Shown here: piece after piece, positions 1 through 64,000 of the stretch
Position numbering within the stretch: position 1 is the first letter of the stretch
How the letters are laid out: each line of letters opens with the position of its first letter
Assembly (NCBI GenBank): GCA_025055115.1
Contig: JANWYJ010000088.1
Span: 25,840 to 89,839, forward strand
Reading direction: 5' to 3'
Length of the DNA stretch: 64,000 bases
From: Gemmata sp.
GTDB lineage: Bacteria > Planctomycetota > Planctomycetia > Gemmatales > Gemmataceae
Notes under the pieces: generated by a model
The model's database searches: none
The model's input: only the letters and a program-made list of their open reading frames with translations
Told to the model about the DNA's origin: nothing
Program-made: the position numbers and the translations under genes

Positions 1-955
1 CGAGGATGAACTTGCACATCACGTCGATGTGTTTGATCGTCACCACGTTTTCGAGTTTGTAGGCTGCTCGCGCCGGGATCATGCATTGCAAAACCATTGC
101 GAAACCGCCGAAGATCGCCCCGGCGACGAAGTAGGGCGGGAAGATCGTGGTATGCCATCCGGGGATAATCGACGTTGCGAAGTCGAAGCTCACCACCGAG
201 TGAACCGACAGCACCAGTGGTGTACTGAGGCCAGCGAGCATCAGATACGCGACTTCGTAATGCCGCCAGTTGCGCGTACTGCCGCGCCAGCCGAGCGACA
301 GGAAACCGAAGATCACCTGGCGCATGCGGCTTTTGGCCCGGTCGCGCAAGGTCGCCAGGTCGGGAATCAGCCCGATATACCAGAAGATCAGCGATATCGT
401 GAAGTAGGTACTGACCGCAAACAAGTCCCACAGTAGCGCTGAGCGGAAGTTCGGGAAGATATGGTTGGCGTTGGGCAATGGGAACATAAACCACGCGTAC
501 CAAAACCGCCCGACGTGAATGCCAGGGTATATCCCCGCGCAGATGACCGCGAAGATCGTCATCGCTTCAGAGAAGCGGTTGATACTTGTGCGCCATTTCT
601 GCCGGAACAAGAACAGAATGGCGCTGATGAGTGTGCCGGCGTGGCCAATCCCGATCCAGAACACGAAGTTGGTGATGTCGAAAGCCCAGTTCACCGGGTT
701 GTTCGATCCCCACACGCCCACACCCGTGGAGATGAGATAGGTCGCGGCCAAGACCCCGCCGCACAACAGCGACGACGTGATGAGAAACGCCGGCCACCAC
801 CAATACGGTTGCGCCCTCTCGGTGATCGAGCTGATCTGTTCGGAGAGTGAGTCGTAGTTCGCTGGCCCCCACACCAGTGGAATGCGCGGTAACGGGTCGG
901 GGAAGGCTGGCCCGTGCGGCGGTTCGTGCGTTGAGGGAGTGGTCGTGGTAGTCAT
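1..955 (-). CDS. actC: Alternative complex III subunit ActC (NrfD-like quinol-binding membrane protein), partial
   Basis: I translated this by hand from an ATG at 953-955; the frame stays open to the left edge, so the C-terminus lies outside the window. The product begins [16 protein letters not shown], then shows long hydrophobic helices separated by short loops, as in the polysulfide reductase NrfD family. Recognisable stretches include [13 protein letters not shown] near the N-terminus and [20 protein letters not shown]. In alternative complex III, ActC is an integral membrane subunit that binds menaquinol and passes electrons to ActB. It lies 76 bp downstream of actB in the same orientation, which fits the usual actABC order; actD, actE and actF would be expected past the left edge. 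The family call is firm; the partial length is only a window effect. Confidence 0.9.
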
Positions 956-1031
956 GGCCTGATTCAGGGTTGTGGTCGGTCGGTGTCCGGTGTTAGCGAT
1001 CGTGTCGTGGCGACCAAGCGAGCCGTAGCGG

Positions 1032-4000
1032 TTAGAGCATCTGGGGATTCAGGTTCCGCAGCCGCGGCCGGTAGCTGGTCCGTGGTTTGGTATTCAGTTC
1101 GCCGAGCAGTAAATAGTCGCTGTCGCGCTGTTTGAGCTGGCTGACACGGCTGGTGGGATCGAGAGCGTTGCCGAAGGTAATCGCCCGCGTCGGGCAGGCC
1201 GCTTCGCACGCAGTCACGATCAGGCCATCGGGGACGATGACGCGGCCTTGCGCGTCGAGATCGTAGCCCGCCGCACGTGGGTTCTTCGGCTTGCGATAAG
1301 CACCCGCGGAACCATTGGCCGGTTGGAAGCTGTCGTCCACTTCGATCACTCGTCGGCCTTGAGCGACCTCGGCCGCTGCGATCTTGGCGCTGTATTTGCC
1401 ACGCTCGATCCGCTGCACACAATACGTGCATTTCTCCATGACCCCACGCATGCGCAACGACACGTCAGGGTTTTTCAGCATCTTGAGCGTTTCTGGAACA
1501 CCGGTGCCGCGGAAGTTAGCTCCATCTTTCGCCAAGGGAGTTGGCACGCGCAGTTCGTCCAGACCACGTTTGTTGAAATCGAACCAATTGAAGCGGCGAA
1601 CTTTGTACGGACAAGCGTTGGCGCAGTAGCGTGTGCCGATGCAGCGGTTGTACACTTGCAAGTTCAGCCCTTCGTCGCTGTGAACCGCCGCGTTCACCGG
1701 GCAGACTTGCTCGCAGGGGGCCGCTTCACAATGTACGCACGCTACCGGTTGCGTGACGATCCGTGGTTCATCACGCGGTCCCGTGAAGTAGCGGTCGAGG
1801 CGAATCCAATGCATTTCGCGATTCCGCTTCACCTCATGTTTGCCCACCACCGGGATGTTATTCTCCACTTGGCAGGCCATCATGCAGGCCGAACAACCGA
1901 TGCACACGTTCAGATCGATCACCATCCCCCATTGGAACTGGCTGTTGAGCGCTTCGGGGCGGGCCAGATCGAGAGGGAAGCGGGTTTGCTTCTGCCGCGC
2001 TGGCGCTGGTTGCGGCTGCGGGTTGCCATACGCTCCTTGAAAACCCTTCTTGAGCATCTCCTCGGTAATGTGCCCGTCGGGAGGAATGCCGATCAGTGGC
2101 TGTGCATGGTGCGCTGATCCGCCATCCGCATGGGGCGATGTTTCCTGCAACGGATGCACGGCAGGCGTTTGCTGCGGAACGGCTTCGCGAACAATATCGC
2201 GGCCGTGCGGAATGACCCCGTGTTCCTGTGTCGTGACCAGATCGAACGTTCGCCCTGTTGGTTTCAGTTGCGCTCCGGTGGCGATGTGCAAAGCCTTCGA
2301 CAATCGCAGTGGGAAAACGTTGACCCCACCCCCCTGCGGCACATTCTCAATCCGCATCTGGCCATACTGACCAAACGTCAAGGCGATGGAATAATCCGCC
2401 TGCCCTGGCAACACGAAAGCCGGAACCGCGACTGCGTTTTGCTGCAACCGAACTTCGATGAGGTCACCCGTGCGGATGCCGAACTCAGCCGCCGTCGCCG
2501 GGCTGATGCAGGCGGCGTTATCCCACACCACCTTGGTGATTGGGTCAGGCAATTCTTGCAGCCACGGGTTCATCGCCCCGCGACCATCGCCCACCGTGTA
2601 CGATGGATGGAAGGTGACTTCCAAGGAATCTTTCGTCGGTCCTGGCACTGGCTTGGCCGCGGCAACGGCGGTGGCCACATCGGCAGCCTTCAGTTCGCCT
2701 GAGGGCTTCGGCTTCTCCTTCGCACCATCCGGGGCGTGATCGACAGGAAGGAAACCGAGTTGCTTGTAGCGGTTGAAGGCCTCTTCGAAATCAGTCGCGG
2801 TGATGGCTTTACCGCTGCGCTGGGCGAACGACAGCCGCACGAAGTGGTACGCGGCTTTCTGCGCGGCTGTGTACGACACCACCGGTTTGCGGTCGGCCCC
2901 GGGTACTTGGGCCAGTTGCACCAGCACTTCCAAAGCGGTACGGCCGCCGCGAGCTGGCGGGGCCAAATCGTCACCGCCACTGCGACCACTGTTCAAAGGA
3001 GCAATGAGCGGCTGAACACAACACAGCGAGCCATCACCCGCTTCCGTGTCACCCCAACTTTCCAGATAGTGGGCCAGCGGCAGATGCCAGCTACATCGTT
3101 CAGAAGTCTGATCGTAATACAGCCCCAAGCGGATTGTCGTGCGGACCTTCGTGAGTTCTTCGGCGAAGCGCAAGTCGGCCGGAGCATTCAGCACCGGATT
3201 GCCACCGATGATGATCAAGGTGTTCACCTGACCCTGCCGGATCGCTTCGACCAATTGCGGCAAGGAAGGGTCGAGCATTTCTGGCGGCGCGGGGCGGAAT
3301 TCGGCCATCCCCGCCGCATAGTTGCCCAGCGCGACATTGACGGCGTGCGCCAGTGCGTGAACCCAGGCTGGTTGCCGCGGCCCTACCACCACCAGGCTCT
3401 TGCCAGCATTCGCCGCTAGGTCGTGAGCCACAGCTTGCACCCACTTGCGCTCGAATGCGCTGGCGTTGGGCAACGCGGGAAGCGCCGTTGCGCTGGGAAG
3501 AGCCGCGGCGTGCTTCGTCTTCAGTTCCTCGGCCAGCGCGATCAGATAAAAACCAATCTGCGACGCAGCCAGGCGGTAGCGATGATCGGCCATAGTACCC
3601 GTGATCGTGTACGTCGATTCGACAACGTACAGCCGGTTCATAGACCGTTCGTCGTGGCGTTTGGTCGCGAAATTGCGGGCGTAAAACACATGGTCGCTTT
3701 CGTGGCCGAGAAAGTCGCTATCGAGTGCCAGAATCCGTTCTGCACGCTCGAAGTGGTAGCGGGGAAGAAGTTTTTCCCCGAAGGCTATGTCGGTGCCGTG
3801 CAGAATTTCGCTCAGGTCGCACGCTTCGTAGCTGTACCAGGCGGTTTCTGGCCATTTTGCGGCCATTTCCTGACGCAACAGCCGCAACGCGGGGAAGGGA
3901 GTTTGTTCCGTGAGAATCGCCAGCCCCCGGCCCTTGTCTTTCGTCAGTTGTTCAGTGAGAGTTCGGGCGAAACGATCGTAATCGTCCCATTTCCGCGCGC

Positions 4001-4559
4001 TGCGGCCTTGCATCACGCCAGGGTATTTCTCCGACATGACCCGATCCGGGCTGTACAGATCAAAGATACTGGCCTGGGCGAAGGCGTCGGTGCTGCCGCG
4101 GCTGCAGGGGTGTTGCGGATGGCCTTCGATCTTGGTGGGTCGGCCGTCGTGGCTTTCAACCAGCACCGGCAGGGCACCGCCGGGGCGTGGAATGCTGGTG
4201 GCGTAAAATGTTGGTTGGCCGTGAACAATGTGGCCGGTTTGTTCGTCGGGCACTGCGGCATAGGGGAGAATGGGAATCTCAGGCCGCCGGCAACCGGCCA
4301 AAGCCGCCATGGCCAACGTGGTACTGGAGAGTGCCAGAAACTTCCGCCGCGACACGATGGCCCAACCGGGGTTGTCGTCGCGCAGTTCGGCTTCGCCCCG
4401 CGCGTCGTACACGTTGACGAAGCCGGGGAACTCCTCGGCGGCTTGCGCCTGGAATTCTGGCGTTGCGGCCAGATGGTCGAGGCTCCGGTAATAAGTTGGT
4501 GCGGTCATGGTCGGGTTGAATTCCCAGGCTGTGATGGGCGTTGGTTCGTGGTTCGGCAT
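1032..4559 (-). CDS. actB: Alternative complex III subunit ActB (molybdopterin-oxidoreductase-like domain fused to Fe-S protein)
   Basis: The 1175-residue protein has two parts. The first ~800 residues resemble a molybdopterin oxidoreductase, which in ActB carries no cofactor. The last ~300 residues form a ferredoxin-like domain with clustered cysteines: [43 protein letters not shown] and CEAACP. A twin-arginine motif (SRRKFLAL, about residues 70-77) followed by a hydrophobic run ending LAGC lies inside an N-terminal extension, as is usual for ActB. It takes electrons from quinol at ActC and passes them through Fe-S clusters to haem subunits at the outer face of the membrane. The gene starts 16 bp after actA stops, so the genes are co-transcribed. 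The ribosome binding site before the ATG is weak; Met18 is a possible alternative start. Confidence 0.95.
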
Positions 4560-4575
4560 TCCACGGTCTGGCCGG

Positions 4576-5241
4576 TTAGCGGTGGCAACCTTGGCAGTTC
4601 ATCGGCGCTTTGATCTGCAAATCCGTGGCGATGCTGGCCCCGATTTCGCGGGCGGTTTTACCGTCCGGTGGAGCCCACTTCAGATTCGTTACCTCATGAA
4701 CCGGTCGCAGGTGTTCGTGCGGATCGGTGTGACACTTCAAGCACCAGCCCATCGTCAGCGGTTGATGGTGATAAACGACCTTCATCTCGTTGATCGGGCC
4801 GTGGCAGGAAATGCACGATACCCCTTTGTTCACATGGACCGCATGATTGAAGTAGGCGTACTCGGGAAGCTTGTGAATCCGCTTCCACTCCACCGGTTGG
4901 CCAGTATCGTAGCTGGTGCGAATGGGCGCTAGTAGCGGACTGTTGCCTTTCACATTCGCCATTTTGGGATTGTGGCAATTCATGCAGACGCGCGCCGTCG
5001 GCACAGTCGCATGCGGCGATTCATAGACCGATTGATGGCAGTAGGCGCAATCCATGCCGAGCTTGCCGGCGTGCAGTTCGTGCGAAAACGGTACCGGTTG
5101 CTCCGGGGCATAGCCCACACGCGTATAGCTCGGCAACGCGTAGTAGTACCAGCCCACCACCAACAACCCCACCGCGACCACCACACCCACTGCCGCTTGG
5201 CGAACCACAGCATCGGCTGATCGCGCAAAGATCGCGGGCAA
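4576..5241 (-). CDS. actA: Alternative complex III subunit ActA, pentahaem cytochrome c
   Basis: The 221-residue protein has one N-terminal transmembrane segment (about residues 13-35) followed by exactly five CxxCH haem-binding motifs: CAYCH, CMNCH, CISCH, CLKCH and CQGCH, the last three residues from the C-terminus. Five haems and one anchor are the signature of ActA, which receives electrons from ActB and passes them to a mono-haem subunit or directly to a terminal oxidase. I place the start at a TTG because GAGGGG lies 8 nt upstream; no ATG or GTG gives a full anchor with a ribosome binding site. It is the first gene of the act operon and sits just downstream of a striking palindrome at 5286-5311. 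Confidence 0.93.
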   Translation of the reverse strand: MPAIFARSADAVVRQAAVGVVVAVGLLVVGWYYYALPSYTRVGYAPEQPVPFSHELHAGKLGMDCAYCHQSVYESPHATVPTARVCMNCHNPKMANVKGNSPLLAPIRTSYDTGQPVEWKRIHKLPEYAYFNHAVHVNKGVSCISCHGPINEMKVVYHHQPLTMGWCLKCHTDPHEHLRPVHEVTNLKWAPPDGKTAREIGASIATDLQIKAPMNCQGCHR

Positions 5242-5285
5242 GTTCGATCCCCTCGAAATGACGACCCAGGATTGTAGACGAATTT

Positions 5286-5311
5286 GACTTTGTGAAAAGT
5301 TTCACAAAGTC
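5286..5311. promoter_or_regulatory. Rex-like or CRP/FNR-like operator upstream of actABC
   Basis: A perfect inverted repeat with 12-bp arms (GACTTTGTGAAA and its complement) and a 2-bp centre. Its core at 5290-5307 reads TTGTGAAAAGTTTCACAA. This matches the Rex operator consensus TTGTGAA-N4-TTCACAA exactly, and also the CRP core TGTGA-N6-TCACA. The centre lies about 57 bp before the actA TTG start. Rex represses respiratory genes at low NADH and releases them at high NADH; a CRP/FNR protein could act as activator instead. Sequence alone does not separate the two. Confidence 0.7.
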
Positions 5312-5352
5312 ACAGACATCTTATATTCTGTAACTGTCCGCTGGCAAGGTAA

Positions 5353-5473
5353 CTGTCGGCTGGCAAGTCGCGGCCACCAACCGAACCAAGGCCATGATTC
5401 CATCGCCTTCTTTCCGGTCCTTATATTACCTCTGTCCGCTGGCAAGTCGCGGCCACCAACCGAACCAGGGCCA
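5353..5473. repeat. 42-bp direct repeat, two copies, between actA and the small membrane protein
   Basis: Copies at 5353-5394 and 5432-5473 agree except at two or three positions. A truncated third copy of about 15 bp sits at 5334-5348, so the left copy looks partly re-duplicated. Each unit contains CTGGCAAGTCGCGGCC. The copies are not inverted, show no terminal repeats and contain no reading frame, so they look like a local duplication rather than a mobile element. Confidence 0.75.
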
Positions 5474-5505
5474 CCATCGCGCAAGCACAACAGCCGCGAG
5501 TCTGG

Positions 5506-5613
5506 TCATGGCCGGCCCAGAAAGCCCGCCAGCCAAAACGGCAGGGCGATGATCAGCGGAATTCCGAAGATGGTGAACAGCACCATCGCGCTTTGTTTGA
5601 GGAACTGGCTCAT
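5506..5613 (-). CDS. 35-residue single-span membrane peptide, function unknown
   Basis: A small frame with an ATG at 5611-5613 and TGA at 5506-5508, preceded by GGAGG 5 nt upstream of the start. The translation begins MSQFLKQSAMVLFTIFGIP, continues with about ten hydrophobic residues and ends FLGRP. That gives a short polar N-terminus, one transmembrane helix (about residues 10-32) and a basic end. It stands between the ATPase-GNAT gene upstream and the act operon downstream, on the same strand. Small hydrophobic peptides often accompany respiratory complexes, so a link to alternative complex III is possible but unproven. The strong ribosome binding site is the main support for it being real. 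Confidence 0.6.
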   Translation of the reverse strand: MSQFLKQSAMVLFTIFGIPLIIALPFWLAGFLGRP

Positions 5614-5651
5614 TGAATGTCCTCCTTCGGTCGCGGACTACGTTACGAGTT

Positions 5652-6866
5652 TCACGGAGGTGTGTCCGCCTTCTGGCGGTTATCGAACAGATAGTAAACC
5701 GGATTGCTGAAGTCACTCTTCACCGCAGTTGCGCGGGCGATCTTGCCGCGGGGGCCGAACTGCCCACTTCGGCCACACCGAGGAATCACACCGATACGGC
5801 GAAAACCAGCACGCTCGAACACGGGGTTGCTCTGGCCCATCGCGGAGAGGGTTTCGATCCAATCGACCGGACACAATTGGCACGCCCGCCGCACCAACGC
5901 GGCAGCAATGCCCACGCCACGATAGGTAGGGTGAAGCACCACGCGCTGCAACAACCACAACTGTTCATTCAACGCCGCCAGCGCCAAAGGCGATCGCGGC
6001 GATTGCAGGCCAAAGAACCACGAACGGAGCGACAGGCTGGCCGCCGGAGTCGCAAACACGCAAATACCCACTGGCTCTTGGCGATGCCAAAGCACAAAGA
6101 CACGCTTCACGAAGGCCAAGCGCTGGCCACGATAATGCCACCGTGCGAAGTACGGCCAATCGCGTGCGGAACCATCCGACAGCCACAGTTCGCTGGCGAA
6201 GGAAATACTTCGCCTTTCCCACCTCCGGCGTTCCACGCTCACATTCCCCTCACCACGGCAGCGAATCACGACATCAGGGTTCAGATCGTCGAGAATGTCG
6301 TCATGCGTAGTGGCTGCGAGTAACCCTACGCCCAGGCGAGCCAACCACTTCCGCATGTTGAAGGCGACACACTTCGCCAAAGTCCGATCAAGAGTCGCAG
6401 TGAATTCATCCGCTACAAGAAACGGCGGACGATCCGACTCGGCTGCCGTTCGTAAGGTGGCCGCACCCCAACCGAGCCGAAACCGGTAGCGTTGCCCTTC
6501 GCTCAATTCCTGCGGAGTGCGCAAGAACAACCGGGCTTCGGAAAGCCCGCAAGCCGCCAGCAGCGCCAAACGCTCGTCCAGCGCACCAGGCAAAGCGTCG
6601 ATCAGCGGGACTTCCGGCAACGGCTCGGAAGCAATATCCAGGGCGTGCAGTTGCTCAGCCACAGCTCGAAGCAAACTGGATTTCCCGCTTCCACTGGGGC
6701 CAACGAAGAGCACCACATCGGCCGGTCGAATGTCGAGCTGGAGGTTCTCGCAAATGGTGTATTCCGGTTCGTCCTCGGACAACCCGAATTGGTCTGCGAC
6801 AGCCACAGTCGCCCAGCTGCGCCGCTGTGGTGCAAACCGATAACGAATCGTTATGGGTGCAAGCAT
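5652..6866 (-). CDS. ABC-type ATPase fused to a GNAT acetyltransferase domain (COG2401-like)
   Basis: The N-terminal half is an ABC ATPase: Walker A GPSGSGKSS (about residues 56-64), an ABC signature-like LSEGQ near 120, Walker B FLVADEFTATLD near 150, and a switch-histidine region AATTHDD near 188. The C-terminal half has GNAT features, notably the acetyl-CoA loop YRGVGIAA and an ERAGFRRIG end motif. No transmembrane segments are present, so it is a cytoplasmic ATPase, not a transporter. I start at Met25 of the longest frame (ATG at 6866), which has GGGAG 7 nt upstream. An ABC ATPase fused to a predicted acetyltransferase is an established orthologous group without a clear function. It follows a terminase gene on the same strand, which may mean a phage origin. 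Confidence 0.8.
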   Translation of the reverse strand: MLAPITIRYRFAPQRRSWATVAVADQFGLSEDEPEYTICENLQLDIRPADVVLFVGPSGSGKSSLLRAVAEQLHALDIASEPLPEVPLIDALPGALDERLALLAACGLSEARLFLRTPQELSEGQRYRFRLGWGAATLRTAAESDRPPFLVADEFTATLDRTLAKCVAFNMRKWLARLGVGLLAATTHDDILDDLNPDVVIRCRGEGNVSVERRRWERRSISFASELWLSDGSARDWPYFARWHYRGQRLAFVKRVFVLWHRQEPVGICVFATPAASLSLRSWFFGLQSPRSPLALAALNEQLWLLQRVVLHPTYRGVGIAAALVRRACQLCPVDWIETLSAMGQSNPVFERAGFRRIGVIPRCGRSGQFGPRGKIARATAVKSDFSNPVYYLFDNRQKADTPP

Positions 6867-6953
6867 CGCCGAACTCCCGCAATCACCTCGGACAACCGAT
6901 GATACACTCAGGCGCATTCTGCAAGCAGAACGCCACAAGGTCCCCCACGCGCT

Positions 6954-7124
6954 TCAGCGCTGAGCGAACCAGACAACCGACGGCGACATCCCATCCGCGC
7001 TGGCCGGCGCGATGGTGTTGGCAGAGAAGTTGATGAAGCTGTCGGCCTTTGGGGAGAAGATGGTGTGCCCGGTTTCCGTGGTGCTGTAGCCGAGTTCTTC
7101 CCTGAATCGGTCCAGCGCCGAGCT
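6954..7124 (-). pseudogene. Fragment resembling the ATPase domain of a phage terminase large subunit
   Basis: Between the terminase-like gene and the ATPase-GNAT gene, one minus frame reads LDRFREELGY, then TIFSPKADSFINFSAN and ASADGMSPSVVWFAQ before a stop at 6954-6956. The pattern 'IFSPK-x-SFI-F-A...NPS/MSPSVVWFxE' resembles the stretch of Terminase_1-type ATPases that leads into the Walker B region. There is no start codon with a ribosome site and a TGA precedes the readable part. I read it as a decayed piece of a second, different terminase. The assignment is by eye on a short stretch and could be wrong. Confidence 0.35.
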
Positions 7125-7155
7125 TCACAGCTCATCCCTGATCTTCTGGCCACAT

Positions 7156-8568
7156 CTACCAGACGCGTGGTTCGCGGCGGTCGAGCAGGAAGGCCGTACC
7201 GGTGGCCGCAGCATCGAGTAGGTCGTCGTGATCACCGCATGGAAAGCTCAGCATCTCGTCGTGCAATTCCCTCTGACTGACATCGACCATTCCTCGGGAG
7301 CCTTCTTGGAGGCGGAACGAACCATTCTCCACCGCGACACTGAAGGCAGCGATGCGGGCGGTTTTGTTCGCGGATTGCGTCACCGCGCGGAGTTTGGGGC
7401 CAAAGCGGGTTTGCCGTGTCAGCAAGTCCTTGATGCCGCGAAAGGCCGCATTGGCTTCGAAGAGGATCACGGCCGGATTCCAGGCACGATCAAAAGTGTC
7501 GATCAGTTGCAAAAGCTCTGGGGCTGCCACACGTCGAGCTGTACACGCCAGAACGTGAATTTCCACCGCAGCGAATACCGTGGCTGTTCGTCCCAATACC
7601 ACAAACGCCGTGCGATCCGCATCAGCCGCAGTACTGACGGCTGGATCGACCGAGAGTACGATTGTGTCGTAGTCCGCAGGCTCGCGCCAATACTGGACCC
7701 AGGTGGGCTGAATGAGCGTTTCATCCGCAGCCAAGGGCAAGAGCCGATAGCCGCGGGCAAAAGACGCACTGCCAATCTCGGCTAGCCGCGCTTTGAGTCG
7801 TTCGGCGGGCCATTTCTCCGGCCACAATGGTTCGAAATCCGGACCAATCGCGCGGCGAAACACGGCGTAAGCGCCACTTTTCTTCAACCGGGCATTGAGA
7901 TCGTCGCCATGCCAAGGAGTGCACAACCCCCAAAATCGGCCATCGGGTTCCAGCAGATTCATCAAGTTGTTAGTGAAGTAATCAGCCACACGTTCACGTT
8001 CGGCGCGACTGTGCAGAGCGCGAACATCAACAACATCATCACAAATCAGCAAATCGGCTCGGGTTCCTGTGCAACCAGCCCCAATGCCAAAGGCCGCAAC
8101 ACTCGGACCGATCTTCGGCGGAGCTGTGGCGAGCGTGAATTCCTTGGCACTCCAGGGACGACCGCAGCGGAGCGTGGGAAACGCTGTGCGGAGCCGATCA
8201 TTGCGCACAATGCTGTCGCGCAGGAAACGGCTTCGCTCTCGAGCAACCGCCTCGGTGGCACAAACAATCTTGACGCGTAAACCGGGGTTCTTGCCCAACT
8301 CCCACAATACGCGACAACACACCTGAAAACTCTTGCCATGATCGCGCGGCAACTCCACCAACGCTTTGCTGTGATGGCTCAGAAAATCCTGCAATTCGCG
8401 GTGAAATTCTGCTTGGCGGATCGTTGCACCACCAGAATCGGTAAAGCAATGCTCGATGAAATCATTGACATCGGTGAAACTCGTAATGAGGCGAAAGCAC
8501 CGATCGGGCAATGGAACCGGATCATTGCGCGGACGACGACAAACCGGCCACGGGGCACGGGTACTCAT
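7156..8568 (-). CDS. Phage terminase large subunit-like protein
   Basis: About 470 residues with the two-domain layout of terminase large subunits. The N-terminal ATPase shows a Walker A-like LPRDHGKSF, then LICDDVVD as Walker B, followed by a coupling motif region GLCTPWHGDDL. The C-terminal nuclease has an RNase H-like fold with acidic residues at VLSVDPAVS, ILFEANAAF and DHDDLLDA. Such enzymes cut and package viral DNA. No portal, capsid or tail gene is present in this window, so it is a stand-alone or remnant copy. I prefer the ATG at 8568 because GGAG lies 6 nt upstream; the longer frame starts from a GTG at 8622 with no ribosome site. Confidence 0.8.
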   Translation of the reverse strand: MSTRAPWPVCRRPRNDPVPLPDRCFRLITSFTDVNDFIEHCFTDSGGATIRQAEFHRELQDFLSHHSKALVELPRDHGKSFQVCCRVLWELGKNPGLRVKIVCATEAVARERSRFLRDSIVRNDRLRTAFPTLRCGRPWSAKEFTLATAPPKIGPSVAAFGIGAGCTGTRADLLICDDVVDVRALHSRAERERVADYFTNNLMNLLEPDGRFWGLCTPWHGDDLNARLKKSGAYAVFRRAIGPDFEPLWPEKWPAERLKARLAEIGSASFARGYRLLPLAADETLIQPTWVQYWREPADYDTIVLSVDPAVSTAADADRTAFVVLGRTATVFAAVEIHVLACTARRVAAPELLQLIDTFDRAWNPAVILFEANAAFRGIKDLLTRQTRFGPKLRAVTQSANKTARIAAFSVAVENGSFRLQEGSRGMVDVSQRELHDEMLSFPCGDHDDLLDAAATGTAFLLDRREPRVW

Positions 8569-8678
8569 AGTACGCTCCACCACCAGGGAAACAGTATCGG
8601 CAGACACGTCGGGAGTGGTCACACTTCAGGACGTGAAGTATACTTTTGTCAACTTCTAGCATAAGTCTGCGCAATATG

Positions 8679-8714
8679 TGTTCATTTGTCAACCAAAATG
8701 ACAAAAAGTGAACA
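8679..8714. promoter_or_regulatory. AT-rich nested inverted repeats upstream of the terminase gene
   Basis: TGTTCA at 8679-8684 pairs with TGAACA at 8709-8714, and inside them TTGTCA at 8686-8691 pairs with TGACAA at 8699-8704. A further TTTGTCAAC occurs at 8645-8653. The stretch is far more AT-rich than the surrounding genes. It lies about 110 bp upstream of the terminase start and could be a repressor operator and promoter for that gene. No regulator gene is adjacent. Confidence 0.4.
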
Positions 8715-8794
8715 ATTTTTCATATATTGGCCGCCAAGACACCCCGGCTGATCTGAGAGTGGACCGATGATCGGGCTATGGTGTGGTGGGGCGG

Positions 8795-9637
8795 CTAGAC
8801 CTGGCGGGCTTCAAACAGCCGGCTGTGCCACAGGCCGAGCCGATGGAGCCAGTACCGCGTCACGGTGGCGACGGTTTGAATGCCGTACTTCAGGCTCCGG
8901 CGGAAATTGATTTGGCTGGCTTCGTCGAAGTACCGTACAGGCACGGGAATGTCGCCGAGTCGGAAGCCGAAGTGAACCGCTTGCACCAGAAATTGGGTAT
9001 CGAAGACGAAATCATCGCTATTGCGCTCAAACGGAATGGTTTCGAGAACTTTCCTCCGGTAGACACGGAAACCGCTGTGGAATTCGCCAAGGTTCTGCCC
9101 CAGCATCAGGTTCTCGAAAATAGTCAGTCCGCGATTGCTGATGTACTTCCACCACGGCATGCCGCACTGCAGGGCTTCGGCGCGGCTGCGAATACGGTTT
9201 CCGAGAATCACATCGCAAATGCCCAACTCGATCATGCCCACCGCATGAGGGATGACGCGGGCATCGTATTGATAATCGGGGTGGATCATGACCACGACAT
9301 CGGCGCCATGATCGAGGCAGTAGCGGTAGCAGGTCTTTTGATTGCCGCCGTAGCCGCGATTCTGGTCGTGCACAATCACTGTCAGGCCCATCGCGCGGGC
9401 GATGGCCACGGTGTTGTCGGTGCTGCCGTCATCGACCAGGAGGATGTCATCGACACATCCCGGCGGAAAGTCGGCCAGCGTAGCGGCGAGGGTGCGTTCG
9501 GCGTTGTACGCCGGCAGAACGGCGATGATCTTGTGCCGACGGCAGGGCGTGGATTTCTCAGGTTTCAGGATGCGTTCGACGTGAAAAATCTCGTGGACCG
9601 GGTTGAGCGGCGGTTCGGTAAGCAGTGTCGTCGGCAT
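8795..9637 (-). CDS. Family 2 glycosyltransferase (dolichol-phosphate mannosyltransferase-like)
   Basis: A 280-residue GT-A enzyme. The nucleotide-sugar binding start [12 protein letters not shown] is near residue 40, the DDGSTDN motif near 75, and a metal-binding HPDYQYD near 120 stands in place of the usual DxD. There is no C-terminal membrane anchor, so it is probably a soluble or peripheral enzyme at the inner face of the membrane. The later [10 protein letters not shown] motif is typical of the DPM1/GtrB-like branch, which moves a sugar onto a polyprenyl phosphate. It stands alone on the minus strand with an AT-rich region downstream and no other sugar gene adjacent, so the acceptor cannot be named. 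Confidence 0.85.
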
Positions 9638-9753
9638 GGGCAGGTATCGGGCTGTGGGGGGCGGAAGGTTTCCTCATCTTATATAGGATGCTCGGCGAGT
9701 GATGGAATTCCCCAGAATCGCTAGAACTTCCATCCCATCCTGATCACTGCCAC

Positions 9754-10506
9754 CTAACGGCGTTGCAACCGATAAGGCACTTCCAAGCCGTGCCGTTCCA
9801 TGAGTTCCCCATCGGCCAACAGTTGTTCGGCCGGGCCATCGGCAACGAGCCGTCCGGCGTCGAGAATCAGCACCCGGGGGCAGAGATCGAGAACCAGATC
9901 GAGATCGTGCGTTGCGATGAGTTTCGTACCGGGGAGGTTGCGGATGGTGCCGATCAGTTCGCGGCGGCCGCGGGGGTCGAGAAACATACTGGGTTCGTCG
10001 AGAAGCCAGACCGACGGCCGCATGGCCAAGACGCCGGCCAGGGCCGCCCGGCGCTTCTCGCCGCCGGAAAGTTGAAACGGCACCCGCTCGGCCGCATCCG
10101 CCAATCCCACGGCCGCGAGGGCTTCCGTGGCACGCGCGTGGGCCTCATCAACGCTGGCCCCCAAGTTCAAGGGACCAAATGCGACATCGTCCACCACTGT
10201 GGGGCTGAAAAGCTGGTCATCGGGATTTTGAAAGACCACGCCGACCACTTCTGGCAATTTCTTGCGGTGTTCAGCGATCGCCGGGTCTAGCCCGTGAATG
10301 GTCGCTTGCCCAGGCGGACCAGACAGTACGCCGCAGAGGCGGAGGAACAGAGTCGTTTTCCCGGCTCCGTTGGGGCCGACCAGGGCCACACACTCGCCGG
10401 CGGTGAGGGTAAACGAAACCGCATCCAGCGCTAATTGCCCGGATGAATAGCGGTGGGAGAGCCGGTGGGTAGCAAGGATTGGTTGGTCGATCACGCGAGA
10501 ACCCAT
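9754..10506 (-). CDS. cbiO: ECF/CbiO-type cobalt or nickel transporter ATP-binding protein
   Basis: A 250-residue ABC ATPase: Walker A GPNGAGKTT, Q-loop region GVVFQNPDDQLFSPTV, signature LSGGEKRRAALAG, Walker B VWLLDEPSMFLD and switch IATHDLDLV. The FQNPDDQLF form of the Q-loop is typical of energy-coupling-factor ATPases. The preferred ATG at 10506 overlaps the end of cbiQ by 16 bp, so the two are translationally coupled; the longer frame begins with a TTG. With CbiQ it energises uptake of Co2+ or Ni2+ (or another micronutrient). No substrate-binding CbiM/CbiN or S component is present in the window, so the substrate is unknown. A single ATPase serves here rather than the EcfA1/A2 pair. Confidence 0.9.
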   Translation of the reverse strand: MGSRVIDQPILATHRLSHRYSSGQLALDAVSFTLTAGECVALVGPNGAGKTTLFLRLCGVLSGPPGQATIHGLDPAIAEHRKKLPEVVGVVFQNPDDQLFSPTVVDDVAFGPLNLGASVDEAHARATEALAAVGLADAAERVPFQLSGGEKRRAALAGVLAMRPSVWLLDEPSMFLDPRGRRELIGTIRNLPGTKLIATHDLDLVLDLCPRVLILDAGRLVADGPAEQLLADGELMERHGLEVPYRLQRR

Positions 10507-11252
10507 CGGTCCCAAAGCAGCAGAGCGATCAGGGCGGCGACGACGGCCGCGAATATTATCATATCACCGGCGGTAGTACGAAATGTGGAAAGTGTATGAA
10601 AGGTGCCGTCGAAGCCGCGGGTGCGCATGGCCGCGGCAACGATTTCAGCCCGGTCGGCACTGCGGACCAACAGGGCCCCGGTCGCGTGGCCCAGGGCGCG
10701 GTAGCTGTGCCGGTTTCCCCCGACACGGTAGCCGCGGGTGCGCATGGCGATCCGCAGCCGCCGGTATTCATCCGCCAACAGAAAAGCATAGCGATAGGTG
10801 AGAACCATCACCTGAACAATCCGTCCAGGCAGCTTCAAACGGTGGGCGGCGGCCAACGTCGCAGGTAGTGGAGCCGTTCCAACCAAAACCAACGCCCAGC
10901 AACCTATCGCCAGCGCACGACACAAAACACCCATCCCCGCCACCAACCCGCGTTCTGAAACATGCACCGGACCCAACGACCACCCCGGACCATCGAGGGT
11001 CAGGGGAAGCACCACCACAAATGGAAACGTAGCCAGTGCAACGATGGCCAAGCGGGGCAGTACCCAACCGATGGGCAGTCGGGCCACAACCGCGCCTGCC
11101 AGCCCCAAGAGCACTGCGACGGCGGCGGCGGCCGCATGGTTCAGCGTGGCGATTCCCCCGACCACAAGCAGTACCGCGGCCAGCTTCCACCGACCATCCC
11201 AGCGCGCCAGCGGCGAGGGCGGAACCGGTCGGTGGCGAAAGGCGAGTGTCAT
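10491..11252 (-). CDS. cbiQ: ECF/CbiQ-type energy-coupling transmembrane protein
   Basis: The 253-residue protein has several transmembrane helices in its first half (for example LAAVLLVVGGIATLNHAAAA) and the coupling-helix motifs of EcfT/CbiQ in the second half, with AMRTRGYRV and AMRTRGFDG. These two Ala-Arg-Gly-type motifs bind the ATPases of ECF transporters. It precedes cbiO in the same operon. The start codon is an ATG followed by TLAFRHRPVPPSP. It is the membrane scaffold between the ATPase and the substrate-specific subunit, which must be encoded elsewhere. Confidence 0.88.
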   Translation of the reverse strand: MTLAFRHRPVPPSPLARWDGRWKLAAVLLVVGGIATLNHAAAAAVAVLLGLAGAVVARLPIGWVLPRLAIVALATFPFVVVLPLTLDGPGWSLGPVHVSERGLVAGMGVLCRALAIGCWALVLVGTAPLPATLAAAHRLKLPGRIVQVMVLTYRYAFLLADEYRRLRIAMRTRGYRVGGNRHSYRALGHATGALLVRSADRAEIVAAAMRTRGFDGTFHTLSTFRTTAGDMIIFAAVVAALIALLLWDRWVLA

Positions 11253-11535
11253 CGCTGGCCCTGTACAATCTTTGAACAGACTTGATCCCGGATGTTTCGT
11301 CGTGGTCCGTTTCGGAGAGTGGAAGTTGTTTTAGCGTCCTGGGGCCATTTGTCCCAGCCAAGCCACGGATGGGACGAGTTGCGAAACGACCACCTGCGTG
11401 CCCCACAACGACGGACTTGGACAATTCCGGACGAATGGTTATGGTGAAGTCGAAGTTCTGGAAAATGGTACACCAATGGCTTTGTCAAGGCGGGGGCTTC
11501 CAGGCACAAATTGAGGACGTAGGACCCAACGACTT

Positions 11536-13812
11536 ATGTTGGAACAATTAACGGGCGTGATTGAACGTATCACGTTTCACAACGAAGACAACGGCTACTG
11601 TGTGCTGCGGGTTTCTGCGCAGGGTCACCGCGAGCTGATTACTGTTGTGGGGCACTTACAGCAGGTGGTGGCCGGCGAGTACATCACCGCCACCGGCGAT
11701 TGGGTGAGCGACCGTGTCCACGGGATGCAGTTCAAAGCCCGCGAGATTCACACGCAACCGCCGCAAAGTGTGGAAGGGATCATTCGCTATTTGGGTTCGG
11801 GTCTGATTAAAGGCATCGGTCCGCGTTATGCGAAGCGGATTGTCGATGTTTTTGGGGAGCGAACGCTCGATGTCATCGATCGTTCGCCGACATTTCTGGC
11901 TCAGGTGAAGGGTATTGGTCCCAAACTCATTGAGAAAATTCGCAAAAGTTGGGAGGAAAATCGCGGCGCGCGGAAAATCATGGTCTTTTTGCATTCGCTC
12001 AAAATCGGCCCGGCTCGTGCCACCAAAATTTACCGATATTTCACCGAACGCGGCGAAGAACCCATCACGGCCATCAAAGCCAACCCTTACCGACTGGGTA
12101 ACGAAATCTGGGGTATTGGTTTCAAGCAGTCCGACGAAATCGCCCTCAATCTGGGAATTCCCCTCAATTCGCCGTTTCGGGCCCAGGCAGCGGTGCGCCA
12201 TGTTTTGGCCGAAGAAACCAACAACGGGCACGTCGGTTACCCCGAAGACCGGGTGATTCAGAAAGCCTGTGAACTGACTGGTATTGATGCCGTGGGGATT
12301 ATCGACGCTATTGAACAGCTGCGCATTACCGACGAAATCATCCGCGACAGTCCTGCCGCGGCGACCAAAACCGCCCGTCAGCGTTACCCCTTGGCCGAAC
12401 TACCCAGCGAGAACCTGCTTTTTCTTCGCCCTTTCTTCCTGGCCGAATTGGGCGTGGCCCGGGCGGTGAAAATGTTGGCTGACGGTCCCCATCCGCTGGC
12501 TAAGCTTTCCATCGACGACATGTTGCAATGGGCTGAACAGCGGATGAAGATCACCTTCGCCGGCAGCCAACGGGCGGCCATCCGGGCGGCAGTCACACAG
12601 AAGCTGTTAGTCATCACTGGGGGACCGGGTACCGGAAAGACGACCATCGTTCGCGCTATCATCGAAATATTTGAACGACACCGACTGCGGGTGGTTCTCA
12701 CCGCCCCCACGGGCCGGGCCGCTAAACGGCTGAGCGAATCCACCGGTCGCGAGGCGAAAACCATCCACCGCTTGTTGGAATTCACTCCCGGAACGCGCGA
12801 ATTCGCCCGTAACCGCGAAAACCCGCTCCCGACCGATTTGCTTGTGGTCGATGAAACGTCGATGGTGGATGTGCTGTTGATGAACAAGCTGCTGCAAGCG
12901 GTGCCACCGTGGGCTTGTGTGGTTTTGGTCGGCGATGTGGACCAGCTGCCCTCAGTGGGTGCGGGCGCGGTGCTGACCGACTTGATCGCCTCGCAAACCG
13001 TCCCGGTAGCCCGGCTGACGGAAGTTCATCGGCAGGCCGAAAGCAGTTGGATCGTTCGTGCCGCCCACGCCATCAACCACGGTGAAGAACCGCTCTCGGC
13101 TCCCCCCGGCAGTCAGGGCGATTTCTACTTCATTGAAGCCAACGAGCCGGAAGCGATCATCGACCGCATCATCCAAATGGTCCGCGACCGCATCCCCGCC
13201 AAATTCCACCTCGACCCTTTCCGTGATATTCAAGTTCTTTCGCCCCAAGTGAAAACCCTGCTTGGGGTTCAGAATTTGAACCGCGAACTGCAAACCGTCC
13301 TCAATCCCGCCCGACCTGGCATCGCCGAAGTGAAAAAATACGACACGGTTTTTCGTGTCGGCGATAAAGTGATGCAGATTCGCAATAACTACGATCGCGA
13401 CGTCTTCAACGGCGACATTGGCCGTGTTGTGGCAATCGACACCGCCGAGCAGGCGCTTTTCGTCGATTACGACGGCCGCATCGTGGAATACGATTTCACC
13501 GATGTGGATGAACTGCAATTAGCCTACGCCATCAGTGTGCACAAATCGCAAGGCTCGGAATACCCAGCGGTCGTCATGCCGCTGCACACACAGCATTATC
13601 TGATGCTGCAGCGGAATCTGCTCTATACCGGCATCACCCGCGGCCGGCAATTGGTGGCTTTAGTCGGCAGTCGCAAGGCGTTGTGGAAAGCGTACAGCAC
13701 CGCGGAGACGAAAACGCGCTATTCCCTGCTGAAATGGCGGCTGTTGCCGCATGATGATGCGGCAGCCATCTTGGACGGCCTGGGCGTGGAGTCTATCGAG
13801 CCGTTGGGCTGA
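11536..13812 (+). CDS. recD2: RecD2-type ATP-dependent 5'-3' DNA helicase
   Basis: A 758-residue superfamily 1B helicase. The N-terminal third has an OB-like region and helix-hairpin-helix motifs (GSGLIKGIGPRYAKRI, VKGIGPKLIEKI), the hallmark of RecD2 as opposed to RecBCD RecD. Motif I is ITGGPGTGKTT (about residues 359-369), motif II LVVDETSMVD, motif III LVGDVDQLPSVG, and motif VI near VHKSQGSEYPAVV. Such enzymes unwind DNA 5' to 3' and help in repair or fork rescue in bacteria without RecBC. The gene is solitary. The 283-bp stretch upstream, running to the divergent cbiQ, holds no gene or repeat that I can recognise; a weak ribosome site precedes the ATG. Confidence 0.95.
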   Translation: MLEQLTGVIERITFHNEDNGYCVLRVSAQGHRELITVVGHLQQVVAGEYITATGDWVSDRVHGMQFKAREIHTQPPQSVEGIIRYLGSGLIKGIGPRYAKRIVDVFGERTLDVIDRSPTFLAQVKGIGPKLIEKIRKSWEENRGARKIMVFLHSLKIGPARATKIYRYFTERGEEPITAIKANPYRLGNEIWGIGFKQSDEIALNLGIPLNSPFRAQAAVRHVLAEETNNGHVGYPEDRVIQKACELTGIDAVGIIDAIEQLRITDEIIRDSPAAATKTARQRYPLAELPSENLLFLRPFFLAELGVARAVKMLADGPHPLAKLSIDDMLQWAEQRMKITFAGSQRAAIRAAVTQKLLVITGGPGTGKTTIVRAIIEIFERHRLRVVLTAPTGRAAKRLSESTGREAKTIHRLLEFTPGTREFARNRENPLPTDLLVVDETSMVDVLLMNKLLQAVPPWACVVLVGDVDQLPSVGAGAVLTDLIASQTVPVARLTEVHRQAESSWIVRAAHAINHGEEPLSAPPGSQGDFYFIEANEPEAIIDRIIQMVRDRIPAKFHLDPFRDIQVLSPQVKTLLGVQNLNRELQTVLNPARPGIAEVKKYDTVFRVGDKVMQIRNNYDRDVFNGDIGRVVAIDTAEQALFVDYDGRIVEYDFTDVDELQLAYAISVHKSQGSEYPAVVMPLHTQHYLMLQRNLLYTGITRGRQLVALVGSRKALWKAYSTAETKTRYSLLKWRLLPHDDAAAILDGLGVESIEPLG

Positions 13813-13872
13813 GAGTTCAGCGTCTGAAAGCCCGTGGACTGGGTTGTCCGAAGTGTATGGCTCTCATCAGAC

Positions 13873-13913
13873 CAGCGCCTCCGAAGCCCTGGGTGGGGGC
13901 CGCGGAAGCGCTG
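13873..13913. terminator. Possible bidirectional terminator hairpin between recD2 and the peroxidase
   Basis: CAGCGCCTCCG at 13873-13883 pairs with CGGAAGCGCTG at 13903-13913 with one mismatch, in the 120-bp gap between two convergent genes. The loop is about 19 nt and no T-tract follows on either strand, so an intrinsic terminator is only a moderate reading. Confidence 0.35.
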
Positions 13914-13932
13914 TGAGGCTGTGAACAATAGA

Positions 13933-15411
13933 CTACGGCGCGGGGAACTTGTTGGGATCGGTCACGATCGGGTCGAGGGGGTCACCGTTGAGGGCCTTCA
14001 GATACAGCACCAGGTCGGCCTTCTCCTGAGCGGTGAGGTTGAGCTTCAAGGGGATGATGGGCCGTTTGGCCGGGCCATACGTCTTCACGTTGGGATCGAC
14101 GGGTTGGCCTTGGGCACGGGCGCGGATGTAGGCCGCCTCGGCTTCGGTATCTCGCATCTTTTCGCTCAGCCACGGATTGACGTTGCCGCCACGATCATAA
14201 AACTCCACGACGGCTTCCAGGGTTTTCTCTTCACCACTGTGAAGGTAGGGGGCCGTCCAGAGCAGGCCGCGGGTGCCGGGGGTTTTGAAGGCCCCGATCA
14301 TGCTTGGGTCTTTGTGTCCAGGCGGCAGGGCGGCGAAACGACCAAATTCGCTGGGGGGTAGTTCACCGTCTTTGGCCCCCACCCCTAGATTGTGGAACGA
14401 ATGGTCAGTAAATGTATCACCGGTGTGACAATTCGAGCAGCGGGCTTTGCCGAAGAACAGTTCGCGGCCGGCCAGAATCCGTTTGGCGTATTCGTCGATT
14501 TTCCCGGCGTCTTTCTCAGCATCGAGGCCGAGGTCTTTCAGTACACTGCTTTTGGCCGCGAATTCGGCCTTTAAGGCCTTGGCGTAATCTTCGGCTTTCA
14601 GTACAAATTTGCCGCTCTCTTCTTCGATGACTCGTTGCCGCATCAGAGCGTTGGCTTTGTCGTCGAGGCTGTTGCCCAGAAGGATCGTGCGTTCGTAGGT
14701 GGCGATGGCTTTGGCTGCGGCATCGCGGGTTGGGGCATGGCCGAAGACCCGATAGAACGCCTGCACGTAGCTAGGGTTGGCGCGGATGCGGGCAATCGCT
14801 TCTTCCCAGGGGTCTCCTTTGCCGGCGAACATTTCTTTGTCGTTGCCGACGGGGCCTTGGGCCTGTTCTTCTAACGAGGCGGCGCGGCCATCCCAGAATT
14901 GGAAGCGGTTGTAGGCCGCGTTGAAGATCGTTGGCGAGTTGATTGGCCCAATGGCGCTGTTGATACCGGTCGATGTTCTCTTGCCATCTGAGAAGCCGCG
15001 ATTGGGGGAATGGCAACTGGCACAGGATACGGTATTGTCGGTCGACAGAATGTTGTCGTAGTACAGTCGTTTGCCCAGCACCCATTTCTCAACGGTCATC
15101 GGGTTTTCGGGGGGCACTGGGGGAGCTTGGGTCAGGCCTAATGGGACTTTGATTTTCACGACTTTCTGGGTGATTTTTTGGCCAGTGGTCGGGTCGATGG
15201 TTTCTTGCGTGCCTTCGTTCCAGTAGCTGTTGAGTGTCTTCCATTCGGGTTGATTCATCGTCACAAACAGGATCGGCACGCGATCCTTGAACGGTGTCAT
15301 TTTGGATTCGTCGGGCAACAGGTAGTTGGCCGAATCGGGTTTAGGCTGCGCTGCGGCGAAGCCGGGTAGCAGCATGAGAGCCGCCAGGGAGAGTAAGCGT
15401 GTGTGTGTCAT
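13933..15411 (-). CDS. Di-haem cytochrome c peroxidase (MauG/CcpA family), secreted
   Basis: About 492 residues with an N-terminal signal peptide (LLSLAALMLLPGFAAAQ) and two CxxCH haem sites: CASCHSPNRGFSDG near residue 131 and CSNCHTGDTFTDHSFHN near 320. The spacing and the GFSDG and TPGTRGLLWTAPYLHSG motifs match bacterial di-haem peroxidases and MauG-like proteins. It works in the periplasm, reducing hydrogen peroxide or oxidising a partner. The usual length is 320-350, so this copy carries about 60 extra residues before the first haem and an extended insertion between haems. I prefer the second ATG (15411) because AAAGG lies 6 nt upstream of it; the first ATG at 15417 would sit on the ribosome site. 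Confidence 0.88.
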   Translation of the reverse strand: MTHTRLLSLAALMLLPGFAAAQPKPDSANYLLPDESKMTPFKDRVPILFVTMNQPEWKTLNSYWNEGTQETIDPTTGQKITQKVVKIKVPLGLTQAPPVPPENPMTVEKWVLGKRLYYDNILSTDNTVSCASCHSPNRGFSDGKRTSTGINSAIGPINSPTIFNAAYNRFQFWDGRAASLEEQAQGPVGNDKEMFAGKGDPWEEAIARIRANPSYVQAFYRVFGHAPTRDAAAKAIATYERTILLGNSLDDKANALMRQRVIEEESGKFVLKAEDYAKALKAEFAAKSSVLKDLGLDAEKDAGKIDEYAKRILAGRELFFGKARCSNCHTGDTFTDHSFHNLGVGAKDGELPPSEFGRFAALPPGHKDPSMIGAFKTPGTRGLLWTAPYLHSGEEKTLEAVVEFYDRGGNVNPWLSEKMRDTEAEAAYIRARAQGQPVDPNVKTYGPAKRPIIPLKLNLTAQEKADLVLYLKALNGDPLDPIVTDPNKFPAP

Positions 15412-15560
15412 AATCATCCTTTCGACAGAGGAAGCGAGCCGGAGTTGGTCACGTGTTGGATGATGGCCTGCTAGCTGAAATTAACCGACAACTACGGACA
15501 TTGACAACCGGTGAGCCAGGCGAAAACACTACTGTATCGTTAGCCCTCTCTGCGGTAGAG

Positions 15561-16139
15561 TCAATCCGCGGAAGTATCGGAGGAGCGATCATGTGAAATT
15601 GGTTTTGCCGATGGAAGTTGACGCAGCAATTCAGTGACCGTCGGGCGATCCGTCGGGTCGGCCGAGCGGTACGCGAACAGCACGCGACGCTCGCGGGAGA
15701 TCAGGAAATCGCCCCCGAGCTGGAGGAGGTCTTCGCCGCGGTAGGGTCGTTTCACCCCATAGCCCCGCAGCATTCCACGGAAGTAGCCGATCAGTACCCG
15801 CGGCCGGAAGAACGTCCACCAGCCGGTCCGCTCTAAACCCAAGGCCGTGTAGGCCGTGCGCTGTGGATCACAGACCAGTGGAACGTGCCATTCCACGCGT
15901 GCCAGATACTGGGCCAGCACCTCGGGTGCCGCTTGCGCTACGGCCACAACGGAACAGCTCCGCGCAGCGAACAGCTCGCGGGCGGCGTCCACCTCACCGA
16001 GGTGGGCATTGCATGGAATTCACGCCAAATGACGCAAAAAGACCAACAACAGATACTCCGCCGTGCACAATGCCGACAGCCGGACGCTCGAACCATCCGG
16101 CTTCCAAAAGGTGAAATCAGGCAGTTCGTCGTGACTCAT
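15561..16139 (-). CDS. Peroxiredoxin-like (AhpC/TSA_2, SelU-like) selenoprotein with in-frame TGA read as selenocysteine
   Basis: Plain ORF calling gives only a 143-residue fragment from a GTG at 15992. Reading upstream in the same frame gives ATG at 16139, then MSHDELPDFTFWKPDGSSV, then VFLRHLA, TGA (16020-16022), IPCNAHLGEV, and straight into the fragment. FLRH-x-x-C-x-x-C-x-x-x-L is the active-site motif of the AhpC-TSA_2 (Prx-like2) family; the TGA falls on the first cysteine, giving U-x-x-C at residues 40-43. A hairpin with a GGU loop follows the TGA (15989-16005), as in bacterial SECIS elements. The remainder has the family's DPQRTAYTALGLERTGW. The product is 192 residues. It is the last gene of the exopolysaccharide operon; its ATG overlaps the end of the glycosyltransferase gene by 23 bp. 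Selenium genes (selA, selB, selD, selC) are not in the window, so translation of the TGA is inferred. Confidence 0.82.
15989..16005 (-). promoter_or_regulatory. Bacterial SECIS-like hairpin
   Basis: On the minus strand, 14 nt after the TGA codon, CCACCTC (16005-15999) pairs perfectly with GAGGTGG (15995-15989) around a three-base loop GGT. The loop is 22-24 nt after the TGA. Bacterial SECIS elements are hairpins just downstream of UGA, within about 16-37 nt, with a small apical loop whose G residues contact SelB. Position, stem and loop all agree. It lies inside the coding region, encoding part of the AHLGEVD stretch. Confidence 0.72.
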
Positions 16140-17196
16140 GGCCGTCCACTGTTGGTTGGCCGCGAAGAAGTGTGCGTTGGGCCATTAACCCGCGCCGGGG
16201 CCACAGCCGCATCCGGAATTGATGCACCACTTCGCTCCAGAAACCATAGGCAAAGCCGAAGTGAATCGCCACAAACACCCCTGGGATGCGCACCGCCACT
16301 GCCGCGGGCTTCCGCCAACCCAAAATCCCCGCAGCCACCATCAAGACGCTAGCATACAGTGCCAAGCTCGCCAACCACAACCCACCCACTGTCGGCCACA
16401 CCCACCCGAGGCTCGCTCCCCCCAGCACCCACAGCGCCCACAGCGGCGGAACTAGCGCCGGCACCGTCAGCGAGTGCGGATGCTTGAATGCCAGTTTCGC
16501 CCGGCCCCGGCCATAGCGGCTCAATTGATAAAACAACGCACGGAAATTCCGCCGCGGTTCGTACACGACCTTCACCTGCGGGGTGAAGTAGCAGCGGAAG
16601 CCCGCGGCATGCACCCGTTCGTTGAATTCCACGTCTTCACACGCATCAAAGGCTTGATCGAACAGACCGATGGTGTGGAAAACCTGGCGGGTATACGCCA
16701 CCGCGGTACTCTGCGGAGCGACAAACTTCGCGTCGTGAGAATAAATATCCGAATCGGGGTTATGCCCCAAGGGGCTGCTGCGGGCCAGGCTGACGGCTTG
16801 TTGGAAGGGCGTGGCGTTGGCAATTTCGAGGGGCTGCGGACGACCGAGGCAGTCGGCCCCGCTGGTTGCAAACGCCGTCGCGACGTTCTGCAGATAATCG
16901 CGGCTGGGGATGTGGCAGTGGCCATCGACGATGACGACAACATCCTTGGTGGCATGACGAATCGCCGTGTTTCGCCCACAAGAGGCTAACCGTCCGGGGT
17001 TGAAAACAAGCTTCAGATTCGCAAACTCGCCCTGGAGGCGGCGGACAATCGGTACGGTGTCGTCCGTGGAGGCCCCATCGGCGACAATCACCTCAAATTC
17101 ATGCGGTGGAAAGTCTTGTGTCAACAGCGCACGGAGTGTCGGTTCAATCGACCGTGCTTCATTCCGCACCGGGACAACAACCGAGATTGTCGGCAC
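16117..17196 (-). CDS. Family 2 glycosyltransferase, ExoA-like (exopolysaccharide)
   Basis: The enzyme core starts ISVVVPVRNEARSIEPTLRA, then has the DGASTDDT motif, VVIVDGHCHIP (metal site) and a downstream FDACEDVEFNERVHA (ED-containing acceptor motif). A hydrophobic C-terminal part (about residues 245-310) suggests membrane attachment, as in ExoA/succinoglycan-type transferases. I start at a GTG (17196), 14 nt after GGGGGG and just before the conserved core; the longer frame adds 52 low-complexity residues with no homology. About 359 residues. It lies between the sugar transferase gene and the selenoprotein gene, whose ATG it overlaps, so the three are co-transcribed. It adds a sugar to the lipid-linked repeat unit. 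Confidence 0.85.
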   Translation of the reverse strand: MPTISVVVPVRNEARSIEPTLRALLTQDFPPHEFEVIVADGASTDDTVPIVRRLQGEFANLKLVFNPGRLASCGRNTAIRHATKDVVVIVDGHCHIPSRDYLQNVATAFATSGADCLGRPQPLEIANATPFQQAVSLARSSPLGHNPDSDIYSHDAKFVAPQSTAVAYTRQVFHTIGLFDQAFDACEDVEFNERVHAAGFRCYFTPQVKVVYEPRRNFRALFYQLSRYGRGRAKLAFKHPHSLTVPALVPPLWALWVLGGASLGWVWPTVGGLWLASLALYASVLMVAAGILGWRKPAAVAVRIPGVFVAIHFGFAYGFWSEVVHQFRMRLWPRRGLMAQRTLLRGQPTVDGHESRRTA

Positions 17197-17255
17197 TTCA
17201 CCATCCCCCCAACAATTGCCCCAACCCCGCCCACGGCCGCCACACTTCGGGCCTT

Positions 17256-17999
17256 TCACTCCGTGGGTATCCGCGGCGCCCGGTAGTAGAGTCGCTTGAG
17301 GCCGAGCATTTTCAGCCCGGTGGCCAGAAGAATGAACAATTCCAGCCGCCACGAGCGATGGCGGATGTAGAAGAGATCGTACACGAGTTTATTGCGCACG
17401 CTGCGAAGGCACGAATCCGGCGGCAGATGAATTTGGGCAAACCCGGTGATACCAGGGGTGACCGCGTGACGGCGATCGTAACCGACCACTTGTTCACGGA
17501 GCTGCTGAACAATTTCCGGCCGCTCGGGGCGTGGTCCGACAAGGCTCATTTCGCCTTTGAGGACGTTGAATAACTGGGGCAGTTCATCCAGATGCAGTTT
17601 CCGTAGGACACGCCCGAGGGGGGTGATGCGGCGGTCGCCCGGTCGGGACCACGTTGGCCCGGTGTCTTTCTCACAATCGTGATACATTGTGCGGATTTTG
17701 TACAGTGTGAAGACACGACCGCCGCGGCCAACGCGGGTTTGCGTGTAGATGGCCGGCCCCCGTGAGGTGAGCCGCACCAGCACCATCGCCCCCAACAGAA
17801 TCGGAATAGCCGGTATGAGCAGCAACACGGCCATGACCTTATCCAAGGCCGCCTTGGCCTGTTCGTTGAAGGGGTAAGGCGGGAGGGCCGGCGAGTCGCC
17901 CCAGGGGGGCTGTCTTCGCAGCGCCGGTTGTGCGGGCGTTCGCAACGCAGACCTCGGGCTGAACCGGACAGGCGACAAACGACTGGCTCGTTGGACCAT
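17256..17999 (-). CDS. Undecaprenyl-phosphate sugar (bacterial sugar) transferase
   Basis: A 247-residue member of the bacterial sugar transferase family. It has one transmembrane segment (about residues 53-77), then TRVGRGGRVFTLYKIRTM, the HLDELPQLFNVLKGEMSLVGPRP catalytic motif with its DE pair, and ITGFAQIH. It joins the first sugar phosphate to undecaprenyl phosphate, starting each repeat unit at the inner face of the membrane. The four-helix N-terminal domain of WbaP-type enzymes is absent, so it is the short monotopic form. It is preceded by EpsI and followed by a glycosyltransferase in one operon. The ATG has AGGA 11 nt upstream. Confidence 0.92.
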   Translation of the reverse strand: MVQRASRLSPVRFSPRSALRTPAQPALRRQPPWGDSPALPPYPFNEQAKAALDKVMAVLLLIPAIPILLGAMVLVRLTSRGPAIYTQTRVGRGGRVFTLYKIRTMYHDCEKDTGPTWSRPGDRRITPLGRVLRKLHLDELPQLFNVLKGEMSLVGPRPERPEIVQQLREQVVGYDRRHAVTPGITGFAQIHLPPDSCLRSVRNKLVYDLFYIRHRSWRLELFILLATGLKMLGLKRLYYRAPRIPTE

Positions 18000-18076
18000 C
18001 AGTTGTCATCCTCACAGGGGCGAGCAGGGGGACTGCCGTTAAGGGCACGACCGACGTGGCAATCGTCGGATTTTCT

Positions 18077-18730
18077 CTAGGGGCCGACGGCAGCCGCGTA
18101 CTGGCTCCAGGTCGCCAGAACAAAAGCCGTGGTGATCGCATCGTCTTCGGGGGTACTCTCGGTGTCGCTGTCGGGCAGGGGGGCGATCACGTAGACTTTG
18201 TACAGTGTGGGTGCCCGCAGTTCGCCGGCCAACTGCCAGCGTGGCCGATCGGGCGCTACCCATTGCCCATCCACCAACCACGCCCAGCGGACCCGCAGGC
18301 GATCCCGTTTCGTTTGCGTTTTCTTCTCAAAATCGGCGACATAGCAAGTCCCGCTGCGGCCATCCGGGAGCGTGAAGTTCTCTTTGCGGACGCCACGCAG
18401 CGTCTTATATCCGCTGCTGGGATAACAGACATCGGGAGTGTGGGTGGCTACCGAACCGGGAATACCGCTGATGAGGCTAACCAGCATCGTGCGGGCATGC
18501 TTAGCGGAGTCGTAGCGGCGGCTGCTGGCGATACAGCGTTCGTGGGTGGGGAGTTCCGTTGGGACGTCGGTCGGTTTCCAGTCATCCCAGCGGATTTCGA
18601 GCTGATGGAGCTTGGCGGTTAATTCCTTGTTCGGCTCCAATAAGTTCCACCGCTGGGTGGTAGCCCCGTGAACCAAGGCTCCGGCCACCACCAGGGCCAG
18701 AACCGCAACATAAGTGGCCGAGTTCAGCAT
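18077..18730 (-). CDS. Exosortase-associated EpsI-domain protein
   Basis: A 217-residue protein starting MLNSATYVAVLALVVAGALV, which gives a signal anchor. A soluble outer domain follows. The conserved VATHTPDVCYPSSGY motif (His, Asp, Cys) is the signature of the EpsI family, found next to exosortases. The mature domain is thought to lie outside the membrane; its activity is unknown. It stands between the Wzz/kinase-like gene and the sugar transferase. I start at the ATG at 18730 (residue 28 of the longer frame), which has GGAG 11 nt upstream and gives the correct membrane anchor. Confidence 0.85.
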   Translation of the reverse strand: MLNSATYVAVLALVVAGALVHGATTQRWNLLEPNKELTAKLHQLEIRWDDWKPTDVPTELPTHERCIASSRRYDSAKHARTMLVSLISGIPGSVATHTPDVCYPSSGYKTLRGVRKENFTLPDGRSGTCYVADFEKKTQTKRDRLRVRWAWLVDGQWVAPDRPRWQLAGELRAPTLYKVYVIAPLPDSDTESTPEDDAITTAFVLATWSQYAAAVGP

Positions 18731-18804
18731 ACGACCGCTTCTCCCCGGTTTGGTACCAAGTCGGTTTCTCCCACCGCGGCTGTCTTGCCGGTGGGCACTG
18801 TCTC

Positions 18805-21078
18805 TCAACACAGAGCTTCTTGTTCGCTGGCGCCGACGTAAACCAGGCCGGTGTAAGGAATTTCCATGGTGGCGATCCGTTCAGCAGCGTTTTTCAACAG
18901 TGGAATGGCCGTTTCGCGATAGCGGGCGCAGACCAACACCACCTCACACCGCCGGGCCACTTCCACGGATTCAGCCACGGTCAACAAGGCATGCCCGTGC
19001 AGAACGACACAATCATACGGTTCTTTGAGTTTCGCCAGAATGGTTGCGAGCCGCTCCCCCGTTGCGGCTTTGCGGGCTTCGTCGGACCATTGACCCGCTG
19101 GCAGCAAGTGCAAGCCGTTGGGCAGGAACTGAATCGCAGAGCGGAGATCGGTTTCACTGCGCAACAGTTCGCAGACCCCCGCCCCATTGGGAACGCCGGC
19201 GTAGCTGTGGAGGATCGGTGCGCGCAGGTCGAAGTCGGCCAGGAGGGTTTTGTAGCCGGCCTGGGCCAGACTACTGGCCAATCCGAAGGCCGTGAAAGCC
19301 TTGCCTTCATCACCGATGGAGCTGGTGACGGCGATGGCGGTGGCTCCGCGGCTGAGCCACGTTTGGGCGACGTAGGTCCGGAGTTTGTCGATGGCTTCGT
19401 TGGCGGCGGCCCGTTTGAGGGGGTCGCGGCCCATGGCTTCGGCTGGTTGATAGGGAATGACACCGACCACGGGCGATGGCAGGGCCATTTTCACATCGGC
19501 CAAGGAACTGACCCGTCGCGTGTACGTTTCGTACGCCACCACACCGAAAGCGATGATGACAAAGCCCATCACCCCCGCCACGCCAGTGCCCAGATACTGT
19601 TTCTTGACATCGCGCTGAACGGGGTGTGAAGCGCTTTGCAGCACCTTGACGCGCTGGGGCGAATTCAATTCCCAAAATTTCTGGTAATACTGTTTGACGA
19701 GTTCGCGATAGATGGCATCGGTGGTGTCCAGCGCGCTGGCCTCGGGCGTGTAGGTCATCTTGTCGTCGAGCTTGACAGCAACGACGCCGTTTTGATCGGT
19801 GGGCAGCGGTAGTTCTAGCAATTGCTTGCCGGCTTTTTCCAGTTGTTCTTTGGCGTAGTTGTACTGCTCTTGATAGCGTTGCCCGGTGCGGATGACTTCC
19901 TCGAGTTCGGCGGCGATTTTGCTAGCTTGTTCGCGGCGGCGTTGGCCGTCGTAGGTGTCGAGTTTTTCTTTCTTTTTGTCTTCCCACTTTTTGCGTTGGG
20001 CTTCGTAGGCGGCTTGCAGTTCCAAAACCGCTGGGGTGGGATTCTTCGGGTCGCCGGCGTACAACCAGCGTTCATACTCCGCTTTGGCCCGGTTGAGGAG
20101 GATTTTCTCAACAATCACATCCTGATCTTTCTCGATCATGTCCAAAATGGCTTGCGGGACCGGGGCCTCTTGCAGAGCTTTGAGCTTCTCTTTGAGGACG
20201 GCTTCGCGGCGCTTGTAGTCGTTGAGCGTCAGTGGCAGTTGGTCGACTTGTTGTTGCAGATTCACGATGCGGTTGATGAGAATGCGTGGATCGATGCGCA
20301 CTAGCACTTCGCTGGGCAGTCGCGCTGGGGCGGGGGGAGGGGCTTGCGCCGCCGGGGGCGGATCGTCCGTCTTGCCTGCCGGTACAACGCCTTCATTGGC
20401 CGCGGTCTTTTTGGCTGATTGGTTGAGAATCCGCTTCATTTCTGCTTGGGCTTTCTCCAACTCGGTCAGGAAGTTCCGCTTCTCTTGAACATCGCGTTGG
20501 ATCACGTTGGCCATGAAGGCTTTTTGCACGGCATCGACGATCAGCCTGGTATCCTCGGGAATCGTTCCTTTGAAGGTGATGCGAATGACTTCTGAACCAT
20601 CTTGCCAGGCTACTTGAATTTCTTCATCGAGGAACTTGAGGGGGTCTTTCTGGGCTTTGATCGTTGGGAGGTCTTTAATGTCGCGTAAGGCGGCGTTGAG
20701 GACGAACTCGGATTTCAGCAAGGCCGCGGTCGTTTTGACATAAGTCGCAAAATCGGTGCGGGCCTGGTTGGGATTGTTGGGATTGGCCAGTGCCGTCGGC
20801 ACGCTCGACACCTGCAACAGCGCGTAGGACTCGTACTTGCTGGCCAACACCTCCCACGCGACCATCGCGCCTGCCCCACCCAGCAGGGTTCCGCAAAAGG
20901 CGATCATCAGCCAATGCAGGCGGAGGTAGGTGAAGAGGCGCAACGGCAAGCCGTCGTCGGCCGAAGGTTTCGGGCCAGGGCGAGCGGACGGGGAAATCGG
21001 CTTGGCGGTCGAGGCCGCCGGGGCCGAATGAACAGAGCCGGTCGCCGACACGGCGAAGGAAGGTCCGGTCATGGCCAT
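18805..21078 (-). CDS. Wzz/GumC-type chain-length protein with degenerate tyrosine-kinase domain
   Basis: A 757-residue protein with a Wzz domain (transmembrane helices near residues 50-72 and near 500) enclosing a long coiled-coil outer part that is rich in K, E and Q, then a cytoplasmic CpsD/BY-kinase-like domain. The kinase motifs are decayed: Walker A reads SSIGDEGKAFTA (S/T after the lysine is Ala), Walker A' reads LLADFDLRAP, and Walker B reads CVVLHGHA instead of a hydrophobic run ending in D. The tyrosine-rich tail of active kinases is also missing; the protein ends VYVGASEQEALC. It probably controls polymer length or export without autokinase activity. The ATG at 21078 has AGG 6 nt upstream. 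Confidence 0.85.
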   Translation of the reverse strand: MAMTGPSFAVSATGSVHSAPAASTAKPISPSARPGPKPSADDGLPLRLFTYLRLHWLMIAFCGTLLGGAGAMVAWEVLASKYESYALLQVSSVPTALANPNNPNQARTDFATYVKTTAALLKSEFVLNAALRDIKDLPTIKAQKDPLKFLDEEIQVAWQDGSEVIRITFKGTIPEDTRLIVDAVQKAFMANVIQRDVQEKRNFLTELEKAQAEMKRILNQSAKKTAANEGVVPAGKTDDPPPAAQAPPPAPARLPSEVLVRIDPRILINRIVNLQQQVDQLPLTLNDYKRREAVLKEKLKALQEAPVPQAILDMIEKDQDVIVEKILLNRAKAEYERWLYAGDPKNPTPAVLELQAAYEAQRKKWEDKKKEKLDTYDGQRRREQASKIAAELEEVIRTGQRYQEQYNYAKEQLEKAGKQLLELPLPTDQNGVVAVKLDDKMTYTPEASALDTTDAIYRELVKQYYQKFWELNSPQRVKVLQSASHPVQRDVKKQYLGTGVAGVMGFVIIAFGVVAYETYTRRVSSLADVKMALPSPVVGVIPYQPAEAMGRDPLKRAAANEAIDKLRTYVAQTWLSRGATAIAVTSSIGDEGKAFTAFGLASSLAQAGYKTLLADFDLRAPILHSYAGVPNGAGVCELLRSETDLRSAIQFLPNGLHLLPAGQWSDEARKAATGERLATILAKLKEPYDCVVLHGHALLTVAESVEVARRCEVVLVCARYRETAIPLLKNAAERIATMEIPYTGLVYVGASEQEALC

Positions 21079-21190
21079 ACCTGAATCCCTTCAGGTGAGT
21101 GAGTTCGTGCCTGCCGCCCTCCGGGCAGCGTTGGTATTGGTCCCTGTCTGATTCTGCCGCAATGCTTCTAAACTTGTAATGATTCTAAAC

Positions 21191-22102
21191 TTATGACGCA
21201 AAACCGAATTGCGACTGTGGTTCCTCCACCACCAGCTGTTTCAACACCCACAGTTCCACCGCGAGCAGCAACAGCCCCATCAGCATCATGGCATAGCCCA
21301 AGAAATCGTGCAGTTGGTCGCGGACGGCCGGATCACTGAAGAGGGTGTAGCCCAGCCCGGTGGCGGTGATACGTAACACGTTGGTCACTATGGCAATCGG
21401 GATGATACCCAATAGCACCATGAGTTTTTCGAACCGGCTGCGGGACATCAGCAACACCGCGCCGACGGAGAACGCTGCAAACGTCACCAGCATCTTCAAG
21501 CCGCTGCAGGCATCGACGACACCGAGGCGAACATCGTCGATGAGAATGAGGTTTCCATCCCGAATCGCTGGCAGGCCCAGGGTTTGCAGCAAAAAGGTAC
21601 TGCTGATCGTAGCCGCGGTTTTCAGCGGACCGCCGACATTGCGTTCGAGTTCATAGGGCAGCGGAATCATAAAGATCAAAAACGCGATCGCTGGCCATAT
21701 CCGCTTCAGCATGGGCATGCCGCCAAAGGCAACGACAGCCCCGGTCATGGCCAACAACAACGAAGCCGCATCAAGCTGATAAAACAGCAGCGATCCCGCC
21801 ACCGCCCGCAGCCCTAAAATCCCCACCAACAGCAAACAGCCCACCAGGGGCCGCGGACGCACTTCGAGAGGATGGGTGGAATACACCCGCCACACCCAAT
21901 ACCCCGAAAACAACGGGACCAACAACCCGTGGGAATACTGCGGGTCGTTGACCCATTTATCCGCAAAGACGACCAGCGTCGGCCAGTAGGCCCAGCCCAG
22001 CACTGCGGCCAAACCAACCAGTTGCCAAAGCAGACCCCGCGGAAGAGGGCTTCCAGGGGTTCTGGGAGTTGCCAAGCCAGTTGACGACATCCGTGTCACC
22101 AT
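21191..22102 (-). CDS. Exosortase (EpsH family transpeptidase)
   Basis: About 303 residues with seven or eight hydrophobic helices. The three catalytic residues of the family are present in order: Cys in VVDACSGLKML, Arg in TNVLRITATG and His in LHDFLGYAMM. Exosortases are membrane transpeptidases that cleave a C-terminal PEP-CTERM-type signal and attach the protein to a surface carrier; in this branch they co-occur with exopolysaccharide genes. It is the first gene of this operon, before Wzz. The ATG at 22102 is the second codon of the longer frame, which begins with TTG; the ribosome site is weak. No PEP-CTERM protein was recognised in the window. Confidence 0.9.
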   Translation of the reverse strand: MVTRMSSTGLATPRTPGSPLPRGLLWQLVGLAAVLGWAYWPTLVVFADKWVNDPQYSHGLLVPLFSGYWVWRVYSTHPLEVRPRPLVGCLLLVGILGLRAVAGSLLFYQLDAASLLLAMTGAVVAFGGMPMLKRIWPAIAFLIFMIPLPYELERNVGGPLKTAATISSTFLLQTLGLPAIRDGNLILIDDVRLGVVDACSGLKMLVTFAAFSVGAVLLMSRSRFEKLMVLLGIIPIAIVTNVLRITATGLGYTLFSDPAVRDQLHDFLGYAMMLMGLLLLAVELWVLKQLVVEEPQSQFGFAS

Positions 22103-22299
22103 CAATCAAGGGTGAGGGAGGCCGCTGATGCAACGGCGTTCCCATCGGATGGGGGATTGTGGTCAATTTTTTCACTGCGAATCAACCCCAGTTTTCGAGG
22201 AGCTGCCGATGTGTCGGATTTTCGGACAACGCTGGCCGCCCCCCGACGGCAACAATCTGCTATAACTGTGGCAATCCCATCGCTATCCAGGAACCCCCT

Positions 22300-23661
22300 A
22301 TGCGTTGGTCTATTGTTCGCTTGATCGCCGGGCGGGAAATCCGCGACCAGCTCCGCGACCGCCGCACGCTTTTTCTGATTCTCGGCTTACCGGTGTTGAT
22401 GTACCCGCTGTTTGTCGGCGTGGGTATTCTGTTTGTCACGGCCCTCAAAGATAAGAAGCTCGTCATTGGTTTGGTGGGGGCCGAACATTTGCCAGCTCCC
22501 CTGCCGGATTTGTCCCCCTTGGTGGGCGGCGCGGGTCATCTGGCTCAACGCTTCCAGTCCTACCCGCCGCTGCTGACGCCTCAGGGGCAATTTGTGGAAC
22601 GCTACACCCTGGATGCCCTCAATTCGGCACCGCTGGACGTTCAGCCAATGGAACCGGCCAGTGACGAGGAACTGAAAGAACGGCTCGCGGCTCGCCAAGC
22701 CGATGCGATTGTGGTCATCCCACCGGGGACCGCGGCACAACTGGCTCGCGGGGAACGCCCGGAAATTCGCGTTTTGGGCCGGGATGGGGAAGAGAACTCG
22801 AAACTCGCCGTCAGCCGGGTGACCGCCACCCTGCGCCGTTGGGCCGATGATCTGAAGGCGATTCGCTTTCTCCGCGACGGCAAACCGGCCGATTACGACC
22901 GTGTCCTGGATATTCGCGATCCGCAATCCGAGAAGCCCGATGAGAAAAAAGTGGCCGATGAACTCCGCGATATGCTGGTCAAGGTCATCCCCTTTTTGCT
23001 GGTGATGTGGATGCTCACCGGGGCCGTGTACCCCGCGATCGATATGACCGCCGGGGAGAAAGAACGCGGGACCATGGAAACGCTGCTGATCAGCCCGGCG
23101 GAACGCACCGAGATCGTGGCCGGAAAGTTCATCGCCACGGCGATTTTTGGCTTCAGCACCGCGTTGTGGAATGTCTGGCTGATGGTTGTGGCGCTGGCCG
23201 TGGCTCCCCTGCTACGGCCCGACATTTTTAGTTATGAACTCATTTCCCTGCCGGGCTTGGCCGCATGCATTCTCACCGCCGTACCCCTGGCGATGTTGCT
23301 GGCCGCCTTGGCCCTGTCGTTGGGCATCTTCGCCCGCAGCACCAAAGAGGGGAACTACTATATGGTGCCCCTCTTTTTCGCCGCCTTGCCCTTGTCGTAC
23401 CTGAGCATGACCCCCGGCATGGAGTTGGACGCCACCACCAGTTGGCTTCCTGTGGCCAATGCGTTGCTCTTGCAACAGCGGCTCATGTCGGTTCGGCCTG
23501 ACCCGTTTCCCTGGCAGCATGTGCCAGCGGTATTTGGTTCGTTGGCGGTGTGTGTCGCGGTGGCATTGTGGGCCGCGGTGCGACAGTTCCATCGCGAAAC
23601 CGTACTGTTCCGCGAAACCGCGTCGAAGGCGCGCACGTGGTCGTGGTGGCGCGGGAAGTAG
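22300..23661 (+). CDS. ABC-2 family transporter permease (NatB-like)
   Basis: A 453-residue membrane protein that starts MRWSIVRLIAGREIRDQLRD, with a TM helix near residue 25-50, a large outer domain, and a C-terminal block of helices. The EKERGTMETLLISPAERTEIVAGKF motif after the second helix is diagnostic of ABC-2 permeases of the NatB/YhaP kind. Such proteins export small molecules or ions and need an ATPase partner; none is encoded next to it here. It lies alone on the plus strand between the divergent exosortase and the phosphonate operon. The ATG at 22300 has AGGA 8 nt upstream; the longer frame begins in the exosortase promoter region. Confidence 0.82.
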   Translation: MRWSIVRLIAGREIRDQLRDRRTLFLILGLPVLMYPLFVGVGILFVTALKDKKLVIGLVGAEHLPAPLPDLSPLVGGAGHLAQRFQSYPPLLTPQGQFVERYTLDALNSAPLDVQPMEPASDEELKERLAARQADAIVVIPPGTAAQLARGERPEIRVLGRDGEENSKLAVSRVTATLRRWADDLKAIRFLRDGKPADYDRVLDIRDPQSEKPDEKKVADELRDMLVKVIPFLLVMWMLTGAVYPAIDMTAGEKERGTMETLLISPAERTEIVAGKFIATAIFGFSTALWNVWLMVVALAVAPLLRPDIFSYELISLPGLAACILTAVPLAMLLAALALSLGIFARSTKEGNYYMVPLFFAALPLSYLSMTPGMELDATTSWLPVANALLLQQRLMSVRPDPFPWQHVPAVFGSLAVCVAVALWAAVRQFHRETVLFRETASKARTWSWWRGK

Positions 23662-23782
23662 GCTGTGTATAATACAAGTGGCGCCAATTTCATACAATAT
23701 TCGTGACAGTTGCTCTGGCTTCTCCTGTTGCCACGAGCGATACTGTGCTATACGCCGCGGGCGCACGGGCGGAGATAAGGCC

Positions 23783-24940
23783 ATGAGTCAACTGACAGGT
23801 CTGCCAAAATACGTGGAAGTGGCCGCGGCACTCGAAATGCAAATCCGGGATGGGAAATGGGAAGGGGGCAAGATGCCCAGCGTGCGGGGGATCGCTGAGC
23901 AGCACAAAGTGAGCGTCGTGACCGCTTCGCGCGCTATCCAGATTCTCCGCGACAAAGGGTTGATTCAAACCATCCACCGTTCCGGATGCTTCCGCGTCCC
24001 GCCGCCTACCGCGGAACGCTGGGCCTTGGTCTTACGGCTGACCCCCGGAGCATGGCAGAAAGCCACCATCAGCCAAAGCCGCTCCGGGTTCGAGGCCCTG
24101 GCTCGCCGGGAGCCGATGCATCTGGAACCAGAACTGATCCAGTTATCCCTGAATTTATCGGATATGGAGATAGGGGAAGCCATCCGCCGCGCCAAAGCTC
24201 GCGGCGTGCGTGGCGTCTTCTTCTTACCGTCCCGGCACCACGACGACGAAATGCGGCTTGATGAGCGCTTTCTGGCCGCCTGCGATGCCGAATCGTTACC
24301 GGTGGTGCTGCTGGAACGCAATCTGCGTGGGCACCATCGGGAATTGACGCACGATCTGGTCGCGGTCGACGATCTCGACGGGGCCAGCCGTTCCACCCGT
24401 CACTTGCTGGAACTGGGGCGCAAACGCATCGGTCTGATTGTCGCGTCCCCCACCAGCAGCCACAACGACCGCATCGCCGGTTATCTCTACGCTCTGCATG
24501 CTGCATCGTTGGCCAGCGACCGCTCGAGCTACGATCTGAAGCCAACCGTGCTGTATCAAAGCCACGATGTACCGTCGCGGGAAGCCTATGCCAAACTGGC
24601 CGATCAGGTCAAGAAACTGAAGCTCGATGGGGTCATCTGCTACCAGGACTACACGGCCATGGGGCTGATCATCGAGCTTTTGGCACGTGGTGCCCGCGTC
24701 CCCGATGATGTCGCAGTGGTCGGTTCCGATGATCTGGCGATTGGCAATTTATTCACCATCGGTATCACCACCTATGCGTATCCCTCCGAGGCGATGGCCG
24801 AACAAGCAGTGCGCTTGATGCGGGAACGGTTGAAAGATCGCTACCGCCGGCCGTTAAAAGTCGTCGTTCCGGGGCAGTTGATTATCCGCGAAAGTACAGT
24901 TGGCCCGATGGCGCTGCGTGGGGATGGAGGGGGATCGTGA
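23783..24940 (+). CDS. Chimeric GntR/LacI-type transcriptional regulator
   Basis: A 385-residue regulator. Residues 1-70 form a GntR-type winged helix (KMPSVRGIAEQHKVSVVTASRAIQIL, then DKGLIQTIHRSGCFR). The remainder is a LacI/GalR sugar-binding-like effector domain, with VAVDDLDGASRSTRHLLELGRKRIGLI and a C-terminal DVAVVGSDDLAIGNLF. This GntR-plus-LacI architecture, as in AraR, senses a small ligand. The ATG has GGAG 8 nt upstream. The next gene overlaps its last 4 bp, so it is transcribed with the phosphonate genes and probably controls them. Its ligand is not known; an aminophosphonate or an aldehyde is plausible. A TATAAT-like hexamer lies at 23668-23673. Confidence 0.85.
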   Translation: MSQLTGLPKYVEVAAALEMQIRDGKWEGGKMPSVRGIAEQHKVSVVTASRAIQILRDKGLIQTIHRSGCFRVPPPTAERWALVLRLTPGAWQKATISQSRSGFEALARREPMHLEPELIQLSLNLSDMEIGEAIRRAKARGVRGVFFLPSRHHDDEMRLDERFLAACDAESLPVVLLERNLRGHHRELTHDLVAVDDLDGASRSTRHLLELGRKRIGLIVASPTSSHNDRIAGYLYALHAASLASDRSSYDLKPTVLYQSHDVPSREAYAKLADQVKKLKLDGVICYQDYTAMGLIIELLARGARVPDDVAVVGSDDLAIGNLFTIGITTYAYPSEAMAEQAVRLMRERLKDRYRRPLKVVVPGQLIIRESTVGPMALRGDGGGS

Positions 24941-26079
24941 CGGCACACAGTTATCGCACGGACGTGGCGGTCGTCGGTGCGGGCATCGTCGGCCTTGCCT
25001 TTGCTTGGGAAGCCGCGCGGCGGGGGCTTGCGGTCGTCCTGTTCGACCGCACCCGGCAACCGGAAGGGGCCTCGGTGCGAAACTTCGGTATGATCTGGCC
25101 GATCGGTCAACCGCTGGGCGAAGAGTATCAGCGGGCCTTGCGCAGCCGGCAACGGTGGCTGGAATTGCGCGACTGTGCCGGAATCTGGGTGGCCGAGTGC
25201 GGTTCGCTGCACGTGGCGCATCACGATGACGAAAACGAGGTTCTGCGAGAATTTGCCGCGGTGGGCGAAAAGCACGGGGTGCAATGCGAATATTTGTCGG
25301 CCGTGGAAGCCAGCAAACGCTTCCCCGCCGTCGCGACTTCGGGGCTGCAAGGCGCTCTCTATAGCCCCACCGAACTCGCTGTCAACTCCCCGGCGGCCGT
25401 CGCCCGCTTGCCGCACTATTTGGCGGAAACCTACGGTGTGCAACTGCGTCTGGGTGTCGCAGTCACGGATGTGAACATGCCTGAAGTGCGCACCGCCAGC
25501 GGCGAACGGTGGCTGGCCGATCGCGTCTTCGTCTGTTCCGGTAGCGACTTCGCCTCGCTCTTCCCGGCCGTGCTATCGACCGCCGGTATTCGCCGCTGCA
25601 AACTGCAAATGATGCGGACACGCCCGCAACCGAACAACTGGCGGCTCGGCCCGCACCTCGCCGGTGGGCTGACGCTGGCGCACTACAAAAGCTTCGAAGT
25701 GTGCCGTTCCCTCGGCCCCCTCAAAGCCCGCATCGCCGCTACGATGCCCCAGTACATCCACTACGGTATCCATGTGATGGCCTCGCAGAACGACCACGGC
25801 GAAGTCATCATCGGCGATTCCCACGAATACGACGCCGACATCAGCCCCTTCGACAAACCAGAAATCGATGAACTCATTCTCGCGTACTTACGCCCCCGAC
25901 TCAACCTGCCGGATTGGCACATCGCCGCCCGCTGGCATGGTATCTATGCCAAACACCCCACGAAATCGTTCGTCACGGCCGAACCGCAACCGGGTTGTGT
26001 CATCGCGGTCGCTCCTGGCAGCACGGGGATGACAATGTCGTTTGGGCTGGCGGCGGATTGGTGGGAGACGCACGCATGA
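24937..26079 (+). CDS. FAD-dependent oxidoreductase of phosphonate clusters (TIGR03364-like)
   Basis: A 380-residue DAO-family protein. The N-terminal Rossmann motif DVAVVGAGIVGLAFAWEAARRG binds FAD; the GASVRNFGMIWPIGQ motif is characteristic of this family; a C-terminal APGSTGMTMSFGLA loop closes the FAD site. Proteins of this group occur together with PhnX and PhnZ-like proteins and are thought to deaminate 2-aminoethylphosphonate or N-methylated forms oxidatively, giving phosphonoacetaldehyde. It starts at a GTG overlapping the end of the regulator and stops 4 bp into the next gene. Since no PhnW transaminase is nearby, it is a good candidate for supplying PhnX. Confidence 0.8.
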   Translation: MTAHSYRTDVAVVGAGIVGLAFAWEAARRGLAVVLFDRTRQPEGASVRNFGMIWPIGQPLGEEYQRALRSRQRWLELRDCAGIWVAECGSLHVAHHDDENEVLREFAAVGEKHGVQCEYLSAVEASKRFPAVATSGLQGALYSPTELAVNSPAAVARLPHYLAETYGVQLRLGVAVTDVNMPEVRTASGERWLADRVFVCSGSDFASLFPAVLSTAGIRRCKLQMMRTRPQPNNWRLGPHLAGGLTLAHYKSFEVCRSLGPLKARIAATMPQYIHYGIHVMASQNDHGEVIIGDSHEYDADISPFDKPEIDELILAYLRPRLNLPDWHIAARWHGIYAKHPTKSFVTAEPQPGCVIAVAPGSTGMTMSFGLAADWWETHA

Positions 26080-26660
26080 CCCCAGCCGACGTACTCGCTC
26101 GCATCGACCAGCTCTTCGCCGAACGCGGTAGCAGCGAATACCACGGGGAAGCCGTCACCCAACTCGAACACGCCCTCCAAGCCGCCACACTCGCCGAGCA
26201 AGACGGGCAGCCGCCACAAGTCATTGCCGCGGCGCTTTTGCACGACATCGGCCATTTGCTCCACGGCTGGGGCGAAGATTACCTCGACCGCCACCTCAAC
26301 GATCAGCACGAAGACCTCGGCGCACGCTTCCTGGCCCACGCTTTCGGCCCCGCCGTGACCGAGCCGATCCGCTTGCACGTCGCCGCCAAACGCTATCTGT
26401 GTACGGTCCGGCCCGGTTACTCCGCCACCCTCTCACCCGCCTCAGTCCGCAGCTTGGAACTGCAAGGCGGCCCAATGACCACCGACGAAGTGCGTACCTT
26501 CGAAGCTCACCCAGACTGTGCCATCGCCGCGACCATCCGGGAATACGACGATCGCGCCAAAGTCGTCGGTTGGGCGACGCCGCCGTATACCCACTTCCGC
26601 CGTTACTTGGAGTTCTCTCTCCGTGAACCCGGCTTGCAGCATCCAATTGGTGGTGTTTGA
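26076..26660 (+). CDS. PhnZ-type HD-domain diiron oxygenase-like protein
   Basis: A 194-residue HD protein. Residues Tyr22 and Glu25 in EYHGEAVTQLEH match the substrate-gating Tyr and the Glu of PhnZ, and His32, His56, Asp57, His60 and His78 line up with its diiron ligands by offset. PhnZ oxidatively cleaves the C-P bond of 2-amino-1-hydroxyethylphosphonate to glycine and phosphate, using a mixed-valence diiron site. Its usual partner, the hydroxylase PhnY, is absent here. The ATG overlaps the previous stop by 4 bp, and the last 38 bp overlap the next gene. The family is close to myo-inositol oxygenase; its exact substrate here is inferred. Confidence 0.82.
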   Translation: MTPADVLARIDQLFAERGSSEYHGEAVTQLEHALQAATLAEQDGQPPQVIAAALLHDIGHLLHGWGEDYLDRHLNDQHEDLGARFLAHAFGPAVTEPIRLHVAAKRYLCTVRPGYSATLSPASVRSLELQGGPMTTDEVRTFEAHPDCAIAATIREYDDRAKVVGWATPPYTHFRRYLEFSLREPGLQHPIGGV

Positions 26661-27435
26661 TTGGGCAGGAACGACCATCGACCACGGCTGCCTGGCTCCT
26701 GCGGGAGCCTTCGTGGCCTCGTTTGCTGCACGTGGGGTTCCGGTCACACTGGCCGAAGCCCGCGGACCGATGGGATTGCACAAGAAGGATCACATCCGGG
26801 CCATGCTCCAAACGGACGCTGTCGGCCGTAAATGGCACCAAACCATCGGCCGCCCATGGACGGAAGCCGATGTCGAGGACCTGTATCGCGACGTGACGCC
26901 GCGACAACTGGCAGCCGTCGAGCAATATAGCGAATTGGTCCCCGGATTGCTCGCCGTGGTGCAGATTCTTCGCGCACGCGGGTTGAAGATCGCGGCATCC
27001 ACCGGTTATTTCCGTGCTGCCGCGGCGGCGGTGCTGGCCGCGGCGCAACGTCAGGGCTATTTCCCTGACTTCAACATCTGTGCCGATGATGTGCCCGCCG
27101 GCCGCCCCGCGCCGTGGATGATCTTCCGCTGTATGGAGGCGCTGGGTGTCTATCCGCCCGCAGCGGTCGTCAAAGTCGGGGATACCGTGGTGGATATTGA
27201 GGACGGCCTGAACGCGGGGTGTTGGAGTGTGGGGGTGGTCGACACAAGTAACGAAATGGGTCTCAGTGCCGCGGAATGGGCGGCGCTGGCCGCGGACGAA
27301 AAGGCCGCACGCCGCAGCACCGTGCGCCAGCGTTTCATGGCCGCCGGTGCCCACGCGGTCATCGACACCCTGGCAGAGCTTCCGGTCCTCATCGACGAAT
27401 GCAACGCTCGGCTCCAACGCGGTCAACGTCCGTGA
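26623..27435 (+). CDS. phnX: Phosphonoacetaldehyde hydrolase
   Basis: About 270 residues, the usual length of PhnX. The HAD nucleophile motif VVFDWAGTTIDHG supplies Asp; the Lys in MGLHKKDHIRAML is where PhnX forms its Schiff base; the C-terminal VKVGDTVVDIEDGLNAG carries the acidic metal ligands. The enzyme splits phosphonoacetaldehyde into acetaldehyde and phosphate in the cytoplasm. It begins at a GTG in a different frame inside the end of the PhnZ-like gene, with GGAG 10 nt upstream; the longer frame runs through the previous gene and is discarded. It is the last gene of the operon. Confidence 0.92.
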   Translation: MNPACSIQLVVFDWAGTTIDHGCLAPAGAFVASFAARGVPVTLAEARGPMGLHKKDHIRAMLQTDAVGRKWHQTIGRPWTEADVEDLYRDVTPRQLAAVEQYSELVPGLLAVVQILRARGLKIAASTGYFRAAAAAVLAAAQRQGYFPDFNICADDVPAGRPAPWMIFRCMEALGVYPPAAVVKVGDTVVDIEDGLNAGCWSVGVVDTSNEMGLSAAEWAALAADEKAARRSTVRQRFMAAGAHAVIDTLAELPVLIDECNARLQRGQRP

Positions 27436-27504
27436 AAACCCGCTTCACCGCGTGAACCACCGCAAGATACAATAGCGCAGCAGGGATCAGGGAGGGAGTT
27501 TCCG

Positions 27505-28854
27505 ATGCTCCGGCTCATTCTTGTCGCAATTCTTAGCGCAACAACAAGTTACGCATTCGCCGCCGAACGAGAACGCACCCCCGCCGAACGCGGCCACCAA
27601 GCCCTGACGCAAACCGCCTTCATCCCCGGTTTCTGGTCGACCAACGCCCTGGCCAACGTTTGGAAACAATGGGGCCTGAAGGAGAAACCCGCCGACTACG
27701 ACGCAGCGCTCCGCGCCCGCTACGGACTACACCCGGCCCCCTATCCCAACGATGGCCTCCCTATGGGGTTGCGCAAAGCCCCGCTGCTGCTGAAAACGGG
27801 CATCGGGCTGGATTGCATGCTCTGCCACGGCGGCTCGATCATGGGGAAGAGCTATATCGGACTGGGCAATAGCACCCTCGACGTTCAAGCTCTCTTCGAG
27901 GAACTGGCCCGGGCCGATGGCCTCAGCGGCAAACTCCCCTTCACGTTCAGCAATGTCCGCGGCACCAACGAAGCCGGCGGCTTCGGCGTTTACCTGCTGG
28001 GCTACCGCAAGCCCGACATGACCCTCAAAAGCGAGTGGACCAACCTCGGCCTGCACGACAACTTGTGCGAAGATGTGCCGGCCTGGTGGCTAATGAAGAA
28101 GAAGAAAAGCCTTTACTACACCGGGGCCGCCGATGCCCGCTCGGTCCGCACACTCATGCAATTCATGATGCACCCGCTAACACCCGCCAACGACTTCCCC
28201 AAGCACGAAGCCGCCTTCCGCGACATTCAACAGTACCTTCTCAGCCTCGAACCACCACAGTATCCGTTCCCCATCGACCGGGCCAAAGCCGCCCAAGGCG
28301 AAGTGCTCTTCAACCAACATTGCGCGGAATGTCATGGTACTTATGGGGAAAAATGGACGTACCCGAACAAAATCATCCCCCTCGACGACATCGGGACCGA
28401 CCCGGCCCGCTATCACGGCATCGAACGCGCCTACGGCGAAGCCTACCTCGCCTCGTGGTTTGGCCAGGAACAGGGCGAATGGAAGTTTCCCGGGCAACGG
28501 CCATTGCGGGAAACCAAAGGCTACCAAGCCCCACCGCTCGACGGCATCTGGGCCACCGCTCCGTACTTCCACAACGGCAGCGTTCCCACTCTCTATGGCG
28601 TTCTCAACTCAAAAGCCCGCCCCAAACTCTATACCCGCAGCTTCCAAACCGGCGAAGACGACTACGACAAAGTCCACGTCGGCTGGAAAATCACCCTCCT
28701 GCGTGCCCCCCCCTCGGATCAACTTTCCCCCTGGGAACGCCGCAAAATCTACGATACCTCCCAACCCGGACGCGGCAACGGCGGACACACCTACGGCGAT
28801 GAACTGACCGACGAGCAACGGTTCCAGTTGATCGAATACCTCAAAACGCTCTGA
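27505..28854 (+). CDS. Secreted di-haem cytochrome c
   Basis: A 449-residue protein with a signal peptide (MLRLILVAILSATTSYAFAA) and two haem sites, CMLCH near residue 105 and CAECH near 272. The region around the second site, PPLDGIWATAPYFHNGSVPTLYGVL, resembles the C-terminal domain of thiol oxidoreductase-like and peroxidase-like cytochromes. It probably acts as a periplasmic electron carrier or oxidoreductase. GGGAGG lies 8 nt before the ATG. It is 69 bp after phnX on the same strand, so read-through is possible, but no functional link to phosphonates is known. Confidence 0.8.
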   Translation: MLRLILVAILSATTSYAFAAERERTPAERGHQALTQTAFIPGFWSTNALANVWKQWGLKEKPADYDAALRARYGLHPAPYPNDGLPMGLRKAPLLLKTGIGLDCMLCHGGSIMGKSYIGLGNSTLDVQALFEELARADGLSGKLPFTFSNVRGTNEAGGFGVYLLGYRKPDMTLKSEWTNLGLHDNLCEDVPAWWLMKKKKSLYYTGAADARSVRTLMQFMMHPLTPANDFPKHEAAFRDIQQYLLSLEPPQYPFPIDRAKAAQGEVLFNQHCAECHGTYGEKWTYPNKIIPLDDIGTDPARYHGIERAYGEAYLASWFGQEQGEWKFPGQRPLRETKGYQAPPLDGIWATAPYFHNGSVPTLYGVLNSKARPKLYTRSFQTGEDDYDKVHVGWKITLLRAPPSDQLSPWERRKIYDTSQPGRGNGGHTYGDELTDEQRFQLIEYLKTL

Positions 28855-28955
28855 TGCCCGCTGCGGCCCCATCAGGCCACGGCGAACCGGTGGGTATGAC
28901 CCCCAGGCGTGTCGTCTTGCCGTAACCAACGGCCCTCGCAAACGGGACCGGAGGA

Positions 28956-29459
28956 TCACCCCCGGGGAGTGAGTCGCTCAATCTCCGTGGCAAACGCAGG
29001 CCAGCGGGAAGTCAGCTCCGCTCGGCCACCGCGGCGATAATCGGCATACTCGAAACCCGGGGCGACCGTACAGCCCAACAACGCAAAGCCCTGGTCGCCC
29101 ACCAAGCGCGCACCCTGCCAAACCCCCGCAGGTACCACGACTTGCGGCACCTCCCCAGCTGCCAGGTTGGTACCCAGAATCACTTCCTGCCCGCGGCCAT
29201 CGGGCCACAACTGCAACATCCGCACCGGCTCACCCAGGTAGAAGTGAAACACCTCATCGCTGGCCAGAACATGCAATTCGGAGACATGCCCCGGCATCAG
29301 CAAGTAGTAAATCGCCGTGGAAACGGCACGCGAGGCACCATAGCCGGGCAACATCGACGCCGGTAGCACCACCGACGAACGGTAGGTTTCGCGAAAGTAC
29401 CCCCCTTCAACCGGATGCGGCTGAAGCTGCAAGAGGCGAATGACGTCTTCAGCAGTCAT
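28956..29459 (-). CDS. Cupin protein of the DUF985 family
   Basis: A 167-residue single-domain cupin. It starts MTAEDVIRLLQLQPHPVEGG and has YFRETYRSS, a metal-binding HVLASDEVFHFYLGE segment, and later VVPAGVWQGARLVGDQGFALLGCTVAPGFEYADYR, all characteristic of DUF985. The biochemical role of the family is not established. The start at 29459 agrees with the family's beginning; the longer frame adds 15 residues over the upstream palindrome. The gene is monocistronic. Confidence 0.88.
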   Translation of the reverse strand: MTAEDVIRLLQLQPHPVEGGYFRETYRSSVVLPASMLPGYGASRAVSTAIYYLLMPGHVSELHVLASDEVFHFYLGEPVRMLQLWPDGRGQEVILGTNLAAGEVPQVVVPAGVWQGARLVGDQGFALLGCTVAPGFEYADYRRGGRAELTSRWPAFATEIERLTPRG

Positions 29460-29496
29460 CGTGGTGCGCTCAACGCGTTTCCAAGTTACCCAGATA

Positions 29497-29515
29497 CTGT
29501 ACAAATATTGTACAG
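29497..29515. promoter_or_regulatory. Palindrome upstream of the DUF985 cupin gene
   Basis: CTGTACAA at 29497-29504 is mirrored by TTGTACAG at 29508-29515 around ATA. The arms are perfect and the site is 38 bp upstream of the cupin start. The form is that of a dimeric repressor operator. A further TGTACAG lies at 29544-29550. No regulator is encoded next to it. Confidence 0.5.
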
Positions 29516-29557
29516 CTTAGCTCTCATAGCTTAGCTCTAATGATGTACAGATTAGTT

Positions 29558-29595
29558 CTTCGTGGTGCCATTCCTACTTCGTGGTGCCATTCCTA
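29558..29595. repeat. Tandem 19-bp duplication
   Basis: Two head-to-tail copies of the unit CTTCGTGGTGCCATTCCTA (29558-29576 and 29577-29595), reaching into the stop of the next gene. An AGCTTAGCTCT duplication stands just before it (29514-29524 and 29528-29538). Confidence 0.8.
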
Positions 29596-31110
29596 CCGAG
29601 TAGCGAGTTGCAAACACTCGCGTTTCCAGGCCTGTTCGAGCGCGGCAATATTGTCGATGCCATATTGACGTTTTAATGCTTGCAAAAGGCCATAACGTTG
29701 CGCATCATTGAGGAAGATTTTGAAATTCCGTTCACCCCCGCGACCAATCAGGTACTCGGTGAGAGAAACACTCTGGCAGTAGAAGCCGGTGATTCCTTCG
29801 GTGGGAATGTCTTTCAGCTCTAACAGAGCCGCCAGCGAACGCAATTCGTTCTCCCGGGCGCAACGGGGAAGGGTCTGATGGTAGCGACGAATTTCTTCCG
29901 GTGAGCCAGCGAGAATCGCCATACCTTCCATTGCCCACTTGGGTGGTGGGCTGGTAGGGAAAAGGTCGGCCAAAATCACATGGGTCAGTTGACGGGGAAG
30001 CGTGTTGGCGAGCAATGCGTCGTCGTCTGCGCGCAGGTCGATGCGGCGTTCGGTGGGCCGGTGGTTGACGAGTTTGACGGTGGCATGCCCTGTCAGAACG
30101 GCTGGCTGGCCGGTAGCGCGGGCGTAGGCGGCGGCGTCGGTGTGCAGCACAATGTCGCACTTCGGTTCCCACGCTCCACCCGGCGGGCCTGACCAGCGCT
30201 CGAAAATCCGTTGCCGATTGGCTTCGGCGGCTTTCGCCAACTGTTCGCCCAATTCCGGTCGGCCACCATGATGCACGCGAAAGCTCGCCGTTTCATAAAC
30301 ATCACTGGAGCCTGGATGGATGCTGGAACCCACGGGCCGGGGCGACGCGGGCTTGGCCCCGTGGGCTTTGGTTTGCGCGGCTTGGAGTACGTCGCGACCT
30401 ACGGCCAGCAACTTGGCATTGTCGGTAATCAGTTCTAAGGCGGCGGCCACTTCATCGGCCAGTGCCGCCGCGGTCGGAGCGTCGCAGGAGGGCGAATTGA
30501 GCCGATCGGCCGCTAGCTTGATGCGGCAATACGCCCACGCCGACTTCTGCTGCGTCGACAGTTTGGCTGCACCCAGTTGCGCAAACAGCTTCTCGGCCTG
30601 GGCGAAGTTTTGTTGGTTGAACGCGGCAATAGCTTCGTCAAGCCCCGGTCGACTGGGTCCGGGAGAGGGGGAGGTTATTGCCAGCGGCGTTGAGGCGGGA
30701 ACGACTGACCCGACCGGCGGAGCGGTATCCGGAGACGAGGGCACGACGGGGGCTGGAGACGGTGCAGGGAGGCTTACCGTTTCGCTTCCCTCCAGAAGTG
30801 CCAGCTTGCGTTTCATGTGTGCCAGCCGCTGCGCGTTCGTGGGGGGCGATTGTTCGAGCTGCCTTATCTCCGCGCGATAGGCTTCCCGCAACAGATTCAA
30901 AAAGGCTTTATGGCCATCGGCGTAGGCGAGTTTTTCCTCCAGAACCGCGATCGCTTCGGCCGGATGGTGGCGATCAAGGGCTTGCCGAGCCGAAACCATG
31001 GCCGCTTGAATCGCCAACTGCTTTTCAACCGGGGAAACCTCGGGTTCCGTGGCTTGCAGCACCAGCGGCATCACTAGCGTGCTGAGGATGACAAGTGTGA
31101 ATCGGTCCAT
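29593..31110 (-). CDS. Exported protein with degenerate peptidase MA-like domain
   Basis: About 505 residues with a signal peptide (MDRFTLVILSTLVMPLVLQATE). The first ~100 residues are helical and repeat-like, the middle (~120-200) is low-complexity and Pro/Ser/Thr-rich, and the C-terminal ~250 resemble a gluzincin-like peptidase (FRVHHGGRPELG, then KWAMEGMAILAGS). The zinc motif HExxH is replaced by RQLTHVILADL, so the peptidase is probably inactive. Planctomycetes carry many proteins of this shape. I use the ATG at 31110 (residue 22 of the longer frame), as it gives the signal peptide. The substrate is unknown. Confidence 0.6.
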   Translation of the reverse strand: MDRFTLVILSTLVMPLVLQATEPEVSPVEKQLAIQAAMVSARQALDRHHPAEAIAVLEEKLAYADGHKAFLNLLREAYRAEIRQLEQSPPTNAQRLAHMKRKLALLEGSETVSLPAPSPAPVVPSSPDTAPPVGSVVPASTPLAITSPSPGPSRPGLDEAIAAFNQQNFAQAEKLFAQLGAAKLSTQQKSAWAYCRIKLAADRLNSPSCDAPTAAALADEVAAALELITDNAKLLAVGRDVLQAAQTKAHGAKPASPRPVGSSIHPGSSDVYETASFRVHHGGRPELGEQLAKAAEANRQRIFERWSGPPGGAWEPKCDIVLHTDAAAYARATGQPAVLTGHATVKLVNHRPTERRIDLRADDDALLANTLPRQLTHVILADLFPTSPPPKWAMEGMAILAGSPEEIRRYHQTLPRCARENELRSLAALLELKDIPTEGITGFYCQSVSLTEYLIGRGGERNFKIFLNDAQRYGLLQALKRQYGIDNIAALEQAWKRECLQLATR

Positions 31111-31255
31111 CGTGCGGCATCCTTGCCGGAAAGAGTTGCCGCGGCCGGCGCGGTCCTCCACGCCTACCGCCAAGGATGCACTCTATACGGAGAAGAGCGA
31201 AGTGAGGCAAGACGAATGTCACGGCCCTTTGCAGAGATCGGTCTTACGGATGTGG

Positions 31256-31666
31256 TCAGCGGTGATGGGCAAACCCCGACGAAGGCGCATACGGACTTTC
31301 CTCAGCGGCTTCATTAGCCCGTTGTTCGACCACCTCCACCAACAACGGATGCCGCCCCAACGGTTGCGCCAGAGCGAAGTGGACCTGGGGAAAACGCTCC
31401 TGGAGGCTGTCGCGCGCTGCGGCGAGGTCGTCTACCACATGAACGCCCGGCGAAAGGAAATACGGCACAAGAATCACCTCGGTCGCCCCCGCGGCCACAC
31501 ACTGTGCCCCGCCAGTTGCGATCGTCGGTTCGGCGAATTCCAAATACGCTACACCCACAATCGGATAGCGACCGCGGGCACGCAGTTGCGCGGCGATGAA
31601 TTCCAGATCGGCGTTGGCTTCGGTCCGCCGGCTGCCGTGGGCGATCAGTAATAGAGCCGTTGGCAT
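31256..31666 (-). CDS. cbiX: Sirohydrochlorin/cobalt chelatase CbiX family protein
   Basis: A 136-residue single-domain chelatase of the short CbiX type. LLLIAHGSRRTEAN near the N-terminus carries the metal-binding His, and PYFLSPGVHVVDDL carries the second His and Asp region. It inserts Co2+ or Fe2+ into sirohydrochlorin, towards B12 or sirohaem. The start at 31666 has AGGAGG 4 nt upstream; the longer frame adds 21 residues with no similarity. It stands alone, about 20 kb from the CbiO/CbiQ pair. The C-terminal 20 residues are polar and probably disordered. Confidence 0.85.
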   Translation of the reverse strand: MPTALLLIAHGSRRTEANADLEFIAAQLRARGRYPIVGVAYLEFAEPTIATGGAQCVAAGATEVILVPYFLSPGVHVVDDLAAARDSLQERFPQVHFALAQPLGRHPLLVEVVEQRANEAAEESPYAPSSGFAHHR

Positions 31667-31762
31667 ACATCCTCCTTCCGAGCCATCTCCTTGCGAGCCA
31701 TATTTCAAAAATCCCGAAAGAAAACGCAACGCTCGACCACCTCGGCGGAAGCCCTCTGGCCC

Positions 31763-34582
31763 TCAGCGCCATTCCGCCTTGATGCGGATGGTTTCCCCGG
31801 CAGAATATTCCAACGGGATAGCGTCGCCATTGATGGGAATTGCGTCGCGGAAGTGGTCGTTACCGTCGACGAGGGCGACTTCCTGGGGATCGCGGGCAAA
31901 ACGCAACTCCGCCGCCCCACCAAAACCCGCCGTTTCGACAAAGGCACACGTCACGGCGCGGCTCATGCCAGCCCCCGGTTCCACAGGCTTCATACTGGTG
32001 AGAAGCAGACTCGGCATATCGACATGCGCCAACCAACCCGACGGCCCCACCGGCGGCGGCCCCTTCTCGGTGAATACCACCGGCGCTGGTGACACCCAAC
32101 CCAACGCCGTGGGCATCGGCACGTCGCGATCGGTGGCCAAAAGCAAGTCGAAGGTGCGGCCCCGTTCTCCTTCGGGAATGAGGATGACATCGACCATGCG
32201 CGAACCGTGGCGTTGGAGAAACGGCAACCCCCCCGTGAACAGGAACGACCGTTCCGCACCCAGCCGCACTTCGAGATAATCGGGTGACACGGGCCGAGTG
32301 TAGCCAGTTTGGGCGTTGGCCCCGTTGACGCCGCGAAACAACACCGCGCGATCGTCGCGCCAGCCGAACCGCGCTCCGTAGAACGCATGCCACGGATAAC
32401 CGCTGGGTTCGTGCTGGAGGTCCAACTCGATCCGCAGCTCCAGAACCGGCCGCCCCAACCACGCCCGTACCCGTTGCCGGAAGGTGGCCAGGCGGTTATC
32501 GTGGTCGTCGATCAAGTCGCCGGTGCTGACGATTTCACCCAAGGCCGGACCATTGTTCGTAATGCGGATGTCGCGGGCCACCATCTTGCTGCCCGGGTTG
32601 TATACCAATTGCTGACCGAAGCGTGTCGCCCGGCTACGCGTGTCGCGGAACGAACGAATGCCGCCGGTGGTGGCATCGATGTCGCATTCGAGGAACTCAT
32701 TGCGAACGGTTAATCCCTCCGCCAGGCGGATCCGTGGCTTGGGGGGCGCGGCCTGCCCCCCGCGTGGCAGCCACGCGAACCCCAACGCCGGGACTTCCAC
32801 CACCAACTTGGCGTGAGTACCAGCGAACTCTGCTGCCTTGAGCGGATCGACAATCGGAATGGGGCCGCCGAAGCCGTCCACTTCCAACGCCACCCGCCGC
32901 GGAAAGCTGCAGGGATTGAACACCAGCAACCCCGGTTGTCCCTCGGCGGCCCGCGCTTGAATGCGCTCAGCCAGCCGTTGCGCCCAGTATTGCTCGATGT
33001 GGATGAGGGCCGTCGCGGCTTTGCCGGCCTCTTCGGATTCCACGTTGACGCCGTGCTGTTCGATCTGATCCTCAACCTCAGCCAGTTGCCGGAGGGAATC
33101 GTCATCCTCGGGTGTTGGTGGTGTCAAGCAGCGATGGAGGGCCGCGAGGGTGTAGGTGGCGTCGAGACGGCGACGCAACCGCCAGTGGCGGGCGAAGCCG
33201 CTGACCGGTTCCGGCCGGTGCTGCTGCGTCACACGGTCGTCGAGATAATCGGCGAAGAACTCGTCGGCCGGTTGTTCACCGATGTAGTCACCGCTGGTCA
33301 CCCCGCCGAAGTAGCGGCTGAGGTTGGTCCACGTGCCGAACACCGGCGCCAGTTCCAGCAGAGCAAGCAAATCATCATAGCTGGGGAAGGCAGCTTCGCC
33401 TTTATGAATGAGGGAAACCGTCGGTGCGGAATCGTAGGTGGTCGCCTGATGGAGGTAGTAGACGAGGTTGAAGAAGGTGTGCGGGTCGTGCGCGGGGAGC
33501 GGTTCGCGGGTGTACGCTTCCACCGAGCGGCCATCCGGACCGGGCCAATTCACCGCCGACGAACGGATATTGGGAATCAAGCTGCCATCGGTGCTCAGCA
33601 ACACGGCATGCTTGAAGCCGAAGTGATACAACCAACTGGGCAACTGCGGGTGATACGCGGATTTCTGGCGGCCATACACCACCGGCTCGACCCCGAAGAG
33701 CTTCTTCACGACCCGCCGCGCAGCCCGCAAATTCCACCATTGGCTTTCGATGGGCATGAGGGCATCTTCCCGGTCCCGGTACGAACCGCAGCACAGATCG
33801 ACGGCCTGCGGCATGTCGGGCGGTAGCTTCGCCTTCAGCTCCGCGAATCGCTGTGGGGCTTGCGCTGCCAGTTGTTCGAGGGTTTCGCCCGATGCCGCCA
33901 CGATCATCGGCAACCCCGCGGCCAGTGACGCGGGCCACGGAGCGTGCAGAGACTGCGGCTGTAACTGAACCCAATCGAGCCAGTGAATGGAACCGGAGAA
34001 GACCGGTTCGCGTCCGGCCAGCAGCTTCTCCGCAGCCCGTTGCAGAGGCTGCCGATAGTCAGCCCCAGCGGCCAGGGCCTCCACCGCGGCGACCACCTCC
34101 GCCCAGAATCCAGGACCATCGACCAACTTCTCGTGGTCCATCGCTTCGTAGAGGGTATCGAGTAAGGCGTAACCATAACCTAAGCCGGCGAAAAGCTGCA
34201 CTGCCTCCGCCGGTGCCTCCAATAGCGGACCGGTGGCCCCCGCGGCGCGTAATGCCGACAACAGCCGGGCGATGGTTTCGCTGCGTGAGGCGGTCGCTCT
34301 CACCACGATCGACTGGGCGTCAGCGGCCCGCTGATCCCAATTCTCGGGCTGGAACAGAGGGGGACCTTCGGGAATGACGTACACAAAGCCGCTTTGTGGC
34401 ACATCGTGATCGTAGGAATTGGAAACTTGCGGTACTTGGACTGCGCCAGCCAGTGCGGCGGGGTGCCACAGCGCGGCATAACCATTCAGCCAGGCGGCGA
34501 CTTCATCCGCCGTTTGTTGCAGCGGATACGATGTCGCTAACCGGTAGGGCGACAGCAAGTGCAGTTGGCGTGCTTCGCTCAT
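31763..34582 (-). CDS. Glycoside hydrolase 38-like protein with divergent catalytic region
   Basis: A 939-residue protein. Its N-terminal part resembles the helical/barrel architecture of alpha-mannosidases, and its C-terminal ~450 residues resemble the beta-sandwich domain (FRDTRSRATRFGQQLVYNPG and DIDATTGGIRSFRDT). The conserved HxHxDxGW start of GH38 catalysis is absent in the first ~250 residues, so the enzyme is either much diverged or not a hydrolase. No signal peptide is visible, so a cytoplasmic location is likely. The gene is single and has a divergent neighbour upstream (a response regulator); the 201-bp gap between them probably holds both promoters. Confidence 0.55.
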   Translation of the reverse strand: MSEARQLHLLSPYRLATSYPLQQTADEVAAWLNGYAALWHPAALAGAVQVPQVSNSYDHDVPQSGFVYVIPEGPPLFQPENWDQRAADAQSIVVRATASRSETIARLLSALRAAGATGPLLEAPAEAVQLFAGLGYGYALLDTLYEAMDHEKLVDGPGFWAEVVAAVEALAAGADYRQPLQRAAEKLLAGREPVFSGSIHWLDWVQLQPQSLHAPWPASLAAGLPMIVAASGETLEQLAAQAPQRFAELKAKLPPDMPQAVDLCCGSYRDREDALMPIESQWWNLRAARRVVKKLFGVEPVVYGRQKSAYHPQLPSWLYHFGFKHAVLLSTDGSLIPNIRSSAVNWPGPDGRSVEAYTREPLPAHDPHTFFNLVYYLHQATTYDSAPTVSLIHKGEAAFPSYDDLLALLELAPVFGTWTNLSRYFGGVTSGDYIGEQPADEFFADYLDDRVTQQHRPEPVSGFARHWRLRRRLDATYTLAALHRCLTPPTPEDDDSLRQLAEVEDQIEQHGVNVESEEAGKAATALIHIEQYWAQRLAERIQARAAEGQPGLLVFNPCSFPRRVALEVDGFGGPIPIVDPLKAAEFAGTHAKLVVEVPALGFAWLPRGGQAAPPKPRIRLAEGLTVRNEFLECDIDATTGGIRSFRDTRSRATRFGQQLVYNPGSKMVARDIRITNNGPALGEIVSTGDLIDDHDNRLATFRQRVRAWLGRPVLELRIELDLQHEPSGYPWHAFYGARFGWRDDRAVLFRGVNGANAQTGYTRPVSPDYLEVRLGAERSFLFTGGLPFLQRHGSRMVDVILIPEGERGRTFDLLLATDRDVPMPTALGWVSPAPVVFTEKGPPPVGPSGWLAHVDMPSLLLTSMKPVEPGAGMSRAVTCAFVETAGFGGAAELRFARDPQEVALVDGNDHFRDAIPINGDAIPLEYSAGETIRIKAEWR

Positions 34583-34783
34583 GGTCTTTCCAAACCGTCG
34601 GCAGGGTACCAGCGGAAGCGCCGTTGGAAGGGCCGACCGGATACACCTCCGACGTTTCCTCCACAGCCAAACTCTGCTGGTTATAGTACAAGAAAGCCCC
34701 GGGAGGGAACTTCACGCCGCGGCGGTGCGCAACTTCTGTGCGCCGTGGCATTCTTGGACGATCCGCGCGTATCATGAACCCAT

Positions 34784-36004
34784 ATGACCGACACCGTACT
34801 GATTGTCGACGACGAAGAGTCCGTCCGGCGCACGTTTCAGGACTGGCTGACAGCCGCGTTGCCGGAGGTGCATGTGTTGGCGGCTGCCGATGCCGAAACC
34901 GCCCTACGGCTGGCGAATGAACACCCCATCGACCTCGCCATTCTCGATTGGAACCTCGGCTCCGGTTCCGATGGGCTGCGCTTACTGGAAGACCTCGTTG
35001 AATTCCGCCCCGATGTGGTGGCGATCCTGGTCACCGGATTTGCCCATCAGGCCACGCCCCTTGATGCGCTGCGGATGGGCGTTCGGGATTACATCGACAA
35101 AAACCAAGACCTGACGCGGGAATCCTTCGTCGCTGCGGTGCGGCAACAACTCGACCGCATTCACCCCGCCAAGCACCAACGCGAACTCAACCGCCGGCTC
35201 GCCGTATTCCGGGAAACCGTGGAGAAAATTCTGCCGATCATCCAAACTTCGGCGGCCTTCAACGACCCGGTCCCGCTCCCGGAAGCCGTCCAATCGTTCC
35301 TGCGGCTGCTGCTGCGCAGTACACAGGCCACCGACGGGGCCCTGATCGTGCGGCACACCACCACCGACGGCCGAGAATCCACCATCGCCTACGCTTCCGA
35401 CGGCACACTGTTGCCAGCACCGGCGGTTCCGTTCAGCCGCTCGCTGGCGGCCAGTGTGATCAGCTTTCAGGAACCCGTGGTCGTCAACGAATGGGCTTCG
35501 CAAACCCTTGGCCCGGTGGAATTACTCCCCTTCGAGATGAACCGCACCTGCCTTCTGGCGGCCCCGCTGCGCATCAGCACCGAGACGGTCGCCGTGGTCG
35601 AATTATTCGACAAAGCCGCGCCGGGATTCACCGACGACGACCGCCGCTGGCTCGCGGCCGCCGCCGAGGTCGGGACCGATCTGCTGCGGCAGGCGGTGGC
35701 CGAACGGCAAACACATCGTTTGCTCTTCGACGCGGTCGAAGCCGCGCTGGCGGCCACAGCGTCTGTCGCCCAGACGCCAACGCCATCGTCCACGGTCGAA
35801 ACACCCCCGGCCGATGTGTTGCAACGAATCAAGGAAGGATTGGGAGCCGATACGAATGCCCTGGTCGATGCCGAAACCACACTGCGATTGGTCGAGGCCG
35901 TCCGGGCTTTGGCTTTCCACCATGGCCCCCGGGCCGTCGAATATTGTGTCCGCGTTGTCCACGACCTTCATCAACTTCTCAACGAAGTGACAGGAACCAC
36001 CTAA
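34784..36004 (+). CDS. Response regulator with GAF domain
   Basis: A 406-residue protein. Residues 1-125 form a receiver domain: LIVDDEES (two Asp), the phospho-acceptor Asp in AILDWNLGS (about 55), a TG pair in LVTGFAHQ and Lys in YIDKNQ. The next ~170 residues look like a GAF domain (VIRH-like LIVRHTTTDGRESTIAYA and FDKAAPGFTDDDRRWL). The C-terminal ~80 residues are a helical low-complexity tail without a DNA-binding domain. It must act by protein contact or ligand sensing, not by direct DNA binding. The subtilase gene follows 130 bp downstream on the same strand. Confidence 0.82.
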   Translation: MTDTVLIVDDEESVRRTFQDWLTAALPEVHVLAAADAETALRLANEHPIDLAILDWNLGSGSDGLRLLEDLVEFRPDVVAILVTGFAHQATPLDALRMGVRDYIDKNQDLTRESFVAAVRQQLDRIHPAKHQRELNRRLAVFRETVEKILPIIQTSAAFNDPVPLPEAVQSFLRLLLRSTQATDGALIVRHTTTDGRESTIAYASDGTLLPAPAVPFSRSLAASVISFQEPVVVNEWASQTLGPVELLPFEMNRTCLLAAPLRISTETVAVVELFDKAAPGFTDDDRRWLAAAAEVGTDLLRQAVAERQTHRLLFDAVEAALAATASVAQTPTPSSTVETPPADVLQRIKEGLGADTNALVDAETTLRLVEAVRALAFHHGPRAVEYCVRVVHDLHQLLNEVTGTT

Positions 36005-36133
36005 CCGAGAAGGATTTCACCCCACCGGCCCGCCACTGTGCCTCGCAGGGTCCCAACGACGTCAACACGGTTCGTATTCGGAATGACCAGAGCGAGGGAA
36101 GGGCTGCCGTTGTGGCGGGTGTTGCAGGAACTC

Positions 36134-36943
36134 ATGAACACGCCAACGGTTTTTGACGAAATTTTTGCTCGCCTCACACCCGACCGCATCTTGCGCGATC
36201 CCCGGGCCACCGGGGAAGGTATCGCGGTGGCTGTGATTGATTCCGGGGTCGAACGGGCAGTGCTGGAAGAGAAGTTCCGCGCTGTAGGAACACCGATTCA
36301 CCCCATCGAAGGGGCGGTTTTCCGCTCCAGCGGCCCGCCACTGGAATACACCGGGCACCAATCCAGCCCCCATGGCACCACCGTGGCCGACATCATTCTG
36401 ACGATCGCGCCGCGGGTGAAGCTCTACTCCGCAGACGTCTTCGGACCAACGGGTTCGTGCGAAGTCGAAACCGTCATGGCCGCCTTACGCTATGCCATCG
36501 ATGTGTGGCATGTAAAAATTATCAATTTATCGCTGGGCGTGCCGGAGCATAAACTGCAACAACTGCCGCGACGACACCAACTGCAACGCGCCATTGAAGA
36601 AGCCTACTTCCGCGATGTGTTGGTCTTTGCTGCTGCCCACAATGAGCATCCACTGATGCGCAGCTACCCGGCGGCGTTTGCTCCCCCGCTCATCTCGGTT
36701 GATAAGGGGCTATTCGACGATCCCCTGCGTTTCGCCTATAAACTTCGCGAGCAGGTGGAATTTCAAGCCCATGGCAAAGGTTACTTGGGACCACTGGCCC
36801 GGGAACCGGCCACCAGTTGGGCCACGCCCCATCTGGCGGGAATTGCCGCCCGTATCTTGTCGCTGAAGCCCGATTTAAAACCCTTCGAGATCAAAACGAT
36901 ACTGTACTGGCTGTTCCGCAGCAGTAGCCGCAGCCACGACTAA
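36134..36943 (+). CDS. Subtilisin-like serine protease (S8), apparently cytoplasmic
   Basis: About 269 residues with the three catalytic sites in order: Asp36 in AVAVIDSGVE, His in SSPHGTTVADI, and Ser in PATSWATPHLAG. An Asn in AAAHNEHPL may form the oxyanion hole. There is no signal peptide and no pro-domain, so it is compact and likely intracellular. I choose the ATG at 36134, with AGGA 6 nt upstream; the longer frame reaches back into the intergenic region. The GTSMA motif has TSWAT, a common variation. It follows the response regulator gene directly. Confidence 0.8.
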   Translation: MNTPTVFDEIFARLTPDRILRDPRATGEGIAVAVIDSGVERAVLEEKFRAVGTPIHPIEGAVFRSSGPPLEYTGHQSSPHGTTVADIILTIAPRVKLYSADVFGPTGSCEVETVMAALRYAIDVWHVKIINLSLGVPEHKLQQLPRRHQLQRAIEEAYFRDVLVFAAAHNEHPLMRSYPAAFAPPLISVDKGLFDDPLRFAYKLREQVEFQAHGKGYLGPLAREPATSWATPHLAGIAARILSLKPDLKPFEIKTILYWLFRSSSRSHD

Positions 36944-37082
36944 GCCCTCAGACCCCAGCCGCCCGCAACACCCCAGCAAGCCCCGCCGCCAAGGGCCGCC
37001 ACCGACGCAGAAACCTTTCGCTTCGCCGACCGATCGCTAGAATGAATCGCCATCGTCCCCTTCTGATTGGAGAGGTTGACTC

Positions 37083-38555
37083 ATGGCCACCCCAAGCGCG
37101 GATATTGGATTGATTGGTCTGGCCGTCATGGGTGAAAATCTCGTGCTGAATATGGAATCGCACGGTTTCACTGTGGCGGTTTACAATCGCACCACCGAGA
37201 AAGTGACCGAATTTGTCAACGGTCGCGGCAAAGGGAAAAAGATCATCGGTGCAACGCATCTGCCCGAGTTCGTGGCCAGTATCAAAAAGCCGCGCAAGAT
37301 CATGATGATGGTCAAAGCCGGCAAGCCAGTGGACGAAACCATTGCCAGTGTCTTGCCCTACCTGGAACCAGGCGACATCCTCATCGACGGTGGCAACACC
37401 CACTTCCCCGACACCACGCGGCGGATGAAAGAATTGGCGGCTAAGGGCATCCGCTTCATCGGAACCGGGGTCAGCGGCGGCGAGGAAGGGGCGCTCAAAG
37501 GGCCAAGCATCATGCCCGGAGGCGACCCGAGCGCCTGGCCCGAGGTCAAACCGATCTTTCAAGCGATCGCTGCCAAAGTGAAAGACACCGACGGCCAGGA
37601 AGTTCCGTGTTGCGATTGGGTCGGTCCAGAAGGCGCCGGGCACTTCGTCAAAATGGTGCACAACGGGATTGAATACGGCGATATGCAGCTCATCTGCGAG
37701 TCGTACCATTTGCTCAAAGAACTTTGTGGTATGTCGGCCGCCGAAATGAGCGCGGTATTCGCCAAGTGGAATAAGGGTGTACTGGATAGCTATCTGATTG
37801 AAATCACCGCCGACATCCTCGCCTACATCGACCCAGAGACGAAGCAACCGCTGGTGGACCGGATTCTCGACACCGCCGGCCAAAAAGGTACCGGCAAATG
37901 GACCGTCGATAGTGCAACCGAAAACGGGATACCGCTGACCCTGATCGCCGAAGCGGTCTTCAGCCGCTGCTTATCAGCGCAGAAAGAGGAGCGGGTTGCG
38001 GCCAGCCGGATTCTCGCGGGGCCGAGTGTGCAAAAAATCACGGACCGCGAGCAATTCATCGCGGATGTGGAAATGGCCCTCTACGCATCCAAAATTGTCA
38101 GCTACGCCCAAGGTTACACGCTCATGGCCGCCCAGGCCAAAGCCAGCAATTGGGAACTGAATAACGGCGGCATTGCTCTGATGTGGCGGGGCGGTTGCAT
38201 TATCCGCAGCGTGTTTCTCGGCAAAATCAAAGAAGCCTTCGATAAAAACCCCAAGTTGGTGAACCTGATGATCGACCCGTTTTTTGCCGGCGAACTGGGC
38301 AAAGCCCAAAGTGGCTGGCGGCGGGTAGTGGCCGAAGCGACCCGCAGCGGCATCCCCCTACCGGCGATGGCCAGCGCCCTGGCCTACTACGATGGTTATC
38401 GCACCGCGCGCTTGCCCGCGAACTTGCTGCAAGCGCAACGCGATTATTTCGGAGCCCATACCTACGAACGCATCGACAAACCCCGGGGGCAGTTCTTCCA
38501 CACCAACTGGACTGGTCGAGGTGGCACCACTGCCAGTACGACCTACAACGTCTGA
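37083..38555 (+). CDS. gnd: 6-phosphogluconate dehydrogenase, decarboxylating
   Basis: 490 residues, a typical length. The N-terminal Rossmann motif GLAVMGENLVLNMESHG binds NADP; GTGVSGGEEGALKGPSIMPGG and MVHNGIEYGDMQLICESY form the substrate site. The oxidative pentose phosphate pathway enzyme converts 6-phosphogluconate to ribulose 5-phosphate, CO2 and NADPH. GGAG lies 10 nt upstream of the ATG. No other pentose phosphate gene is nearby. Confidence 0.97.
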   Translation: MATPSADIGLIGLAVMGENLVLNMESHGFTVAVYNRTTEKVTEFVNGRGKGKKIIGATHLPEFVASIKKPRKIMMMVKAGKPVDETIASVLPYLEPGDILIDGGNTHFPDTTRRMKELAAKGIRFIGTGVSGGEEGALKGPSIMPGGDPSAWPEVKPIFQAIAAKVKDTDGQEVPCCDWVGPEGAGHFVKMVHNGIEYGDMQLICESYHLLKELCGMSAAEMSAVFAKWNKGVLDSYLIEITADILAYIDPETKQPLVDRILDTAGQKGTGKWTVDSATENGIPLTLIAEAVFSRCLSAQKEERVAASRILAGPSVQKITDREQFIADVEMALYASKIVSYAQGYTLMAAQAKASNWELNNGGIALMWRGGCIIRSVFLGKIKEAFDKNPKLVNLMIDPFFAGELGKAQSGWRRVVAEATRSGIPLPAMASALAYYDGYRTARLPANLLQAQRDYFGAHTYERIDKPRGQFFHTNWTGRGGTTASTTYNV

Positions 38556-38627
38556 CCTGGAAGCTCAACTCCCTGTGGCTTCCCCAGGTCGGCCTCCACC
38601 GGCTTGCACCCATTCTCCGAGCCACCC

Positions 38628-39614
38628 ATGGACGAACAACTGATTGCCCTCTATCACCGGCATGTGGCCGCCGCGTACGACCGAAAGTTACGGTTCACCA
38701 CGTTCGTCCACGACAAAGCCGGCCGGGCGAAGTGGACGTACGATGTGGCCACCGCAACGCTGGCGTGCGGGCCGAAGTTGCGCTTTGAAGCCCCACTGCT
38801 GGGTACCCACACCCACAGCAACGATGCCTGGGTGTGGGCCTGGGCCAACCGCCATCTGAAACTCACCTTAACCAATCGGGCCTTGGGCGATTTGGTGCGC
38901 GTCACGGCACACCGTATCGGTGTGCCGATGCTCGCCCATCCAGGATTGGCCCTCGCACCGCTATTAGGCGCGGAACTCACACCCCACGCGGCCGATATTC
39001 TCGGCGCCATTCTCAGCCACGAACTCGGTTACGAAGCGTACCACATCGAGCACGATGGCGACCACGATTCCGTCATCCTCATCCGCTACGACAAGTTGAA
39101 ACGGCCAGAACCCTACCCCCTACACCGCGTGCAGACTCTCTTCCCACAAGTCATCGACACCTTCACCCTCTTCGACCACCGCGCCGCCCTGGCCGCTTAC
39201 GCCCACGACTATGGGTTGGCCGTAACGGAGGTGCCACACGGCTTAACCATCAGCGACGGCACCGGGCAACTGGTCGCGACGTTCGACGAACACGACCACC
39301 TCACGCAACTGGCCGGAACCAACATCGCCATACCTCCCAAGAAACCCACCAAGAAGGTCCCTTCGGCCATGAAAGCCGCAGCAAAACCGTTGGCGGCTAC
39401 AAAGTTGGCGGCTACAAAGAAGCCCACGGCTCCCAAAGGCACAACAAAGAAAAACGCCCCCGTGAAAAAAATGACCGCCAAGAAATCAGCACCGACAACG
39501 GCCCGCGGAAAAACGAAGCGTCCGTCGGTCAAGAAAGCGCAAGCTGTAAAGCCGAAAGCAGCCAAAACAGCTCAGTCGGCCCCAGCGCGCCGGAAATCCG
39601 CCCCGAAACGCTAA
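38628..39614 (+). CDS. DUF6882-like domain fused to a histone H1-like lysine-rich tail
   Basis: A 328-residue protein. The first ~230 residues contain AWVWAWANRHLKLTLTNRALGDLVRVTAHRIGV, typical of DUF6882. The last ~100 residues are nearly all K, A, P and T in repeats such as PLAATKLAATKKPTAPKG and are very basic, like the C-terminal tail of histone H1 and of bacterial H1-like proteins. Such tails bind DNA or RNA without strict sequence needs. The ATG at 38628 is near the family start. The repeated LAATK unit suggests expansion by slippage. Function is unknown; the tail suggests binding to nucleic acid. Confidence 0.72.
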   Translation: MDEQLIALYHRHVAAAYDRKLRFTTFVHDKAGRAKWTYDVATATLACGPKLRFEAPLLGTHTHSNDAWVWAWANRHLKLTLTNRALGDLVRVTAHRIGVPMLAHPGLALAPLLGAELTPHAADILGAILSHELGYEAYHIEHDGDHDSVILIRYDKLKRPEPYPLHRVQTLFPQVIDTFTLFDHRAALAAYAHDYGLAVTEVPHGLTISDGTGQLVATFDEHDHLTQLAGTNIAIPPKKPTKKVPSAMKAAAKPLAATKLAATKKPTAPKGTTKKNAPVKKMTAKKSAPTTARGKTKRPSVKKAQAVKPKAAKTAQSAPARRKSAPKR

Positions 39615-39628
39615 CACGTCTCCCTCAG

Positions 39629-39784
39629 GGTGGGAACCGGAGTACGCCCTCAGGCCACAGGGGTGCTGTCAGTCCAACAGGGATGCGTAAACCCATCTCA
39701 AGGTGGGAACCGGAGTACGCCCTCAGGCCACAGGGGTGTGAACCTGAAAGCCAGCACGGGTGTAAACCTGAAAGCCAGCACGGC
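39629..39784. repeat. Intergenic direct repeats: 37-bp pair and 24-bp tandem pair
   Basis: A 37-bp unit occurs at 39629-39665 and again at 39702-39738. Immediately after, a 24-bp unit (TGTGAACCTGAAAGCCAGCA plus four) occurs at 39737-39760 and, with one or two changes, at 39761-39784. All lie in the gap between convergent genes. The copies do not encode a peptide and show no transposon ends. Confidence 0.8.
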
Positions 39785-39813
39785 GATTCCACCATCACCA
39801 CGGGCACGAATCT

Positions 39814-40998
39814 TTAATAGCGGAAGATCGCGGCTAAGCCGGTTTTCGTCGGCATTTGTGATGATGGGGTCACGATCACGTCGGCCTTGGTGCGTAGCGC
39901 CAATTCAGCCAGATCATCGAGCATATCGCCGCTGGCATCCGTTTTCGTAGCCGCGGGGTGGAGGTTGCCGTCGGCGTCGATCATGCCGGGTTCCGTACGA
40001 TCGTCGTCGATCAGCAGAATACCGATGCGACCGGCGACAGCAGCCTTGGCGGCATCGGATAAATCCCCAGTGGCTTTGCCTTGAGCGAAGGCGGTGCCGA
40101 AATCTTCGCGAATGCGAGCCAGACGGTCGAGGTAGTGCTTTTCGAACACTTTCCATGCACGATCGCGAATTTCCGGCAGGCTCAGGTTCGTCCAATCCCC
40201 GTGAATGCTCTCCGCGAGGAGGAAGCGGTTCTTCGAAACCGCGCGGAATTCGGCAACGTTCGCATCAATCCCCATCAGGATGAGCGGCAGGCCAGTCGGT
40301 TCGGACACGCGATGGATAATTTCGCGATCAACCACGCGGAAGAAGCGGTGCAAATCGTTGAGAACTTCATCTTTTTTGGAGCCGTGGCCATGGGCGATCA
40401 TGGCGGCGCGTCCAGGCGCGCCGGGGCCGACGGCACGACTGGGACCAGCGGTGTGATACTGTGCCTGCGGGTCGTCGATTTCGTCCCCCAAGGCCTCGGT
40501 TAATTTCAGCGGAATGCCTGGAACTTCCAACGGCCGCAAATCGTAGCGGTTGCCATGGAACAGGGCAACGCGTTCCCGCGACACCCCCAAAACGTGGAAC
40601 GGTTCCGCCGATTGCACAAACCGCAACAGCGGCTTGACGTGGAAGGTCTCCCCAACGGTGACAAACTCGGGCATTTTCCGCGGTAACGAGAAGGTGTCGA
40701 AGCGCTGAGGCGACGCCAAGACCGCAACACCATCCAGCACCTGCGACCAGAACTGATCGTCGGCATGGAGCTTGTGCAGCTGCTGGATGATGCCGCTGCT
40801 GACCGATTCGGGGTACGATTGGGTGAGAACTTCCGCCGCGCGATCGGCCAGATTGCGGAACAGCGTCCGGTTCTGCTGATCCGTCAGGCTGCCTTTGGCG
40901 TTCCCATTGGCTCGATGGGCTGGCAGATAAATCGAAACACACGGCGCTTCGGACGACATCAGAACCGAAGCGAGATAACCGTTGTTCGTCGTACGCAT
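39814..40998 (-). CDS. Bacterial archaeo-eukaryotic release factor (baeRF) family protein
   Basis: About 394 residues. The start VSIYLPAHRANGNAKG and the later IAHGHGSKKDEVLNDLHRFFRVVDREI and GIDANVAEFRAVSK fit the baeRF3 branch, which is related to eRF1/Pelota domains by fold. They lack the GGQ peptide-release motif, and their role (perhaps in stress or ribosome rescue) is unproven. The C-terminal part, DVIVTPSSQMPTKTGLAAIFRY, is the eRF1 domain 3-like end. I use the ATG at 40998; AGGAG lies 9 nt upstream. Confidence 0.7.
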   Translation of the reverse strand: MRTTNNGYLASVLMSSEAPCVSIYLPAHRANGNAKGSLTDQQNRTLFRNLADRAAEVLTQSYPESVSSGIIQQLHKLHADDQFWSQVLDGVAVLASPQRFDTFSLPRKMPEFVTVGETFHVKPLLRFVQSAEPFHVLGVSRERVALFHGNRYDLRPLEVPGIPLKLTEALGDEIDDPQAQYHTAGPSRAVGPGAPGRAAMIAHGHGSKKDEVLNDLHRFFRVVDREIIHRVSEPTGLPLILMGIDANVAEFRAVSKNRFLLAESIHGDWTNLSLPEIRDRAWKVFEKHYLDRLARIREDFGTAFAQGKATGDLSDAAKAAVAGRIGILLIDDDRTEPGMIDADGNLHPAATKTDASGDMLDDLAELALRTKADVIVTPSSQMPTKTGLAAIFRY

Positions 40999-41165
40999 AA
41001 TGTCATGCTCCTGAAATGACACCACATCCTCATGCAGCAATCGTGCCACACAATCCACCATCAAGGTACAACAACATCATCCCTGATGGGACAGGGAATA
41101 TCCCATTTCTCGGGGCGATCGTGGCCTAGCATCCGCCGCGTTATTGTACACGACGGCACTGAGTG

Positions 41166-41540
41166 TCATTTCTCGGTGGGTAAACCGGCTTCGGTCCAAG
41201 CTCGCCATCCGCCATCCATACTCAGAACGTTTGTGTAACCCATTTTCTGCAGAGCGTCCGCGGCCAGGGCCGAACGGAAGCCGCCGCCACAGTAGAGTAC
41301 CAGGGGGGTGTGCGGATCAGGCACTTTCGCCTCGATGTCGCGTTCGAGAACCCCTTTACTGATGTGGATGGCCCCGGGGATGTGGCCGGCGGCGTATTCG
41401 CTTTCTTCGCGCACGTCGATGAGAACGAACGGCGTCCCGGCCTGTTGTTGGGCACGCACATCCGCAACACGGCATTCTCGAATGCGGCTTTTGGCTTCCG
41501 CGACCAATTGGAGAAATCGCGGTGAATGCTGTTTGGCCAT
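41166..41540 (-). CDS. Single-domain rhodanese-like sulfurtransferase
   Basis: A 124-residue rhodanese domain: LIDVREESEYAAGHIPGAIHI, the catalytic Cys in VLYCGGGFRSALAAD, and the C-terminal SMDGGWRAW. It probably transfers a sulfane sulfur in the cytoplasm. The longer frame (to 41798) reads through tandem repeats and is rejected; the ATG at 41540 gives a normal rhodanese with GGAGG 10 nt upstream. No sulfur gene is nearby. Confidence 0.9.
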   Translation of the reverse strand: MAKQHSPRFLQLVAEAKSRIRECRVADVRAQQQAGTPFVLIDVREESEYAAGHIPGAIHISKGVLERDIEAKVPDPHTPLVLYCGGGFRSALAADALQKMGYTNVLSMDGGWRAWTEAGLPTEK

Positions 41541-41635
41541 CGGTGAATTCCTCCCGGGTCTTCCCAGTGAAGCTATGGTTGGCGCCGCCGGGGAAAAGGA
41601 GCTATCCTCACCCGCGTTCGGGCCCCCGTGAATGG

Positions 41636-41731
41636 ATCGGTCACTGCTGGTAAGCCTGCATAATCGGTCACTGCTGGTAAGCCTGCATAACATGACCCCA
41701 ACACCGGGGCCAACATGACCCCAACACCGGG
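41636..41731. repeat. Two kinds of tandem duplication upstream of the rhodanese gene
   Basis: A 27-bp unit occurs head to tail at 41636-41662 and 41663-41689. Directly after, the unit ACATGACCCCAACACCGGG stands at 41690-41708 and again at 41713-41731. They fill the 249-bp gap between divergent genes and may affect both promoters. Confidence 0.85.
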
Positions 41732-41789
41732 TTTGCTGGACCGACCCGGTGCAATTTGTACACATGAACATTATGCGCAATAATGGCCC

Positions 41790-43172
41790 ATGATGCAACC
41801 GATTATTTGGATTAATGCGGTCGGATTAACCCGGCGATGGCTCGAATACGCACCGCGACTGCAAGCGATCGCCGCCAAAGGCTGGGTGGCGGATATGCCG
41901 GAGGTTCTCCCGGCGGTCACATGTACGGCCCAAGCCACGCTTCTGACTGGGGAACTGCCGAACAAACACGGTATTGTGGCCAACGGCTGGCTATTCCACA
42001 GCACCAATGAAGTTCGCTTCTGGCAACAATGTAACCGTTTGATTCAAGCCGAACCACTGTATGAAACCGCGCGGCGGCGGGCGGCGGCGCGGGGCCGCGA
42101 ATTCAAAAGTGCCAAGCTGTTTTGGTGGTTCAACCAAGGGGCGGCCGTGGATATTTCCGTAACGCCCAAACCACATTATGGCATCGATGGCAATAAGGTC
42201 TTTGGCATCACCGGAACGCCGCCGGGCTTGGCGGAAGGGCTGGAGCGGGCGTTGGGGCCATTCCCGTTCCCGGCGTTTTGGGGGCCGATGGCCGGCCGCC
42301 CCAGTACCGAGTGGATCGCCCGCGCCGCCGCCAGTGTCGTGCGTTCCGAAAAGCCAACACTGACGTTGGTGTATCTGCCGCATCTCGATTACGACCCGCA
42401 GCGGTTCGGCCCCCGTGGCACCGACATGGCGCGCTGCGTGAGGGAACTCGATGAGGCCTGCGAACCCCTCCTGGATGCCGCAACGGAAATCGGGGCGCAG
42501 GTGTGGGTAGTGAGTGAATATGGGCACTGCGATGTGTCCCGCCCGGTGTATTTGAATCGCGGTTTGCGGGCGGCGGGTCTGCTGACGGTGCGTACCGGGC
42601 CGTTTGGTGAACAGCTCGATTTGTACGGCTCGCGGGCGGTTGCGGTTGTCGATCATCAGCTGGCGCATGTGTATGTCCGTGATCCGGCCGACAGCCCCCG
42701 TGTGCGCTCGATTCTGGCGGCGATTCCCGGTGTGGCGAAAATCTACGCCGGCGAAGAGCGGGAGGCGATCCACCTCAATCATCACCGCAGTGGCGAGCTT
42801 GTGGTGTTGGCCGAACCCGATGCCTGGTTTGCTTATCCGTTTTGGCTGGACGACGCTCACGCTCCCGACTACGCCCGGGCTGTCGCGATTCATGCCAAAC
42901 CCGGCTTCGATCCGTGCGAGTTGTTTTTCGACCCGAAGTTATGGTTCCCCCAGTTGCACAGCGCCTGGCGCTTGCTTCAGAAAAAGCTCGGGTTTCGCAC
43001 GATCTTCGACGTCGTGCCGCTCGATGCCCGGATTGTGCGCGGTAGCCACGGTTTGGCGGCGACCGATCCCCGCGACCGTCCGCTTCTCATCGGCCACGGC
43101 CCCCAACCTGGCGACAGCGTCCCGATGACACAGATAAAATCCTTGCTCTTAGAAGCCCTTGGGCTGGCGTAA
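41790..43172 (+). CDS. Alkaline phosphatase superfamily protein (type I phosphodiesterase/nucleotide pyrophosphatase)
   Basis: 460 residues with the nucleophile region AVTCTAQATLLTGELPNKHGIVANGW, a Thr in the position of the catalytic Thr or Ser, and later metal sites: YLPHLDYDPQRFGP, VVSEYGHCDV, and HLNHHRSGELVVL. Such enzymes hydrolyse phosphodiester or pyrophosphate bonds using two metal ions. There is no signal peptide, so it probably acts inside the cell. It starts MMQPIIWINAVGL. It is divergent from the rhodanese gene and convergent with the isomerase-like gene. The substrate is unknown. Confidence 0.85.
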   Translation: MMQPIIWINAVGLTRRWLEYAPRLQAIAAKGWVADMPEVLPAVTCTAQATLLTGELPNKHGIVANGWLFHSTNEVRFWQQCNRLIQAEPLYETARRRAAARGREFKSAKLFWWFNQGAAVDISVTPKPHYGIDGNKVFGITGTPPGLAEGLERALGPFPFPAFWGPMAGRPSTEWIARAAASVVRSEKPTLTLVYLPHLDYDPQRFGPRGTDMARCVRELDEACEPLLDAATEIGAQVWVVSEYGHCDVSRPVYLNRGLRAAGLLTVRTGPFGEQLDLYGSRAVAVVDHQLAHVYVRDPADSPRVRSILAAIPGVAKIYAGEEREAIHLNHHRSGELVVLAEPDAWFAYPFWLDDAHAPDYARAVAIHAKPGFDPCELFFDPKLWFPQLHSAWRLLQKKLGFRTIFDVVPLDARIVRGSHGLAATDPRDRPLLIGHGPQPGDSVPMTQIKSLLLEALGLA

Positions 43173-43224
43173 GTGCCGGTCGGGCACGAGGCACTCTCAT
43201 ACCGGCACCAACGGTTCCACGGCG

Positions 43225-44121
43225 TCAGCCGATCAGCTTACGGAGTTGTTGGACGTAGCGGGGGACCGCCGTTTTCGGGTCTTCTTTGGCCTCATATTCC
43301 AGTGCCACATAGCCGTGGAAGTTCGCCTCTTTGAGAATCTGCACGATTTTGGCCAGATCGGCTTGCTGGGTTTTGCCGCCGGGTGAGACTTCCGTTTTCA
43401 CTTGAGCCACAACGCCGTAGGGCGCGATCTTGGCTATATCGGCATAGGGGTCGGCCGTGCGGAAATTCCCCGTGTCGATGTTCACGCCCAGCCATGCGCA
43501 TTTCACCGGTTTGACCAAGGCGAGCAAATTCTCTGGTGTATCGGTGATGCCGCCGTGGTTTTCCAGGGCCAGGTACACCTGATGTTTTGCTGCAACCTCA
43601 CAGCACTCGGTGATGGCCGCGACCACACGCTTTTGGGCTTCTTCGAGAGTATCGCCTTGGGGGAGTGTTCCGGCGAAGATGCGTACGGTGGTGGCTCCGA
43701 CCCGCGCGGCCAAGGCCAGCCAGCGCTTGACGTGTGCAATGTCGGCTCGGCGTTTGGCTTCATCCTTGACGCAGAAATCGCTGCGGACCGGCACGCCCGA
43801 GATGGCGAGTTTCTTCTTGGCCGCGTAGGCTTGGAGTTTATCGGCGTACGCGTCGGTGGTTTCGGCCCAATAATAGGAGGTGAGTTCGACGGCATCGAGG
43901 GGCAATTCCGCAGCCAGATCGATGAAGTCGAACAGGGTCATGGTTGGCTTTTTGAGATCGAGATATTGGCGGAAGCTGTAGGCGGCCAGCGCGAGTTTGA
44001 GGTTGGGTTTGTCGGAGGGGCGGCGAATGGGGTCGATGGTCCAGCCACGGGGAGCTATCCAGCTGCCCGCAACGGCCGCCCAGCCCGTCGCGGTGAGCCA
44101 TTGCCGGCGGGAAATGTTCAT
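43225..44121 (-). CDS. Tat-exported sugar phosphate isomerase/epimerase (xylose isomerase-like TIM barrel)
   Basis: 298 residues with a Tat-type leader (MNISRRQWLTATGWAAVAG) followed by a xylose isomerase-like barrel: LALAAYSFRQYL, ELTSYYWAETT, LALENHGG (Glu ligand), and VNIDTGNF. The ATG at 44121 has AAAGGAGG 8 nt upstream; the longer frame adds 14 residues. The family includes sugar epimerases and hydroxypyruvate isomerases. Planctomycetes have many exported versions thought to act on sugars in the periplasm. It is divergent from the esterase gene, which also has an export signal. Confidence 0.85.
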   Translation of the reverse strand: MNISRRQWLTATGWAAVAGSWIAPRGWTIDPIRRPSDKPNLKLALAAYSFRQYLDLKKPTMTLFDFIDLAAELPLDAVELTSYYWAETTDAYADKLQAYAAKKKLAISGVPVRSDFCVKDEAKRRADIAHVKRWLALAARVGATTVRIFAGTLPQGDTLEEAQKRVVAAITECCEVAAKHQVYLALENHGGITDTPENLLALVKPVKCAWLGVNIDTGNFRTADPYADIAKIAPYGVVAQVKTEVSPGGKTQQADLAKIVQILKEANFHGYVALEYEAKEDPKTAVPRYVQQLRKLIG

Positions 44122-44228
44122 GAAAAACCTCCTTTCACAGAAACGACCGCTTCTTGGGGCCACAACCCGATCATTGACGCCAGCGCGGTGTTATCGTAAT
44201 GTCGGTGCCAGACCTTCAGGAGTCAACT

Positions 44229-46388
44229 ATGATCTCGCGACGTGAAGCCCTCACTGTCCCTACGGCACTGCTCTTCACCGGCGGCTTGCGCTCGACTGTG
44301 GCCGCTGCCGAAGAGAACCCCACTCGAGCTTTCGTTGGCACGCAGAAATCGTCGGATCGTCGCCTCCGGCCGCCCAAAACCCTCAACGACCATTTCCCCT
44401 TTGTAGTCCCGCCATCCCAAGAGGCGTGGGAACTGCGGCGGCAACAGCTGCGCACGCAACTATTGGTGGCCAACGGGTTGTGGCCACTGCCGGAGAAAAC
44501 CCCGCTGAACGCCACCATTCATGGCCGCATCGACCGCGACGGTTACACGATTGAGAAAGTTTACTTCGCCTCGATGCCGGGGCATTACGTGTGTGGCAAT
44601 CTTTATCGGCCAGCGCCGCGGGAAGGCTCGTCGTCGGCTCCGCGGAAGCATCCGGGCATTCTCTTCGCCCATGGGCATTGGAAAGACGGTCGCTTCCACG
44701 ATGCCGGTGAGAAAGCGGCGAAAGCCAGTGTCGACGCCAAAGGCGAACCGGACCTCGACCGTGGCCGCTTCTTCATGCAAGCTCTGCCGGCCACCTTAGC
44801 CCGACTCGGTTTCGTCGTATTCCACTACGATATGGTCGGCTATGCTGATAGTACTGCGATTCCGCACCGCGAAGGCTTCCGCGATGCCGCCGCTGAGCTG
44901 CGGCTGCAAAGCCAAATGGGGCTGCAGACGTGGAACAGCCTTCGCGCGCTGGATTTCCTCAGCAGTCTGCCGGATGTGGACCCGCAGAAACTTGGTATGA
45001 CCGGGGCCAGCGGTGGTGGTACCCAAACGTTCATTCTCGCCGCCATCGACGACCGTCTGGCCTGCGTCTTTCCCGCGGTGATGGTCAGCACGGCCATGCA
45101 GGGTGGGTGTGTTTGCGAGAATTGTTCCTACCTCCGCATCAACACCGGCAATGTGGAAATCGCTGCCTTGTTTGCCCCCAAACCGATGGCCTTTTCCTGC
45201 GCCAACGATTGGACGAAGGATTTCCTCCGCCAAGGCTATCCCGAACTGCGGCAGTTGTATCAACTCTACGACGCCCCCGAACGTGTGGCGGCCCGCGAAT
45301 GGCTCCAGTATGGCCACCAATACAACGTCCATGCCCGCGAATTCATGTACTCCTGGATGCTCAAGCATCTGGCCGGAAAAGAGGAGAAAGTCACGGAGCC
45401 GCCGTTCCGACCAGTACCCCCCCAAGAATTGAGCGTTTTCGACGACCAACACCCACGGCCCAAAGATGAACTCGATGCCAAAGCCCTCCGCGCGGCGATG
45501 ACCAAAGCCAGCGATGAGCAAATGGCCCGTCTCTGGCCCCAGGATGCCAAAAGCCTCCGGGAATTCCGGCGCATTGTCGAACCGGCCCTGCGCGTCATGG
45601 TGCAGTACGATACCCTCCCGCGGCCCGACGAATTGGCCGAATGGGGGGCACCGGAACGCCAGCAGCAAAAACTCCCCGGCGGCCTGATCGCCTCCGCGGG
45701 GGAACTGGGCCATCGCAGTAAAACCGGCGAGAGTGTCCCGTATTGTCTTGTCGCCAAAGCCGCCGGACGAGTGAAAGGAGAAGTGATCTGGGTGCATCCC
45801 CAAGGAAAGATCAGTTTGTTGATGAATGATAAAATCAATCCTTTGGTCCAACAGTTGTTAGAAGCCGATTTCCGCGTTCGGGCCATCGACCCGTTGGGAA
45901 TTGGCGAACACAGCGATGAGAAACCGTTTACGGTGGATCAAGGCTATGCCGGATACACCTTCGGTTACAACTTACCGCTGTTGGCTCAGCGGGTGCGCGA
46001 TGTGCTGTTGGTGGTGCGGGCCCATACTCAGCCCAAGTTACCGCTTCTGTTGGTTGGGTGGGATGCATTCGGCCCCCTGGCGATTCTCGCCAAAGCCCTC
46101 GATGGCGGCGTCATCACCAAGACTGCGGCCGATGTTCATGGCTTCGATTTCGCGAAAATCGAGAAAACCGATGATCCGATGATGCTACCCGGTGCTGTCA
46201 AATACGGTGGATTAGGAGCCTTTTTGGCCTTGTGTGTGCCGGATGAGGTGCTCGCCTACAATCACCAAGGCACGGACATCGCGCGGATTTCCCAGGCCGC
46301 CTATCGAGCGGCTGGGGCTGCGCAGAAGCTCCATCTTCACCCCGATCCGCTCGACGCCGCCCAAGTGATCGCCTGGTTGGTGAAGTGA
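44229..46388 (+). CDS. Exported alpha/beta-hydrolase (acetyl xylan esterase-like)
   Basis: 719 residues. It starts MISRREALTVPTALLF, with a Tat-like SRRE motif. The catalytic core has GILFAHGHWKDGRF and the nucleophile elbow GMTGASGGGTQTFILAA. The N-terminal two thirds match an acetyl xylan esterase-like hydrolase of planctomycetes. The C-terminal third, HRSKTGESVPYCLV onwards, resembles a second, partial alpha/beta hydrolase domain without a clear nucleophile. It may remove acyl groups from polysaccharides in the periplasm. AGGAG lies 8 nt upstream. The next gene starts 23 bp after its stop. Confidence 0.8.
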   Translation: MISRREALTVPTALLFTGGLRSTVAAAEENPTRAFVGTQKSSDRRLRPPKTLNDHFPFVVPPSQEAWELRRQQLRTQLLVANGLWPLPEKTPLNATIHGRIDRDGYTIEKVYFASMPGHYVCGNLYRPAPREGSSSAPRKHPGILFAHGHWKDGRFHDAGEKAAKASVDAKGEPDLDRGRFFMQALPATLARLGFVVFHYDMVGYADSTAIPHREGFRDAAAELRLQSQMGLQTWNSLRALDFLSSLPDVDPQKLGMTGASGGGTQTFILAAIDDRLACVFPAVMVSTAMQGGCVCENCSYLRINTGNVEIAALFAPKPMAFSCANDWTKDFLRQGYPELRQLYQLYDAPERVAAREWLQYGHQYNVHAREFMYSWMLKHLAGKEEKVTEPPFRPVPPQELSVFDDQHPRPKDELDAKALRAAMTKASDEQMARLWPQDAKSLREFRRIVEPALRVMVQYDTLPRPDELAEWGAPERQQQKLPGGLIASAGELGHRSKTGESVPYCLVAKAAGRVKGEVIWVHPQGKISLLMNDKINPLVQQLLEADFRVRAIDPLGIGEHSDEKPFTVDQGYAGYTFGYNLPLLAQRVRDVLLVVRAHTQPKLPLLLVGWDAFGPLAILAKALDGGVITKTAADVHGFDFAKIEKTDDPMMLPGAVKYGGLGAFLALCVPDEVLAYNHQGTDIARISQAAYRAAGAAQKLHLHPDPLDAAQVIAWLVK

Positions 46389-46411
46389 AGTTATCTCAAC
46401 GTGGAGTTCTC

Positions 46412-47398
46412 ATGACCCGAAGCCTGGTTCTGGTGGTACTGGTCGCACTCGTACTGGAGGGGCGGACGGTGTTTTACACCGTCGATGCGGCTGAGTTTGT
46501 CTATGTCACCCGTTTTGGCGAACCGGTCGCCATCCGCGATGGTGGCCTCGACGCGGGTTTGCACCTCAAAGCCCCATGGCCGATCGACGCAGTATTCCGC
46601 ATCGATCGGCGCGTACAATCCTTCGACTTACCCGCGGTCGAATCGCTCACCCGCGATCCCACAGGGCGAACGGTCGATACCACCATCGCTGTGGATGCCT
46701 TCGTGACGTGGAAAATCCCAGATGCTGAAGCGGCCGACCGCTTCGTGAAATCGGTCCGCACGCCTGAACAGGCGAAGAAGATTCTCGCCCCTCTCATCAA
46801 TGGCCAACTGGCCGCCGTCATCAGCCGTATGCCGATTACGGATCTCATCGGCGTCATTGAGGGCGACGATCCCCACTTGATCGACGATCGTTACAACCGC
46901 TTGCGGCAGCGGCTTTTGGGGAGCGACAGCCCCAGCGACGATCTGCGCCGCAAGGCGCTGACCGATTTCGGTATCGAAATTCTTGATCTTCGCGTGCGTC
47001 GGTTCAGTTACCCCGAAGCGGTGCGCAGCAGCATTGCCGAACGGATTCGCAGCGAGCGGGCGAAAAAAGTGGCCGACTACGAAAGCGAAGGGCGCAAACG
47101 CGCCTCCGACATTCTCAGCGATGCCGACCGACGTGCCCGGACCATCGAAGCCACCGCGCGTGCGGAAAAGACGAAAATTCAGGGCCAGGCCGACGCGGAA
47201 GCCGCGCTCATCCGCGCCACCGCCTACGAACAAGATCGCGAATTCTTCCTGTTCCTCGAAAGCCTGCGTTCATTCCGCAAAATCCTCGCCAACAGTCGCG
47301 ATTTGTTACTGCTGAGCACCAAGCATCCGTTGCTGAAACCCGCCCTCGACGGCCCTCCCCCCCCACCCAAAAACGGTGAGGGGAAAAAAGACAAGTGA
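46412..47398 (+). CDS. HflC-like SPFH/Band 7 protein
   Basis: 328 residues with one N-terminal membrane helix, then an SPFH domain (YVTRFGEPVAIRDGGLDAGLHLKAPWPID) and a long charged coiled coil (SERAKKVADYESEGRKRASDIL...). The C-terminus is PPPPPKNGEGKKDK. HflC-type proteins form large ring assemblies in the membrane with HflK and regulate FtsH; no ftsH is present in this window. The ATG at 46412 has GGAG 7 nt upstream. It is probably co-transcribed with the next gene (41 bp gap). Confidence 0.88.
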   Translation: MTRSLVLVVLVALVLEGRTVFYTVDAAEFVYVTRFGEPVAIRDGGLDAGLHLKAPWPIDAVFRIDRRVQSFDLPAVESLTRDPTGRTVDTTIAVDAFVTWKIPDAEAADRFVKSVRTPEQAKKILAPLINGQLAAVISRMPITDLIGVIEGDDPHLIDDRYNRLRQRLLGSDSPSDDLRRKALTDFGIEILDLRVRRFSYPEAVRSSIAERIRSERAKKVADYESEGRKRASDILSDADRRARTIEATARAEKTKIQGQADAEAALIRATAYEQDREFFLFLESLRSFRKILANSRDLLLLSTKHPLLKPALDGPPPPPKNGEGKKDK

Positions 47399-47439
47399 AT
47401 GGCTCCATCGAGTTTCGTGGTTGTTTGTAGGGAGCGGCC

Positions 47440-48387
47440 ATGCTGAAACTCCGCTATCTGTTCTTGTTGCTTGTGGTGAGCTATCTGGCTACCGGCATCT
47501 ACCAGGTGGGTCCCGACCAGCGGGCCGTGGTGCGCCGTTTTGGGCAAGTGGTGGCCCGCCCCGGACCCGGCTTGGGCTTCGGCTGGCCGTGGGGGATCGA
47601 TCAGGTCGATCGCATCCCGGTGCGTACGGTGCGGCAATTGCGCGTTGGCTACGATCCCAATACCGCCAATGACGCGGTCACGTCGCCTGGTCAGATGCTC
47701 ACTGGCGATCAAAACCTCGTCAACATTCAATTGGTTCTCGATTATGCGATCGGTGAAACGGACGCCGACCTTGATGATTACGTGCTTCACCGCGACCGCG
47801 TCGAAGCCATCTTGGCTCGGGCGACAGAAGCGGCGATGGGTGAATGGGCCGCTGCGCACTCCATCGACCAGGTATTACTCACCGGTAACGCCGCTCTTCC
47901 CGTGTGGGTGATGAACCGCTTGCACGAGCGGCTGCCGGTATTGCGACTGGGGGTCCGGGTGCAACGGGCCAGTGTGGCGATACTCGCGCCACCCGATGAA
48001 GTCCGCGCGGCCTTCGAGGCGGTCAACCAGGCCGAAACCGCCATCCGTACCCGCGAAACTCAAGCCCGGCAACAGAGCGAACAACGCCTCACCCAGGCCA
48101 ACGCCGTCAAATACCGGCTCGAACAAGAAGCTGCGCAATACCGCGACGAACAGCTGGCCCAAGCCGCAGCGGAAGCCGAGGCTTTCCGCAAAGAACTGAT
48201 GGCCTTCCGCGAAGTGCTTAAAAGCCACCCAGACGCCCTCGCCTTTCTCTGGTGGCAAGAAATGCAGGACATTCTCGACACCTTGACCACACGCGGCAGC
48301 GAAGTCAAACCGCTTGATCACTACTTGCTCAACGGTGAACTGAATTTGTACGAAGTCTCAAAGTTCTTCAACCCGCTCCGCCGCTAA
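47440..48387 (+). CDS. HflK-like SPFH/Band 7 protein
   Basis: 315 residues. It has an N-terminal membrane helix (YLFLLLVVSYLATGIYQVG), the SPFH start PDQRAVVRRFGQVVARPGPGLGFGWPWGIDQVDRIPV, and a coiled coil rich in A, E, Q and R (ETAIRTRETQARQQSEQRL). It has a hydrophilic C-terminal region. With HflC it should form a membrane cage around FtsH. The order here (hflC-like then hflK-like) is reversed relative to Escherichia coli. The ribosome site is GGGAG. Confidence 0.88.
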   Translation: MLKLRYLFLLLVVSYLATGIYQVGPDQRAVVRRFGQVVARPGPGLGFGWPWGIDQVDRIPVRTVRQLRVGYDPNTANDAVTSPGQMLTGDQNLVNIQLVLDYAIGETDADLDDYVLHRDRVEAILARATEAAMGEWAAAHSIDQVLLTGNAALPVWVMNRLHERLPVLRLGVRVQRASVAILAPPDEVRAAFEAVNQAETAIRTRETQARQQSEQRLTQANAVKYRLEQEAAQYRDEQLAQAAAEAEAFRKELMAFREVLKSHPDALAFLWWQEMQDILDTLTTRGSEVKPLDHYLLNGELNLYEVSKFFNPLRR

Positions 48388-48429
48388 TCTCAACGCCCCC
48401 CATCCCCCCGTGGTCCGCGCGGCTTTCAG

Positions 48430-48537
48430 CCGCCGTGCGGCCCATCACTCCAACAGCCGCCGTGCGGCCCATCACTCCAACAGCCGCGGTGCAGCCCATC
48501 ACTCCAACAGCCGCCGTGCAGCCCATCACTCCAAGCT
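48430..48537. repeat. Four tandem 27-bp units
   Basis: Head-to-tail units start at 48430, 48457, 48484 and 48511, each 27 bp. Units 1 and 2 are identical; unit 3 differs in two or three bases and unit 4 in a few. Each contains GCCCATCACTCCAA. The last unit overlaps the end of the gene at 48526. The 27-bp length encodes nine residues in any frame, but the plus reading frame there has no family similarity. There are no unique spacers, so this is not a CRISPR. Confidence 0.88.
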
Positions 48538-49287
48538 CTTAGCGCGGCCGGTGTGCTCACCACAAACGAGGGTCCGCCGCACTGCAGCGCGTTCCGCTTC
48601 AGCGGCGTGCCGGTTGCCCATGTACTCCTGGATGGCGGCGAGGTAAGTTCGTGTTCGTGGATCGCTCGGCTTCAGTTCCTTCGCCTCCGTCAAAGCCCGG
48701 TAGGCTTTGCAGAGAATCTCTTCACAAAATGCCGCGTCGCGGTGTGGATCGGTTTCTTGCTGCCGAACCAAAAGCCACAGCCCGACACCGCGATGGTACA
48801 ATTCGGCGAACTGATCGCCCCGTTGCTGCGCCATTTCCAACAATTGGATATGGGCCGTGATCAGTTCCGCCGCCAAGGCCGTGCCATGTGTTTCCGCATC
48901 GCGTGTGAAGCATTCGTAGTGGAACTGGGCTTCGCGCAGGCCATGGCATCGGGTGTATAAAGCCGCGAGTTGGAAGCGAAACAAGGGTTGGTCCGGATGG
49001 CGTTGGACATACGCTTCCAGATGGCGAGCCGCGCCGTGCAGATCGTCGCGTTCCAAGCATTCCATGAAAAGGGCGAGAAAGTCTGGTTCCCTGGGAACCG
49101 GGCTGTGTGGCGATGGTTCGGACGGCCCGACTGGGGTCGCTTGCGGCGGCGGGGAGAAGCTGACCGGTGTGGGTCCCGTGGGGGCGAGCGGAGGTGTGGA
49201 TCGCTCGTTGACCGCAGGTGCTACGGTACGCAACGACTCACAACCCAAGGTCGCGAGAAGGAAGCAACCGAGTAAGCGAACCCGCAT
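48526..49287 (-). CDS. Putative lipoprotein with TPR-like helical repeats
   Basis: 253 residues. It starts MRVRLLGCFLLATLGCESL, a signal with a lipobox-like LGC. A Pro/Ser-rich linker (residues 30-70) is followed by TPR-like helical pairs: LHGAARHLEAYVQRHPDQPLFRFQLAALYTRC and AAELITAHIQLLEMAQQRGDQ. No catalytic motif is seen. Its likely role is protein binding at the membrane. The ATG at 49287 has GGAGGA 9 nt upstream, which decides the start. The gene ends within the 27-bp tandem repeats, so its C-terminus may have been altered by the expansion. Confidence 0.68.
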   Translation of the reverse strand: MRVRLLGCFLLATLGCESLRTVAPAVNERSTPPLAPTGPTPVSFSPPPQATPVGPSEPSPHSPVPREPDFLALFMECLERDDLHGAARHLEAYVQRHPDQPLFRFQLAALYTRCHGLREAQFHYECFTRDAETHGTALAAELITAHIQLLEMAQQRGDQFAELYHRGVGLWLLVRQQETDPHRDAAFCEEILCKAYRALTEAKELKPSDPRTRTYLAAIQEYMGNRHAAEAERAAVRRTLVCGEHTGRAKSLE

Positions 49288-49396
49288 CGCGATTCCTCCG
49301 AGGGCACGGAGTTCATCGACGGCGCAGGTGAGAGCGGTTGACGTCAGTCCGTGAATCTGGCGAAGCAACGCGGCAAGCTGGGCAATTTCTTCTTGC

Positions 49397-49502
49397 GATA
49401 ACGAAAGTAGCGGGCACAGCCGCCGGTGCGAGTTGGTCCCAGGACTGTTCTGAACTTACGCTCAACGGGATAACGAAAGTAGCGGGCACAGCCGCCGGTG
49501 CG
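49397..49502. repeat. 34-bp direct repeat in the 49288-49659 intergenic region
   Basis: Copies at 49397-49430 and 49469-49502 agree over 34 bp (core ACGAAAGTAGCGGGCACAGC). They are separated by 38 bp. They lie in the largest gene-free stretch (49288-49659, 372 bp), between divergent genes. I found no other feature there besides this repeat and probable promoters. They could affect expression of either gene. Confidence 0.8.
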
Positions 49503-49659
49503 CGGGAGAACTACTGTGCGGTTTCTCGGGGCCGATCAGCCGGGGGGGTGGCTGGGGGTGTATTCCCACGATGTCCGGAGAAAGACCTTTTTGCTTCATT
49601 CCATAAGGCCGCGATGGTAGTCTGGGGGGGCCATGAACCTATCCCCAGGAGCCGTTGCC

Positions 49660-50409
49660 ATGCCTTCGCGCCGCGAATTCCATGCTCAGTTGCTCGGTTC
49701 GGTGATCACGTTTTCGCTCATCGAATGGCTCTGGACGCGTGACCTGTTCGCTGCCGATGCCCCAGCCAGCATCGGAAAATGGTTCGCGGAACTGGTAGCA
49801 ATGACCCAAGACCTCCGCGGACAAAAACTCACCGATGTGCAATTTCAGGCCCAAATGGAAAACCTCTACAAACGGGTCGATCTGAAGGAACTGTGTGCGC
49901 TGATCCGATTGGACGAAATCGAGAAGAAAACGAAACTACCCGACACAGGGGCTGCGAACATCGGCTTCGATCTGTCGAAAGTTGAGGGTTTGCCGGCTCA
50001 GCTCGGCTTTGGCAAGCAGATTTTCGGTTGCCGCAAAGGCCGCAGTATTGTTCCGCACGGCCACGTCAACATGTGTACCGGGTTTATTGTCCTCAAAGGC
50101 CAGTGGCACGGCCGCCACTACGACCGCGTGGAAACCCACAACGACCATTACATCATCCGACCGACCATCGACCGTACCTTCGGCCCTGGCGACCTCTCCA
50201 CAATTTCCGACCATAAGGACAACGTCCATTGGTTTGAAGCTACCAGTGACGTTGGATTCATCTTCAATGTTCACGTCATTGGCTACGATAAAACGATCCA
50301 GGAAACCAGCGGGCGTCTCTATCTCGACCCCCAGGGCGAAAAGCTCGCCAACGGCCTGATCAAAGCGCCGAAAATGACCAGTGCCGACTGCCACAAGAAA
50401 TATGGATGA
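49660..50409 (+). CDS. Exported cupin-like protein, function unknown
   Basis: 249 residues with a leader (MPSRREFHAQLLGSVITFSLIEWLW). The mature part has a run of His residues: VPHGHVNMC, GRHYDRVETHNDHYI and ISDHKDNVHWFEA, which fit a cupin metal site. No named family is clear; it is perhaps a metal-dependent dioxygenase-like or sensor protein. AGGAG lies 9 nt upstream of the ATG at 49660. The next gene overlaps its stop by 8 bp, so the two are coupled. Confidence 0.5.
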   Translation: MPSRREFHAQLLGSVITFSLIEWLWTRDLFAADAPASIGKWFAELVAMTQDLRGQKLTDVQFQAQMENLYKRVDLKELCALIRLDEIEKKTKLPDTGAANIGFDLSKVEGLPAQLGFGKQIFGCRKGRSIVPHGHVNMCTGFIVLKGQWHGRHYDRVETHNDHYIIRPTIDRTFGPGDLSTISDHKDNVHWFEATSDVGFIFNVHVIGYDKTIQETSGRLYLDPQGEKLANGLIKAPKMTSADCHKKYG

Positions 50410-50965
50410 CCTGTCGATGTCCGCGACACTGCCGCCGGAGCTATTGCTGTGTGAAGCCGTGGCGTTCGCCGCCCGCGTTCATCGCCACATGCTCCGCAAA
50501 GATGGCCAAACACCGTATGTCAGCCACGTTGTCCGCGTCGGTCTGGTGGTCCGGCAGGTGTTTGGCTTCGACGATCCGCGCATGCTGGCGGCGGCCTTCC
50601 TGCACGACACGATCGAAGACACCAACACCGATTACGATGATCTGTGCGAACGCTTCGGCCCGGTTGTGGCCGGGTGGGTGGCCACCCTCACCAAAGACAT
50701 GCGCCTGCCCCACGACGATCGCGAAGCGGCCTACATCCACGCCTTGGCGACGGCCGAGTGGCCGGTCAAAGTCATCAAACTGGCCGACATTTATGATAAC
50801 CTCAACGATTCGCAACACCTGGCAGCTTCCGCGCAACGGCAGACCTTCCGGAAGTCGCGCCGCTATCTGGAAGCTCTGCGCGTCAACCTGCCACCGGAAG
50901 CCCAGGTGGCGTGGCAACTGGTGGAACGGCGGCTCCAAGAATGCGAAGTGCGTTCATCGGAATAG
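50402..50965 (+). CDS. Single-domain RelA/SpoT-like HD hydrolase (MESH1/SAH type)
   Basis: 187 residues. The HD-domain metal site is complete: HMLRKDGQTPYVSHVV (first His), AAAFLHDTIEDT (HD and the ED pair that marks ppGpp hydrolases), and VIKLADIYDNLNDSQHL (Asp). Only the hydrolase half of RelA/SpoT is present, as in small alarmone hydrolases and MESH1. It probably removes the 3' pyrophosphate of (p)ppGpp, or acts on a related nucleotide. The ATG at 50402 is inside the last codons of the cupin-like gene (8-bp overlap). Confidence 0.85.
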   Translation: MDDLSMSATLPPELLLCEAVAFAARVHRHMLRKDGQTPYVSHVVRVGLVVRQVFGFDDPRMLAAAFLHDTIEDTNTDYDDLCERFGPVVAGWVATLTKDMRLPHDDREAAYIHALATAEWPVKVIKLADIYDNLNDSQHLAASAQRQTFRKSRRYLEALRVNLPPEAQVAWQLVERRLQECEVRSSE

Positions 50966-51118
50966 TGATCAAAGCCTGGAGGAAGCGATGGTGGGGCCAT
51001 TTGCTCAGAATTTAGGCTAGCACTGTGGATTTCGCGAGCAGAAAATGATAGGCTACACGTATAACGGGATGATGATGGACCAGTTCCCGTGGCTTCCTCT
51101 CCCGGAAGCGTTGACTCG

Positions 51119-52228
51119 ATGCCCAAAAATGAGCAGTTCGAGCCGCCGCTGCCTGAAATTGTTGGCAGTTCGCCGGCTATGCAAGAGGTTTACCGGCTTG
51201 TTCGCTTGGCCGCGCCCAAATCCGCGCATGTACTGCTGATCGGCGAAACCGGAACCGGCAAAGAAGTGATCGCCAAGGCAGTTCACAAACTCAGCCGCCG
51301 CGCCGATGGTCCGTTCATTCGCGTCAATTGTGGTGCGCTGCATGAAAATTTGCTGGAAAGTGAATTATTTGGCCACATCAAAGGGGCGTTCACCGGCGCC
51401 GTTGAAAACAAGACCGGCCGCTTTGAAGCCGCCCACGGCGGCACCATCTTTCTGGACGAAATCAACAGCACTTCCCCCAAATTGCAGGTGAAGTTGCTGC
51501 GGGTGCTGCAAGAGAAAGAGTTTGAACGGGTTGGTGATAGCCGGACGATCCGCGTTGATGTTCGCGTGATCGCTGCCACGAATGCATCGCTCGAACAAGC
51601 GGTAGAAGACGGCAGTTTCCGCGAAGACCTCTACTATCGTCTCAACGTGATTCCCATCACGCTTCCTCCCCTGCGCGAACGGCGGGACGACATCCCGCTG
51701 TTGGCGCAGTTTTTCGTTCAACGCTATGGCGAAGTCCACAAATGCCCGGTGCCGGAGCTGACGCCGATGGTCCTGGAGGCCCTCAAAGCCTACGATTGGC
51801 CCGGCAACGTCCGCGAGTTGGAAAACACCTTGGAGCGGCTGATTGTCTTTGCCGACGGAGGGCCGATCACGCCCGACATGCTGCGCTTCGGGCGGCTGCG
51901 GCCGGTCATCCGAGGCCCGCGGAGCAGTGGAATCCCCACCGATGTTCCATCCTTGATTCACGCGCTGGTGCGTGTGGGCTTACACGCTCCCCGTCCTGAT
52001 GGGGTGAAACTGCACAAATTCCTCGTGGATGGCGTCGAGCGCGAGTTGATCGAAGCCGTCTTGCGGGAATGTAACGATAACCAAGTGAAAGCCGCGGAGC
52101 GGCTCGGCATCAACCGCAATACGCTGCACAAGAAACGCGAAGAGTATCGTCGGGCGGAAAGCGGCTGGCGCGGCGAGCCTGCGGCCGACGCTGGTGCGAA
52201 CGAACCTCCCGCCAGCGCGGCGGGTTAA
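51119..52228 (+). CDS. Sigma-54-dependent transcriptional activator without a regulatory domain
   Basis: About 369 residues. The AAA+ domain starts IVGSSPAMQEVYRLVRLAA, has Walker A GETGTGKE, the GAFTGA loop that contacts sigma-54 (LFGHIKGAFTGAVENKTG), Walker B GTIFLDEIN and the arginine-finger region FREDLYYRLNV. A Fis-type helix-turn-helix lies near the end (NQVKAAERLGINRNTLHKKREEYR). No N-terminal sensing domain is present, so activity must be set by a partner or by expression, as in PspF. The ATG at 51119 and a GTG at 51089 are both possible; I use the former. Confidence 0.92.
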   Translation: MPKNEQFEPPLPEIVGSSPAMQEVYRLVRLAAPKSAHVLLIGETGTGKEVIAKAVHKLSRRADGPFIRVNCGALHENLLESELFGHIKGAFTGAVENKTGRFEAAHGGTIFLDEINSTSPKLQVKLLRVLQEKEFERVGDSRTIRVDVRVIAATNASLEQAVEDGSFREDLYYRLNVIPITLPPLRERRDDIPLLAQFFVQRYGEVHKCPVPELTPMVLEALKAYDWPGNVRELENTLERLIVFADGGPITPDMLRFGRLRPVIRGPRSSGIPTDVPSLIHALVRVGLHAPRPDGVKLHKFLVDGVERELIEAVLRECNDNQVKAAERLGINRNTLHKKREEYRRAESGWRGEPAADAGANEPPASAAG

Positions 52229-52340
52229 CGCTCATCGCTGGCTCCTCCCTTCGGGGGGCCTTCGCCCCGACGATTTCGACATGGAAAGGAAGCGGGTTAA
52301 CGCTCGTCGTTGGCCCCTCCCTTCGGGGGGCCTTCGCCCC
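52220..52340. repeat. 49-bp direct repeat with TTCG-loop hairpins after the sigma-54 activator gene
   Basis: Copies at 52220-52268 and 52292-52340, with 3 or 4 differences. The left copy contains the stop codon of the upstream gene. Each copy carries CCCTTCGGGG, which folds as a stable TTCG tetraloop, followed by GGGGCCTTCGCCCC. The pair may serve as terminators. There is no T-tract. Confidence 0.65.
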
Positions 52341-52418
52341 TCTCGTCCACCCGAAAGTTGATGAGTGACGGATTCTCTTTCTGGCGACTATCCGCCAAGC
52401 CCGGTCCCGTGGGCACCT

Positions 52419-52913
52419 CTATTCCACCCGATAGGGGCTATTCGGGTCGTTCTCGTGGCGGATTTCGTCGACTGGTTCTTGCTTCAGCCAGCCGCCGTAA
52501 AGCCGGTTGGCCGCATTGAACACCCAGCCGGCCGTTGTACCGATGTTCTTGTAGGCGTGAACGACCCCGGGGGGCACGATCACGGCAAAGGGAGCGTTTT
52601 CCCCGACCTCACGCACCTCTCGGGTCCCGAAACTCGCGGAGTTGGGCCGGGCATCCCACAAATAGACGCGAAACGTCGAAGGACCGAGGAAGCAGAAGTA
52701 ATCGGCCTGGTCGCGGTGTTCGTGTGGTCCGCGGACCACTCCCGGTTGCGTCATGGATACATACGCCATCACCGGGTGAAACGGAGGCGGTATCAAATCA
52801 TTGCGAAATAATTCCACTAACCAGCCGCGGGCATCGGTGAAGAACTTTAGCGGAATCCACGCCACATCGGCAATCACACCGCGTTCGAGATACTTCGGCA
52901 ACACCACGTTCAT
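52419..52913 (-). CDS. dTDP-4-dehydrorhamnose 3,5-epimerase (RmlC)-like cupin
   Basis: 164 residues. The typical motifs are FTDARGWLVELFRND, VRGPHEHRDQADYFCFLG (with the catalytic His), and PPGVVHAYKNIG with FNAANRLYGG. The enzyme family epimerises dTDP-4-keto-6-deoxyglucose on the way to rhamnose. It is shorter than full RmlC (about 180), with some loops missing, so the substrate may be another nucleotide sugar. It stands alone with no rhamnose operon nearby. Confidence 0.82.
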   Translation of the reverse strand: MNVVLPKYLERGVIADVAWIPLKFFTDARGWLVELFRNDLIPPPFHPVMAYVSMTQPGVVRGPHEHRDQADYFCFLGPSTFRVYLWDARPNSASFGTREVREVGENAPFAVIVPPGVVHAYKNIGTTAGWVFNAANRLYGGWLKQEPVDEIRHENDPNSPYRVE

Positions 52914-52971
52914 GAGCCGTTACCACTCTGCCAGGTTGTGTGCGAAGCGATTGTGGGAAGTGGCCGTGGCC

Positions 52972-53074
52972 CTGTCAACTCCGTTCTGAAAGTTGACCGC
53001 GTTGAACGCAGCAAATTCTGTCACTGGTGTGATAGTACCACCTGCTGTCAACTCCGTTCTGAAAGTTGACCGCG
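52972..53074. repeat. 30-bp direct repeat in a divergent promoter region
   Basis: Identical 30-bp copies at 52972-53001 and 53045-53074 (core TCAACTCCGTTCTGAAAGTT). They are separated by 43 bp and lie between the epimerase and the zinc peptidase genes, which are transcribed away from each other. They could be binding sites or a simple duplication of one promoter segment. Confidence 0.8.
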
Positions 53075-53134
53075 CAGAACGGCCCAACGCACACGCACGT
53101 ATAATGGAGTGCATCCGCCAAAGAGAGGGAATGT

Positions 53135-53821
53135 ATGTTTTTCGATCCGATGTACTTTCTGTTTCTGGCCCCCGGGATTCTGCTGGCTTTGTGGGCCCAA
53201 GCCCGCATTCATAGCGCCTATCACCACGCGAGCCGAATTCGGGCCGCCAGCGGTTACACCGGTGCGCAAACGGCCGCGGCATTGCTCCACACGGCTGGCG
53301 TGACGGGTGTTCACATCGAAACGGTACCTGGCCAGATGACCGATCACTACTCCCCAAGTGAAAAAACGCTGCGGCTCAGCCCGGAGGTATACCAAGGGCA
53401 GTCGCTGGCGGCGCTGGGGATTGCCGCCCACGAAGCCGGACACGCGATTCAAGATGCCCAACGTTACAGCCCACTGGTGATCCGCAACCTCATGGTGCCC
53501 TTGGCGATGTTTGGCAGCAATGCGGCTTGGATTCTGCTGATTCTGGGCTTCTCCCTGCAACTGGCGGGGTTGATCTACCTGGGTATCGCGGTTTTCGGAC
53601 TGACGGTGCTGTTTCAGTTGGTGAACTTGCCGGTGGAATTCGATGCCAGCCGCCGGGCACGGCAGATGCTCTTAGCTGGCGGCTTGGTGACGCAGGAAGA
53701 AGATGAGGAAGTGGCGCGCGTTTTGAACGCAGCCGCCATGACTTATGTCGCTGCGACGCTCACCGCGGTGCTGACGCTGCTGTACTTCTTGTTCCGCGCA
53801 GGCGCTTTCAACCGCCGCTAA
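53135..53821 (+). CDS. Membrane zinc metallopeptidase (YugP/Zn_peptidase_2 family)
   Basis: 228 residues. It starts with a membrane helix (MYFLFLAPGILLALWAQ), then has the zinc site AAHEAGHAIQDAQ (HEAGH), a further helix pair near residues 125-165, FDASRRA (third ligand region) and a C-terminal helix. The family is found widely and may degrade membrane or secreted proteins. GAGGGA lies 8 nt upstream of the ATG. It is divergent from the epimerase gene. Confidence 0.92.
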   Translation: MFFDPMYFLFLAPGILLALWAQARIHSAYHHASRIRAASGYTGAQTAAALLHTAGVTGVHIETVPGQMTDHYSPSEKTLRLSPEVYQGQSLAALGIAAHEAGHAIQDAQRYSPLVIRNLMVPLAMFGSNAAWILLILGFSLQLAGLIYLGIAVFGLTVLFQLVNLPVEFDASRRARQMLLAGGLVTQEEDEEVARVLNAAAMTYVAATLTAVLTLLYFLFRAGAFNRR

Positions 53822-53833
53822 ACCCCACAGGCC

Positions 53834-54538
53834 TCACTCCGCGCCCAAATTCTCAAAAAGTGTGGTACCCAGCCGCACGAATGTCGCCCCTTCCTCGACC
53901 GCGACCTCGAAATCGTTACTCATGCCCATCGACAGTTCCGCAAGCGGCCAGCCTGTGCGGCGGCGCAGGGTATCACGAAGTTCGCGCAGCATAACGAAGG
54001 TGGGTCGCGTCGCCTGGGGGTCGGGTTCGTAGGCGGCCATCGTCATCAAGCCGCGAATCTCGACACCGGTGAGGGTCCTGGCGGTATCGCAAACCGCCGG
54101 CACTTCCGCAGGGGCAAAACCCCCTTTGGTCGCCTCACCACTGCAATTGACTTCGATCAACACCGGTACCGGTGTACCACGCTTGCATCCGAACGTGTCG
54201 AGGGCCATGAGCAGCCGCTGGCTATCGACGGAATGAATGCGCTGCACCAGTGGCACGGTACGGTCGAGTTTATTGCGTTGCAAGTGCCCGATGAGGTGCC
54301 AGTTGGCGCCAGGAATAGCCGCCGCCTTCCTCCACAACTCTTGCGGACGATTTTCACCCAGATCGCCAACACCCAGTTCCCAGGCCAGCGTCGCCACGCG
54401 GACGGAAACGGTCTTGGTAACCGCGATGAGAGTAACCGTGGCCGGATCGCGGCCCACACGGGCGCAGGCTGCCGCGATACGGCGGCGCACCGCGGCGATA
54501 CGTTCGGCCAGAAGGTTTTTCAGCTCGGTGTCGGTCAT
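53834..54538 (-). CDS. YggS/PLPBP family pyridoxal phosphate homeostasis protein
   Basis: 234 residues with a single alanine racemase-like barrel. The PLP-binding Lys is in LIAVTKTVSV, and GENRPQELWRK, WHLIGHLQRNK and MGMSNDFEVAVEEGAT are signature motifs of this family. It buffers PLP and guards amino-acid metabolism. It follows the HIT gene by 2 bp, so they are co-transcribed. Confidence 0.95.
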   Translation of the reverse strand: MTDTELKNLLAERIAAVRRRIAAACARVGRDPATVTLIAVTKTVSVRVATLAWELGVGDLGENRPQELWRKAAAIPGANWHLIGHLQRNKLDRTVPLVQRIHSVDSQRLLMALDTFGCKRGTPVPVLIEVNCSGEATKGGFAPAEVPAVCDTARTLTGVEIRGLMTMAAYEPDPQATRPTFVMLRELRDTLRRRTGWPLAELSMGMSNDFEVAVEEGATFVRLGTTLFENLGAE

Positions 54539-54540
54539 AG

Positions 54541-54885
54541 TCAGCCAGGCGGCCAGGTCAGGTCACGACCGCCCAGCAAATGATAGTGCAAGTGCGGGAC
54601 GGTTTGCCCCCCCTGTTCCTTGCAGTTCACCACCAGGCGGTAGCCTTTCGTTAGCCCCAAATCGTGCGCCAACTTGACCGCGACCAATTGCAGGTGCCCC
54701 AGCAACGCCTGATCGGCCGCGGTCGCATCATCGAGAGTGCGAATTTCCTTCTTGGGAATAATTAACACATGCACCGGAGCTTGGGGCTTGATATCGTGAA
54801 ACGCCAGGCACAGTTCGTCTTCGTGAACGATTTTCGCCGGAAGCGAGCGATCGAGGATTTTCAGGAAGATATTCTCGGTCATCAT
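54541..54885 (-). CDS. HIT family nucleotide-binding hydrolase (HINT-like)
   Basis: 114 residues. The protein starts MMTENIFLKILDRSLPAKIV and ends with the histidine triad VPHLHYHLLGGRDL. HINT-type enzymes hydrolyse AMP-lysine or AMP-amines. Its stop is 2 bp before the YggS start. It is divergent from the RNase HII-like gene. Confidence 0.95.
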   Translation of the reverse strand: MMTENIFLKILDRSLPAKIVHEDELCLAFHDIKPQAPVHVLIIPKKEIRTLDDATAADQALLGHLQLVAVKLAHDLGLTKGYRLVVNCKEQGGQTVPHLHYHLLGGRDLTWPPG

Positions 54886-54973
54886 GTCGGGTTCCTCCGG
54901 GGGGCGGTTGCAGTTACCATAGTCGCCGCGGTTCGCCCCCCCAAGCCCCCTGGTCGCAAAAGAAGGTTGGCCT

Positions 54974-55909
54974 ATGCCGTGGGTGATTGGAATCGACGAA
55001 GCGGGTTATGGTCCCTCTCTGGGTCCGTTGGTGCAAGCAGCGGTTGCCTGGCCGTTGCCCGAGGGTGACCTGGCGGGTTGGACCACCCTCCAGCGGGTGG
55101 TGCGCCGCCGGCACGAGAAACGCGATCACCGGCTTCTGATCGACGATTCCAAGAAAGTCTACGCCCACGGCGGTTTAGCGGCCCTCGAAGAGGGTGTGTG
55201 GGCGCTCTGGGGTCAATCCGCGGCCACCTTGTCCGCATTGATCGGCCCTGAGGCATCGCCAGAAAATCCCGAGGGGTTCGCCGAGCCGTGGTTCGATCCT
55301 GGCGAGCGGCTACCCACCGTCATTGATGGCGCTGGCGCCTGGGCCGCAACCGCACCATTTCGGGACGCCATCGGCCAGCGCTGGGCCAGTGCCATTCGCC
55401 TCGTCACAACCGCCGCGTTCAACCGGATCGTGACGGAAGCCGGGACAAAAGCCGCTGTTTTGAGCCGCGGCTGGATCACGTTGCTAGACGCGGTGATGCG
55501 CCAACTGCCGCACGACGACGAACCAGTTCACGTCATCAGCGATAAACACGGTGGGCGGAACTACTACGCCGCCTTGGTGCAACAGGCCTTTCCCGATCGC
55601 GGCGTCGCTACGGAGATGGAATCGGCTGCGGAAAGCCGCTATCGTGTGGATAGCCGGACGCGGGTGATAACGATCACCTTCCGACCCCGAGCTGATGGCG
55701 ACAGTGTGACCGTCGCCTTGGCTTCGATGCTGTGCAAATATCTGCGGGAAGTCTGCATGCGCCAATTCAACCGGTATTGGCTGGAGCGCGTGCCCGGGCT
55801 TCGGCCCACCGCCGGCTACCCAGTCGATGCCCAGCGGTTCTTCGCGGAAATTCAACCAGCCCTGGAGAAACTCGGCCTCACACGCGATCACATATGGCGA
55901 CAGAAATGA
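54974..55909 (+). CDS. Divergent RNase HII-like protein
   Basis: 311 residues, longer than RNase HII (about 200). It starts VIGIDEAGYGPSLGPLV, close to RNase HII's DEAGRGPLAGPVV, with Asp8 and Glu9 as the first two catalytic acids. DDSKKV follows as in RNase HII, then a ~90-residue insertion, VISDKHGGRNYY (third acid) and ASMLCKYLREVCM (RNase HII has ASILAKVxRD; here Glu replaces the fourth Asp). It probably cleaves RNA in RNA-DNA hybrids, or is a relative with changed substrate. It is alone on its strand. Confidence 0.7.
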   Translation: MPWVIGIDEAGYGPSLGPLVQAAVAWPLPEGDLAGWTTLQRVVRRRHEKRDHRLLIDDSKKVYAHGGLAALEEGVWALWGQSAATLSALIGPEASPENPEGFAEPWFDPGERLPTVIDGAGAWAATAPFRDAIGQRWASAIRLVTTAAFNRIVTEAGTKAAVLSRGWITLLDAVMRQLPHDDEPVHVISDKHGGRNYYAALVQQAFPDRGVATEMESAAESRYRVDSRTRVITITFRPRADGDSVTVALASMLCKYLREVCMRQFNRYWLERVPGLRPTAGYPVDAQRFFAEIQPALEKLGLTRDHIWRQK

Positions 55910-56007
55910 GCATGGCCCCGGCTTCCGGCGCTGCCGCCGTGCCGTGGCTTGAAGCTCAATCCCCGGGATCAACCAACCACCCAAGGCGAGTTCAGCCGTG
56001 AACGGTC

Positions 56008-58086
56008 CTACTTCTTCTCCTTCTTCGGTTCGTCATTTTTCGGCTCAGCCTTCTTCGGCTCAACCACCTCCAGTAGCACAGGCGGTGGAGTGATAGCATA
56101 ATCCTTTCCGGCGATTTTGGTCGTGGCCCGGAAGACAACCGGTGATGGCCCGACCGCGGCATTGCCTGCCACCGTGAGAGGGAACTCGGCCTTCGTTTGC
56201 CCTTTGGCGAGGGGTTTGGCCGCTGCCGTGATGTTCGGCGGCAAATAGAGCGGCGTGAGTGTGATGTCGCCATCGGCGCCTGTGTCGCGCGTGGCGGTGA
56301 TGGTGACTTGGCTGGCCTTGCCCTTTTCAACCACCAACGGCTGGGCTGCGAGCGTCAGGGTCAGGGGGGGTTGGGCCAACACCGCTACGGCACACTCGCT
56401 GATCAAATTCCACGGTGGGTTGGGCATTCCGCCCCAATTCGCTTTGGCCAAATCCACATACGAGCCGAGGCGAACAATCTCCGCGCCGTCCACCACCGCA
56501 CGGCCCTTCACCCAGAAGGAATACCCTCCCGGCTTCGTTCCGTCCTTGACCGTCAGCGGAAGAAATGTGAAGGTCTGGCCGGCTGGAAGCGTCACCGAAC
56601 CGCTGACCACGTTATCGTTGTCGAAAACGCTCAATTCGACGGGTCCGGTGAAGCCATTGAGCCGATTCACGGTGGCCATCACTGCCGTTCCACCACCGGC
56701 GATCGCTTCATAGCGATCGAGGGCCAGCGCGAGGGTGAAATCGGCCCGCGCCGGGGTGATGGCAAGATGGTAAATCTCGTGGGGTCCGTGCAGGTAATTG
56801 AGATGTTCACAGGCGAGAACGTAATCGCCATCGGCAGCGGGGGTGAACTCGAAGCGGTTGTTGGCGGCCGCCGGGTTGCTGGTGGCCACGGGCATGCCTT
56901 TCGCATCGAGAACGCGGACAAAGACTTCCGCCGGGGAGTTCACTTCGTAGGTCAAGACGTTGACAACCAGCTTCTCCCCTTTTTTGGCCCGAATGCGGAA
57001 ATGATCGACATCTTTCGGCTTGTCGAACTTCGCCGAAACCCCACCGGGAACCGGGAGGGGATTGGCTTGGTCGGGTTGGTCGTTCGGTTCCTGCTCGGTC
57101 AACTCCGGCCATTCGGAAATTCGCACCAGAACCGGCCAGCCGGGAAGCCCCTGTGGCTCTCGGCGGGGAATAACCGGGATGGCGGTGGTTTCGAGACCTC
57201 TTGGGGGTGTGACGGGGATCGGCGGTAGCTGGTCCGGCCCGGCAAAGCCAACGGTGGCGGGTTTGTCCGCGCTGATCGCCAGGGGGAAGGCGGTGGTCGC
57301 GGCGGGGAAGTCACCGATGCGCAAGCGATAGGCGAAGTCGGCCCCGCCGCGGTAGGTGGTATCCCGCACTTCGACGAGGATTTCCCCGGCTTCGCGGAAG
57401 GTGTGGGTGAGCCGGCAATCGCCTTGCAAACCGGGTGTATCGTCAGCATACAGTTCGATGAGTTCGCGTTGGGTTTTGGCGTCGTGCAGAACAATGATCG
57501 GGTCGAGAGGCGAGCCGATACGCCGGGCCAGCACCTCGAAGGTGAGGCGTTGGTTGGCAGCCACTTTCAGCTGATAAAAGTCCGATGTTTCATTGGCGAT
57601 CGTGCCACTCACAACGCAGGGGATGGTCACCGCCTGCGCTGTGGCCTTCGTGCGATTGTTGCCCCGGGAGGCGACCGGCGGTAGAACATCGACCACAAAC
57701 GGACGCGCATTCGAGATTCCTTGCTGGGTAGCCACCCGCAGCGAATACAATCCGATCGGGCACTTCTCATCGACTTTCACTTTGACTCGCAGTTGGCCGG
57801 CGTCGGTGCCGTTTTTGTTATCGCTGGGAATACTGACGGTGGCGGGGGCGTTGAGCAAGATCGCCGTGGGTCCAGCGAGATTGGTACCGGTGAGCGTCAG
57901 TTCGACTTCCGTTCCGGGCTTGGCTCCCAGATGCGCAAGAGTGGTGAGGGTGGGGGCTTGCGGAGCCGCCACGACGGCGGGAGCTTTCGGCTGCGCCCGG
58001 GCATCGCGTGCGTCAAACGAAACCACAAGGACGACACCACCCACAAAGCCCAGAAACGCTATCATCCAAACCATCGCGCGCGACAT
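56008..58086 (-). CDS. Large exported protein with Ig-like and pre-peptidase C-terminal domains
   Basis: 692 residues with a signal peptide (WMIAFLGFVGGVVLVVSFDA). The N-terminal domain has TLAHLGAKPGTEVELTLTGTNLAGPTAILL, typical of IPT/Ig-like planctomycete proteins. The following repeats (RLTFEVLARRIGSPLDPIIVLHDAKTQREL, and DKPKDVDHFRIRAKKGEKLVVNVL) are pre-peptidase C-terminal type. The C-terminus is KKAEPKNDEPKKEKK, a lysine-rich tail. No catalytic site is seen. It probably acts in the periplasm or envelope as a binding or structural protein. Confidence 0.75.
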   Translation of the reverse strand: MSRAMVWMIAFLGFVGGVVLVVSFDARDARAQPKAPAVVAAPQAPTLTTLAHLGAKPGTEVELTLTGTNLAGPTAILLNAPATVSIPSDNKNGTDAGQLRVKVKVDEKCPIGLYSLRVATQQGISNARPFVVDVLPPVASRGNNRTKATAQAVTIPCVVSGTIANETSDFYQLKVAANQRLTFEVLARRIGSPLDPIIVLHDAKTQRELIELYADDTPGLQGDCRLTHTFREAGEILVEVRDTTYRGGADFAYRLRIGDFPAATTAFPLAISADKPATVGFAGPDQLPPIPVTPPRGLETTAIPVIPRREPQGLPGWPVLVRISEWPELTEQEPNDQPDQANPLPVPGGVSAKFDKPKDVDHFRIRAKKGEKLVVNVLTYEVNSPAEVFVRVLDAKGMPVATSNPAAANNRFEFTPAADGDYVLACEHLNYLHGPHEIYHLAITPARADFTLALALDRYEAIAGGGTAVMATVNRLNGFTGPVELSVFDNDNVVSGSVTLPAGQTFTFLPLTVKDGTKPGGYSFWVKGRAVVDGAEIVRLGSYVDLAKANWGGMPNPPWNLISECAVAVLAQPPLTLTLAAQPLVVEKGKASQVTITATRDTGADGDITLTPLYLPPNITAAAKPLAKGQTKAEFPLTVAGNAAVGPSPVVFRATTKIAGKDYAITPPPVLLEVVEPKKAEPKNDEPKKEKK

Positions 58087-58196
58087 GCCACAACCTCTAC
58101 TGGGGAGTGATTCTGGCGGGATGTGCCCGATGATACCGCGAAATGGCCTTTTCGACTAGGTTCTGGAGAAGGGGATTCTTCTGTGGACAAAGCGTC

Positions 58197-58242
58197 GCCC
58201 GCTGGCTTTCAACACCCTCCGAACAGCCTTCGGCCAGCGGGC
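58197..58242. terminator. Stem-loop between the DUF420 gene and the large exported protein gene
   Basis: GCCCGCTGG at 58197-58205 pairs perfectly with CCAGCGGGC at 58234-58242 around a 28-nt loop. It is in the 233-bp gap between two minus-strand genes. The loop is long and no T-tract follows, so a weak terminator or an attenuator is possible. Confidence 0.35.
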
Positions 58243-58319
58243 AGTCCCGAAGGCCAACGAGCGTCCAGAGGGTTTCCACCGCTGCCGTTGCCAACGAAAC
58301 GGCCCTGGAACGCACGGAA

Positions 58320-58763
58320 TTACCGCGTGGCGACCTCGTGGATTGCCACGGATGGATTCAGCGAACCGGGCAAGTACCCGACTCCCGTCACCACGGTTCC
58401 CGTCCACAGAATGAGGAACAACCCGGACAGGGCCCGATGCGTGGCCCGATGTCGGAATCGCCCCGTATACATCATGACGGCCAGAATGACGGTGGCGGGA
58501 ACCGAAAAGCACAAATGGATCAACAGCGGACGACGATAAGGGCCAGCCGGATCGAAGAACTCGGCCGAGAGGTGGGGCCAGACGATCCGGACCACCACTT
58601 CTAATCCCAACACGGTGATCACGGCCAGCAGAAAGAAAATGGTGTTGAGTTTCCCGTGGAGCGTGCGTCGGCCCAGCGCCAGAGCGATGAGAGACGCGAC
58701 CAGTAAGGCCGTCACGGCCAGCACGGCCCCTTGCAAAAGGGCCACCAGAAGCGGAGCGGTCAT
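58320..58763 (-). CDS. DUF420 membrane protein
   Basis: 147 residues with four hydrophobic helices. It starts MTAPLLVALLQGAVLAVTALL and has LNTIFFLLAVITVLGLEVVVRIVWPHLS and LLIHLCFSVPATVILAVMMYTG, typical of DUF420. Members often accompany cytochrome oxidase genes; here it is downstream of a chemotaxis operon. I choose the ATG at 58763 because the longer frame has GC-rich, non-membrane sequence; GGAGGAAGGAA precedes it. Confidence 0.85.
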   Translation of the reverse strand: MTAPLLVALLQGAVLAVTALLVASLIALALGRRTLHGKLNTIFFLLAVITVLGLEVVVRIVWPHLSAEFFDPAGPYRRPLLIHLCFSVPATVILAVMMYTGRFRHRATHRALSGLFLILWTGTVVTGVGYLPGSLNPSVAIHEVATR

Positions 58764-58816
58764 GGTATTGTTCCTTCCTCCGGGGCGATACCGTCGTGGG
58801 CGATGGTAATAGTCTG

Positions 58817-59338
58817 TTAGGTATTCGTTTGTCCTGGCGGCCCTGCGGTGATCGGAGCTTTGACGAGTTGCACCCAGAACACACCATCGGGGCTGGTGAA
58901 GGCCATCCGAGTGGTCGCAGCCCCGGAGGGCACCAGCAGTGATAGATTCGCCCCGCGGACTACGGTGGGCAGTGACATCTGGGCGCGAAGCCCGTGGCGG
59001 TCGAGCCGGGCACAAATCCCGCCGGCGATCACATTGACCACCTCTCCAACCAGGTCTCCCAGATCGGCGCTGTCAGCCGGAATTTCAAAGCCCGCGAACG
59101 CTTTAGCCAATGCCACTGCCGCCGTCGCCGGGAAAATCATGGAAAACGCCCACGCCACGTCGCCCACAAACGAGATCGTACTCATGATCTCGCCTTCCGG
59201 AGGATCATGGGTCGCCAGTGTGAGTTCTTGCGACTGCAACCCACAGAAGGATTGGAAGAACTCGGTGGTCGCGTCACGCGCGGCCGTACTGATGACCGCC
59301 GGAAACGGAGCCGCAGTGGGGGTGAGGAGTGGAGCCAT
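58817..59338 (-). CDS. CheX-like chemotaxis phosphatase
   Basis: 173 residues. The central DLGDLVGEVVNVIAGG contains the E-x-x-N pair of the CheX/CheC family, which dephosphorylates CheY-P. It follows cheY at a 62-bp distance on the same strand. Start at the ATG at 59338. Only one E-x-x-N motif is present, as in CheX. Confidence 0.78.
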   Translation of the reverse strand: MAPLLTPTAAPFPAVISTAARDATTEFFQSFCGLQSQELTLATHDPPEGEIMSTISFVGDVAWAFSMIFPATAAVALAKAFAGFEIPADSADLGDLVGEVVNVIAGGICARLDRHGLRAQMSLPTVVRGANLSLLVPSGAATTRMAFTSPDGVFWVQLVKAPITAGPPGQTNT

Positions 59339-59400
59339 CGTTGGAGGATGCCAGGCCAAGCGGGGATAGACAAAAAATCAACACCTTATTGCACGACGGG

Positions 59401-59844
59401 CTATCCAAACAAGCGGGAGAAGAACCCTTCCTTCGTCGGGGTGGCCGCCTTGGCGCTGAGAACCTTGTTGATGACCCGTTCGAGTTTCATGCGCATGTCG
59501 TCGTGGGTGAACGGTTTGCAGATGTAGGCATCGGCTCCGGCTTGCGCAAGAGCTTCCTCAATTTTGGTGACAGTCTGTTCGCTGGTGACCATGACCATCG
59601 GGACGTGGAACGCATCGCCGCGAGCGCGGGCCTTGCGGATGAATTCCACTCCCGTCATGTTGGGCATGTTCCAATCGACAAAGCAAATGTCGATGGCCGC
59701 GGGGCTGAACTTGGTCAACGCATCGGCACCGTCGACAGCTTCGACAAACTCAAACTGGGCCAAGCGGGCTTTGCGGAGGGCGTTCATGACCATATTGCGC
59801 ATGACATTCGAATCGTCGATCACCAAAGCACGTAATGTACTCAT
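59401..59844 (-). CDS. CheY-type single-domain response regulator
   Basis: 147 residues. VIDDSNVMR gives the acid pair, the phospho-acceptor is in CFVDWNMPNMTG, VMVTSEQT has the Thr, and ICKPFTHDD the Lys. A ~20-residue tail, AATPTKEGFFSRLFG, follows the domain. The protein probably carries the chemotaxis signal to the motor. It starts at an ATG. Confidence 0.92.
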   Translation of the reverse strand: MSTLRALVIDDSNVMRNMVMNALRKARLAQFEFVEAVDGADALTKFSPAAIDICFVDWNMPNMTGVEFIRKARARGDAFHVPMVMVTSEQTVTKIEEALAQAGADAYICKPFTHDDMRMKLERVINKVLSAKAATPTKEGFFSRLFG

Positions 59845-60057
59845 CGTCTTCTCCTCAATTTTCCATGCGAGCTAACGAACATGAGGTTCTACTTGCGATA
59901 AACCTAGTTGATAAATCGCTGGCGTGTCGAGTGCTCCCCAGAATTCGGGCATTTTTCGGCACCGTCGCGGTCCTGGTGGGAGACTTCATTGGGCCACCTG
60001 ACCTGGCATCACCGGGACGCCGAAGGCAACTCTCCGTCGCGTTTCTCGTGGGCGACA

Positions 60058-61089
60058 TCATTTGGCCGCGGCCAGTTGCAACAGCGCCTGGGGGATGCGC
60101 TCCAGGGGTAACACCTGTTCGGCTGCGCCGCGTGCAATCGCTTCTTTCGGCATGCCAAAGACCACACAGGTACTTTCGTCTTGCGCGATGGTCCGGGCAC
60201 CGGCCCGACGCATCGCCAGCAGGCCGTTGGCGCCATCGTCGCCCATGCCGGTCAGGATGGCCCCGACCGCATTGGCCCCCAACTGCTGGGCGCAGGAATC
60301 GAACAGGACATCCACGGACGGGCGGTGCCGGTTGACCGGCGGGCCATTCTGCACGCGGGCCACGACTGTCGCCCCACTCCGCCCAACACGCAGATGAAAA
60401 TTCCCCGGCGCGATGAGGGCATGCCCGGGCAGGACCCGATCGTGGTCTTTCGCTTCGGTCACGCGGATGGCACAATTTTTGTCGAGGCGGGCGGCGAAGG
60501 ATTTCGTGAATCCTTCCGGCATATGAATCACCGCGACAACGCCGGGAGAATCCGCGGGCAATGCTCCCAGTACGCTGGCAATCGCTTCGCAACCGCCGGT
60601 GGAAGCGCCGATGGCGATCACTTTGTGCGTGGTGGAAAAACCCCACGAGGCGATCCGGGGGCGGCTGGAGGCGGTACGGGGCTTCGGGCGTGCCCGGGCC
60701 GCGGCTTTCACCTTGGCGATGATCTCACTGGCCTGCGCCATGGTACCGCTGATGAGGTCCAGTTTCGGTTTAGTAACGAAATCGACGGCTCCCAACTCCA
60801 AGGCGCGAAAGGTGGTTTCACTATTCTGTTCGGTCAGCGACGAGACCATCACCACCGGCAGCGGCCGATGGGCCAACAATTTCTCCAGAAACGTCAAACC
60901 ATCCATGCGAGGCATCTCGACATCGAGCGTCAGCACATCCGGGTGGGTTTGCTGGATTTTGTCCCAGGCGACATAGGGGTTGGGGGCGGTGCCCACCACT
61001 TCGAGATCGGCATCGGCAGACAGCAGATCCGTCAATAACTGACGCATCAGTGCGGAGTCGTCGACGATCAATACTTTCGTCTTGCTCAC
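60058..61089 (-). CDS. cheB: Chemotaxis protein-glutamate methylesterase CheB
   Basis: 343 residues. A receiver domain ([33 protein letters not shown]) is joined by a linker to the methylesterase domain with [12 protein letters not shown] (catalytic Ser), [16 protein letters not shown] (His), and [12 protein letters not shown] (Asp). It removes methyl groups from receptor glutamates when phosphorylated. It starts 12 bp after cheRD. Confidence 0.96.
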
Positions 61090-61101
61090 CCCTCGCCTCC
61101 C

Positions 61102-62580
61102 TCAAAACAGTGTGATCCGATCGTCCGCAGGAGCGGCGACTTGTGTCTGGAGCTGCCGACCGAATTCTTCTTCCTTACGGAGCAGGTCGGTCAGGTCGGA
61201 TGGGGCCAGCGGTTTGGCCCAGGCCTGGCCCGTATCGGGCCGGAAACGCACGATCAAGCCGCGGGTTCCGCCCAGACACTGGGCCTCGATCGGGATGCCT
61301 TCGGTGGCCAGAAACTTCTGAACAAACGCGCTATTGCGGGCCCCGATATTGAGACGTTCCGAGGTCACAGGCAGCACTTTGGCCCCGCCGAAGACTTTCG
61401 CCCGGAGCCGGTGTCGCTCCCCTCCTTGCTTCATGATGGCCGTGATCAGCATTTCCATAGCGTGAACGCCATAACGGGTGTTGGTGCCCTCATCGGAACT
61501 GCCTGGCAACGAGAAGTGGTTCATACCGCCGATACCCGCTTCGGGATCGTATAAACACGCCGAAACGCAGGACCCGAGAAGCGTTTTGAGAATCGCGGGT
61601 TGGCTTGCCGTCTTGACGTCGCCCAAAATGAGGCTGTATTCGGGAAGGCTGGGCGGGATTGGCCGTGCCGGCACTGTGACGCTCGGGGCGGGCGTGTCGT
61701 GGGGGCAGCGCCATTGGTAGACCGTTCCCCCCAAGGGACGATAGCGTTCAGCGAGCCAGTGAATATTTTCGGAATGCCCCAGGAAGAGATAGCCACCTGG
61801 GGTCAGATAGTGTGTGAAGCGTTCCAGAATGCGGCTTTGCGTGGGTCGATCAAAGTAAATCAGCACATTGCGGCAAAAAATCACATCGAAGGTCGTGCGG
61901 ATGGGCCAATGATCATCCGTCAAATTGATTTGGCGGAATTTCACTCGATGGCGCAACTCGGGTTTGACGGCCACCTGCCCCTGTTTGGCCCCGTAGCCGC
62001 GGAGGAAGTATTTTCTCCGCCACGCTTCGGGCACAGGGGCGATCCGCTCCGCAGGGTAAATTCCTTGCTGGGCTTTGGCCAAGACGTCGGTATCGATATC
62101 GGAGGCCAGAATCTCGGTATCCCATCCTTGCGAGCGCGGGCAATGTTCAGCCAAGATCATCGCCAAAGTGTAGGGTTCTTCGCCTGTGGAACAGGCACAA
62201 CTCCAGATGCGGAGCCGGCGAACCTGGCGGGTTTGTAACGTGGCGATGATCGGGTCGCGGAGGAAGTCGAAGTGATGGGGTTCGCGGAAAAAATCCGTCT
62301 TATTAGTTGTCAGGCAGTTAATAAATTGTTGACGTTCTTGTAATCCCAGGGAGTCATCCTGCAACAGTTGATAATATTCCCTGAAGGAATGAAGTCCGTG
62401 ATGCCGCAAGCGTTTCGCTAAGCGGGCACAGACCATGTTGCGTTTCGCTGGGCTTAGGGAAATGCCGGTCCATTCATACAGGAGGTCGCGAATCGCGTGG
62501 AATTCCGCGTCGCAAAGAGGCGGCCCCCCGAATCCGGCAGCATCGTCGGCATCCGCTGGTTGTTTCACGATTTCCATCAT
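61102..62580 (-). CDS. CheR-CheD fusion: methyltransferase and receptor deamidase
   Basis: 492 residues with two chemotaxis enzymes. Residues 20-290 are CheR: LTTNKTDFFREPHHF, RIWSCACSTGEEPYTLAM (SAM site), DVIFCRNVLIYFD and GGYLFLGHSENI. After a Pro-rich linker (about residues 298-312), residues 320-460 match CheD, with TLLGSCVSACLYDPEAGIGGMNHF, where Cys and His are catalytic. CheR methylates receptors; CheD deamidates them. The fusion would place both reactions on one chain. It overlaps neither neighbour (12 bp to cheB; 83 bp to the MCP gene). Confidence 0.92.
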   Translation of the reverse strand: MMEIVKQPADADDAAGFGGPPLCDAEFHAIRDLLYEWTGISLSPAKRNMVCARLAKRLRHHGLHSFREYYQLLQDDSLGLQERQQFINCLTTNKTDFFREPHHFDFLRDPIIATLQTRQVRRLRIWSCACSTGEEPYTLAMILAEHCPRSQGWDTEILASDIDTDVLAKAQQGIYPAERIAPVPEAWRRKYFLRGYGAKQGQVAVKPELRHRVKFRQINLTDDHWPIRTTFDVIFCRNVLIYFDRPTQSRILERFTHYLTPGGYLFLGHSENIHWLAERYRPLGGTVYQWRCPHDTPAPSVTVPARPIPPSLPEYSLILGDVKTASQPAILKTLLGSCVSACLYDPEAGIGGMNHFSLPGSSDEGTNTRYGVHAMEMLITAIMKQGGERHRLRAKVFGGAKVLPVTSERLNIGARNSAFVQKFLATEGIPIEAQCLGGTRGLIVRFRPDTGQAWAKPLAPSDLTDLLRKEEEFGRQLQTQVAAPADDRITLF

Positions 62581-62663
62581 GCCAAGGGAGGTGTTGCGGG
62601 GTTGTCAGTCGGTGAGCGCGGAGCGATCGCACAAGATCGCTCCGCGAGCCGGCGTTGGATCGA

Positions 62664-64000
62664 TCAATACTCGGTGAACTCATCGTTGTTGGCACTGCCG
62701 AGGCGATCGAGTTCATGCTTGGTGTGCCCGTTGGGCCGCGGGCTGATCGCCGCCTTGGCGTTCACCGGACGGCGTGGAGGGGCCGATGTCTTCTTGGCTG
62801 ATGTTGGTTGACTACGCCGGATGGATTGATCCACCGTTTTACTGGTTGGAGCGAGCTGACCGTTGGTCCGCGTTGTCGGGTCATCTGCCCCGAGAAGTTT
62901 GAATTGAGCCAGAAGTCCGCGCAATTGCTCGGCCTTGTCGGATAATGCTTGGGCCGTCGCAGCCATTTCTTCCGTCTGTGACGCGGTTCGCTGAGTGACG
63001 GTATCCATTTGTGCAACAGCTTTGTTGACCTGTTCGATGCCCGAGGCCTGTTCCCGGCTGGCCGCGGCAATCTCGGTGACGATATCGGTGACCCGTTTGA
63101 CGGAAGTCACAATGTCCTGGAGGGTAGTCCCGGAGCGATTGACCAATTCCGTACCCGTTTCCACTTTCTTGACAGAATCTTGGATCAGGGCTTTAATCTC
63201 TCGGGCCGCGGTGGCACTGCGTTGGGCCAGGTTGCGCACTTCGGCGGCCACGACCGCGAATCCCCGGCCCTGTTCGCCGGCTCGGGCGGCTTCGACCGCG
63301 GCATTGAGGGCCAGCAGGTTGGTTTGAAAGGCGATCTCATCAATCGCGGTGATGATCTCGGCAATCTTTTTGCTGGATTGGTTGATGGCTTCCATGGCCT
63401 CCACGGCATCCGTAACAACTTTCCCCCCCTTATCCGCCACGTCCCGAGCTCCAACGGCCAGTTGCCGAGCTTGCTGCGAGTTATCCGAGTTTTGCTTCAC
63501 CGTTGCGGTCAGCTCTTCCAAGGTACTCGCCGTCTCCTCGAGGCTGGAGGCTTGTTGTTGAGCGCCGGTGGAAATTTCCTCACTGGCGGCCGTCAGTTGA
63601 CTGGAGGCTTCCGACAGTAATTCGGCCACTTCGCGCACCTGTCCGAGGGTATGGCGAATGGCAACGACCGCTTGATTGAGAGCATGGGCCATTTGTCCGA
63701 CAATATCTTCACCCAAATCGGGCACTTCTTGAGTGAAATCCCCGGCGGCCATCGCATTGACGGTCACCAGAATCGTATCGATCTTGCGTTGCAGCTCCGC
63801 CGCTTCGTTCTTCTTCCGCTCGAGGTTTTTGTTGGTGGTAATGTCGCTCGCGAACATCACCACCTTGTAGGGCTTGCCAGTCCGATCACAGATCGGGTTA
63901 TACGATGCCTGCAACCAGATCTCTTTGCCCCCTTTCCCGAATCGTTGGAACTCCCCAGTGACATACTCGCCACGGTTGAGTTTGGCCCACAGCTCTCGGT
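62664..64000 (-). CDS. Methyl-accepting chemotaxis protein with PAS domain, partial
   Basis: The frame is open to the right edge, so the N-terminus is missing. The part before the longest ATG-like start reads [20 protein letters not shown], a PAS domain end. Next is a HAMP-like linker, and then the signalling domain with the highly conserved hairpin tip [20 protein letters not shown]. The C-terminus has a ~60-residue tail rich in T, P, R and K and ends NDEFTEY, without an NWETF pentapeptide. No membrane helix is visible in the part present, so it may be a cytoplasmic receptor. It heads the chemotaxis operon. Confidence 0.93.

Follow-up and report, generated by a model that had tools for sequence, protein, structure and literature searches.

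SelL is a diselenide selenoprotein of fish, invertebrates and marine bacteria, and its redox motif is U-x-x-U. Passages of three papers describe SelL as a peroxiredoxin-like protein (PMC2398784), as having Sec in a redox motif (PMC2397514), and as carrying two Sec, two residues apart (PMC3316567). Two further groups appear in the sections of PMC9312934 and PMC13188914 that tabulate selenoproteins: AhpC/TSA family members (PF13911 / cd02970) with U-x-x-S, and peroxiredoxin-like thiol:disulfide oxidoreductases (PF00578) with U-x-x-C or U-x-x-U.

The window, the whole 64-kb stretch of Gemmata sp. DNA analysed here, holds a gene for a SelL-related redox protein (Table 1). Its translation matches NF040769 ‘SelL-related redox protein’ at 199.5 bits against a cut-off of 120, with residues 5–174 covering model positions 2–172 of 173. 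Pfam AhpC-TSA_2 (PF13911) scores 60.6 bits against a gathering score of 27, and PF00578 lower, at 49.1 bits. A sequence-only reading of the window had placed the protein in AhpC-TSA_2 as kin of SelU with a U-x-x-C motif; the Pfam family and the motif stand, but the curated sequence match is to NF040769, and SelL-related is a better family name than SelU. A Cys homologue from Frigoriglobus tundricola (P0005) is named SelL-related redox protein in NCBI.

SelL proper, compared here by description only, has two Sec that form a diselenide, whereas the window gene has one Sec codon and Cys43. The PF13911 selenoproteins, as far as they are tabulated in the sources above, share the Pfam family and have Sec first in the motif, but with U-x-x-S in place of U-x-x-C. 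The PF00578 selenoproteins, again compared by description, have U-x-x-C in common with the window protein, but PF13911 scores higher there. Two members from elsewhere in the phylum, whose second motif residue is Ala or Ser, may bridge the U-x-x-S and U-x-x-C types. The modelled protein and SelU/PRXL2 have a predicted fold in common, in which C/U-x-x-C stands at the first helix. Among solved structures a PGF synthase (SelU3) comes closest, at 21% identity in the structural alignment; a sequence search of solved structures returned no PGF synthase chain at E up to 1, only three weak asparaginase matches. A literature search of titles and abstract openings, mostly without subscription papers, found none on a SelL-related gene in Gemmata or planctomycetes, and the main text of a bacterial selenoprotein predictor paper had none of the six names sought (PMC12013277).

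Table 1. Features of the SelL-related locus and its neighbours, in window positions
Feature	Position	Strand	Basis or remark
SelL-related redox protein gene, predicted selenoprotein	15561..16139	(-)	192 codons + stop; frame, PF13911, NF040769, homologues
In-frame TGA, codon 40, predicted selenocysteine	16020..16022	(-)	same-codon TGA in homologues; Cys in L030, L040, L047
TGC codon of Cys43, predicted to be the resolving cysteine in U-x-x-C	16011..16013	(-)	TGT/TGC in other TGA genes
SECIS-like hairpin	15989..16005	(-)	7-bp stem CCACCTC/GAGGTGG, 3-nt loop GGT
Downstream GTG (Val50)	15990..15992	(-)	start in database records; inside 3' arm of hairpin
Terminal TGA, taken as ordinary stop	15561..15563	(-)	frame of relative L010 also ends with TGA at matching place
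Family 2 glycosyltransferase gene, upstream neighbour, outside the mechanism	16117..17352	(-)	overlaps gene start by 23 nt
Di-haem cytochrome c peroxidase/MauG gene, downstream neighbour	13933..15417	(-)	profile match + homologue loci

A conserved in-frame TGA at the active site

The gene is a single frame interrupted once. An ATG at 16139 on the minus strand opens a frame of 192 residues whose sole internal stop is the TGA of codon 40, and the motif around it reads FLRHLA-U-IPC-NAHL, with the Cys at codon 43. The frame proposed by the sequence-only reading, with this ATG and its single TGA, proved exact to the base in all its coordinates. A shorter ORF, 15561..15992 (-), opens at the downstream GTG, residue 50.

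Relatives keep the same interruption. Searching 95 genomes of the family gave matches in 63, and of the 69 places listed, residue-by-residue alignment showed 59 to carry TGA at codon 40. These 59 genes, the window’s included, come from 58 genomes, including G010, G074 and G087, each assembled in one contig. The interruption is TGA in all 59, never TAA or TAG, and codon 43 is Cys (TGT or TGC) in every one. Since 58 of 95 genomes share this TGA, it is no sequencing error, one of the objections that the sequence-only reading had raised against itself. Across the phylum, a draw of 392 genomes gave 53 listed matches over the NF040769 cut-off, 20 of them with one TGA; among these matches the TGA lies at the same codon in all 19 members besides the window. 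Two of the 19, L113 and L116, keep the TGA of codon 40 and have Ala (GCG) or Ser (AGC) as the second motif residue.

Stop-free relatives carry cysteine where the window carries TGA. The remaining 10 of the 69 places comprise three Cys forms, L030, L040 and L047 (60, 50 and 41% identical), none with an internal stop, and L081–L087, seven distant peroxiredoxins that we did not count as Cys forms of the SelL-related family. In three sets of stop-free relatives (10, 5 and 3), the residue aligned to the TGA is Cys in each one checked. As in bacterial selenoprotein genes, the UGA thus aligns with the catalytic Cys of homologues, which bears out the claim that it falls on the first active-site cysteine. 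A midpoint-rooted tree of 71 forms, Sec and Cys together, with L083–L087 left out, needs six label changes, five of them forced by well-supported branches; because of that rooting it gives no direction of change between Sec and Cys. One genome, G026, carries both a Cys form (L030) and a Sec form (L060).

Selection acts across the TGA. Against L010, a 78% identical relative from a Gemmata sp. MAG, dN/dS is 0.16 over codons 2–39 and 0.18 over codons 41–191, with dS at 0.75 both before and after the TGA. The two parts of the protein, judged by these rates, evolve alike under similar purifying selection. L010 seems to be from the same genome as G023/L020 and was not counted separately.

Most of the best-matching database records begin past the predicted Sec site. 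A protein database search gave 408 matches; among the best 120, which include the window’s own truncated frame (P0002), 118 begin past residue 40, 115 of them at implied residue 50, the GTG. The remaining two, P0003 and P0005, span the site and carry Cys in that position. Many of the matches listed are unnamed or called ‘hypothetical protein’ or ‘peroxiredoxin’. The expectation that the gene is normally reported as a short protein is thus confirmed for these records. That homologues begin at the GTG had also been named as a point against a Sec reading; it is true of 115 of the best 120, but is best read as an effect of gene calling, because in-frame conservation extends upstream of the TGA, and no internal stop interrupts L030, L040 or L047, which are Cys forms.

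A SECIS-like hairpin that co-varies

A short hairpin follows the TGA. It spans 17 bases, 16005–15989 on the minus strand, starting 14 nt past the TGA, with 21 nt between the TGA and the loop GGT. The bacterial SECIS model, as given in the legend of Fig. 2 of PMC13188914, has a loop of 3–9 nt, a stem of 4–16 bp, a G in the first two loop positions, a distance of 16–37 nt from the UGA and an MFE of at most -7.5. The window hairpin agrees on every point, with loop GGT, 7 bp, spacing 21 and -10.0 kcal/mol for the hairpin alone. Under a simplified version of the model that admits unbroken stems only, 47 of 59 TGA genes pass, as do 127 of 1,763 TGA triplets in the window and one of ten Cys rows (L030). 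Seven of the 12 TGA genes that fail (L066–L071 and L075) come from one genus, g36; there the TGA is kept while the standard hairpin register is broken, and these genes may use another SECIS shape.

Comparison of homologues, not the hairpin’s own energy, provides the support for a candidate SECIS. The folding energy of the window hairpin is unexceptional by itself (z -0.59, with 48 of 200 shuffles as good), and an Rfam scan of the 64-kb window gave nothing above any gathering score. Pairing among homologues is more telling. In the outer pair (17,33), a wobble position is matched with the opening base of the codon six further on, and it is paired in 31 of 38 distinct sequences against 16.0 expected after shuffling; among sequences whose wobble position falls in an Ala codon, 21 of 24 are paired against 10.3. 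Control partners slid 1–3 columns from the outer pair showed no pairing excess. On the protein tree, under one parsimony reading, seven of 13 changes at this pair are double and keep the pairing, and four break it. Pairing at (20,30) likewise exceeds expectation, 37 of 38 against 30.2. At the innermost pair (23,27) the count of 25 of 38, against 21.3, is not significantly raised, and this pair is broken eight times on the tree.

Folding relative to synonymous-codon shuffles is also elevated around the site. Folding is stronger than in such shuffles for the 42 nt that follow the TGA (mean z -0.88, 44 genes) and also for the 42 nt from -3 (mean z -1.06). The stretch at offset -63 folds mildly better as well (mean z -0.56, Stouffer -3.32, summed z values being inflated because the rows are related), and the other positions scanned were mostly no better than the shuffles. 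The hairpin named by the sequence-only reading is therefore present and convincing across homologues, though its own folding energy is not exceptional.

Probable selenocysteine decoding and competing readings

The genome encodes a full set of selenocysteine genes. The assembly (4.93 Mb in 100 contigs, 98% complete) contains selA (563.9 bits), selB (401.7 bits together with its neighbour in frame, with GTPase, SelB beta-barrel and SelB-wing_3 domains), selD (390.1 bits) and tRNA-Sec (72.9 bits; ARAGORN also calls a tRNA-Sec with anticodon tca), spread over four different contigs. The selA, selB, selC and selD required for a bacterial selenoprotein gene are thus all found. The sequence-only reading had proposed looking for these genes elsewhere in the genome and had named the absence of selB or selC as the case against it; both are there. 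According to PMC4807772, Gemmata obscuriglobus and Isosphaera pallida have full Sec gene sets; a supplementary list there covers selenoproteins of two other planctomycetes.

Presence of the TGA gene shows no association with presence of selB among the 95 family genomes (Fisher p 0.39), nor any significant association with selB or tRNA-Sec in six tables. The lack of a link with selB arises because 81 of the 95 genomes have selB over the cut-off, with or without the TGA gene, and we did not count co-occurrence with selB or tRNA-Sec as support for the Sec reading. Four genomes of 75–92% completeness (G002, G048, G067 and G082) have the TGA gene, yet neither a selB match above the cut-off nor a tRNA-Sec that reaches 60 bits; missing contigs or a decaying system are possible reasons. 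L041, the TGA form in G002, has a Cys counterpart in the same genus, L040 in G003, and both assemblies lack selB and tRNA-Sec at these thresholds; loss of selenium use may be in progress in this genus. G029 has two separate selB matches over the cut-off (C896 and C1405).

UGA codon 40 of the SelL-related gene is very probably decoded as selenocysteine, with the hairpin as its predicted SECIS. In a different account the TGA is a real stop: the first 39 codons make up an ORF that is short or dead, and the functional protein begins at the GTG of residue 50. Such a start codon exists and most database homologues, 115 of the best 120, are called so, but this account is most unlikely: codons 2–39 are conserved in frame at a dN/dS of 0.16, L030, L040 and L047 have no internal stop, and a choice of TGA over TAA and TAG in 59 of 59 genes would go unaccounted for. 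On the structural model, a start at residue 50 would also strip off the initial strands together with the greater part of the helix at the active site. It is hardly credible that an ancestral Cys codon became TGA through pseudogene decay or an error of sequencing or assembly. TGA is one base from TGT and TGC, and draft assemblies do contain errors, but the same TGA stands in 58 of 95 genomes, G010, G074 and G087 in one contig among them, and in 19 members across the phylum, with purifying selection on both sides.

The UGA might also be read by another route, through leaky read-through or reassignment (for example to Trp), and not as selenocysteine. Read-through requires no machinery, and the four incomplete genomes with the TGA gene and no detected selB or tRNA-Sec would fit. 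We regard this as very improbable, given that the aligned residue is Cys in every stop-free relative checked, that the genome has tRNA-Sec, selA, selB and selD, and that the hairpin co-varies. Wholesale reassignment is unlikely because UGA also seems to serve as the final stop of the SelL-related gene itself.

What is observed is the reading frame, a conserved TGA, relatives with Cys, a hairpin in which one pair co-varies, and the Sec gene set; Sec insertion, the SECIS role of the hairpin, the chemistry and the substrate are what we infer. On selenocysteine decoding, SelD would supply selenophosphate and SelA would convert Ser-tRNA-Sec to Sec-tRNA-Sec, which SelB would deliver to UGA codon 40 while bound to the hairpin; UGA codon 193 would act as an ordinary stop. 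In the predicted peroxiredoxin fold, Sec40 would lie at the N-terminal end of helix 41–52. It would attack a peroxide or a disulfide and form a selenenylsulfide with Cys43, to be reset by thioredoxin.

We lean slightly towards a wider reading, in which the gene belongs to a phylum-wide clade of planctomycete selenoenzymes, Sec first in the motif is usual within the Gemmata family, and selenium, not a Cys pair, is the essential catalytic feature. Selenium would be essential because Sec is kept in some members even where the Cys is lost (U-x-x-A, U-x-x-S), and the clade would be largely unseen because gene callers start past the Sec codon. If selenocysteine decoding is right, 118 of the best 120 matching database proteins lack their active site, and a conserved Sec enzyme is added to planctomycetes. 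Named Gemmata strains have truncated records of this kind, so Sec decoding in the phylum could be put to a direct test; for Gemmata obscuriglobus the database homologue (P0045) is 150 residues long.

Neighbouring genes and the 3' flank

About 100 nt between the gene and the MauG gene (15461–15560, minus strand) are nearly identical to L010 (G023), though within the gene many codons differ from it in their third base. A repeat was considered and rejected, since the 29-nt core of this flank occurs once each in two of 19 genus genomes. The conserved flank may be a leader, a terminator or a small RNA.

The gene keeps recurrent neighbours. In the 29 homologue loci L020–L048, taken with up to 1.5 kb of flank on each side and some cut by contig ends, a glycosyltransferase lies upstream in 17 and a peroxidase/MauG gene downstream in 19; these counts leave out 39 loci (L049–L087) whose flank is too short. 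Neither neighbour was found in L102, a longer locus from G003, or in the phylum-wide loci L089–L095. Over 13933–17999 on the minus strand, a sugar transferase, the glycosyltransferase, the SelL-related gene and the di-haem peroxidase stand together, as they do in many relatives, odd company for a small redox protein.
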